From: an uncultured Clostridia bacterium
Lineage (GTDB): Bacteria; Bacillota; Clostridia; Christensenellales; UBA1242
Length of the DNA: 34,415 nucleotides
Assembly: GCA_944372675.1 (NCBI GenBank)
Contig: CALVZW010000004.1
Location: 1 to 34,415 of the forward strand
Direction: 5' to 3'
The notes under the pieces: generated by a model
What the model saw: only the letters and a program-made list of their open reading frames with translations
Databases searched by the model: none
What the model was told of the DNA's origin: nothing
In this document: one piece after another, positions 1 to 34,415 of the stretch
Numbering within the stretch: position 1 is the stretch's first letter
Layout of the letters: each line of letters begins with the position of its first letter
Program-made: the position numbers and the translations under genes

Positions 1-22
1 CTACACGACGCTCTTCCGATCT
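1..22. other. Illumina TruSeq adapter remnant (not genomic)
   Basis: The first 22 bases match the 3' part of the Illumina TruSeq read-1 adapter and end in GCTCTTCCGATCT. The match is from memory of the adapter, but it is exact over the whole stretch. The orientation (adapter, then insert) fits an untrimmed contig end. These bases should be masked before any similarity search, and the genomic sequence should be taken to start at base 23. Confidence 0.97.
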
Positions 23-39
23 TTCTTTTGTATTTTCAT
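23..39 (-). CDS. 5' fragment of a gene sharing its start with the phase-variable surface protein gene (partial)
   Basis: Only an ATG and the next 14 bases (MKIQK plus two bases) are present before the adapter. All 17 bases are identical to the start of the surface protein gene at 27150. AGGAG at 49-53 lies nine bases upstream of the ATG, as in that gene, and the promoter at 70-99 has the same boxes and spacing. The fragment is therefore very probably the start of a paralogue, or of a gene carrying the same mobile or duplicated 5' cassette. Nothing can be said about the rest of the protein. The contig stops ten bases before the point where the other copy has its poly-G tract. Confidence 0.7.
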
Positions 40-69
40 AATCTCGCACTCCTTTTTTATTTATATTTT

Positions 70-99
70 ATTATAACACAAAAAAACTTTTTTAGTCAA
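70..99 (-). promoter_or_regulatory. Sigma-A promoter of the truncated left-end gene
   Basis: On the minus strand there is TTGACT (94-99), an 18-base spacer and TATAAT (70-75), followed by AGGAG at 49-53 and the ATG at 37-39. The promoter at 27180-27209 has the same TTGACT box, the same 18-base spacer and a matching -35 to ATG distance within one base. Confidence 0.75.
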
Positions 100-284
100 A
101 TAACTTTTATCATATTTTTTATAAATTATTTGTACTTAAATAAAAGATGTAATTATTTATAAAATTATTTTATCATATTATCTCGACTACTTTTAAAATT
201 TTTACTTATAACAAATTATAAAAAAATAATCATACTTAAGAATATGTAATATTAAAATTTGCAATTTCATTAATAATATTGTTA
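100..284. other. AT-rich intergenic spacer
   Basis: This stretch lies between the promoter of the truncated left-end gene and the serS terminator. It is almost entirely A and T. I see no open reading frame with a ribosome binding site, no RNA gene and no repeat. The resemblance to the region upstream of 27150 stops at about base 100. Confidence 0.6.
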
Positions 285-316
285 ATAAAAAACAGTATCT
301 ATAAAGTAGATACTGT
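285..316 (-). terminator. Rho-independent terminator of the tex-serS operon
   Basis: A 9-bp perfect stem (ACAGTATCT at 292-300 with AGATACTGT at 308-316) has a 7-base loop. On the minus strand it is followed by a run of Ts (285-291). It lies about 45 bases after the serS stop codon. On the plus strand the T run is poor, so it acts mainly for the leftward operon. Confidence 0.85.
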
Positions 317-361
317 CAAAATTTTTACATTATTTATACTTTTTTTCACAATTAACCAAAA

Positions 362-1663
362 TTATATCAAATTACCATTGCTATCAATTTTTTCATAAGG
401 TAAGTACTTTTTAAGTGCTTCTGGTATCAATATGCTTCCGTCTTTTTGTTGGTAGTTTTCCATTATAGCAATAATAGTTCTTCCAATAGGCATACCTGAA
501 CCATTCATTGTATGGATAAATTCATTTTTACCTGTTTCTTTATTTTTAAATCTCATATTTGCTCTGCGTGCTTGAAAATCAAGCATATTTGAACAACTTG
601 AAATCTCCCTAAATTTGTTTTGACCAGGTAACCAAACTTCAAGGTCATTACAATAACAAGCACTAAAGCCCAAATCGCCTGTGCAAAGTGCAACAACTCT
701 ATAATGCAAATTTAATTTATTTAAAATAGTTTTTGCACAATTTACAAGGCTATTGAATTCATCCCAAGATTGTTGCGGTGTTGCAAAACGCACCATTTCA
801 ACTTTATCAAATTGATGTTGACGAAACATACCTTTTACATCTTTTCCTGCACTTCCTGCTTCAACTCTAAAACAGTTACTCAAACAACTATATCTAATTG
901 GTAATTCATTTTCTTGTAAAATTTCGTTATTAAACAAGTTTGTTACTGGCACTTCAGCGGTAGGTATTAAAAACAATTCTTTACCATTTGATATTGTTTT
1001 AAACATATCTTCTTCAAATTTTGGAAGTTGCCCTGTCCCTTCCATAATATTTCTTCCTACAAGCACTGGAACACTGACTGGTGTATATCCATTTTCAATA
1101 GCACAATCAAACAAAAAGTTACGAACTGCCATTTCAAGTCTTGCACCTGCGCCCTTAAGCACTGAAAATCTTGCACCTGACAATTTTGCGGCTCTTTCCA
1201 TATCAATTATACCCATTTTTTCACCAAGTATATGGTGTTCTTTTGGTTCAAAATCAAATGTTGGTTTTTCGCCTACAACTTCTAATACAACATTTTCATC
1301 TTCATCTTTACCAATTGGTGTTTTTTTAACTGGTAAATTTGGCATTCTCATCATATAGTTTTTAAGTTCGTCTTCAAGTTTTGACAACTCACTTTCAAGC
1401 ACTTTTACTTTATCGCTGACTTCGGTCATTTCTTTTTTAATTGTCTCAATTTCATCTTTGTTTTTTTCTTTATCACGCATTAACTGACCAATTTTATCTG
1501 CGCCTTTATTTCTTTCACTTTGCAATGCTTGACATTCTATTCTTGTTTTGCTTATTTTATCATTTAAACCTATTAAATAATCTTTATCTAGATTAAATTT
1601 TTTATAACTAAGTTTAGTTGCATACTCATCTATGTTTTCAAGCATTTTTTTCAAATCTAACAT
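362..1663 (-). CDS. serS: Serine--tRNA ligase (class II aminoacyl-tRNA synthetase)
   Basis: This cytoplasmic enzyme charges tRNA-Ser with serine using ATP. At 433 residues it has the normal length. Residues about 1-110 form the charged, heptad-rich antiparallel coiled-coil arm that grips the long variable arm of tRNA-Ser. The catalytic core follows. It has the TAEVPVTN segment of the active site, motif 2 (FRVEAGSAGKDVKGMFRQHQF) and motif 3 (GSGMPIGRTIIAIMENYQ). Motif 3 reads GSGMPIG where GSGLAVG is usual, a mild change that keeps the arginine. The EISSCSN and DFQARR signatures are also present. The gene starts nine bases after the tex stop codon, with GGAG before the ATG, so it is cotranscribed with tex. 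No T-box leader is seen. The terminator at 285-316 closes the unit. Confidence 0.97.
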   Translation of the reverse strand: MLDLKKMLENIDEYATKLSYKKFNLDKDYLIGLNDKISKTRIECQALQSERNKGADKIGQLMRDKEKNKDEIETIKKEMTEVSDKVKVLESELSKLEDELKNYMMRMPNLPVKKTPIGKDEDENVVLEVVGEKPTFDFEPKEHHILGEKMGIIDMERAAKLSGARFSVLKGAGARLEMAVRNFLFDCAIENGYTPVSVPVLVGRNIMEGTGQLPKFEEDMFKTISNGKELFLIPTAEVPVTNLFNNEILQENELPIRYSCLSNCFRVEAGSAGKDVKGMFRQHQFDKVEMVRFATPQQSWDEFNSLVNCAKTILNKLNLHYRVVALCTGDLGFSACYCNDLEVWLPGQNKFREISSCSNMLDFQARRANMRFKNKETGKNEFIHTMNGSGMPIGRTIIAIMENYQQKDGSILIPEALKKYLPYEKIDSNGNLI

Positions 1664-1672
1664 TTTTATCTC

Positions 1673-3823
1673 CTAAAATTCCTTATCTAACTTCATTGAC
1701 AATGCAATTTTGTTTTTTGCAACATCAACATCTTTTATTTTTACTTTTACTTGGTCGCCCACTGTCAGTTCTTCGGATGGGTGTTTTATATATCTATCGC
1801 AAATTTCGGATATGTGAACAAGTCCGTCTTGATGCACACCAATATCAATGAATGCACCAAAGTCAACTACATTTCTAACTACTCCGTCAAACACCATATT
1901 TTTTTGCAAATCGTTTATATCCATAACATCGCTTCGCAAAACTGGTTGTGGAAGTGAATCACGAATATCACGCCCTGGTTTCATAAGTTCTTCAATAATA
2001 TCTTCACAAGTTGGCACACCAATACCACATTCTTGTGCTAATTTTTCAATACCATAATGTTCCGCTTTTTTACGCAAAAGTTCAACACCGTTTTGTTTTA
2101 CATCTTCATCGGTATATCCTAATATTTTCAACATTTTTTCTGCCGCATCATAACTTTCAGGGTGAACAGCGGTATTATCTAAAATATTATCCGCACCAAC
2201 AATTCTCAAGAAACCAGCACTTTGTGTATAGGCTTTTTCGCCCAATTTTGGAACATTCAATAGTTCGCTTCTTGTTTTAAACGCACCGTGCTCTTTGCGG
2301 TAGTCAACTATTTTTTTAGCAATACCCATATTTAGCCCTGAAATACGAGACAAAAGCGGATATGAAGCGGTGTTTAAATCTACGCCAACACTGTTAACAC
2401 AACTTTCAACTACACCATCCAAAACTTGTCCTAAGCGGGCTTGTGGCATATCATGTTGATATTGTCCAACACCTATTGATTTTGTGTCAATTTTAATAAG
2501 TTCAGCCAACGGGTCTTGAAGTCTTCTTGCAATACTTGTTGCACTTCGCACTGTAACATCATAGTCTGGGAATTCTTCAGTGCCCAATTTTGACGCACTA
2601 TAAACTGATGCACCCGCTTCGTTTACCATTGCATAAGTAACAGGTCTATCAAGTTCTTTAATTAAACTTGCAACAAAAATTTCACTTTCTTTACTTGCTG
2701 TGCCGTTACCAATTGCAATAACATCAATGTTATATTTGTTTATTAATTCTTTTAATTTTTCCTTTGATTCTTCAATGTGATTTTGTGGTGGTGTAGGGAA
2801 AATTACACCATAATCAAGTAAATTACCATTAGCATCAACAACCGCTAGTTTGCAACCAGTTCTGTATGCTGGGTCAAATCCTAATACAGTTTTACCTTTC
2901 AATGGCGGTTGCATTAAAAGTGGACGAAGATTAAGTTCAAACATCTTTATTGCTTGCTCACTAGCGTCATCAGTTAATATGTTTCTAATTTCTCTTGCAA
3001 TGGATGGTTCAATTAATCTTTCATAAGCATCAGCAATTACTTCTTGCATAATGTCAGCATAGTCGCCATTTTTCTTAATAAACATATCTTTTAAAAATTG
3101 CAATGATATGTTTTCATCCATAACAATATCAACTTTTAAACAATCTTCCTTTTCGCCACGATTTAATGCCAAAATTCTATGACTAGGTATTACATCAACC
3201 TTTTCGCTAAAATCTTTGTATACTTCGTATTTAAATGCATTTTCGTTGTCGGTTAATTTTGAAGCAATTTTTGAATGTTTACCAAATAACTTTCTTAACT
3301 GCTTTCTCATCTCAGCATTATCACTAATCATTTCAGCAATAATATCTTTTGCTCCATTGATTGCATCTGAAGTAGTTGGGACTTCTTCATTAATAAATGT
3401 TTGTGCAAATTCTTCTAAATCTTTATCGGCTTTTTGATTAAAAATATAATCAGCCAAAGGTTGAAGCCCTCTTGCAATAGCAACAGAAGCACGAGTTTTT
3501 CTCTTAGGTTTAAATGGTCGATAAATGTCTTCGACTTCCGTCATTGTTTTGGCATCATTTAATGCCTTTTCAATTTCAGGTGTCATTTTTTCTTGTTCGC
3601 TAATTAATCTAAAAACTTCTTCCTTTCTTTGAGTTAAATTTCTTAAATATGTTAGTCTATCAGCAAAGGCTCTCAAAGTTTCATCACTAGCAGAACCAGT
3701 CATTTCTTTTCTATATCGTGAGATGAAAGGTATTGTACAACCTTCATCAATAAGTCCAATTATATTGTTTGTATGATTTTCAGTCATTCCAAATTCTTGT
3801 GTTAGTATTTCAACTATTGTCAT
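1673..3823 (-). CDS. tex: Tex-family RNA-binding transcription accessory protein (YhgF/YdcI type)
   Basis: Tex is a cytoplasmic nucleic-acid-binding protein, conserved in bacteria and related to eukaryotic Spt6. The 716-residue product has the usual order. A helical N-terminal Tex domain (FISRYRKEMTGSASDETLR near residue 35) is followed by a YqgF/RNase H-like fold (VLGFDPAYRTGCKLAVVD). Next come helix-hairpin-helix repeats (ISGLNMGIAKKIVDYRK), and last a C-terminal S1 domain (VVDFGAFIDIGVHQDGLVHIS). The frame stays open for 24 more codons upstream, but the ATG at 3821-3823 is preferred. It has AGGAG at the right distance, and the family begins at the equivalent of MTIVEILTQEF. A promoter at 3852-3880 lies inside that spurious extension, which also argues for the shorter start. 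The gene is followed directly by serS. Confidence 0.95.
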   Translation of the reverse strand: MTIVEILTQEFGMTENHTNNIIGLIDEGCTIPFISRYRKEMTGSASDETLRAFADRLTYLRNLTQRKEEVFRLISEQEKMTPEIEKALNDAKTMTEVEDIYRPFKPKRKTRASVAIARGLQPLADYIFNQKADKDLEEFAQTFINEEVPTTSDAINGAKDIIAEMISDNAEMRKQLRKLFGKHSKIASKLTDNENAFKYEVYKDFSEKVDVIPSHRILALNRGEKEDCLKVDIVMDENISLQFLKDMFIKKNGDYADIMQEVIADAYERLIEPSIAREIRNILTDDASEQAIKMFELNLRPLLMQPPLKGKTVLGFDPAYRTGCKLAVVDANGNLLDYGVIFPTPPQNHIEESKEKLKELINKYNIDVIAIGNGTASKESEIFVASLIKELDRPVTYAMVNEAGASVYSASKLGTEEFPDYDVTVRSATSIARRLQDPLAELIKIDTKSIGVGQYQHDMPQARLGQVLDGVVESCVNSVGVDLNTASYPLLSRISGLNMGIAKKIVDYRKEHGAFKTRSELLNVPKLGEKAYTQSAGFLRIVGADNILDNTAVHPESYDAAEKMLKILGYTDEDVKQNGVELLRKKAEHYGIEKLAQECGIGVPTCEDIIEELMKPGRDIRDSLPQPVLRSDVMDINDLQKNMVFDGVVRNVVDFGAFIDIGVHQDGLVHISEICDRYIKHPSEELTVGDQVKVKIKDVDVAKNKIALSMKLDKEF

Positions 3824-3851
3824 AAATAAAATTCTCCTAAAAGTATAATAA

Positions 3852-3880
3852 AGTATATCACATTTTATTAAAATTAACAA
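3852..3880 (-). promoter_or_regulatory. Promoter of the tex-serS operon
   Basis: On the minus strand there is TTGTTA (3875-3880), a 17-base spacer and TATACT (3852-3857). The AGGAG and ATG of tex lie about 15-30 bases further downstream, giving a short leader. The -35 box matches consensus at four of six positions and the -10 box at five of six. A second TATACT at 3842-3847 has no matching -35 box. Confidence 0.6.
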
Positions 3881-3900
3881 CTTTTTAAATATCATTTAAA

Positions 3901-3968
3901 TACAAAAATAAAAAACACCAGCAAAATTAAATTTAATAAAATCAATAATTATTTTTATTAAATTTTGC
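3901..3968 (-). terminator. Likely Rho-independent terminator after deoC
   Basis: GCAAAATT with a following TTAATAAAA (from 3921) pairs with the arm ending AAATTTTGC at 3968, leaving one 4-base bulge. On the minus strand the hairpin is followed by GGTGTTTTTTATTTTT. It sits between the deoC stop codon and the tex promoter. The stem is AT-rich, so its strength is uncertain. Confidence 0.6.
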
Positions 3969-4004
3969 CGATATTTTATTATTTATAATAATTAATAAAA
4001 TGTG

Positions 4005-4925
4005 TTATTTTTTATCAGTAAACTGTTCATTTTTATCATTATCATTTACATTTTTACTAATATTGTTGTCATTATTAACATTATTACTATCATTTTTAAC
4101 TATCTTATCATTATTTTCTTGCAAACTTTCGCCATTTGCTGACGCATTTTGAAAACTGCCAGATAAACTATTATATTTTTCATTAAAACCAAAATTATTA
4201 ATATTATTATGCCAATCTTGATAAGATGTCTTTGCTTTCTTTTTTCTCTTAAATAAACACATATCTAACTCCTTTTTTTCATTTACAATTGCAACGCCAC
4301 TACTTGTACCGATTCTTGTTGCTCCCGCTTCAATTAAACTTTCAGCAAACTCTCTTGTTTTTATTCCACCGCTAGCCTTTATTCCTATATTACCTTTTAT
4401 TGCACTTTTTATTGTTTTAACATCTTCAATGCTTACACCCCGTGTACCAAAACCAGTACTTGTTTTAACAAAATTTGCTCCTGCCTTTTCACAAATTTCT
4501 GTTGCTTTTACAATTTCATTTGTATTTAAATAACAAGTTTCAATAATAACTTTGAGTGTGGTGTTTTCATTTAAAACTGAATGAACGCTTTTTATTTCTT
4601 GTTCAACATAATCGTAATCACCATCAATTAATTTTGCAACATTTATCACCATATCAATTTCATCAGCACCATTTTCAACTGCCATTTGTGCCTCAAACAT
4701 TTTAGTAGTCATTTCATTTTGCCCTAATGGAAAACCAACTACAGTGCAAACTTTAACTTGTGTTTGTTCTAACAACTCTTTTGCAAATTTTACATTAACT
4801 GGATTAACACACACAGAAAAAAAGTTATATTCTTTTGCCTGCTCGCACAAATTTTTAATTTCGCTTTTTGTAGCATTTGCTTTTAATAATGTATGGTCAA
4901 TGTATTTATTTAAGTTTTCAATCAT
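4005..4925 (-). CDS. deoC: Deoxyribose-phosphate aldolase with a low-complexity C-terminal tail
   Basis: DeoC is a class I aldolase that cleaves 2-deoxyribose 5-phosphate to glyceraldehyde 3-phosphate and acetaldehyde in deoxynucleoside breakdown. The (beta/alpha)8 domain covers residues about 1-220. It includes YIDHTLLKA, the D91 region (DEIDMVINV), the Schiff-base lysine K154 (FVKTSTGFG) and K183 (IKASGGIK), so the active site is complete. The family normally ends near residue 220. Here 86 residues follow: a basic patch (FKRKKKAK) and then a tail rich in Asn, Asp, Ser and Lys with no recognisable domain. The tail is in frame with no stop codon, and its function is unknown. AAGGA lies before the ATG. 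The gene stands alone, without the deoA/deoB/deoD genes often found with it. Confidence 0.93.
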   Translation of the reverse strand: MIENLNKYIDHTLLKANATKSEIKNLCEQAKEYNFFSVCVNPVNVKFAKELLEQTQVKVCTVVGFPLGQNEMTTKMFEAQMAVENGADEIDMVINVAKLIDGDYDYVEQEIKSVHSVLNENTTLKVIIETCYLNTNEIVKATEICEKAGANFVKTSTGFGTRGVSIEDVKTIKSAIKGNIGIKASGGIKTREFAESLIEAGATRIGTSSGVAIVNEKKELDMCLFKRKKKAKTSYQDWHNNINNFGFNEKYNSLSGSFQNASANGESLQENNDKIVKNDSNNVNNDNNISKNVNDNDKNEQFTDKK

Positions 4926-5111
4926 ATTTTTTCCTTTTTTGCATATTTTTTTATTATATTTTCAAATTTTACAATAAAAAATTATTAAATTTATTTTAAT
5001 TTTTTAATCTTAAATAGTTTTAATATAGATTTAAATTTTAAATTATTTTTTTTAAAAAATTATTAATAATTACACTTTATTAAAAACATCAAATAAACTT
5101 ATTAATTTAAT

Positions 5112-6392
5112 TTATTTAGCAGTAAAAAATTTTCTTTGAATTTGTTGTAATGAATAAACATCTTTTTCTTTAATATTACCAAGTACTGTAACCCATATTT
5201 TATTATTTGCATTATTAAATAAACTAATATACTTATTTACTTCTTCAAGAGTAATTTTCTTTGCTTCTTTAACCAAATCAAATTCATCAACAAGTCCACT
5301 AATTAAATGCATATAAATTGTATCAAATAATTGGTCTTCGGCAAAATCGCTTTCTTTTTCGTTGTCAGCAATAATTATTTGCTTACATAAGTTTTCGAAA
5401 ATTTCTTTGTCCATACCATTTTTATATAAATTTTGCAACTCTTTTGCATACTCATCTATTATTTTATTTACATTTTCTTTTGAACAAATAAATCTAATAT
5501 TAAGTCTTGAATTGTAAAGATATTCAGCAATAGTAACACTTGCAGTGTAAATAAGTCCTTTTTTTCTCAATGTGTTGTAAGGTTGTTCAAGTGATAAATA
5601 AAGTCTGGTTATGCTTTTGCAAAATCTGTTTTTAGTGTTGCAAATACCAAAAGGAATATCAATTGAAATTACCACATCTATTTTATCTTGGTCTAATGGA
5701 ACGACTTGCATTTTGCTTGGTTTTGTTGGTGTCATATCATAATTAATTAATTCTGCATTGTTATCTTCTTTTAATTGCGGTAAAATATATTTTTTATAAA
5801 ATTTAACAATTTTAGACATTGGCAAACTAGAATAAACATATATTACAAAATTGCTTGCAACATAATACTTATCACGGTATTTTTCCATATCCTTTTTTGT
5901 AACCTTGTCAATATCAGTACCAATTACAGCACACGCATTAGTATTTAAGTAATTGCTCCATAACATATTATGATAAGCATAAACACTTCGCTTATCTCTT
6001 TCCATAGACATTAAAATTTCATTTCTAACAACTTCTCTTTCTTTTTTAAGTTCATTGTTATTAAATTTCGTATTTAATAAAATATCACTTGCAAATTCAA
6101 AAGCATTATCTAATTCACTGTTAGCACGCTTAAATTTAACCACCATATAGTAAAGCGAAGTTGAAGCATTTAGCATACAAATATTAGAATTGTCTTTATC
6201 AATTTGTTCTCGTGTTCTTTTATTTGTTCCTAAAAACAAGTTATGCTCCAAAAAGTGTGCAGTACCCGCAACTTCATCAAAATGCGCCCCTGTTTTAAAT
6301 CCCATAAATACAGAAGTAAATTTTATATCTTTTTTAGGTTTTAATACTATTGTAGCCCCGTTTTCAAATTTTATAATTTTATAATCTTTCAT
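5112..6392 (-). CDS. M16-family zinc metallopeptidase (downstream member of a pair)
   Basis: This predicted insulinase/processing-peptidase family protease has a complete inverted zinc site. HFLEH gives the two histidines and the catalytic glutamate at H46, E49 and H50, and the third ligand E125 (VVRNEI) follows 75 residues later, the usual spacing. The C-terminal half has the KKGLIYTASV segment of the second M16 domain. An ATG four codons upstream (6404) directly abuts the stop codon of the preceding gene and has no ribosome binding site. The ATG at 6390-6392 has GGAG six bases before it and is preferred, giving 426 residues. No signal peptide is seen, so it is probably cytoplasmic. The substrate is unknown, and it may pair with the protein encoded just upstream. 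Confidence 0.88.
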   Translation of the reverse strand: MKDYKIIKFENGATIVLKPKKDIKFTSVFMGFKTGAHFDEVAGTAHFLEHNLFLGTNKRTREQIDKDNSNICMLNASTSLYYMVVKFKRANSELDNAFEFASDILLNTKFNNNELKKEREVVRNEILMSMERDKRSVYAYHNMLWSNYLNTNACAVIGTDIDKVTKKDMEKYRDKYYVASNFVIYVYSSLPMSKIVKFYKKYILPQLKEDNNAELINYDMTPTKPSKMQVVPLDQDKIDVVISIDIPFGICNTKNRFCKSITRLYLSLEQPYNTLRKKGLIYTASVTIAEYLYNSRLNIRFICSKENVNKIIDEYAKELQNLYKNGMDKEIFENLCKQIIIADNEKESDFAEDQLFDTIYMHLISGLVDEFDLVKEAKKITLEEVNKYISLFNNANNKIWVTVLGNIKEKDVYSLQQIQRKFFTAK

Positions 6393-6404
6393 TTTATTCT
6401 CCAT

Positions 6405-7712
6405 TTAAAATAATAATTTTGATTTCGTTTCTTCAAGCGAATAAACATCTTCATCTTTTACATTTCCTAAATATGTAACATACATCTTGTTATCTCTACT
6501 TAAAATAGTTTTTAAATAGCGATTTATTTGATTTAATGTAATTTTTTTATGCTCATTTTTCCAATTTAACTTTTTAGGTAAATAGCCTAATTCAACATAA
6601 TCTAGAATCATGCCTTTTGCAATTCTTAACATATTATATGAAGACGGCAATTCATCGTTTAAATATTCTTGATTTTTATGTTCTTTTTCAAAAAATTCTT
6701 GCGACATACCATTTTCATATAAGGTTTTAAACTCTTCCCCAATAACATCTATAATTTGTTTTATTTTTTCAGGTAAACATTTAAAATCAAAACTGCAAAC
6801 AGATTTATGATTATATTCAGTAAATGAACAACTACCAAACGAATAAATTAAGCCCATTTTACGCAACCTTGTAAATAAACTGCTATTTTGTCCGCCAATT
6901 AAAACTCTTATATAATCAAATATATTTCTATTTTCACAGTCTTTAATACCTTTGTTGTAAACCAAACTAATCATACAAGATACTTGTTGCAAATTTTCAT
7001 TTTTTACAATTACTAAACTTTCAGGCTTAGATGGCTCAATATCATAAACTTTTCGTGGTTGATAATCATTTGCATAAAATAATTTTGGTTCAATAATTTC
7101 TTTATATAACTTAATAACTTTTTTAACTGGCATTTTAGTTACTACACTTAAAATAAAGTTTTGTTTTACATAATTCTTTTTTTTAAATTCTTCCAAATCA
7201 TTTTTGTTTATGCTTTCAATATCTTCAAGTGTACCTAATATTTTTGGATAGTTAAAACTACATTCAAATATTTGTGACAAATTGTGATAACCAACATTTA
7301 TTTTATATTTATCTAAAGTTTTATTCAATTCTTCAATTATAACTTTTCTTTCGTTTTCCATTTTGTCTTCATTAATTTTATTATTTAAAAGAATATCAGT
7401 CATAAATTCAAGAGTTTCATTAGTTAATTTATTAGTTCTTACACTTTCTAAAATTGTATAATACACCCCAGTGTAAGCATTTAAACTAGCAATTTCAATT
7501 TCGTCTTTATTAATATCTTCACAAGTGCGTTTATTTGTCCCGTTGAAAAGCATATGTTCAAGAAAATGCGCTGTACCTTCTTTTTCGTCTTCCATTGCTC
7601 CACCGAGAAAACCCATATACCAAGCACTTGCTTTTCGTTTTGTAGTCTTATAAAGTAATGTAGCCCCATCACCTAAATTTACTATTCTTCTTGGCTTTTT
7701 TCTAATTTTCAT
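6405..7712 (-). CDS. M16-family zinc metallopeptidase (upstream member of a pair)
   Basis: This 435-residue paralogue of the next gene has the same layout. The inverted zinc motif HFLEH (H49, E52, H53) is followed by E128 (VIIEEL) 75 residues later, so both members look catalytically competent. In several other bacterial M16 pairs one partner has lost the zinc site. The segment LRKMGLIYSFGSCSF marks the C-terminal M16 domain. No signal peptide or membrane segment is seen. The start has AAAGG upstream and follows an extended -10 promoter at 7728-7756. The two genes are cotranscribed without a gap. The pair could be a heterodimeric peptidase like YmfF/YmfH of Bacillus, but that is inference and I give no symbol. 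Confidence 0.88.
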   Translation of the reverse strand: MKIRKKPRRIVNLGDGATLLYKTTKRKASAWYMGFLGGAMEDEKEGTAHFLEHMLFNGTNKRTCEDINKDEIEIASLNAYTGVYYTILESVRTNKLTNETLEFMTDILLNNKINEDKMENERKVIIEELNKTLDKYKINVGYHNLSQIFECSFNYPKILGTLEDIESINKNDLEEFKKKNYVKQNFILSVVTKMPVKKVIKLYKEIIEPKLFYANDYQPRKVYDIEPSKPESLVIVKNENLQQVSCMISLVYNKGIKDCENRNIFDYIRVLIGGQNSSLFTRLRKMGLIYSFGSCSFTEYNHKSVCSFDFKCLPEKIKQIIDVIGEEFKTLYENGMSQEFFEKEHKNQEYLNDELPSSYNMLRIAKGMILDYVELGYLPKKLNWKNEHKKITLNQINRYLKTILSRDNKMYVTYLGNVKDEDVYSLEETKSKLLF

Positions 7713-7727
7713 AATTTACCTTTTTAT

Positions 7728-7756
7728 ATTATATCATATTTATTTTTGTTATACAA
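7728..7756 (-). promoter_or_regulatory. Promoter of the M16 peptidase pair
   Basis: On the minus strand there is TTGTAT (7751-7756), a 17-base spacer ending in TGA, and TATAAT (7728-7733). The TGn before a perfect -10 box makes it an extended -10 promoter, which offsets the weak -35 box. The start codon is 15 bases further on. Confidence 0.65.
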
Positions 7757-7960
7757 TAAAATTTGTAAATTCACTTATAAATAAATAATTTATTTTTAAT
7801 ATTTTATTAAATTTTAATTATTGTTAAAATTATATATATGGTTAAATAAAAAAGTAAATTGTTGCGCAGATTACATATATTAAAACTGATAATTTTAAGA
7901 AAATTTTAAGTATTTTACTAATGAAAATTTTACAAAATTTATTTGATTTCTTTTAATATA

Positions 7961-7993
7961 AAAAAAACAAACAACTGTGTAAATTGTTTGTTT
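7961..7993 (-). terminator. Terminator of the S10-spc-alpha cluster after rplQ
   Basis: A 10-bp perfect stem (AAACAAACAA at 7965-7974 with TTGTTTGTTT at 7984-7993) has a 9-base loop and is followed on the minus strand by Ts (7961-7964). It lies 17 bases after the rplQ stop codon. I see no comparable hairpin with a T run inside the cluster upstream. Confidence 0.85.
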
Positions 7994-8009
7994 TTAAAAA
8001 TGTATATAA

Positions 8010-8519
8010 TTAAACTAATTCTAATTTAACTAACATTGCAGCATCACCACGGCGTTTGCCAAGTTTAATAATTCTTGTGTATCCGCCCATTTGTCCTAAT
8101 TCTTCTGCTCTTGCACCATATTTTGGAGCATAAACATTGAATATTTTTTCAAGAAGTGGGTGAGCAACATCTTCAGTTCTTGCTTTGAAATCTTCTTTCT
8201 TTTCGCCTTCAACTCTTTGCTCTTGAACATCATTGACCATTCCAATTATCTTGCGACGAGCATTAAGTTTTGTAACACCGTCATTAAGAACTTTTCTTGT
8301 AGTCTTTTCGCCTTTTTCATTTACATAAGGCTTTTCAACTTCAACTGTGTCTTTATATGTTTTAACTGCTAATGTTAAAACTTTTTCAGCAAGTCTTGCT
8401 ACTGATTGTGCTCTATCAATTGTTGTTTCGATAGAACCATTCCACAAAAAGTCTGTTAATTGTCCTCGCAAAATAGCCATTCGCAAATCTGTTCTTTTAC
8501 CTAATTTGTTTATTGCCAT
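8010..8519 (-). CDS. rplQ: 50S ribosomal protein L17
   Basis: L17 is a large-subunit protein near the peptide exit tunnel, and the last gene of the alpha operon here as in most bacteria. The N-terminal region (INKLGKRTDLRMAILRGQL) and the C-terminal GYTRIIKLGKRRGDAA box are both recognisable. At 169 residues it is longer than the roughly 120-residue form of Escherichia coli and Bacillus. The extra length is a charged insertion at about residues 60-105, between the two conserved halves, a type seen in other Clostridia. It starts 14 bases after the rpoA stop codon with AGGAGG before the ATG, and the terminator at 7961-7993 follows. Confidence 0.97.
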   Translation of the reverse strand: MAINKLGKRTDLRMAILRGQLTDFLWNGSIETTIDRAQSVARLAEKVLTLAVKTYKDTVEVEKPYVNEKGEKTTRKVLNDGVTKLNARRKIIGMVNDVQEQRVEGEKKEDFKARTEDVAHPLLEKIFNVYAPKYGARAEELGQMGGYTRIIKLGKRRGDAAMLVKLELV

Positions 8520-8533
8520 TTTATCCTCCTTAA

Positions 8534-9487
8534 TTATTCTTCGTCTTCTCTCAATTTAAGTCCTAAACTGTTTATTTTTTCAATAACTTCATCTAATGAC
8601 TTTGCACCAAGATTTTTAACTTTTAACATATCTTCTCTTGATTTTTTGATCAAATCTTCAACTGTGTTGATATTTGCTCTCTTAAGACAATTATGGCTAC
8701 GAACTGATAGTTCTAAGTCATCAATGCTCATACTCAAGATTTTTGAATTTTTGTCTTCTTCTGGGCTAACAAGTATGTCAGTATTAGCCATTCCATCAAC
8801 AAGGTCAACAAATAATTGTGTGTGATCTTGTAATATTTTCCCTGCTAAACTTACAACTTCAACTGCTCTTTTTGTTCCGTTTGTTGTAACTTCCAAGGTA
8901 AGTTTGTCATAAGTCATATTGTGTCCAACTCTAGCACCCTCAACATAAAAGTTTGCGGCTTTTACTGGTGTGAAAATTGAGTCAACGGCAATGTAGCCAA
9001 TGCTTTCAATTTCACTTTTGTTTTGTGCTGAAGGCACATAACCACGACCTCTTGCTACAGTGATTTCCATTTCCAAATCTGCATCATCATCTAGTGTGCA
9101 TAGATATAGGTCGGGAGTTTTACATTCTACATCAATAGGATATTCAATATCTTTTGCATAAATAACACCAGCGCCTTTTTTGTTTAATCTTAAAGTAGTT
9201 TTAAAATCAAGGTCAGTGTTTGTTGTTGCTAATGCTATTGATTTTAAATTTAAGATAATATCAGATACATCTTCCTTTACACCCACAATGTTCGAAAACT
9301 CGTGTGCTATCCCTGCAATTCTTATAGCAACAGGTGCAATACCTGGTAATGAAGCATATAGTATTCTTCTAAAACTATTACCTAAAGTTGTACCAAATCC
9401 TCTTTCCAATGGTTCAATGACAACTTTCGCAAAACTTCCGTCGGCATTTTCTTCAACTGTAATTTTTGGTTTTTCGATTTGCATCAT
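8534..9487 (-). CDS. rpoA: DNA-directed RNA polymerase alpha subunit
   Basis: The alpha subunit dimerises to nucleate RNA polymerase assembly, and its C-terminal domain contacts UP elements and activators. At 317 residues it is full length. The N-terminal dimerisation domain has PLERGFGTTLGNSFRRILY, and the C-terminal helix-hairpin-helix domain (residues about 250-310) has LKRANINTVEDLI and VKNLGAKSLDEV. Two ATGs lie side by side at the start. The first is 11 bases from AGGAGG and is chosen, and the second would be 14 bases away. It follows rpsD with a 46-base gap and is followed by rplQ, the standard alpha operon order. Confidence 0.98.
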   Translation of the reverse strand: MMQIEKPKITVEENADGSFAKVVIEPLERGFGTTLGNSFRRILYASLPGIAPVAIRIAGIAHEFSNIVGVKEDVSDIILNLKSIALATTNTDLDFKTTLRLNKKGAGVIYAKDIEYPIDVECKTPDLYLCTLDDDADLEMEITVARGRGYVPSAQNKSEIESIGYIAVDSIFTPVKAANFYVEGARVGHNMTYDKLTLEVTTNGTKRAVEVVSLAGKILQDHTQLFVDLVDGMANTDILVSPEEDKNSKILSMSIDDLELSVRSHNCLKRANINTVEDLIKKSREDMLKVKNLGAKSLDEVIEKINSLGLKLREDEE

Positions 9488-9533
9488 AAACTACAAATCC
9501 TCCTAAATTTTTGTGTTTGTATTTTAAAAATTA

Positions 9534-10160
9534 TTATTTACTATAAAGTTCTACCACTAGGTATTCAGCAAAATTCATATCAATATCATCTCTTTGTGGC
9601 TTAGCGTTAATCTTGCCTGTCAAAGTTTTAGTATCAAATTCCATCCATTTTGGAGTTGTGATTTTCATTTTGCCAAGGTCTTTGAATAAACCGTTATCAC
9701 TTCTTCCTTCTTTGATTGCGATAACATCACCTTCACTTACAACATATGACGGAATATTAACTACTCTACCATTTACTGTAATGTGTCCGTGATTAACAAT
9801 TTGTCTACTTAATGCTCTACTTGAAGCAATACCCATACGATAAACTACATTATCAAGTCTTCTTTCAAGTAACATCAATAAGTTTTCACCAGTGTTTCCT
9901 TTCATACGAGAAGCGGTCTCATAAGTAAGGTGGAATTGTTTTTCCAAAAGTCCATAGTATCTTTTAATTTTTTGTTTTTCTCTTAATTGCAAGCCATATT
10001 CACTTTGCTTTTTACGAGCATTGTTTGCACCGTGTTGACCAGGAACTGTAGGTCTTCTTTCCAAAGCGCATTTTGGACTTGTACATCTATCGCCTTTTAA
10101 GAAAAGTTTACAACCTTCTCTTCTGCATAAACGACAATCTGCATCAACATATTTAGCCAT
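9534..10160 (-). CDS. rpsD: 30S ribosomal protein S4, zinc-binding form
   Basis: S4 nucleates 30S assembly by binding the five-way junction of 16S rRNA, and in many bacteria represses its own operon. At 208 residues it has normal length. The N-terminal region carries C9, C12, C26 and C31 (ADCRLCRREG and RCTSPKCALERR), the zinc-coordinating set known from Thermus S4. Bacillus S4 lacks these cysteines. The S4 RNA-binding domain follows (LERRLDNVVYRMG, VNHGHITVNGRVVNIPSY). The gene is in the classic rpsM-rpsK-rpsD-rpoA order, so the structured spacer before rpsM could be the target of S4 feedback. Confidence 0.98.
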   Translation of the reverse strand: MAKYVDADCRLCRREGCKLFLKGDRCTSPKCALERRPTVPGQHGANNARKKQSEYGLQLREKQKIKRYYGLLEKQFHLTYETASRMKGNTGENLLMLLERRLDNVVYRMGIASSRALSRQIVNHGHITVNGRVVNIPSYVVSEGDVIAIKEGRSDNGLFKDLGKMKITTPKWMEFDTKTLTGKINAKPQRDDIDMNFAEYLVVELYSK

Positions 10161-10172
10161 TTATTTTCTCCT

Positions 10173-10553
10173 TTAAATTCTTCTCTTCTTTGGCGGACGA
10201 CAACCATTAAATGGAATTGATGATACATCTTTAATTGATGTAACTGTTATCTCCGCATTACCAAGTGCTCTAATTGCCGCTTCTCTACCACGACCAGCAC
10301 CCTTAACGAATACATCGACTGACCTTAAGCCTTGCTCTTTTGCTGCTTTAACTGCTGTTTCAGCAACTTGAGCTGCTGCGTAAGGAGTATCCTTTTTTGA
10401 TGATCTAAAACCTAAACTTCCTGATGAAGACCATGAAATTACATTACCTTGATCATCTGTAACTGTAACAATACAGTTATTAAATGTAGATTTGATATGA
10501 ACTTGTCCTTTATCCAAGTTCTTATTTGCTCTCTTTTTCTTTGTAACTGCCAT
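10173..10553 (-). CDS. rpsK: 30S ribosomal protein S11
   Basis: S11 lies on the platform of the small subunit and contacts 16S rRNA close to the mRNA exit and the Shine-Dalgarno helix. At 126 residues it is full length, with [15 protein letters not shown], the [20 protein letters not shown] region, the [14 protein letters not shown] loop and the basic tail [11 protein letters not shown]. The usual PHNGCRPPK box reads PFNGCRPPK here, a single histidine to phenylalanine change. It lies 10 bases after rpsM and 12 before rpsD. Confidence 0.98.
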
Positions 10554-10563
10554 TTATAAACTC

Positions 10564-10932
10564 CTATTTCTTACCGCGAGATACTGTCTTTTTGCGACCT
10601 TTTCTCGTACGAGCATTGGTTTTTGTCCTTTGACCACGAACTGGTAATCCTTTTCTGTGACGGATTCCACGGTAGCAACCGATTTCTTGAAGTCTTTTAA
10701 TGCTCATTAAAACTTCACTTCTAAGTTCACCTTCGACTTTTAAATTATTGTCAATATAATTTCTAATAAGTGCCATCTCGTCTTCAGTCAAATCTTTGAC
10801 ACGAGTGTCGGGATTAACACCTGTTTCTTTTAAAATTTTATTTGATGTTGTGCGACCAATACCATAAATGTATGTCAAGCCAATTTCAACTCTTTTCTCT
10901 TTTGGCAGGTCCACACCAGCAATTCTTGCCAT
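10564..10932 (-). CDS. rpsM: 30S ribosomal protein S13
   Basis: S13 sits at the head of the small subunit, bridges to the large subunit and contacts the P-site tRNA through its basic tail. At 122 residues it is complete. It has [20 protein letters not shown], the helix-hairpin-helix segment, [19 protein letters not shown] and the Lys/Arg-rich end. GGAGGA precedes the ATG. It is the first gene of the alpha-operon part of the cluster. The 158-base spacer before it is the longest inside the cluster and holds two distinct foldable elements. Confidence 0.98.
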
Positions 10933-10963
10933 ATCTTCCTCCGATTTATTTTTTTATATAAGA

Positions 10964-11007
10964 CACAAACTCAATCACAATTTCTTGTGTAGCCGCGTAA
11001 GTTTGTG
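10964..11007 (-). promoter_or_regulatory. Foldable leader just before rpsM, possible ribosomal-protein autoregulation site
   Basis: An outer 8-bp stem (CACAAACT at 10964-10971 with AGTTTGTG at 11000-11007) encloses a small hairpin (CACAA at 10976-10980 with TTGTG at 10985-10989). No T run follows in either direction, so it is not a terminator. Its place about 30 bases before the rpsM start, in an operon that encodes S4, fits a translational control site. I do not see a clear match to a known S4 leader, so the function is inferred. Confidence 0.4.
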
Positions 11008-11014
11008 GATTTTT

Positions 11015-11089
11015 TAATGTTTTGTCTATACATAAATATGCACGCAAAGCAATTTTGCCTTATATTTATGTATAGACAAATAATGTTTT
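11015..11089. repeat. 60-bp palindromic element flanked by direct repeats
   Basis: Two perfect 19-bp arms (TTTGTCTATACATAAATAT at 11021-11039 and its complement at 11062-11080) are separated by 22 bases. That loop holds a smaller GCAAA/TTTGC hairpin. The 60-bp unit is bounded exactly by TAATGT direct repeats (11015-11020 and 11081-11086), and the right and left copies agree for nine bases. This looks like a miniature mobile element with a target-site duplication, sitting two bases after the rpmJ stop codon. No second copy occurs in the window. It has no T run and is unlikely to be a terminator. Confidence 0.6.
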
Positions 11090-11090
11090 A

Positions 11091-11204
11091 TTAGCCTTGT
11101 ACTTGTTTATGCTTTTTATTAGGGCAAATGACCATAACTTTGCCATCGCGTTTAATGACTTTGCACTTGTCGCACATAGGCTTAACTGATGCTCTTACTT
11201 TCAT
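11091..11204 (-). CDS. rpmJ: 50S ribosomal protein L36, zinc-binding form
   Basis: This 37-residue protein was found by reading the gap between infA and rpsM. It begins [14 protein letters not shown] and ends [10 protein letters not shown]11, C14, C27 and H32 form the zinc-ribbon set of the C+ type of L36. The protein binds 23S rRNA in the large subunit. The start has AAAAGGAGCA upstream and lies 15 bases after the infA stop codon, the usual infA-rpmJ-rpsM order. The stop codon is directly followed by the palindromic element at 11015-11089. Confidence 0.97.
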
Positions 11205-11219
11205 TTTATTTGCTCCTTT

Positions 11220-11453
11220 TTATTGTTGTTTTTTCTTCTCGCCACGATAAACAATTCTACCCCTATTGACATCATAAGGAGAAAGTTCTACCGTAACTTT
11301 ATCACCTTCCAAAACTCCTATATGTTGAACAACTAAGCGTCCAGCAATATAAGCGTCTATGATGTGACCATTAGGTAATTTAACCTTATATACTGAGTTG
11401 CGAATAACTTCAACAACTACGCCTTCAACTTCAATACCTTCACCTTTAGGCAT
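11220..11453 (-). CDS. infA: Translation initiation factor IF-1
   Basis: IF-1 is a one-domain OB-fold protein that occupies the A site of the 30S subunit during initiation. The true product is 77 residues, starting MPKGEGIEVEG at the ATG at 11451-11453, with GGAGG five bases before it. The frame is open further upstream, but that part overlaps the KOW gene in another frame and is spurious. The ends match the family (IEVEGVVVEV and DKVTVELSPYDVNRGRIVYR). The middle is divergent. Where most IF-1 has ISGKMRxNFIRIL, this has IAGRLVVQHIGVL, so conserved basic and Asn residues that touch 16S rRNA are missing. The start overlaps the end of the KOW gene by eight bases, suggesting coupled translation. 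Confidence 0.95.
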   Translation of the reverse strand: MPKGEGIEVEGVVVEVIRNSVYKVKLPNGHIIDAYIAGRLVVQHIGVLEGDKVTVELSPYDVNRGRIVYRGEKKKQQ

Positions 11454-11703
11454 TTTGACCTCCATCAATTTGATAAGATTTACAAATTTTTTTAATGTCA
11501 GAATCAAGTAGATTTTGTTTAGTATCTTGTGGCAATTTTCCAACAACCTCAATGTGTTTAATGCGCTTTTTCTTAGGATTGTCAATTTTTCTTGTTTGCC
11601 CATTAACTAATTTAACAAAGTCTTTGTCTAAAACTTCATAGACAAGATACACCTTGTCTTTATCTCGGCCTTTTAATGACCTAACAATTTCCCCTTTATC
11701 CAT
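11446..11703 (-). CDS. KOW-domain RNA-binding protein (L14e/L27e-like)
   Basis: This small 85-residue protein has an N-terminal KOW-type SH3-like fold (GEIVRSLKGRDKDKVYLV, then VKLVNGQTRKIDNPKKKR and KHIEVVG). Proteins of this kind, annotated as KOW-domain or L14e/L6e/L27e-like RNA-binding proteins, occur between map and infA in many Clostridia. The role is unproven but is probably in ribosome binding or assembly. The C-terminal 30 residues look less ordered. AGGAG lies before the ATG, seven bases after the map stop codon, and the gene overlaps infA by eight bases. Confidence 0.88.
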   Translation of the reverse strand: MDKGEIVRSLKGRDKDKVYLVYEVLDKDFVKLVNGQTRKIDNPKKKRIKHIEVVGKLPQDTKQNLLDSDIKKICKSYQIDGGQNA

Positions 11704-11710
11704 ATTACTC

Positions 11711-12460
11711 CTAAAGTGTCAAAATCTCAACACCATCTTGTGTAATTAGGATAGTGTTTTCATAGTGAGCAGATGGTGAACCATCTTTGGTTACAATCGT
11801 CCAATCATCATCTAGCATAACAATTTCTTTTTTCCCTAGATTAATCATAGGCTCAATTGCAATCGTCATCCCTGCATATAACTTGGCTCCGCTTCCTGCT
11901 CTACCATAATTTGGTACAGATGGATATTCGTGTAAATTGCGTCCTACTCCGTGTCCTTCCAACATTCTTACAACACTAAAGCCAAAACTTTCAGCGTGCT
12001 TTTGTACTTGACACGAAATGTCGCCGACAAAACTTCCATCCTTAATCCCTTTAATTCCTTCAAAGAAACACTCTTTGGTAACTTGCACTAACTTTTGCTT
12101 TTCTTCACTGACTTTGCCAATTAAAAATGTTCGTGCAGCATCACCATGAAAGCCGTTTTTGTAAGCACCTACATCAACTGATACTATGTCGCCTTCTTCA
12201 ATAATTCTGTGCGCACTTGGTATGCCGTGTACTATTTCATCGTTAATTGATACACAAGCATTCCCAGGATATCCTTGATAGTTTTTAAAAGAACATTTTG
12301 CGTTACAAGAATGTATATAATCACGAACAATGTTATCAATCATCATTGTTGTCATTCCAGCACGAATTTTTTCTTCAACTACTTTAAGTGCATCACCTGT
12401 TATTCTGCAGGCTTCTTTCATATGCTCAATTTCACTAGGTGTTTTAATATGCGCTTCCAT
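11711..12460 (-). CDS. map: Methionine aminopeptidase, type I
   Basis: This cytoplasmic metallopeptidase removes the N-terminal methionine from new proteins when the second residue is small. At 249 residues it is the short type I form without an N-terminal zinc finger. All five metal ligands can be placed. Two aspartates lie in VSVDVGAYKNGFHGDAARTF, the histidine is in EGHGVGRNLHEYP, and the glutamates are in TIAIEPMINLG and HYENTILIT. The substrate histidine of SINDEIVHGIP is also present. The gene follows the second adenylate kinase gene after 49 bases and has its own promoter at 12478-12506. It leads into the KOW gene, infA and rpmJ. Confidence 0.97.
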   Translation of the reverse strand: MEAHIKTPSEIEHMKEACRITGDALKVVEEKIRAGMTTMMIDNIVRDYIHSCNAKCSFKNYQGYPGNACVSINDEIVHGIPSAHRIIEEGDIVSVDVGAYKNGFHGDAARTFLIGKVSEEKQKLVQVTKECFFEGIKGIKDGSFVGDISCQVQKHAESFGFSVVRMLEGHGVGRNLHEYPSVPNYGRAGSGAKLYAGMTIAIEPMINLGKKEIVMLDDDWTIVTKDGSPSAHYENTILITQDGVEILTL

Positions 12461-12477
12461 ATATTCCTTCTTTTAAT

Positions 12478-12506
12478 ATTATATCATAAACTGAATTTTA
12501 TTTCAA
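12478..12506 (-). promoter_or_regulatory. Internal promoter before map
   Basis: On the minus strand there is TTGAAA (12501-12506), a 17-base spacer ending in TGA, and TATAAT (12478-12483). This gives five of six at -35 and a perfect extended -10. It lies in the 49-base gap between the second adk stop codon and map, so it can transcribe map, infA, rpmJ and the alpha-operon genes independently of the promoter before rpsJ. Confidence 0.7.
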
Positions 12507-12509
12507 TAC

Positions 12510-13148
12510 TTATCGTTCTATTTCTTTGGATTTATTACCGATTTCATTGCAAATTTTGTAAAAATTGTTTTCAATAGACCCATTTGCGTCAATGCGTACC
12601 AACATATTTTTTTGGTCAAAATAGTTGACAATAGGCATTGTTTGTTTTAAGAATACTTCGTATCTTTTCTTAAAAGTTTCTTCATTATCGTCAATTCGAC
12701 TAATTAACTTTGAACCACACTTTTCGCAAATATCATTGCTTTCATCAACTGTAGTTACAAAGCCACATTCGCCACATATGCGTCTTTTCAAAATTCTTTC
12801 TAAAAGTTGAGAATAATCAACATCTAAAAATATAACTTTGTCAATATTATAAAATTTATCAAGTTCTTTCGCTTCATCTAATGTTTTACCAAAGCCATCT
12901 AACAATACATTGTCTTGATATTCCGCTTGTGATAATTGTTTTTGCATTACTTCAAGCAATATGTCGCTAGGAGCAAGTAAGCCCTTTTGCATAGCATCTT
13001 GTAGTATTTTACCACGCTCTGTGCCTTCCGCTATTTCCGCACGAAACAAATCGCCCGTTGATAAATGCTTTAAATTGTATTTTTTTGATAATTTTTGTGA
13101 TAGCGTACCTTTTCCACTCCCCGGTGCGCCGATTAATAGAATATTCAT
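12510..13148 (-). CDS. Adenylate kinase-like protein, second of a tandem pair, altered AMP-binding loop
   Basis: This 212-residue nucleoside monophosphate kinase has the P-loop GAPGSGKGT (7-15), STGD with R36, a LID with four cysteines (C125, C128, C141, C144), R123, and arginines R151 and R162. These fit the adenylate kinase fold with a zinc-type LID. The highly conserved GFPRT box of the AMP site reads GFGKT (85-89), so the proline and the AMP-contacting arginine (R88 in Escherichia coli) are gone. It may have changed substrate preference or lower activity. The start overlaps the stop codon of the first adk gene as ATGA, so the two are translationally coupled. Because of the altered site I give no gene symbol. 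Confidence 0.85.
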   Translation of the reverse strand: MNILLIGAPGSGKGTLSQKLSKKYNLKHLSTGDLFRAEIAEGTERGKILQDAMQKGLLAPSDILLEVMQKQLSQAEYQDNVLLDGFGKTLDEAKELDKFYNIDKVIFLDVDYSQLLERILKRRICGECGFVTTVDESNDICEKCGSKLISRIDDNEETFKKRYEVFLKQTMPIVNYFDQKNMLVRIDANGSIENNFYKICNEIGNKSKEIER

Positions 13149-13762
13149 TTCACCATTTCCATTAATTTGTCTAATTGTTTTATATAATCTTCATTTGCGT
13201 CTAATTTATATACTAAGCCTAGTTTACTAAAATAATTAATAACTGGCACAGTCAATCTTTCATACTCAGCCATTCTTGTATTTAATGTTTCAATGCTATC
13301 ATCACTTCGTCTTTTAAGTTCACCACCACATTCATCACAATAATTTTTGTGATATGTTGTCAATGAAAAGACTTTTCCACATTTACTACAACTAATTCTG
13401 TTTAGTATTCTTGACTTAATTGTTTCATAATCCGCTTGTAAAATTATAACTTTATCTATCTTAAGAAATTTTTGTACTAATTCAACTGAAATTAATCCCC
13501 GTGGGTAACCATCAAGCAAAATATTGTCAAATAAATTGTTTTTCTTTAAATATTCATACAGTATTTTAGTTGTCAGTTCTTCATCAAGAATTTTTCCGTT
13601 ACTAATTGTTTCATTTACCATTTTTGCTAAGGGTGTATCTGCATTAGCAAAATCTCTAAGCAAATCACCCATAGATATGTGTTTAAAATGGTATTTTTCT
13701 TTAAGATAATTTGAGCAAGTACCCTTGCCACTGGCCGGAGGGCCAAGCAGTACTAAATTCAT
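13145..13762 (-). CDS. adk: Adenylate kinase, first of a tandem pair
   Basis: This 205-residue kinase, which would make 2 ADP from ATP and AMP, has the P-loop GPPASGKGT (7-15), R36 and GYPRG (85-89, retaining the AMP-binding arginine at 88). It also has a LID with C125, C128, C142 and C145 for zinc, and RRSDDS with R163. Two usual residues differ: the threonine of STGD is methionine (ISMGD, residue 31), and GFPRT reads GYPRG. It occupies the normal adk place after secY, overlapping its stop codon by one base (TAATG). It is the better candidate for the housekeeping enzyme, but both copies carry changes around the AMP pocket. Confidence 0.9.
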   Translation of the reverse strand: MNLVLLGPPASGKGTCSNYLKEKYHFKHISMGDLLRDFANADTPLAKMVNETISNGKILDEELTTKILYEYLKKNNLFDNILLDGYPRGLISVELVQKFLKIDKVIILQADYETIKSRILNRISCSKCGKVFSLTTYHKNYCDECGGELKRRSDDSIETLNTRMAEYERLTVPVINYFSKLGLVYKLDANEDYIKQLDKLMEMVK

Positions 13763-15048
13763 TATTTCAAAAATCCTTTGTAATTCTTCATCAATAATTG
13801 ACCTTCAAGTTGCTTGTCAAATTCAAGTGCAACACTAACAACAATCAACATACCTGTTGCAGTGAATGCGTTAACCAAACTACCTGTTGATACATATTTG
13901 AATACAAGTGATGGAACAACAAATATTATTGCTAGATACATTGCTCCAAAAAAGGTTATTCTGTTTGATATTTTTTTGATATATTCAGCGGTTGGTCTTC
14001 CTGCTCTAATTCCAGGAATAAATCCGCCATTTTGTTGTAATTGTCTACTAATTTCGTCAGGTTTAAATACCATACTTCCATAAAAATATGAGAAGAATAT
14101 AATTAATAATGCTGACAAAATGAAGTAAAGTGGTGAGTTAACGCCTAACCAATCATTGTACCATACATTAGCACTTGAATTTGGCCAAAATATTTGAATT
14201 ATATATTGTGGGAACATTATAAAACTCATTGCAAATATTATAGGCATTACACCAAAACTGTTTACCTTAATAGGTATGTTAGTTGACTGACCACCATACA
14301 TCTTTCTTCCTTTAATTTGCTTAGCATAGTTAACAGGAATTTTGCGTACAGATAAGTCAACAAATGTCATAAGCCAGAAAATCACGATAAGCAAAGCAAT
14401 AAAGATTAATATATCCCAAAGATATTCAATGTTTTCTGCTAAACCAGTGAAACTAGCAATTAATGCTGTGCCAGCACTTGAGATAATACCGATAAACACT
14501 AAAAGTGAAAGTCCGTTACCTATCCCTAAGTCTGTTATTTTTTCGCCGAGCCACATTGTGAACATAGCACCAGCAACCAATAATAACACAACAACAACTC
14601 CAACAAGCCACAATGGAGCACCGCCTAAAGCACTAGCGTTAAGTATGTTACTAACACCAAAACCATAAACGATACCAATACTTTGTGCTGTTGCCAAAAC
14701 AAATGTCACTATTCTTGTGTAAAATGCAATTTTCTTTCTTCCAGCATCGCCTTGCTTTGATAATCTTTCAAGCGCAGGTATACCAAAAGTTAATAACTGC
14801 ATAATGATTGATGCACTAATATAAGGTATAACACCAAGTGCCAAAAAAGCACCGTTAGCAAGTGCACCACCCGTAATTGCACTCAATAATGACAAAAAGT
14901 CGTTTGCACCTTCATTAAAATAATCAAATGCAATCCCAGGAATTGGAAGCCAACAACCTACTCTATAAACTAATAGAATAAGCAATGTTAGTAAAATTTT
15001 TTTTCTAACATCTTTTACTTTAAAGGCATCTCTCAAGTTCTCAAACAT
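13762..15048 (-). CDS. secY: Preprotein translocase subunit SecY
   Basis: SecY is the membrane channel of the Sec pathway, with SecE and SecG as partners and SecA as motor. The 428-residue product has ten hydrophobic segments of the expected spacing. It also has the N-terminal KKILLTLLILLVYRVGCWLPIPGI region (first membrane helix), the QLLTFGIPALERLSKQG loop, and the GGFIPGIRAGRPTAEYI segment near the C-terminus that is typical of SecY. It overlaps rplO and adk by one base at each end (TAATG), so translation of rplO, secY and adk is probably coupled. Confidence 0.98.
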   Translation of the reverse strand: MFENLRDAFKVKDVRKKILLTLLILLVYRVGCWLPIPGIAFDYFNEGANDFLSLLSAITGGALANGAFLALGVIPYISASIIMQLLTFGIPALERLSKQGDAGRKKIAFYTRIVTFVLATAQSIGIVYGFGVSNILNASALGGAPLWLVGVVVVLLLVAGAMFTMWLGEKITDLGIGNGLSLLVFIGIISSAGTALIASFTGLAENIEYLWDILIFIALLIVIFWLMTFVDLSVRKIPVNYAKQIKGRKMYGGQSTNIPIKVNSFGVMPIIFAMSFIMFPQYIIQIFWPNSSANVWYNDWLGVNSPLYFILSALLIIFFSYFYGSMVFKPDEISRQLQQNGGFIPGIRAGRPTAEYIKKISNRITFFGAMYLAIIFVVPSLVFKYVSTGSLVNAFTATGMLIVVSVALEFDKQLEGQLLMKNYKGFLK

Positions 15049-15494
15049 TATAGCACCTCAATTTTGCCGCCAACTTTCTCAATTTTTTCTTGAGCAGTCT
15101 TAGTGAAAACAGCGGCTTTGACAGTTAATTTCTTGCTTAATTCACCATTACCAAGTACTTTAAGTCCAAATTTTTCAATTTTTCTTACAATACCTTTTTC
15201 TTTAAGTAAATTAATGTCAACAACTGTTCCATCTTCAAGTTTGTCAAGGTCGCAAACATTGACAATAGAATATTGTTTTTTAAATTCATAGTTATTGAAC
15301 CCACGGCGAGGAAGTCTACGAATTAAAGGCATTTGTCCACCTTCAAATCCGATTCTAACTCCGCCACCACTTCGTGAGTTTTGTCCTTTTTGTCCTCTGC
15401 CAGAAGTTTTGCCAAGCCCGCTACCCACACCACGACCTACGCGTTTTGCTCTTTTCGTAGAATTAGGAGCAGGACTCAATTCGTGTATATTCAT
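15048..15494 (-). CDS. rplO: 50S ribosomal protein L15
   Basis: L15 binds 23S rRNA and is added late in large-subunit assembly. At 148 residues it is complete. The Gly/Arg-rich N-terminal part ([20 protein letters not shown], then [20 protein letters not shown]) is flexible in the free protein. The C-terminal globular part has [24 protein letters not shown] precedes the ATG. It overlaps the secY start by one base. Confidence 0.98.
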
Positions 15495-15511
15495 AAATTC
15501 GCCCTCCTTCC

Positions 15512-15781
15512 TTAAATTTCTTCCACTTTAACAAGGTGTTTGATTGTGAAAATCATTCCTCTAATTGCAGGAGTATCTTCCACTACCTTGCTTGCATTAA
15601 GTTTTCTTAATCCCAAAGCGTCGCAAGTTTTGCGTTGATTAGGTCTTGAAGAACAAGCACTTCTTATTAAAGTAATCTTAATTTCTTTTTTAGCCTTTTT
15701 TGATTTGGAGGTAGTTTTAGGCTTTTTTTCTACAACTTCTTCAACTTTTTGGATTTCTTCTACATTTTCTGTGTTTTCCAT
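15512..15781 (-). CDS. rpmD: 50S ribosomal protein L30 with an N-terminal extension
   Basis: L30 is a small large-subunit protein. The conserved core ([20 protein letters not shown], then [14 protein letters not shown]) begins near residue 34. Before it lie 33 residues, first acidic ([17 protein letters not shown]) and then basic ([14 protein letters not shown]). The bacterial family is usually about 60 residues. The extended start is well supported: GGAGGG lies nine bases before the first ATG, and no other ATG occurs before the core. Similar charged extensions occur in S5 and L24 of this cluster. It starts two bases after the rpsE stop codon. Confidence 0.95.
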
Positions 15782-15783
15782 AA

Positions 15784-16458
15784 TTAGTTGCCCTCCACTG
15801 TGTTTTCATTTTTGCCACGCAATTTCATACCTTGTTCCATTGTTCTTAATTTAAGCAATGCTTGCAATGTTGCCTTAACACAGTTATCTTTGTTAGAACT
15901 TCCGTGTAACTTTGTAGTAATATCACGGATACCAGCAAGTTCAATAACTGCACGAGCAGCACCACCAGCAATAATACCATTACCATCTTTAGCAGGTAAC
16001 ATTACTATTTTACTTGTGCAGAACTTTCCTTCTGTTGCGTGAGGAATTGTTGTTCCTTTCATAGCAATAGTTACAAGATTTTTCTTTGCGTTCTTAATTG
16101 CTTTATCAACCGCTTCAGTTTGTTCACGAGATTTTCCGTGTCCAATACCTACACGACCTTTTTTATCACCAACAACAACAAGTACAGAATATGTTTGAAT
16201 ATCTCCACCCTTTACAGATTTTGAAACTCTGCGTCTTGAAATTACTCTGCTTTCCATTTCATCTCTTGGGCGTCTGTCATCTCTTCTCTTTTTGTCATCG
16301 CGTTTGTTGAATTTTTTGTTTTTGTCAAACTTTTTGTTGCCGAATTTGCCTTTGTTTTCGTTGTTTTCAACCTTTTCAGCATTTTCAACGGCAGGTTGTT
16401 CAACGGTTTCTTTTACTTCTTCGATGTTTTCAACATTGTTTTCCATAATTTCTTCCAT
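15784..16458 (-). CDS. rpsE: 30S ribosomal protein S5 with a long charged N-terminal extension
   Basis: S5 has a double-stranded RNA-binding-like domain followed by a second domain. It affects decoding accuracy and helps form the mRNA entry site. The core from about residue 65 is standard ([70 protein letters not shown]). The first 65 residues are an acidic stretch followed by a Lys/Arg/Asp-rich stretch, and the usual protein is about 165 residues against 224 here. The first ATG overlaps the rplR stop codon by one base, with GGAGGG 11 bases before it. A second ATG four codons later would shorten it only slightly. Confidence 0.96.
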
Positions 16459-16826
16459 TATAATACCAACCCTCCATTTCTAGCACCGTCAGCAAGTTCT
16501 TTAACACGACCAGTATATAAATATCCGCCTCTGTCAAATACAACTTTCTTAATGCCTTTTTCAATTGCTCTTTTAGCAACAACTTCGCCAATAATCTTTG
16601 CTTGTTCAACTTTGTTCTTACCCTTTAAATCTGCTTGTAATGCTTTTTCAACAGTTGAAGCAGATGCAAGTGTAACACCACGAGTATCGTCAATTACTTG
16701 AGCATAGATATGAGTAGTACTTCTGTAAACATTAAGTCTTGGTTCTTCAGCAGTTCCTTGAACTTTATTTCTTACTCTTAAATGACGCTTTTTTCTTAAT
16801 TCATTTTTATCTTGTTTGTTAATCAT
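16458..16826 (-). CDS. rplR: 50S ribosomal protein L18
   Basis: L18 binds 5S rRNA with L5 and carries it into the central protuberance of the large subunit. The 122-residue product has [40 protein letters not shown], the [16 protein letters not shown] helix and the conserved end [20 protein letters not shown]. Length is normal. It lies between rplF (12-base gap) and rpsE (1-base overlap), the standard spc order. Confidence 0.98.
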
Positions 16827-16838
16827 TTACTACTCTCC

Positions 16839-17387
16839 CTATTTTTTACCAGCAGTCTTGCTGCCTTCTTTCTTAATCACTACTTCATCAGCATATCTAA
16901 TACCATATAAGTGATAAGGTTCAACTCTCTTGATATCGCGAATTTTAGCAGCGAATTGTCCGACTTTTTCTTTATCGATGCCCTTAACTTCAACTTCTGT
17001 GATAGTTGGGCAACTTGTTGTTACTCCATCAGCATCAAGCACTTCTTTTGGTTTTGAGAAACCTAAGTCTAAAACAAGTTTATTGCCTTGTTTTTGTGCT
17101 TTAAAACCAACCCCATTAACAATTAATTTTTTTGTAAAACCTTTAGTAACACCTTCAACCATATTGTTTAAAAGTGTTCTTGAAAGTCCGTGCATTGCTC
17201 TTGCTTGTTTTGAATCGTCGCAACGCTTAACGATAATCTTATCGCCGTCTTTTTCAAATGAAACTTCTTTATTAAATTTTCTTTCCAATTGTCCCAGCGG
17301 TCCAGAAACCATAACAACATTGTTGTCTTTGATTTCTACTTGTGTGTTTGCTGGGATAGCGATTGGATGTCTACCTATTCTTGACAT
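16839..17387 (-). CDS. rplF: 50S ribosomal protein L6
   Basis: L6 lies near the factor-binding centre and the sarcin-ricin loop of the large subunit. At 182 residues it is full length, with two related domains: SRIGRHPIAIPANTQVEI, KQARAMHGLSRTLLNNMVEG and, in the second domain, the VKGIDKEKVGQFAAKIRDIK and VEPYHLYGIRYADEVV segments. The common GKGIRY box near the end reads LYGIRY here. It starts 15 bases after the rpsH stop codon with GGAGG before the ATG. Confidence 0.98.
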   Translation of the reverse strand: MSRIGRHPIAIPANTQVEIKDNNVVMVSGPLGQLERKFNKEVSFEKDGDKIIVKRCDDSKQARAMHGLSRTLLNNMVEGVTKGFTKKLIVNGVGFKAQKQGNKLVLDLGFSKPKEVLDADGVTTSCPTITEVEVKGIDKEKVGQFAAKIRDIKRVEPYHLYGIRYADEVVIKKEGSKTAGKK

Positions 17388-17402
17388 AATATTCTCCTCC
17401 CA

Positions 17403-17801
17403 TTACCACACATAGGCAATAATTTCGCCACCAAGTCTGGCTTGTCTTGCCTGTTCGTCTGTCATTAATCCTTTATTAGTAGATACTATTGCAATACCAA
17501 GTCCGTTGAGAACTTTTGGTAAGTCTTCAACACCAGCATAAATACGCAAACCTGGTTTGGATATTCTTTTTAATCCACTAATAACACTGTGACGATTGTC
17601 ACTATATTTTAAATCAATAATGATGTTTGCTTTGCCATCGTTTTCTTCAACTTTTAAACCGTTGATGAATCCTTCAGCGAGCAAAATTTCCGCAATGCTC
17701 TTTTTAATATTAGAACTAGGAATTGTAACGCTTTCGTGGCGTGCCATAATAGCATTACGAATTCTTGTGAGCATATCTGCTATTGGGTCATTAGTCGTCA
17801 T
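17403..17801 (-). CDS. rpsH: 30S ribosomal protein S8
   Basis: S8 binds the central domain of 16S rRNA, and in Escherichia coli represses the spc operon. The 132-residue product has [20 protein letters not shown], the [11 protein letters not shown] segment, [19 protein letters not shown], and the C-terminal [20 protein letters not shown] and [17 protein letters not shown] precedes the ATG. It sits between the zinc S14 gene and rplF. Confidence 0.98.
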
Positions 17802-17816
17802 TTTCCATCTTCCTCC

Positions 17817-18002
17817 TTACCAGCTTGCCTTCTTTACTCCTGGAATCTCACCTTTGTAAGCGAGTTCACGGAAGCAAATTCTGCATATTCCATATTTTCT
17901 TAAAACTGCATGAGGACGACCGCAAATAGCACATCTAGTATATTCTCTTGTAGAATATTTTTGTTTTCTTTGTTGTTTAACAATTAATGCTTTTCTTGCC
18001 AT
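17817..18002 (-). CDS. rpsZ: 30S ribosomal protein S14, zinc-binding short form (type Z)
   Basis: This 61-residue S14 of the head of the small subunit has the zinc set CAICGRPH and CRICFREL (two C-x-x-C pairs), which marks the short type Z form. It ends [11 protein letters not shown], as in other short S14 proteins. The zinc-independent form is about 90 residues, so any zinc-starvation paralogue must lie elsewhere. It lies nine bases after rplE, the normal place in the spc operon. Confidence 0.98.
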
Positions 18003-18011
18003 TATTTCCTC

Positions 18012-18563
18012 CTACTTTTTGAAAGGCATACCAAGTGCTGTAAGCAATGCCTTTGCCTCTTCATTAGATTTTGCAGTTGTAACAAAACAGATGTCAAGTC
18101 CCCTTACCTTGTCAATTTTTTCATAACTAATTTCAGGGAAAATCAACTGTTCCTTGATGCCTAAATTGTAGTTTCCGCGTCCATCGAATGATTTTGTTGA
18201 TACACCATCAAAATCACGAACACGAGGAAGTACTACTGATATGAATCTATCTAAAAATTCATACATATTTGCACTACGAAGTGTAACCTTTGCACCAATG
18301 CTTTGATTTTGTCTTAACTTAAAGTTAGAGATAGATTTTTTAGCCTTTGTTACAATAGGTTTTTGCCCAGTGATAAGTCCAAGTTCTTCAACTGCTAGGT
18401 TGAATGATTTTGAATTATCTTTTACATCACCAAGTCCCATATTCAAAACTATTTTTTCAAGTTTTGGAACTTCATTGATGTTTTTATAACCAAGTTCGGT
18501 CATAAGTTGTTTTTTGACTTCTTCATATTTAACTTGAAGTCTTGGCTTTTCAACTTTTGCCAT
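18012..18563 (-). CDS. rplE: 50S ribosomal protein L5
   Basis: L5 binds 5S rRNA and contacts the P-site tRNA and S13 across the subunit bridge. The 183-residue product has [35 protein letters not shown], the [19 protein letters not shown] segment, [20 protein letters not shown] and the closing [11 protein letters not shown]. Length and motifs are standard. AGGAGG lies before the start. Confidence 0.98.
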
Positions 18564-18589
18564 TTTTTCCTCCTAAGGGTTGATTCCTA

Positions 18590-19003
18590 TTATTCTTGAA
18601 CAGCCTCTTCAGTTTTAACTGCTTCGGTTGGCTTTTCAGCCTTTGCTTTCGACTTTTCTTTCTTTGCAACTTTCTTTGCTTTTACTGCGTCAAGGCTTGC
18701 TCCACACTTTTTGCAAGTACGAACCTTTTTACCATCAACAACAGAATGTGCAACTCTTGTTGCTTTGCCACATGCTGGGCAAATTACCATTACATTAGAT
18801 GCATCAATAGGTGCTTCTTCCTTAATAATTCCGCCCTTATCTTGTGCACTCTTTGGCTTTTTAGCCTTTGTTACAATATTAACACCTTCAACAACAACGC
18901 GGTTCTCTTTTGGGTAGGAAACCAAAATTTTACCGGTTTTGCCGTTATCTTTACCAGCGAGAACTAAAACATTATCGCCTCTTTTAACATTCAATTTTGC
19001 CAT
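18590..19003 (-). CDS. rplX: 50S ribosomal protein L24 with a Lys/Glu/Ala-rich C-terminal tail
   Basis: L24 is an assembly-initiator protein of the large subunit, lying by the exit tunnel. The KOW domain comes first (VKRGDNVLVLAGKDNGKTGK). It is followed by VEGVNIVTKAKKPK and a zinc ribbon with four cysteines (CPACGKATRVAH and RTCKKCG), seen in many but not all bacterial L24. After about residue 107 the usual protein ends. Here about 30 more residues follow, alternately basic and acidic (AKKEKSKAKAEKPTEAVKTE). The product is 137 residues. This tail resembles the extensions of S5 and L30 in composition. It is followed by a 26-base gap before rplE. Confidence 0.96.
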   Translation of the reverse strand: MAKLNVKRGDNVLVLAGKDNGKTGKILVSYPKENRVVVEGVNIVTKAKKPKSAQDKGGIIKEEAPIDASNVMVICPACGKATRVAHSVVDGKKVRTCKKCGASLDAVKAKKVAKKEKSKAKAEKPTEAVKTEEAVQE

Positions 19004-19014
19004 TATTTCCTCCC

Positions 19015-19383
19015 TTATAGTACCTCTTGAGCAAGACTGCTTATCTTTAAGTAGCCTTTATCACGAATTTCTCTTGCGACAGGACCAAAGATACGAGTTC
19101 CTTTTGGTTGCTTATCTTTGTCGATTATAACAACAGCATTGTCGTCAAATTTGATGTATGAACCATCTTCACGGCGAACACCATTTACTGAACGCACAAT
19201 AACGCACTTTACAATGTCGCCTTTTTTAACCACTCCACCAGGAGTTGCAGTTTGAACAGCAGCAACAATGATATCACCAATATTACCGCTTCTTACATAT
19301 GAACCGCCTAAAATTCTAATGCACTTAACAATTTTTGCACCAGTGTTGTCGGCTACTTTCAATTTTGATTCTGTTTGAATCAT
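19015..19383 (-). CDS. rplN: 50S ribosomal protein L14
   Basis: L14 lies at the subunit interface, in bridges to 16S rRNA, and is the docking site of the silencing factor RsfS. The 122-residue product starts [17 protein letters not shown] and has [51 protein letters not shown] and [20 protein letters not shown]. All are standard. GGAGG precedes the ATG. Confidence 0.98.
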
Positions 19384-19401
19384 AACACTTCCTCCTGATA
19401 A

Positions 19402-19665
19402 TTATTTCTTCTTCTCGACAATTCTAACAAGTCTAAAGAACTTATCTTTGCTCAAATGTCTTGTTTCAGCGATTTCGACTCTATCGCCCACTTCACATTC
19501 ATTGTTTTCATCGTGAACTTTGTATCTTTTAGTAACTTTCACAACTTTCTTAAACTTTGAACGCACACTATTAACAACTTCAACAACTATGGTTTTGTCC
19601 ATTTTGTCGCTAACAACCATACCTATTAATGTCTTACGACTATTTCTTTGTTGTGTATTTTCCAT
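19402..19665 (-). CDS. rpsQ: 30S ribosomal protein S17
   Basis: S17 is an early-binding OB-fold protein of the small subunit. The product is 87 residues, with RKTLIGMVVSDKMDKTIVVE, KRYKVHDENNECEVGD and VEIAETRHLSKDKFFRLVRI. An ATG five codons upstream (19680) overlaps the rpmC stop codon. The ATG at 19663-19665 is chosen because GGGAGGG lies six bases before it and partly encodes the would-be extension. Order and spacing are those of the S10-spc junction. Confidence 0.96.
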   Translation of the reverse strand: MENTQQRNSRKTLIGMVVSDKMDKTIVVEVVNSVRSKFKKVVKVTKRYKVHDENNECEVGDRVEIAETRHLSKDKFFRLVRIVEKKK

Positions 19666-19679
19666 TTTCGACCCTCCCA

Positions 19680-19886
19680 TTAGTTATTGCTTGAATTTTG
19701 ACTTTGTCTTTGTTTCATAATAGTCAAAACTCTTGCAATATCCTTTTTGGTGTTGTTTATTTGCATGGGATTAGCTAGTTGCCCTGTAGCGTGAGAGAAC
19801 CTTAAGTTGAAAAGTTCGCTCTTAAGCGCTTTCAATTTAGCATCTAACTCGTCGTTTGTCAATTCTTTCAAATCTTTTGCTTTCAT
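19680..19886 (-). CDS. rpmC: 50S ribosomal protein L29
   Basis: L29 is a helical hairpin protein near the tunnel exit, part of the docking site for trigger factor and SRP. The 68-residue product has [40 protein letters not shown] and KKDIARVLTIMKQRQ, and a short polar tail. It overlaps the rplP stop codon by one base (TAATG). Confidence 0.97.
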   Translation of the reverse strand: MKAKDLKELTNDELDAKLKALKSELFNLRFSHATGQLANPMQINNTKKDIARVLTIMKQRQSQNSSNN

Positions 19887-20323
19887 TACGCTCTCCCACC
19901 TTCTTCAAGATTTTGGTCTTCCTTTCTAACAAATTTTGTTAAAACTGGAAGTTTATGACTTGCTAATCTAAGTGCTTCTCTTGCGATTTCTTCACTAACT
20001 TCGCCAATTTCTACAATTAAATTACCAGGTCTAACTACTGCTACCCATTGTTCTGGTTGACCCTTACCGCCACCCATACGAACGCCGAGAGGCTTTTTAG
20101 TGATAGGCTTGTGTGGGAATACTTTTAACCACAACTTACCTTGTCTTTTCATATAACGGTTTGCAGCAACACGAACTGCTTCAAGTTGGTTTGTTGTTAT
20201 CCAACCAGGTTCCAATGCAACAAGTGCATATTCACCATAAGCAATTTTATTATTAGTTGTTGCCTTGCCTTTTGTAGAACCACGGAATTGTTTTCTGTGT
20301 TTCACTCTTTTGGGCATTAACAT
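19886..20323 (-). CDS. rplP: 50S ribosomal protein L16
   Basis: L16 helps position the A-site tRNA and is needed late in large-subunit maturation. The 145-residue product has [27 protein letters not shown]-like [56 protein letters not shown] and [23 protein letters not shown] is the common family start, so the first ATG is kept. It overlaps rpsC and rpmC by one base each. Confidence 0.98.
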
Positions 20324-20997
20324 TATTCGTTTCCTCCCGTTTTGCTAGATTTTGGTGCAACTTTCTTTCCCAAAATGTCGCCTTTATAAATCCAAACTTT
20401 AACTCCTACAACGCCATAAGTTGTGTGTGCGCTAGCAACACCGTAATCAATGTCTGCTCTAAGAGTTTGAAGTGGAAGTGAACCAAGGTGGAATTCTTCA
20501 CTGCGTGCGATTTCAGCGCCGTTAAGACGACCGCCAACGATGATTTTAACTCCTTCAGCCCCTGCTTTCATTACTCTTGGTAATGCTTCTTTAACTGCAC
20601 GCTTGAACGCAACTCTCTTTTCAAGTTGTGTTGCAATGCCTTCTGCGACAATTTGTGCATCAAGGTCGACTTTTTTAACTTCCTTGACATTTAATATAAT
20701 ATTGTTTGATTTTGTTAATTTAATTAACTCTTTCTTTATTTGTTCAATACCAGCGCCTTTTTGACCAATAATCATACCAGGACGACCAGTATTAATTGTT
20801 ACAATAACTCTTGCATCAGTTCTTTCAATTTCAATGCTAGAAATGTTGCAGTTATAGTATTTTTTCTTTAAGAAATCTCTTATTTTCTTATCTTCAAGAA
20901 TGTTACGAGCAAAGTCTGCTTTGTCAGCATACCAAACTGAACTCCAATTCTTGTTAATTCCAACTCTGAGTCCGTGTGGACTTACTTTTTGTCCCAT
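20323..20997 (-). CDS. rpsC: 30S ribosomal protein S3
   Basis: S3 forms part of the mRNA entry tunnel and helicase of the small subunit. The 224-residue product has the start [14 protein letters not shown], the type II KH domain with its GxxG loop ([20 protein letters not shown]), and the C-terminal domain ([39 protein letters not shown]). It begins two bases after the rplV stop codon and overlaps rplP by one base. Confidence 0.98.
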
Positions 20998-20999
20998 AG

Positions 21000-21395
21000 T
21001 TACTTTGCCCCTCCTTGTGTTGATAATTTTACTGTTATATGACTTGTTCTCTTAGCGATAACATCCATACTACCACGACCGCGTGGCAAAATTCTTTTTA
21101 AGATAGGACCAGCATTAGCATACGCTTCGCTGATAATTAAATCCTCTCTATTCATCCCCATATTGTTCTCCGCATTGGCTGCTGCACTCTTTACAACTTT
21201 GTAAACTTCTTCGCTGGCTCCGTTTGGAAGATACTTGAGAATGGCGAGAGCCTCATCAACATTTTTGCCTCTTATTGTGCTTAAAACTAAATTAACTTTG
21301 CTTGGACTAATGCGAACATATTTTGATGTAGCAGTTGGTCTTTTGTCTTTGTTCTCAGCGCGTTTAAGAGCCTTCTCTCTAATTCTTTTAGCCAT
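21000..21395 (-). CDS. rplV: 50S ribosomal protein L22
   Basis: L22 lines the narrow part of the exit tunnel, where its beta-hairpin meets macrolides and stalling peptides. The 131-residue product has ATSKYVRISPSKVNLVLSTI, VVKSAAANAENNMGMNREDL, the hairpin region GPILKRILPRGRGSMDVIAK and RTSHITVKLS. About 20 Lys/Arg-rich residues come before the usual start of the fold, a small extension. AGGAG precedes the ATG. Confidence 0.97.
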   Translation of the reverse strand: MAKRIREKALKRAENKDKRPTATSKYVRISPSKVNLVLSTIRGKNVDEALAILKYLPNGASEEVYKVVKSAAANAENNMGMNREDLIISEAYANAGPILKRILPRGRGSMDVIAKRTSHITVKLSTQGGAK

Positions 21396-21408
21396 CTATA
21401 GATTCTCC

Positions 21409-21684
21409 TTATTTACCTTTTTTTGCAGTTTTGTCGCCTGCGTGTCCACGGAATGTTCTTGTTGGTGCAAACTCACCTAACTTGTGTCCAACTAACTCTG
21501 CTGAGCAATAAACTGGTATAAACTTTTTACCATTATGAACAGCGATTGTGTGTCCTATGAATTCAGGATAAATTGTAGATGATCTTGACCAAGTTTTAAT
21601 AACTTTCTTTTGACCACTTACATTCATTTCTTGAACTCTTTTCATCAATCTTTCTTCAACAAAAGGTTTTTTATTTCTACTCAT
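21409..21684 (-). CDS. rpsS: 30S ribosomal protein S19
   Basis: S19 is in the head of the small subunit with S13 and touches the A-site tRNA. The 91-residue product has [57 protein letters not shown] and [16 protein letters not shown]. All are standard. It starts eight bases after rplB. Confidence 0.98.
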
Positions 21685-21692
21685 TTTACCAC

Positions 21693-22517
21693 CTATTTAG
21701 CCCTTTTAACTATTAATCTGTTAGATTTAGTCTTTTTACGAGTCTTCAACCCAAGTGCAGGTTTACCCCATGGAGTCATTGGATTCTTTCTTCCAATAGG
21801 TGCTTTACCTTCACCACCACCATGTGGGTGATCAACTGGGTTCATTGCTGAACCACGAACTGTAGGACGAATTCCTCTATGACGATTAGCGCCTGCCTTT
21901 CCGACTTTTGTATTTGCGTAGTCAACATTGCCTACTTGACCAAGTGTTGCTCGGCAAGTTACAAGAACCATTCTCATTTCGCCTGATGGCATTTTAAGTG
22001 TAGCATAGTTGCCTTCCTTAGCCATTAAACGAGCAGAATTTCCTGCTGAACGAGCAAATTGACCGCCACGCCCTGGATGTAATTCAATGTTATGAACAAT
22101 TGAACCTACTGGGATTTTTGATAATGGTAATGCATTACCAACTTTGATTTCTGCATTTTCACCACTCATAACTTCGTCATTAACTTGTAATCCAAGTGGT
22201 GCTAAAATATATCTCTTTTCGCCATCTACATATTGTAATAACGCAATGTATGCTGAACGATTAGGGTCATATTCAATTGCAATAACTTTTGCCTTAACAT
22301 CATCTTTATTTCTCTTGAAATCAATGATGCGGTAGTGTTGTTTGTTTCCGCCACCTTGATGACGAACTGTTATTCTACCTTGATTATTTCTGCCTGCTTT
22401 ACTCTTCTTTGGTGCAAGCAAAGACTTTTCCGGCGTCTTTTTTGTAATTTCTTCGAAGGAAGAAGTAACAATAAAACGCATTGACGGAGTAGTCGGCTTA
22501 TGTCTTTTTACTGCCAT
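21693..22517 (-). CDS. rplB: 50S ribosomal protein L2
   Basis: L2 is one of the largest and most conserved proteins of the large subunit. It is needed for subunit joining and lies close to the peptidyl transferase centre. At 274 residues it is full length, with [80 protein letters not shown] (with the conserved histidine) and the Lys/Arg-rich C-terminus. It lies between rplW and rpsS. Confidence 0.98.
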
Positions 22518-22534
22518 TTTTTATTCCTCCTTCC

Positions 22535-22843
22535 TTAACTTAAACTCTCAAAGAATTCAATTGCTTTACTATCTGCTGTCAATACAACACATGCTTTTTT
22601 GTATTCGCTTGTAGTTGTATCTATCGACTTTCTTCCGCCGTTAACTTTGTGAGTCTTAGGTTTTCCCGGCATAATTGCCGTTGTTACTTTTTTAACTTTT
22701 ACATTAAATATTTTTTCTACCGCATTTTTTACATCAACTTTAGTCGCTGACTTGTCAACAACAAACCAATATTTCTTACCCTGAATATCAGCATAAGTCT
22801 TTTCAGACAAAAGCGGTTTTTTAATAATATCGTAAGCGTTCAT
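22535..22843 (-). CDS. rplW: 50S ribosomal protein L23
   Basis: L23 is the main docking site for trigger factor and SRP at the tunnel exit. The 102-residue product has DIIKKPLLSEKTYADIQGKK, VDKSATKVDVKNAVEKIFNV and KKVTTAIMPGKPKTHKVNGG, then a slightly divergent end (STSTSEYKK-like TTTSEYKKACVVLTAD). It overlaps the rplD stop codon by one base (TAATG), so translation is likely coupled to rplD. Confidence 0.97.
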   Translation of the reverse strand: MNAYDIIKKPLLSEKTYADIQGKKYWFVVDKSATKVDVKNAVEKIFNVKVKKVTTAIMPGKPKTHKVNGGRKSIDTTTSEYKKACVVLTADSKAIEFFESLS

Positions 22844-23469
22844 TATGCCTTGTAAGCCTCCTCAATAGATTTAATTGCATCTTGTGTAATTACCAACTTG
22901 TTAGTAGCAACAATTTGATATACATTTAATAAGTCGCTGTCGCACATACTAACCTTTGGTATGTTACTGCTTGCTCTGTCAACAACTTCGTCGTAACCTT
23001 TAACAACAAGCAAAGCACTCTTATTAATTTTTAAGTTATCCAAAACTTGTTGCATCAATTTTGTCTTAGGTGCTTCAAGTTTTAAATCTTTAACAACAAT
23101 GATGTTGTTTTCAGCAAGTTTTGTGCTGATTGCACTAATGAATGCGGCTCTTTTCATTTGCTTATTGATTTTTTGTGAAAAATCTCTTGGTTTTGGAGCA
23201 AATACAACTCCACCGCCTCTCCATTGTGGTCCCTTTGTACTACCGTGTCTAGCACGACCAGTACCTTTTTGTCTCCAAGGTTTCTTTGCGTGTCCTCTAA
23301 CTTCACTGCGAGTTAAAGCACTCTTTGTTCCTTGTCTTTGATTTGCTAAGTATGCCTTTACAACTTGATGAATAAGTGCTTCATTGTATTCAGCACCAAA
23401 AACTGCATCATTAAGTGTCATTGTACCAGTTTTAACACCAGTAAGGTCGTAAACATCTATTTTTGCCAT
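22843..23469 (-). CDS. rplD: 50S ribosomal protein L4
   Basis: L4 has a long loop in the exit tunnel wall, and in Gammaproteobacteria represses the S10 operon. The 208-residue product has VYDLTGVKTGTMTLNDAVFG, the tunnel loop region QRQGTKSALTRSEVRGHAKK and WRQKGTGRARHGSTKGPQWR, and GGGVVFAPKPRDFSQKINKQ. The C-terminal globular part is KALLVVKGYDEV-like SALLVVKGYDEVVDRASSN. It lies 13 bases after rplC with AAGGAG before the ATG. Confidence 0.98.
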   Translation of the reverse strand: MAKIDVYDLTGVKTGTMTLNDAVFGAEYNEALIHQVVKAYLANQRQGTKSALTRSEVRGHAKKPWRQKGTGRARHGSTKGPQWRGGGVVFAPKPRDFSQKINKQMKRAAFISAISTKLAENNIIVVKDLKLEAPKTKLMQQVLDNLKINKSALLVVKGYDEVVDRASSNIPKVSMCDSDLLNVYQIVATNKLVITQDAIKSIEEAYKA

Positions 23470-23482
23470 AGTGATAATCTCC

Positions 23483-24115
23483 TTATGCCTTTACTGCATC
23501 TCTTAATGTAACCAAAGCACCACGAGCACCTGGTACAGAACCTTTGACTAAAATCAAATTGCGTTCTTTGTCGACTTTTACAACTTTTAAGTTTAAAATA
23601 GTTTTGCGAACATTACCGAATTGTCCTGGCATATGACGACCAGGTCTAACTCTAGCAACCGCAGTTGAAGCGCCAAGTGAACCAACGGCTCTGTGAACCT
23701 TGTTACCACCGTGAGTATTTCTTTGGTGATGTGCGCCCCACTTTTTAATCATACCGCTAAACCCATGACCTTTGCTAATAGCACTAGCATCTACTAATTC
23801 ATCAGCGTTGAAAATGTCGCAAGTAATTTCTTGACCAACTTTGTAGTCGTTTACATTTTCAACACGGAATTCTCTTAAATACTTTTTAGGTGTAAGTTCA
23901 GCCTTTTTGAATAGACCCATTTCTGGCTTGTTGACAAGTTTTTCTTTTTTGTCATCGAATGCAACAACTATTGCATTGTAGCCATCGCTCTCAACAGTCT
24001 TAATTTGAGCAACAAAACACGGGCCCGCTTGAATAACTGTAACAGGAACTACTGCGCCATTGTCAGCAAAAACCTGAGTCATACCCAATTTTTTTCCTAA
24101 AATTGCTTTTAACAT
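23483..24115 (-). CDS. rplC: 50S ribosomal protein L3
   Basis: L3 is an early assembly protein that reaches towards the peptidyl transferase centre. The 210-residue product has LKAILGKKLGMTQVFADNGA, VVPVTVIQAGPCFVAQIKT, the loop GHGFSGMIKKWGAHHQRNTH, VHRAVGSLGASTAVARVRPG, MPGQFGNVRKTILNLKVVKV (with the commonly methylated glutamine) and VKGSVPGARGALVTLRDA. It starts 19 bases after rpsJ. Confidence 0.98.
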   Translation of the reverse strand: MLKAILGKKLGMTQVFADNGAVVPVTVIQAGPCFVAQIKTVESDGYNAIVVAFDDKKEKLVNKPEMGLFKKAELTPKKYLREFRVENVNDYKVGQEITCDIFNADELVDASAISKGHGFSGMIKKWGAHHQRNTHGGNKVHRAVGSLGASTAVARVRPGRHMPGQFGNVRKTILNLKVVKVDKERNLILVKGSVPGARGALVTLRDAVKA

Positions 24116-24134
24116 AATTATCTCCTTTAATAAA

Positions 24135-24443
24135 TTAGAGCTTTATCTTGATATCAACACCAGCAGGCAAATCAAGTTTAGTTAAACCGTCAACTACCTT
24201 TGAAGATGGGCTATAGATATCAATCAAGCGTTTGTGTGTTCTGATTTCAAATTGTTCACGAGAATCCTTATATATAAATGGGGATCTAATGATAGTAACC
24301 ACTTCCTTACGAGTAGGTAATGGTATCGGGCCTGAAACCTGAGCGCCCGATTTTTGCGCTGCGTCAACGATTTTGTTAGCAGCCACATCAATTAAGTTGT
24401 GGTCGAAAGACTTCAACTTAATTCTAATTTTTGTTGATGCCAT
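24135..24443 (-). CDS. rpsJ: 30S ribosomal protein S10 (NusE)
   Basis: S10 has two roles, as a small-subunit head protein and as the NusE antitermination partner of NusB and NusG. The product is 102 residues, starting [18 protein letters not shown]. It has [40 protein letters not shown] and [20 protein letters not shown]. The frame is open for 12 more codons upstream, but the ATG at 24441-24443 is right: AGGAGG lies nine bases before it and the family starts here. It is the first gene of the cluster, after a leader of about 200 bases. Confidence 0.98.
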
Positions 24444-24650
24444 AAATTGTTTCCTCCTATACCTAACCCTTATTGGCAAAAATTTTTTATTTTTAATACA
24501 CTTGCCCGTGTGTATCTATCTGTGAATTAAAAAAAATAAAAAATAATAAAAGGGTCAGTCGCCTAAATTTTTCTAGACATTTGTCCATTGAAATTCTCTG
24601 CAAAACGAGTAATTTTGCAGTAACTTCCAACTTCATCCCATTCACAGTGT
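24444..24650 (-). promoter_or_regulatory. S10-operon leader (about 200 bases, folded)
   Basis: This is the transcribed region between the promoter at 24655-24683 and rpsJ. An 8-bp hairpin (CTGCAAAA/TTTTGCAG, 24598-24605 and 24613-24620) lies near its start. A U-rich stretch (24527-24551) lies in the middle, and a 6-bp hairpin (ATACAC/GTGTAT, 24496-24501 and 24510-24515) lies closer to the gene. AGGAGG is at its end. The length and the folds fit an autogenous leader or attenuator of an S10 operon, but I cannot match it to a named class. Confidence 0.5.
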
Positions 24651-24654
24651 TCTT

Positions 24655-24683
24655 ATTATAACTTATTTGAAATTTTTTGTCAA
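24655..24683 (-). promoter_or_regulatory. Main promoter of the S10-spc-alpha cluster
   Basis: On the minus strand there is TTGACA (24678-24683), a 17-base spacer and TATAAT (24655-24660). Both boxes match the sigma-A consensus perfectly, which fits strong expression of ribosomal protein genes. The A/T-rich sequence upstream (TTTGTTAAAACTG) could act as an UP element. Confidence 0.9.
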
Positions 24684-25363
24684 CAGTTTTAACAAACTTT
24701 TTTTACGAATTTTTATGAATATAAAATAGCCCTTTTTTGACCATAAAAACGGATTGTTTATTACGCAATAAAATTTAAATAATTACCACTTAATGAACAA
24801 AAAAAATCTACATTTTTTACCCATTATCATACAATATATAACTAAAAAAACAATTGATATTTTTAAATAAAGTATGATAAAGCAAAAAATAATGAAACTA
24901 TAGAAAATGAAAAAAATTATAATCTACTTTTAAAACATACAATAACAAATAGTATACTAAATTATTAATGATAATAATAAATTTAAATTATAGTTAAATA
25001 AGTAAGATATAATAAAATAAAACATAAAATAATAAATAACATAACAATCATTACAAATGAGTTTTTAAATAAATTATTTTTATTCTACAATACATTATAC
25101 AAATCATTCACTACATTACATATATAAATATATAAATTTTAAATATTTTTAATAATGTAATATATAATATAACCTTATAATAATATATACTAATAATAAA
25201 ATATATAATTTAAAATATATTATAAAGATATATAAAATAGAGATATAAATTAAAAGATACATAAATAAAATTTAATCGTTATGCAAAAATAAAATTTAGT
25301 GGTTATGCAAAAAGTAGTTTTTACTTATAAAATATATAAGTATACATAATTGGGTATACAAAA
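24684..25363. other. AT-rich region without genes
   Basis: About 680 bases, almost all A and T, lie between the S10 promoter and the terminator of the surface protein gene. I see no open frame with a ribosome binding site, no RNA gene and no DnaA-box cluster. It holds a 9-bp inverted repeat (TTATCATAC at 24824-24832 and GTATGATAA at 24872-24880) and the 24-bp tandem repeat at 25265-25312. It may be a degraded gene or a spacer insulating the ribosomal promoter. Confidence 0.6.
25265..25312. repeat. Two tandem 24-bp repeats
   Basis: Units 25265-25288 and 25289-25312 are directly adjacent and agree at 22 of 24 positions. Both begin ATAAAATTTA and end GTTATGCAAAA. No third copy is seen. The contrast with the nearly pure A/T surroundings makes them stand out. 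Confidence 0.75.
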
Positions 25364-25385
25364 AAACAGACATAAAAGTCTGTTT
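25358..25385 (-). terminator. Terminator of the surface protein gene
   Basis: An 8-bp perfect stem (AAACAGAC at 25364-25371 with GTCTGTTT at 25378-25385) has a 6-base loop and is followed on the minus strand by Ts. It lies 65 bases after the stop codon at 25450. Confidence 0.85.
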
Positions 25386-25449
25386 TAATTTATAATTTAT
25401 TTTTTACAACTTTATGTAAATTAAATTTACTATTTCATTAAAAAGCATA

Positions 25450-27150
25450 CTAAATAATAATACCATTATTTCCTACAAAGCCTTGCAGTTTTATTGTAAT
25501 TGTGTCAACACTACTTAAATTAAATGTTATAACATTACCCCTATATGTAACATTATTTATAATATACTCAACATTTGTCGTGTAATATGTTGTTATCGTT
25601 ATTATATATGTTGTTGGAAGCATTGTAAGTACTATCGGTTGAGCCGTTGTTTGTGATACATATATTTGTTGCACATTTTGCCCTTTTTCATCACTCATAT
25701 TTAATATTGCACCAACATTTGTTTCAACATTTATGTTTAATTCCTTTGATTTGTCAAATGCTCTTAAATACGGATATCCATCATTAGTATTTTCGTCAAT
25801 TGCCCAAACTTCTGTAAAGTCCCAACCAGCATTTTGATATGTTTCTTGTTTTTTCATATCTTCTATTGAAGTTTGCGTTGCTCCGTCATAAGAGTAGGTA
25901 CAAATTCCTTGCAAAACAAATATTCCACTAACATTTGATATATTGCTGTTATAATCAAAAACTCTTTCAAATTTCCATCTATCCGTTACATCATTTCTTG
26001 CAACCACGTAACAATTTTCTACTCTTCCCTTATTAGAGCAAATTGCGTAACTTCGCCAAGCATCTAGGTCTGAAATTCTTACATAACAATCTTTAATTAC
26101 ACCTGTTTCATAATTTGTATTTACTAAACCACCAAAGAAATCACTTCCATCACCATAAGAATTGTCTGCTACTTTTGTTAAGTTTACATAACATTGAGTT
26201 ATAGTACCGTAATTACCCCACGCCAAAGAAGCACAATCAGCCATATAAAGTCCGTTAAGAATGCCTTCCACCCAACACGCACTCAATGTTCCCCCCTCAC
26301 ATAATACTGAAACTAATCCAGCTGATGCATTTGGTGCATCAAAATCAGTACTTACTTTTCCATCAAAATTAGTTTTAACCCCTAAGTTTTTAACATTTCC
26401 TGATACATAACCAAAAGTTATAAAACCTTGTAGTTGATCACTTGTAAAATTTATAAGATATAACCCGCCATCATAAGTACCAGTAAAATTATTAGAATAA
26501 CTACCTATTTTTGTCCAAGTGTCAGTTGTATATGTTATGTCTGCAGTTTGAATGTAACAAGCACTTAAAAAGTTTTCTTCAGTTTGATGATTTGATAAAT
26601 ACCTTAAGTTCATTGCCGATGCAATTATATATGGTTTTTCCGCACTTCCATCTCGACTAGCATCATTTAATCTAAAATCTATTTCTCCCCCAGTATCTTC
26701 TACTGCTTCCACTGCAATTAAATTATTTGATATGTTAACTTTATTATTAATACAACATACTAATGTTAAACTTAACACAAACACAAAAAGCCACGATAAA
26801 AGTAATATCGTAGATTGCACCACACTATGCTTACTTTGCACTTTTGTTTTTACATTACAAACTAAATTAGTATCATTACTTAATTTAACTAATTTATTAA
26901 ACATTTTATCTTTATTATTATTTTTGTAAGTTATTTTGATATTATCACAAAGTATGTTTTCATTATTTAGTTTTGTACTTTTTGTAGCATTACATTTTTT
27001 TTGTTCATATAAACTTACTTTTGTTATGCCACTTTGTAAGAATAAGTTGTTTTTTATTTTGCTTTCGCAAAGATTGTTATTGTTATTGGATGTAGATAGT
27101 AAACTATCTACCCCCCCCCCCCCTAGTATTTTATTCTTTTGTATTTTCAT
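25450..27150 (-). CDS. Predicted phase-variable cell-surface protein with a GLUG-like repeat region
   Basis: The function is unknown. The 566-residue product has a polar, Asn/Lys-rich N-terminal part (1-112), then one hydrophobic segment (about 113-134, STILLLSWLFVFVLSLTLVCC) and a large extracytoplasmic part. Residues 160-465 resemble GLUG-type beta-helical surface proteins: GSAEKPYIIASAMNLRYLSN, WTKIGSYSNNFTGTYDGG, several CYV repeats, and GWDFTEVWAIDENTNDGYPY as the closing motif. The last 100 residues look beta-rich. No LPxTG anchor is seen. Codons 10-14 contain a run of 13 Gs. In this frame they read Gly4-Val, and with 12 or 14 Gs a TAG follows at once. AGGAG lies nine bases before the ATG, with a promoter at 27180-27209 and a terminator at 25358-25385, so the gene stands alone. 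A later in-frame ATG (residue 83) has no clear ribosome binding site. Confidence 0.75.
   Translation of the reverse strand: MKIQKNKILGGGGVDSLLSTSNNNNNLCESKIKNNLFLQSGITKVSLYEQKKCNATKSTKLNNENILCDNIKITYKNNNKDKMFNKLVKLSNDTNLVCNVKTKVQSKHSVVQSTILLLSWLFVFVLSLTLVCCINNKVNISNNLIAVEAVEDTGGEIDFRLNDASRDGSAEKPYIIASAMNLRYLSNHQTEENFLSACYIQTADITYTTDTWTKIGSYSNNFTGTYDGGLYLINFTSDQLQGFITFGYVSGNVKNLGVKTNFDGKVSTDFDAPNASAGLVSVLCEGGTLSACWVEGILNGLYMADCASLAWGNYGTITQCYVNLTKVADNSYGDGSDFFGGLVNTNYETGVIKDCYVRISDLDAWRSYAICSNKGRVENCYVVARNDVTDRWKFERVFDYNSNISNVSGIFVLQGICTYSYDGATQTSIEDMKKQETYQNAGWDFTEVWAIDENTNDGYPYLRAFDKSKELNINVETNVGAILNMSDEKGQNVQQIYVSQTTAQPIVLTMLPTTYIITITTYYTTNVEYIINNVTYRGNVITFNLSSVDTITIKLQGFVGNNGIII
27092..27123 (-). 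repeat. G13 homopolymer tract with adjoining hairpin (predicted phase-variation switch)
   Basis: On the plus strand 13 Cs run from 27111 to 27123, giving 13 Gs in the coding strand, 27 bases after the A of the ATG. Directly downstream in the coding sense lies a 9-bp inverted repeat with a 2-base loop (27092-27111, GTAGATAGT/ACTATCTAC). The run is extreme for this AT-rich DNA. The base count comes from the assembly and may be uncertain by one or two. Confidence 0.85.
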
Positions 27151-27179
27151 AATTTTGCACTCCTTTTCTAGTCATTATT

Positions 27180-27209
27180 AGTATATCACAATTAAAACTT
27201 TTTAGTCAA
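27180..27209 (-). promoter_or_regulatory. Promoter of the phase-variable surface protein gene
   Basis: On the minus strand there is TTGACT (27204-27209), an 18-base spacer and TATACT (27180-27185). AGGAG at 27160-27164 follows, nine bases from the ATG. The architecture is the same as at 70-99, so the two genes should be expressed alike. Confidence 0.75.
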
Positions 27210-27372
27210 ATATTTTTATTCGTTTTTTGCTATTTTTTATTTATTAACTAATAACTTTGCTTCTTTTTAAATAAATTTTTATTATAGATTTAAATAAAAT
27301 ACAAAAAAAATTATCTATTTAATATAATCTTTTCTTTTACTCACATAATAAAAAAAATATTATAATACTTAA

Positions 27373-28098
27373 TTATAATACCTTTTCACTAAAAATTTTC
27401 CTTATCATTTCAATATTAGAATTAGCATTAGTACTGTTTATTATTAATTTTTGCGGACATAATTTAACTAATACTGCTATTAAGTCGCCAATATCACTTT
27501 TATTTTGGCTAAAACTTTGAAAACTTAATTCGTTGTTGTTATATATTTTTATACCTTTTTCTTCAAAACAAACTTTCAATATTTTTGATTTATTCTGTTG
27601 ATTTTTTACTAAATAACAAAGTAAATCAATAACTGCTGTTGATTTATCAAAGCATTGTATATTATCATTAGTCAAATTTGCAATCATTTGCCAACGCTGT
27701 ATTAATCCTTGCAGTTTAAAATATAAAAATGGTATTACTGATATTTTATTAATTGTATAATCTGCATCCAAAGAAATGTCTTTATCTGTAAATGTGTCAA
27801 ATGATGCAATTGCACATATGTAGGCAGGTACAAACATTCTTTCAATTCCATTTAAATTTATATGATGTTCTAAATAATATTTTTTGTATCTATTAATATA
27901 AAAATCACTTAAACTATGTGCAACAATATTATTTAATTTTGACATATGTTCATCTTCGCAAGCAAACATAAGAGAATATGTGTCATCATTTTCATAATCT
28001 GCAACTATTTTACATAAATTCGATTTTTTTAACTGATTTTTAAGTCCTGCAAAATCATATTTAAACTTAATATCAACATCAATTTGTTTTTCTTTCAT
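27373..28098 (-). CDS. YtxC-like putative sporulation protein
   Basis: The 241-residue product resembles the YtxC family, whose members are sporulation-associated in Bacillus but of unknown biochemical role. The C-terminal half fits best. VIDLLCYLVKNQQNKSKILK is followed by a glycine turn (EEKGIKIYNN), DIGDLIAVLVKLCPQKLIIN and IEMIRKIFSEKV, the family's closing pattern. The middle has SLSDFYINRYKKYYLEHHIN and ISVIPFLYFKLQGLIQRW. No signal peptide or membrane segment is seen. Its position right after spoIVB supports a sporulation link. AAAGGG precedes the ATG. The assignment is from pattern memory, so the symbol is left empty. Confidence 0.62.
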   Translation of the reverse strand: MKEKQIDVDIKFKYDFAGLKNQLKKSNLCKIVADYENDDTYSLMFACEDEHMSKLNNIVAHSLSDFYINRYKKYYLEHHINLNGIERMFVPAYICAIASFDTFTDKDISLDADYTINKISVIPFLYFKLQGLIQRWQMIANLTNDNIQCFDKSTAVIDLLCYLVKNQQNKSKILKVCFEEKGIKIYNNNELSFQSFSQNKSDIGDLIAVLVKLCPQKLIINSTNANSNIEMIRKIFSEKVL

Positions 28099-28245
28099 TT
28101 TCTACCCTTTCATATTTTTAATTTTATAATTTATTTTAAAATTTAATTTTGAATTTATTTTTTATGTTTTTGTTGTTTTTATTTTTCCGCTATATTATTT
28201 TTTATAATAATTTAATATGTTAAAAATTTACTCTTTTAAATTTAA

Positions 28246-29442
28246 TTAACTATTTTCAAGCATTAAATCTAAATAAACACCAAAACCCTTCGTAGCATCA
28301 TTTAAAAATACATGAGTTACTGCACCTATTAATCTTCCATTTTGTATGATAGGACTACCACTCATACCTTGAATAATACCACCAGTTCTTTGTATTAAAT
28401 CTTTATCGGTAACTTTAAATACTAAAGATTTGTTTGAATTTTTACCTTTGTAACTTGTTTTGATTATATCGATGTCAAATTCTTCAATATTTTTTCCGTC
28501 TAAACTACATAAAATTGTTGCTTTGCCTGCTTTTGCTGTATTGCGTCCGCCAATTTTTACTTTTTTACAATATTGCAACATATCATTTGTAGTCTTTCCA
28601 AATATACCAAAATTAGTATTTTTACTAACACTCCCTAACGAATTTTGCGACTGAACAAATATTCCCCGCATTTGTCCTGCTTGTCCCCTACTGCCTTTTT
28701 CAATGGATAAAACAGAACATTTATAAATTTGTCCATCAAACACATCCATTATTGCCCCAGTGTCAATATCGCTTATTGGATGCCCTAATGCACCAAACTC
28801 AAGTGTATCACTTTTTACATAAGTCATTGTACCAATTCCACTTGCATCATCTCTTACCCAAAGTCCAAGTTTATATGTTTGACTTTCCATATCTAATTTT
28901 GGTTTAATTGTTGTGTAATACACTTTGCCATCTCTTTTGTATTTTGCAACAAGTTCTTTACCTTTATATTGTTCATCATTTATTATTTTTGATACACTAT
29001 CAGCAGTTTCAACATATTCACCTTCAATCTCGCAAATGATATCGCCAACATTAATATTTGAACAAATAATTTCTTTTCCGTTTTTAGTAATAATTGGATT
29101 TTGCCCAATAACGACTACGCCCTTTGATTGTAACGCAACGCCCACAGTTTTACCGCAAGCATAAATTTCATCATTTTCAACTTTGTAAACATCAATATTT
29201 TTTACATTTATTCCAAAATATTTAATTTGCAACTGCCCTTTTGAAAAATTTGTTGCAGTTGCAGTTGTATCATTGCTAGGAATATATTTTGCACTTAACA
29301 AACCTTTTTTGTGAAATTTACTAATATCATAATTTACTATCATTGAATTAGGTAATGAATCATTAACAATAATAGGTACTAATGCTAACATACACACAAA
29401 AAAACAGACAAAAGTGCCTATTAGATACTTTATAAATTTCAA
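28246..29442 (-). CDS. spoIVB: SpoIVB-type sporulation serine peptidase (S55 family), TTG start
   Basis: SpoIVB is made in the forespore and crosses into the space between the two membranes. There it cuts SpoIVFA and so activates the SpoIVFB-dependent processing of pro-sigma-K. The 398-residue product has an N-terminal membrane anchor (residues about 5-27) and a PDZ domain (about 105-180, with NVGDIICEIEGEYV). The peptidase domain follows, with H221 (FGALGHPISD), D346 (KVTDKDL) and S361 (GMSGSPIIQNG), matching the known triad in order and spacing. The ending GAVTHVFLNDATKGFGVY is typical. The start codon is TTG, supported by AGGAG seven bases upstream and by the family's length. The usual neighbours recN and spo0A are not adjacent. 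Confidence 0.93.
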   Translation of the reverse strand: MKFIKYLIGTFVCFFVCMLALVPIIVNDSLPNSMIVNYDISKFHKKGLLSAKYIPSNDTTATATNFSKGQLQIKYFGINVKNIDVYKVENDEIYACGKTVGVALQSKGVVVIGQNPIITKNGKEIICSNINVGDIICEIEGEYVETADSVSKIINDEQYKGKELVAKYKRDGKVYYTTIKPKLDMESQTYKLGLWVRDDASGIGTMTYVKSDTLEFGALGHPISDIDTGAIMDVFDGQIYKCSVLSIEKGSRGQAGQMRGIFVQSQNSLGSVSKNTNFGIFGKTTNDMLQYCKKVKIGGRNTAKAGKATILCSLDGKNIEEFDIDIIKTSYKGKNSNKSLVFKVTDKDLIQRTGGIIQGMSGSPIIQNGRLIGAVTHVFLNDATKGFGVYLDLMLENS

Positions 29443-29549
29443 TGCAATTCTCCTTTGTGTTAGTTTGCATAATTTTTTATAAATTATTATATTTTTTTAA
29501 AAAAACATAGTACCAATTTTTGTAATAAATCAAGATTTGAATAAAACAC

Positions 29550-29578
29550 TTGCAATCATTTTAATTATTTGCTATAAT
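29550..29578 (+). promoter_or_regulatory. Promoter of recJ-hemZ
   Basis: TTGCAA (29550-29555), a 17-base spacer and TATAAT (29573-29578) form a good sigma-A promoter. It gives a leader of about 110 bases before the recJ ATG, and that leader contains a terminator-like hairpin. Confidence 0.75.
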
Positions 29579-29642
29579 GTAACAAAGTTAGACAGAAAAT
29601 TATTATATTTTTTCTTTAAATTGAATTAGTTTTGTAATTTAG

Positions 29643-29667
29643 TTTGCCAACGGCAAATGCTTTTTTT
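29643..29667 (+). terminator. Terminator-like hairpin in the recJ leader (possible attenuator)
   Basis: A 6-bp GC-containing stem (TTTGCC at 29643-29648 with GGCAAA at 29652-29657) has a 3-base loop, and seven Ts follow from 29661. It lies after the promoter at 29550-29578 and 28 bases before the recJ ATG, so it would stop most transcripts unless it is bypassed. Confidence 0.6.
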
Positions 29668-29694
29668 GAGTAATAATTTTCTTTAGGAGTAAAA

Positions 29695-32097
29695 ATGAAA
29701 TTAGTAAAAAAAACAAGTGTGCAACCATTTGATAAGGATGAAATAGAAAAAATAAGTAAAAAATATAATATATATCCGGAAATTATTGAAATACTTTTTA
29801 TGAGAAATATAAACAGTGATGAAAAAATTGAACAGTATTTACATCCAAAAATGACCGATTTTTATGACCCATATTTATTAGATAATATGAAAGAAGTTGT
29901 TGATAAAATTAATAAAGCAATTTCAGATAACAAAAAAATATTAGTTTTTGGTGATTATGATGTTGACGGAATAAGTGCAACTGCTATTCTTATTAAGTAT
30001 TTTAATTACAAAGGAATAAACGCACAACATTTTATGCCAAATAGATACATTGATGGCTACGGCTTAAGTTGTCAAGCAATAGACAAAATAAAGGAAGAAC
30101 AAAATCCGGATTTAATAATAACAGTTGATTGCGGAATTTCTTGCCACGATGAAATTGAATATGCAAAATCGTTAGGAATTGATGTAATAGTTACCGACCA
30201 TCACGATATACCCGATGTTTTACCTGAATGTTTAATTTTAAATGCAAAACTTCCTAATCAAAAATATCCTTTTAAGGAAATTTGCGGTACAGGAATGGCT
30301 TTTAAACTTGTACAAGCACTTGAAGGAATTGACTACGCAAAAAACTTTTTACCAATAGTTGCAATAGCAACAATAGCCGACATTGTACCGTTGCTTGACG
30401 AAAATAGAGTTATGGTAACAATGGGCTTAAGGCTTATGAACAAAGCCCCTAAAGGAATTTTAAAATTACTCAATAAATTAGGAATAAGACACCCTTTAGC
30501 AACCGATATTTCTTATAAATTAGCACCAAAATTAAATGCTTCAGGTCGTATGGGTGATGCTGACAAATCATTTGAACTTTATATGACTGAAGACGAAAGC
30601 AAAATTGAAGAGTTAATAGATATAATACTTAATTTTAACACTCAACGACAAGAATTATGCAACATTGTTTACGACGACTGCAAGAATATTTTAAACAATA
30701 GTGTATTAACCAATCAAAGAGCAATTTGTTTGTATAGCGACAAATGGGATAGCGGTATTTTAGGAATTGTTGCTGCAAAACTATGCGAAGAGTATTACCG
30801 CCCTACTTTCCTATTTTCAAATGTAGATGGCATACTTACTGGTTCAGGAAGAAGCATTGAAGGTGTTAACATACATAATTGTTTAAAAAAGACACAAGAC
30901 ATTCTAGAATCTTTTGGCGGACACACAATGGCAGCAGGTTTAAAACTAAAAGTTGAAAACTTTGAAATGTTTAAATCAAATATTGAAAAAATTTTGGAAA
31001 CCGATTTCGATTCAAGTTTGTTTGTTCCGCAAAAAACTTATGATTTAGACTTGGACATAAACACCGTTTCAAAAGATTTTGTAAGACAACTAAGTATACT
31101 CGAGCCAATCGGCAATGAAAACCCACGACCAAGATTTAGAATAAAATTTGCAAGAGCAAACGCAACACTAATGAAACAATATCCTAATCATTTAACAATG
31201 AGCCTTAATAATATTAATGCAGTAGGATTTAATTTTGGAAAATACAAAGATTTATTAAATGAAATAAATACAAAAAAAGCCATTGTTGAATTACAATTAG
31301 ATGTTTATCACGGTTTTGAATCAAGCAAAATGTTTTTAAAACAAGTTGTTGCCGATAAAAAACTAGAATTAGCAAACAAAGAAAAAGTGTTAGGAGAATA
31401 TTTTACAGAAATACTTTGCAACTCAAATACTAATACAAACTTTAACACGTACAATTTAAATGATATAAACAATTTAGTACAAAATCTTGATTCAGTTTTT
31501 GGTACATTGTTTGTTGCAAATACTTTAGAAACTTATAACAAATTTAGCACTTCAAATGAAATAATGAATATTGTTACATCCTATAACTACAAAACGATAT
31601 TTGAAGATAAAGGACACAATAGTTTTGTTTTAAATCCAAGTTTAAAAAATAATTTTAAAAATTATAACAACATTATTTTTCTTGACCCAGTTTTAAATGT
31701 AAACTATTTATCTACTATACACAAGTTAAGTAATGCTAATATATTTATTCCAAACTTAAATATTGATTTAAGTAAATTCCTTTATAAAATATCGTTTGAT
31801 AGAAACACTTGTGGTAAATATTATAAAAACATTAGTGCAATATTAAGTAAAAATAACGAATTTGAAAGTCTAAACCAACTTTTTGAACTAATACAGCCAC
31901 AAATTCCTAATTGCAGTTACATTCAAACTGTATTTTGCTTGAAAATCTTTTCCGAAATCGGCATCTTTAATTATGATTTTACAAATAACCAATTAATTAT
32001 TAAAGAAAATAAAAATGTGCATTCTTCATTAGAAAATTCAATAACATACAAAGAATTACAAAATCAATATAATAATTTAAAAAAAATAGGTAAATAA
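29695..32097 (+). CDS. recJ: Single-stranded-DNA-specific exonuclease RecJ
   Basis: RecJ digests single-stranded DNA 5' to 3' in recombination and repair. The 800-residue product has the DHH phosphoesterase motifs FGDYDVDGISA (D87, D89, D91), TVDCGIS (D145) and TDHHDIPD (168-170). The ADIVPLLDENR segment and the DHHA1 region (GSGRSIEGVNIHNC, SFGGHTMAAGLKL) follow. The OB-like domain has LEPIGNENPRPRF. After about residue 560 there is a long C-terminal region of low similarity, as in other Firmicutes RecJ of nearly 800 residues. AGGAG lies five bases before the ATG. The gene is followed directly by hemZ, one base after its stop codon. Confidence 0.96.
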   Translation: MKLVKKTSVQPFDKDEIEKISKKYNIYPEIIEILFMRNINSDEKIEQYLHPKMTDFYDPYLLDNMKEVVDKINKAISDNKKILVFGDYDVDGISATAILIKYFNYKGINAQHFMPNRYIDGYGLSCQAIDKIKEEQNPDLIITVDCGISCHDEIEYAKSLGIDVIVTDHHDIPDVLPECLILNAKLPNQKYPFKEICGTGMAFKLVQALEGIDYAKNFLPIVAIATIADIVPLLDENRVMVTMGLRLMNKAPKGILKLLNKLGIRHPLATDISYKLAPKLNASGRMGDADKSFELYMTEDESKIEELIDIILNFNTQRQELCNIVYDDCKNILNNSVLTNQRAICLYSDKWDSGILGIVAAKLCEEYYRPTFLFSNVDGILTGSGRSIEGVNIHNCLKKTQDILESFGGHTMAAGLKLKVENFEMFKSNIEKILETDFDSSLFVPQKTYDLDLDINTVSKDFVRQLSILEPIGNENPRPRFRIKFARANATLMKQYPNHLTMSLNNINAVGFNFGKYKDLLNEINTKKAIVELQLDVYHGFESSKMFLKQVVADKKLELANKEKVLGEYFTEILCNSNTNTNFNTYNLNDINNLVQNLDSVFGTLFVANTLETYNKFSTSNEIMNIVTSYNYKTIFEDKGHNSFVLNPSLKNNFKNYNNIIFLDPVLNVNYLSTIHKLSNANIFIPNLNIDLSKFLYKISFDRNTCGKYYKNISAILSKNNEFESLNQLFELIQPQIPNCSYIQTVFCLKIFSEIGIFNYDFTNNQLIIKENKNVHSSLENSITYKELQNQYNNLKKIGK

Positions 32098-32098
32098 A

Positions 32099-33559
32099 AT
32101 GAGAATTACAACAAATAAGGAAGAATATTTTTATGACATTTATCAGCAAATTCACCCCTTTCTTCCAAATGATAATATTAAATTAGCAGAAGAAGATGAT
32201 GATTTTCATAAATATGAATTAGTACATTATCTTGAACAAGAAAAAGAAACAATAACTAATTATGTTACAATTAATGAATATGAATTACTAGAAAATAATG
32301 TAAAAAGAAAAATACATCAATCAACATTTTGTAGACAAGATAAATTACCAAATTTACAAGACAAATATATTAAAAGAACTGCAAAATTAGCAATTTATGT
32401 AGCACTAAGCGATTATTTAAAAACATCACAACCTTGGGGTGCATTGACTGGAGTTAAACCTACAAAAATTGCGTTAGAATATTTTGCACAAAATAAAAAT
32501 TTTAATGAAACAAAACAAGAACTCATAAACGAATATTATGTACAGCCACAAAAAGCACAATTATTAGTTGATATATTACAAAATCAAATGCCAATTATAA
32601 TTGACGAAAACTATGTAGATTTTTATGTAAATATACCTTTTTGCACAACTCGTTGCTCATATTGCACTTTTCTTTCTTGCGAAATTTCAAAAGCGCAAAA
32701 ATTAGTTGAACCTTATGTTGATTGTTTAGTTGAAGAAATAAATTTTGCAAAAGAATTGATAAAAAAGAAAAAATATAAAGTAAACAATATTTATGTTGGC
32801 GGTGGCACACCTACTTCTCTCTCGGCTCAACAACTTGACAAAATTTTAAAAGCCATTAAATTTGATGGAGATAATGAATTTACTGTTGAAGCAGGTCGCC
32901 CTGATACGATTGACAAAGAAAAATTAGATGTTTTATATAATAATGGTGTAAATAGAATTAGTATTAATCCGCAAACCTTTAATGAACAATCACTTAAAGC
33001 GATTGGTAGAGCACACAATGCTCAAGACATAATCAATGCCTACCAATTAGCACGACTTTATCCGTTTAAAATAAATATGGATTTAATAGTTGGCTTGCCC
33101 TATGATTCATCATTGTTCTTATATTCGCTTGATAAAACCATTGCATTACAACCAGATAACATAACAGTTCACACTCTTTCATTTAAAACAAAATCACCAC
33201 TTACTAAATTAGGAACATACAACTATGAAGTTGACACAAAACAAGCACAACAAAATGTTGAACTAGCACGACAAAAATTAACAAGTAGTGGATATACGCC
33301 ATATTACATCTATAAGCAAAAAAATATGGTTGGTAATTTAGAAAATGTTGGTTATTGCAAAGAAAATACAAAATGCAAATTTAATATAAATTCTATGGAA
33401 GATTTTTCAAGTATTATTGCTTGCGGAGCAAATGCCATATCAAAAAGAATTTTCCCAGATGAAAATCGCATTGAAAGGTCGGAAAATGTCAAAGATATAT
33501 TAACTTATATTAACAAAATTGACGAAATGAAAGAAAGAAAAATAAAATTATTTGAATAA
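32099..33559 (+). CDS. hemZ: HemZ-type radical SAM protein (coproporphyrinogen III oxidase-like)
   Basis: The 486-residue product belongs to the HemN/HemZ group of radical SAM enzymes. The iron-sulfur motif is C182-x3-C186-x2-C189 (NIPFCTTRCSYCTFLSC), followed by the SAM-binding region YVGGGTPTSLSAQQLDKIL. The segment PWGALTGVKPTKIAL before the core is typical of HemZ rather than HemN. HemZ is associated with anaerobic coproporphyrinogen oxidation in Bacillus, but many relatives lack that activity, so the substrate is not certain. No other haem gene is nearby. The gene starts one base after the recJ stop codon, so the two are cotranscribed. Confidence 0.88.
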   Translation: MRITTNKEEYFYDIYQQIHPFLPNDNIKLAEEDDDFHKYELVHYLEQEKETITNYVTINEYELLENNVKRKIHQSTFCRQDKLPNLQDKYIKRTAKLAIYVALSDYLKTSQPWGALTGVKPTKIALEYFAQNKNFNETKQELINEYYVQPQKAQLLVDILQNQMPIIIDENYVDFYVNIPFCTTRCSYCTFLSCEISKAQKLVEPYVDCLVEEINFAKELIKKKKYKVNNIYVGGGTPTSLSAQQLDKILKAIKFDGDNEFTVEAGRPDTIDKEKLDVLYNNGVNRISINPQTFNEQSLKAIGRAHNAQDIINAYQLARLYPFKINMDLIVGLPYDSSLFLYSLDKTIALQPDNITVHTLSFKTKSPLTKLGTYNYEVDTKQAQQNVELARQKLTSSGYTPYYIYKQKNMVGNLENVGYCKENTKCKFNINSMEDFSSIIACGANAISKRIFPDENRIERSENVKDILTYINKIDEMKERKIKLFE

Positions 33560-33565
33560 AGATTT

Positions 33566-33588
33566 AGGCATTTTAGCCTTTTTCTTTT
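33566..33588 (+). terminator. Weak terminator-like hairpin after hemZ
   Basis: A short stem AGGC (33566-33569) with GCCT (33576-33579) is followed by TTTTTCTTTT. The stem is only 4 bp, so it may be a weak terminator assisted by the stronger hairpin at 33716-33751. Confidence 0.4.
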
Positions 33589-33715
33589 AATTATCTTTAT
33601 AGCAATTTTATAATTATTATATTAATGCAAAATTACATATCAATGAAACATTAATTAAAAAAAAAACAAAAAAACTTTTTGCTTGCTTTTAATTAATTTA
33701 TAATAAATGGCTATA

Positions 33716-33751
33716 AATAGACCCTAAAAGCAAACACTTTTAGGGTCTATT
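33716..33751. terminator. Strong hairpin between convergent genes
   Basis: A 15-bp perfect stem (AATAGACCCTAAAAG at 33716-33730 with CTTTTAGGGTCTATT at 33737-33751) has a 6-base loop. It lies between hemZ (plus) and the DUF308-like gene (minus), and probably stops transcription from both sides. Neither side has a strong T run. Confidence 0.7.
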
Positions 33752-33770
33752 TAAGTAATCTTATTTTTTT

Positions 33771-34385
33771 CTATTTGTCATCATTTGTACTATTTTTATT
33801 ATCAGTATTTTCATCTTCTACGATTGTTGTTTCAACAATTTGCTCATCAAATTTATCAATTTTTTTATTTTGAATGATTGTTTTAACTGCTATAAATAAT
33901 CCTATAACTATCATTCCTGAACCTAAAATTGTTATAACGATTTCTATTGCTGAACTTGAAAATATTAAAAGCAAAATTGCAAATACTACCAATAATATAG
34001 ATTCTATTAATTCATAAATGTAATCATTAAATAATTTTCTTAAATTTACACAAACATTTAATTGAAACAATCCATAAACTAGCAAACATATTGCTAAAAT
34101 TATTCCAAATGCTTTCGCAAAAAATTCTGTAGATAACAATATTAAAATACCTAACACAATATTTATTAAGCCTTGCGCAAGTGCAAAATTGTTTGGTAGT
34201 GCAATATCTTTGCGTAAAAAATATTTTATCAAAGTATAAATACCATTAACAACCACTAAAGCACCAATTACATAAGGAACTGCAACAGCAAACTCCTCAG
34301 CAAATACAACACAAAGTATTCCTAATACTATTGCAAAAATACAAAATACAAACAACATAGTATTTAATTCTTTTTTTACATTCAT
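33771..34385 (-). CDS. DUF308/HdeD-like integral membrane protein
   Basis: The 204-residue product has about six hydrophobic segments arranged as pairs of helices with small-residue turns (LFVFCIFAIVLGILCVVF, VPYVIGALVVVNGIYTLI, ALAQGLINIVLGILILLST, AFGIILAICLLVYGLFQL, ILLVVFAILLLIFSSSAIEI, LGSGMIVIGLFIAVKTI). This is the pattern of the HdeD/DUF308 family. Its function is unknown here. HdeD in Escherichia coli is linked to acid resistance, but transferring that would be speculative. A polar, acidic tail (about 30 residues, rich in Asp, Glu and Asn) follows the last helix. AAAGGTGA precedes the ATG. The contig ends 30 bases upstream, so the promoter cannot be judged. Confidence 0.75.
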   Translation of the reverse strand: MNVKKELNTMLFVFCIFAIVLGILCVVFAEEFAVAVPYVIGALVVVNGIYTLIKYFLRKDIALPNNFALAQGLINIVLGILILLSTEFFAKAFGIILAICLLVYGLFQLNVCVNLRKLFNDYIYELIESILLVVFAILLLIFSSSAIEIVITILGSGMIVIGLFIAVKTIIQNKKIDKFDEQIVETTIVEDENTDNKNSTNDDK

Positions 34386-34415
34386 ATTTCACCTTTGTTA
34401 TAATTTAATTTTAAA

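Follow-up and report, generated by a model that had tools for sequence, protein, structure and literature searches.

A repeated start module with a poly-G tract points to phase-variable surface protein genes in a genus of uncultured Clostridia

The window analyzed here, i.e., a stretch of 34,415 nucleotides from an uncultured Clostridia bacterium whose genome assembly (G000) comprises 1.21 Mb in 116 contigs, carries two genes with a similar beginning. One of them is complete; the other is cut off by the left contig edge after 17 coding bases, which read ATGAAAATACAAAAGAA on the minus strand. The features of both are listed in Table 1.

Table 1. Features of the contig edge and of the two cassette genes, in window positions.
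Feature	Position	Strand	Basis or remark
Adapter remnant, not genome	1-22	+	exact match to Illumina adapter end; once in genome
Edge gene, first 17 coding bases (MKIQK and two bases)	23-39	-	identical to 27134-27150
Edge gene, AGGAG ribosome binding site, 9 bases before ATG	49-53	-	
Edge gene, promoter TTGACT-18-TATAAT	70-99	-	promoter pattern search
Complete poly-G gene, 566 aa, in frame (ON) in the assembly	25450-27150	-	
Complete gene, single hydrophobic membrane segment, residues about 108-137	26740-26829	-	
Complete gene, inverted repeat TAGATAG(TTTA)CTATCTA	27093-27110	-	immediately 3' of the tract
Complete gene, G13 tract after codon 9	27111-27123	-	
Complete gene, AGGAG ribosome binding site, 9 bases before ATG	27160-27164	-	
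Complete gene, promoter TTGACT-18-TATACT	27180-27209	-	promoter pattern search

At the edge, the first bases equal the 3' end of what we take to be the Illumina TruSeq adapter, and the same 22-base string has a single exact occurrence in the whole genome, namely here; genuine genome sequence thus begins at position 23. According to the initial annotation, the two genes agree in their 17 coding bases, in the position of the AGGAG motif and its distance to the ATG, and in the -35 box with its 18-base spacer. All of these points are borne out, with the -10 boxes reading TATAAT and TATACT, respectively. The two stretches share 83% identity over 77 bases, and with an E-value of 4e-16 their likeness is not due to chance. 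The nearest relative of the edge leader, ranking above the copy at 27150, is located on contig C95 (92%).

In the complete gene, the first arm of the inverted repeat places one TAG in each of the two non-coding frames. The encoded protein has no match in a Pfam search, its AlphaFold2 model computed without alignment reaches a mean pLDDT of 36.7, and a plasmid search returned only one record that resembles it, weakly. Gene order between 24135 and 28098 is ytxC, poly-G gene, rpsJ. In relatives, ytxC adjoins infC-rplT (L079, L081); in L081 a surface protein that lacks poly-G stands between them. The poly-G gene of the window is hence located at a break in gene order.

With the 99-base edge sequence as query, 27 matching places were found in the genome; partial leader matches on contigs C29 and C13 revealed no cassette when the sequence was inspected. 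The promoter pattern TTGACT-N17-19-TATAMT occurs 48 times, and comparison of coordinates with the leader matches assigns 23 of these occurrences to cassettes, all with a spacer of 18 bases. We give the copy number as 23 complete promoters, since L015 and L018, identical over 58 of 58 leader bases, are probably the halves of one gene, and L030, at a contig end, lacks a promoter. The initial proposal of a conserved 5' cassette that drives several genes is thereby supported, and the family is not confined to the two copies of the window. It had further been suggested that each gene carries its own poly-G tract near codon 10. The genome-wide search for the leader reveals a tract of G12-G16 after eight or nine codons in 22 of the 22 cassettes continuing past codon 9, in front of varied products; the edge copy, the only one cut earlier, is truncated upstream of the expected G run, whose place lies outside the sequence present, so that the suggestion stands for the testable copies. 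This genome contains 21 exact copies of the string AAGAATAAAATRCTAG8, and 98 relatives, including four of the same genus, contain none. In 12 of 26 cassettes of this genome, less than 300 bases of contig remain after the tract, which agrees with the earlier idea that the assembly stops at a repeated 5' end; the edge of the window additionally ends in adapter. Poly-A and poly-G junk was seen at the contig ends of L025, L082, and L083.

The remaining genomes of the genus, four in number (G001 to G004), have the same architecture, written in letters of each species' own. The stretches retrieved for these five genomes contain 108 tracts of at least nine Gs, all of which we read. A ribosome binding site and a start codon precede 80 of them, with the ATG 19-27 bases ahead of a tract of G9-17. 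All 80 cassettes have a long homopolymer inside the coding frame and close to its 5' end, as contingency loci do. The other 28 tracts, for which no start was found, were omitted from the frame count below. From the stem count 25 of the 108 were omitted, having either no AGGAG-like start and no 200-codon frame, or fewer than 36 bases left. A search for the pattern ATGA-N5-32-G11 was positive in every one of the five genus genomes and in 5 of the 55 further genomes covered. Runs of at least 11 Gs number 30 in this genome and 12, 14, 8, and 28 in the other four. Elsewhere in the family, 113 genomes from other genera have a median of 0, and any such run occurs in 40 of them. Six of these 113 (G100, G026, G028, G031, G005, and G123) have at least eight such runs, one of them 28; the runs listed for the six mostly have T or C just before them, and a separate poly-G system may exist there. 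In G004, a G12 run (L149 660-671; G004:C37:4659) occurs in the interval from a cassette gene to rpsJ; it belongs to no cassette and comes just behind a TATAAT-like box. Viral contigs searched with the tract-hairpin pattern gave no match, which speaks against a phage origin.

Products were studied in 51 frames of at least 200 codons behind the tracts. All 51 encode a hydrophobic membrane segment within 300 residues downstream of the tract, often with GLUG or List_Bact repeats behind it. In 50 cases it is the sole one in the whole protein, and from this single predicted segment a surface location of the products may be deduced. An LPXTG-like C-terminus occurs in none of the 51. Among 30 complete products, 19 end in three hydrophobic residues, e.g., NNSIII; the common type, NN(G/S)III or GNGIIV, is possibly a novel anchoring or sorting signal. 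Pfam matches in the 51 products comprise Glug (27), List_Bact repeat (16), and DUF6273 (5). As for the other long proteins of this genome (n = 15), nine match Glug or List_Bact, a part of them under the curated cut-off, and the remaining six have none or only unrelated weak Pfam matches. Thus, one cassette drives different kinds of proteins. L118 (G002:C27) contains a Hint/intein-like stretch at residues 476-569 (Intein_splicing, 5.9e-7, below the Pfam cut-off). A conserved block, approximately DFARxxRANNGxxM, is found in the tail leading from the tract to the membrane segment in L011, L020, L025, L028, L030, and L082 of G000, L108, L114, L119, and L122 of G002, and L128 and L132 of G003. In the G002 copies its DNA contains GGAGG and then an ATG in frame, by its letters a possible second start. 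An internal start with Shine-Dalgarno motif before the membrane segment was rejected as a general part, as it occurs in G002 and G004 and is absent from G000 proteins with the same block.

Directly behind the tract, a perfect stem of at least six pairs lies within 36 bases in 39 of 66 distinct sequences, compared to 7 of 55 and 4 of 53 in control stretches 60 and 120 bases further downstream. The share per genome is 17/20 in G000, 3/8 in G001, 4/9 in G002, 3/6 in G003, and 12/23 in G004. Stem sequences are diverse (TAGATAG, TAAATAGT, GTAGTC, TTCTAGTG, ATTTAAGTAAT, AGTAGTA), and by our reading of the stem list more than 15 different stems occur in the five genomes. The main G002 cassette (MLQE type) has a weak stem of three to five pairs; together with the low share in G001, this shows that the hairpin is not universal. 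In L016, the stem is present and a second near stop is absent.

For 66 of 78 cassettes (18 expected), the best partner over the 62 bases before the tract belongs to the same genome. For the tails from tract to membrane segment, this holds for all 24 with a match (34 searched), and for the outside domains, for 31 of 50 with a match (11 expected; 51 searched). Judged by these best partners, homogenization within species is stronger for the front module than for the outside part. With respect to placement, argS follows serS in G001, G003, and G004. In this genome, argS is located on contig C95, directly behind the cassette gene whose leader matches the edge leader best. The stretches upstream of these two leaders differ, so that two separate genes are present, and joining the contigs would most likely place two poly-G genes between serS and argS. 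In G002, a cassette lies 1.8 kb past serS, at a contig end.

Such patterns might also arise if the cassettes served recombination in the first place, with the repeat after the tract as a site where genes exchange their 5' ends and the tract being secondary. Similar tails on different outside domains, each of the 24 nearest to a tail of its own genome, agree with this, as do the inverted repeat at the junction and the position of the window gene where the order of neighbors departs from that in relatives. However, every complete copy has its own promoter, which argues against a single expression site: one active promoter with promoterless silent partners, as in vsa or shufflon systems, was not found among 23 complete promoters. 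Moreover, the stem sequences differ, unlike a recombinase site. We therefore regard a primary role of recombination as unlikely; it may act in addition to slippage, on a slower scale.

Reading frames were assigned in 50 cassettes whose tract is followed by 80 or more open codons. In 13 the frame is kept, and the remainder are shifted by one base, 24 in one direction and 13 in the other (p = 0.09 in a chi-square test against equal thirds), where assembled lengths of long G runs are uncertain in short-read assemblies and counts over related copies are not independent. All three phases are occupied, which fits slippage and not a fixed programmed frameshift. Tract length differs between paralogs within the five genomes, and with a single long frame per tract it sets whether the full-length or a short product is made. 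In 22 of the 51 frames of at least 200 codons, both wrong frames are closed within 9 bases of the tract, compared to 1.4% at random positions in the same frames and 1.8% at positions in the tails; within 24 bases, the proportion is 45 of 51, versus 24% and 33%. Closure within 9 bases amounts to 13/16 in G000, 1/6 in G001, 2/11 in G002, 0/4 in G003, and 6/14 in G004.

Known frameshift sites combine a slippery run with a hairpin behind it, and the enrichment of hairpins after the tract would suit programmed ribosomal frameshifting, in which the ribosome slips on the G run with the aid of the hairpin and expression is set at a constant level. Yet the offset varies over three phases, tracts of 12-16 Gs far exceed the length that a frameshift site needs, and many copies have a weak hairpin, all of which renders this mechanism quite improbable. 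That the tracts are decaying or mis-assembled and most copies pseudogenes, as 37 of 50 out-of-frame copies and the junk at some contig ends might suggest, is very hard to believe, given that out-of-frame copies keep 300-1300 open codons behind the tract, the in-frame share of 13 in 50 is near one third, and the same plan recurs in five genomes.

In our view, the cassettes very probably represent genus-wide poly-G contingency genes with a homogenized start module, the switching being inferred from the assemblies. Copy number, architecture, frames, stops, hairpin, and species-specific cassettes, as seen in the sequence, point in this direction. The 5' module common to at least 23 genes of this genome runs from promoter and ribosome binding site through eight or nine codons to G12-G16, followed in most by a hairpin with stops. 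Replication slippage at the tract in living cells would most likely add or remove Gs, possibly with a role of the hairpin. One length class in three would keep the frame and yield a membrane-anchored protein with an outside domain, and the other two would lead to an immediate stop. With independent switching of each gene, many surface combinations could arise within one clone, and the surface diversity that the initial annotation expected from combined ON/OFF states would follow. Recombination or copying would keep the module alike within species, with the outside domains diverging.

Mismatch repair by MutS and MutL usually restrains slippage, and its presence counts against our reading. Profile matches to MutS_I and MutL_C in all five genomes of the genus rule out its loss as the cause, and a local booster of slippage would fit this situation. 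A DNA hairpin adjoining the homopolymer could raise slippage; inverted repeats cause polymerase stalling, as stated in a review (PMC10710837). Taken further, the cassette may be a portable switch unit in which poly-G and hairpin raise local slippage despite mismatch repair and the stops ensure a clean OFF state, spread by recombination and grafted onto unrelated outside domains, with the hairpin kept as structure rather than sequence. We offer this extension tentatively and consider it possible, on balance rather doubtful.

Contingency loci of Neisseria and Campylobacter likewise show many poly-G tracts per genome and frame switching of surface factors; we know of no start cassette there that is common to two dozen loci. 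In Bifidobacterium breve, a sortase-dependent pilus is switched ON and OFF by replication slippage at a G-tract in the coding sequence (PMC9187656), which resembles our case in combining a gut commensal, an in-gene G-tract, and a surface structure. As described there, two pilus clusters of the studied strain, with equivalents in the genus, are concerned, in contrast to 23 genes with a common promoter-start cassette, hairpin, and stop guard; the terms "hairpin" and "stem-loop" are absent from the main text of that paper (PMC9187656). Homopolymeric tracts near the 5' end, e.g., poly-A in Listeria inlA, are described as inactivation switches at which a frameshift results in a very short product, similar to the cassettes; the tracts of that survey are poly-A/T, unlike the long poly-G in a dedicated repeated module (PMC2831843). 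The Ureaplasma MBA system shares with our genes N-terminal parts in common, inverted repeats, and surface variation, but is reported to switch by DNA inversion at the inverted repeats, in contrast to a homopolymer and an own promoter for each complete copy (PMC3047005). In the open-access literature, we found no account of a comparable family of cassettes for this group, which is weak evidence of absence as subscription papers lie mostly outside this body. Homopolymer phase variation as such is already known; the new part is the common cassette with hairpin and stop guard.

The repeated cassettes account for assembly breaks at these genes across the genus, and surface repertoires in such MAGs are thus likely under-counted. 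Their module is countable (promoter, tract, stop guard, hairpin), and its effect on slippage is directly testable. The findings would amount to large-scale poly-G phase variation in an uncultured Clostridia lineage with a reduced genome; each cassette gene is probably turned on or off by chance, which would give the bearer of a very small genome a variable surface.

Follow-up and report, generated by a model that had tools for sequence, protein, structure and literature searches.

The window analysed here, a 34,415-nucleotide contig from the genome of an uncultured Clostridia bacterium, appears to carry a translational phase-variation (contingency) locus, at which slipped-strand events in a poly-G tract would switch one member of a combinatorial surface-protein repertoire; we give this reading a probability of roughly 0.9. 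The tract is a run of 13 G on the minus strand (27111..27123; 13 C on the plus strand) that makes up codons 10-13 and extends one base into codon 14 of a 566-codon gene (25450..27150, minus strand), predicted from its open reading frame and translation to encode a membrane-anchored surface protein of a phase-variable family. Direct reading bears out the preliminary description, which had reported 13 Gs in codons 10-14 with the frame open for 566 codons and had held that loss or gain of one G stops the gene: when tract length was varied in silico, 12 G led to a stop after 13 codons and 14 G to a stop after 15 codons, while 13 G left the frame open. The gene is ON as assembled, a call that is provisional since assembled homopolymer lengths can err by one. 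For independent bases at 30.9% GC, a G or C run of at least 13 is expected about 8e-6 times in the window, and in dinucleotide shuffles even an 8-G run averages only 0.04. The homopolymer lies far beyond chance length, and a change of one unit alters the predicted expression of the gene.

A promoter-like site precedes the gene and a terminator-like stem-loop follows it, in agreement with the earlier claim that it has its own promoter and terminator. The former (27180..27209, minus strand) consists of TTGACT and TATACT separated by 18 nt, with an extended TG, and contains the TGTGATATACTA stretch common to most copies of the family; the latter lies 3' of the gene (25363..25386, minus strand). 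A ribosome-binding site, AGGAG (27160..27164, minus strand), was recognized by pattern match and by its conservation across copies, and is followed by the ATG start codon (27148..27150, minus strand), 27 nt before the tract; most copies keep both the ATG and the ribosome-binding site before it. The tract might have been suspected of lying before the true start; the conservation of ribosome-binding site and ATG upstream of it, in paralogues as well as in sister species, answers this worry. Directly 3' of the tract lies an inverted repeat, GTAGATAG-TTTA-CTATCTAC (27092..27111, minus strand), seen in the sequence, in its predicted fold and in a genus-wide enrichment of stems, and the last G of the tract is part of its stem. 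The hairpin described earlier does therefore touch the tract, but its stem has 8 bp around a 4-nt loop, and 9 bp would be reached only with a 2-nt loop. Further into the protein, a hydrophobicity scan predicts a membrane-spanning helix at about residues 114-133 (26752..26811, minus strand), after a low-complexity N-terminal tail.

The window also contains spoIVB and ytxC, and the order is ytxC, then the phase-variable gene, then the S10 ribosomal operon, placing the locus at a rearrangement junction. Conserved synteny was considered and rejected: judged by eye from translation and bases, relatives carry infC-rpmI-rplT, not S10, after spoIVB-ytxC, so that there is no orthologous tract for comparison. 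For window positions 27373-29442, the corresponding loci of two sister species (L206 and L207) have infC-rpmI-rplT-like genes following spoIVB-ytxC.

The same design is repeated throughout the genome. The assembly (1.2145 Mb in 116 contigs, the window being contig C4) is AT-rich and has 33 tracts of at least 9 G in its 1.21 Mb, representing 29 distinct contexts, of which 24 have a ribosome-binding site and an ATG shortly upstream and 5 lack a clean start. The common layout is a ribosome-binding site, ATG, 19-27 nt and G12-16, usually followed by a short inverted repeat. Most of the 24 share a leader in which the TGTGATATACTA promoter region is followed by AAAGGAGTGC, by ATG AAA ATA CAA AAG AAT AAA ATG CTA, by G12-16 and then by TAGATAGnnnnCTATCTA and ACATCCAATAACAA, after which the bodies diverge. 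Among copies with near-identical flanks, tract length differs. Copies also share blocks, as in contig C93, which matches residues 11-132 of the window protein at 77%, meaning that recombination between copies happens. About 30 on/off switches, the window tract among them, would thus be present in this small genome. The poly-G ON/OFF reading put forward in the preliminary description gains support from these comparisons, and the description is right about the locus; what does not stand is the picture of a solitary switch inferred from one locus, which understated the case, since the gene is a member of a multigene family and one switch within a genome-wide and family-wide system.

The frames behind the tracts follow the same logic across the genus. 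We scored a copy when, with the tract varied by one, one frame stayed open for at least 60 codons and the other two stopped within 40 codons, mostly 12-20. Among the scorable copies from five species, 15 of 53 are ON and 38 of 53 are OFF by a one-base shift, which does not differ from one third ON (p=0.47), the share expected if tract length drifts freely. Lengths among related copies range from 9 to 17. Behind the shift in OFF copies lies a long frame, often of hundreds of codons and up to more than 600 within the bases examined, which fits switching genes and not decaying ones. Single ON/OFF calls are provisional, as a length may be off by one, but the overall pattern is insensitive to such errors. 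Every one of the five genus genomes has tracts (8-33 each), and the design recurs in all four other species, the leader before the poly-G being particular to each genome, such as ATGTTACAAGAGATGAAAAATGCTA for G002 or ATGTTTAATTTTAATAAAAAGGTA for G004. In a set of 147 genomes, the pattern RGGAG-ATG-polyG gave many matches in all four of the genus genomes included and was hardly found outside the genus, with G168 as the main exception; the reversed-pattern control gave 1 match in the 147. Per-genome counts of this pattern are inflated by overlapping matches and are not gene numbers.

The encoded proteins form a family. The window protein has about 20 matches in its own genome, itself included, and its paralogues bear GLUG and Listeria-Bacteroides (InlB B-type) repeats, several of them passing the PF07581 (GLUG) cut-off. 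The window protein itself gave no Pfam or NCBIfam match, PF07581 included, though it can be aligned to family members, and a structure model of its residues 146-566 made without an alignment had a mean pLDDT of 37 and was unusable. In a hydrophobicity scan, most family members show a single strong hydrophobic helix 20-200 residues past the tract; in the general layout, GLUG or Listeria-Bacteroides repeats come after this membrane helix. A surface location for the window protein is suggested by its relatives and by its membrane helix. In G002, one poly-G-led gene (L140:3-1835, minus strand) has a C-terminal Hint/intein-like domain whose scores are below the Pfam cut-offs.

We propose that slipped-strand mispairing during replication would add or remove single Gs in the tract, so that 13 G, or a number differing from it by a multiple of 3, would keep the gene in frame and yield the protein, while at other lengths translation would stop within about 15 codons. 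With roughly 30 copies switching independently, most of them alike from the promoter and ribosome-binding site through the start to the poly-G leader, yet coding for different membrane-anchored repeat proteins, a clonal population would be expected to display many combinations of surface proteins. The scheme presumes that tract mutation in living cells is fast and reversible and that the encoded proteins reach the cell surface; the variation would presumably serve evasion of phage, immunity or competitors.

One may ask whether the tracts are real, given that two-colour Illumina chemistry, for instance, can call spurious poly-G and that sequencing or assembly could have created the runs. Some tracts do sit at contig ends with garbled neighbours, and contig-end runs in G072 and G084 look suspicious. 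Of the 33 tracts in the window's own genome, 19 are no more than 300 nt from the end of a contig, where 1.9 would be expected; 15 are no more than 100 nt away (0.6 expected), and these 15 are on contigs C5, C7, C18, C24, C28, C41, C45, C53, C54, C67, C84, C88, C89, C92 and C106, often beside A-rich garbled sequence. The window tract, however, is internal to its 34-kb contig, with coherent sequence on either side, and different species and independent assemblies agree in where the tract is placed, after an ATG or between the two promoter boxes, with reversed-pattern controls near zero; an artefact is therefore very improbable. Enrichment at contig ends is what would be expected if mixtures of lengths or slippage made the tracts hard to assemble, although the repetition of the leader, or noisy sequencing past a poly-G run, may also have caused breaks, and assemblies of such genomes are probably broken systematically at phase-variable loci. 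The ends of contigs C28 and C7 overlap and agree over 62 nucleotides upstream, but carry 13 and 14 G; this hints at mixed lengths and no more, as the C28 tail has other mismatches and read noise may account for the difference. Loss of mismatch repair was rejected as a source of hypermutability, since MutS and MutL domains are both present in the genome. Slippage in such tracts is known in repair-proficient phase-variable species too. MutS_V matches number one in most genomes of the window's family (f1) and two in most genomes of the order's other families, which suggests that most f1 genomes have lost a further MutS-type gene, perhaps MutS2.

Real tracts could still be fixed leftovers, that is, an inherited leader whose length drifts only over evolutionary time, with the OFF copies serving as silent donors or decaying as pseudogenes. 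That many copies are OFF, that block sharing reveals recombination and that our comparisons are between paralogues and species only would all agree with this. Yet many OFF copies keep open frames of hundreds of codons, every copy with an intact leader retains its own promoter and ribosome-binding site, and poly-G tracts of 12-16 have lengths at which instability is known from phase-variable bacteria, so that we regard such a history as improbable. Barely less improbable is that tract and hairpin act mainly as a ribosomal frameshift site, the hairpin holding the ribosome on GGG codons, where it slips, so that expression would be leaky or set at a ratio whatever the length, with DNA slippage being secondary. 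The adjacent stems speak for this: in 25 dissimilar tract contexts, which may share ancestry, stems of at least 6 bp follow 52% of tract sites against 9% of control sites (three 40-nt stretches further downstream), with differing sequences, and when the best stem beginning no more than 12 nt from the tract is taken, its mean length is 5.36 bp against 3.96 bp in controls (Wilcoxon p=0.002). The window hairpin also folds slightly better as RNA than its shuffles (-13.3 kcal/mol over 96 nt, z -1.96), and the spacing that a 13-nt tract gives the hairpin would suit stimulation of frameshifting. On the other hand, the stems tend to be short and AT-rich, a clear stem is missing from about half of the contexts and the stems of G002 are mostly of 4 bp; moreover, frameshifting alone leaves unexplained why most copies are out of frame and why poly-G occurs in promoters of other genera.

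The sequences of the stems beside the tracts vary (TAGTTC/GAACTA, AGTAGT/ACTACT, TTCTAGTG/CACTAGAA), a pattern that points to selection on base pairing, even though about half of the contexts show no clear stem and some may be related by descent. We do not claim strict covariation: in the window's own genome, the shared stem has only one clear compensated variant (TAAATAGT/ACTATTTA), and several other variants are broken. The preliminary description had suggested that the hairpin promotes slippage, and this is kept here as a hypothesis. Tentatively, and at rather low odds, the inverted repeat could be a working part of the switch, its pairing rather than its sequence being kept beside poly-G in divergent gene families and either raising slippage through replication stalling or letting OFF genes leak through ribosomal frameshifting. 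We know of no described contingency locus with such a two-part slippage module of tract and inverted repeat, and this is the sole mechanistic part of the system that is possibly new.

Returning to the slipped-strand reading, poly-G tracts in the wider family also occupy a second position, between the -35 and -10 boxes of promoters; a pattern search matched this arrangement in 59 of the 147 family genomes, representing 22 of the 38 genera (one match for the reversed-pattern control). Examples from other genera are TTGACAAAAATGC-G9-TAAAAT and TTGACAATCGGCT-G9-TAGAAT; in G096, 8 of 10 tracts are so placed, and in G134, 11 of 13, with about 0.6 expected in each from shuffled flanks. Some of the genes behind promoter-spacer tracts likewise look exported. 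The family thus appears to use poly-G for both translational and transcriptional switching, the window's genus mainly for the translational kind. Long near-perfect palindromes follow directly after poly-G promoter tracts in G134 (L224, L227, L228 and L229), with RNA folds of -19 to -22 kcal/mol; their stem sequences differ yet pair, as in TAAAATGACCTTGCA...TGCAAGGTCATTTTA, and they are possibly small mobile or regulatory elements. Tracts of at least 9 G are present in 231 of 297 family genomes (maximum 46 in one). Within the order, families f14, f15, f20, f24 and f29 are also tract-rich, with up to 48 per genome, and others have almost none, which suggests an order-wide habit with gains and losses. 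Five genomes of families f29, f24 and f20 (G324, G372, G383, G356 and G390) have 34-48 poly-G tracts each. In a class-wide sample outside the order, genomes mostly have 0-2 tracts, with exceptions such as f41 and f71. The named relatives are metagenome-assembled genomes of uncultured Clostridia or Eubacteriales.

Compared with known systems, the organization seems closest to that of Neisseria opa and the repeat type closest to Campylobacter. Surface proteins are encoded there by a multigene family, opa, whose frames are shifted by CTCTT pentamers within the part coding for the signal peptide. As in opa, every copy here carries a simple repeat of its own close to the start, which would give combinatorial expression; unlike opa, the repeat is a poly-G after codon 9, the proteins form an unrelated family with GLUG/InlB repeats, the host belongs to the Clostridia and an inverted repeat is often adjacent. 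Campylobacter jejuni has a phasome of many poly-G/C tracts in diverse surface-modification genes (PMC6321876). The two share an AT-rich genome, many poly-G tracts and predicted control of surface features by translational frame shifts, but here most tracts sit in one leader cassette joined to variable bodies. Repeat tracts in promoters have precedents too: that of Neisseria porA changes transcription. In Helicobacter sabA the promoter tract likewise changes transcription, and a further tract lies in the coding region (PMC2715451). Here, promoter tracts of that kind are a feature of other genera in the family and are absent from the window locus. The examples of phase variation in Clostridioides difficile given in a review rely on site-specific promoter inversion (PMC11868660); phase variation in Clostridia is shared with our case, but here homopolymer slippage is proposed.

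In the literature searched, outside of which lay most subscription papers and all preprints, we found no report of poly-G phase variation in Clostridia or Christensenellales, and while the mechanism is known, the lineage and the scale appear new. According to a recent review (PMC11868660), genomes with multiple phase-variable loci seem confined to pathogens, a question that it calls open, and a family of uncultured small-genome Clostridia with tracts in both coding and promoter positions bears directly on it. For these bacteria themselves, the system predicts strong diversity of the surface from cell to cell in a group that is uncultured.
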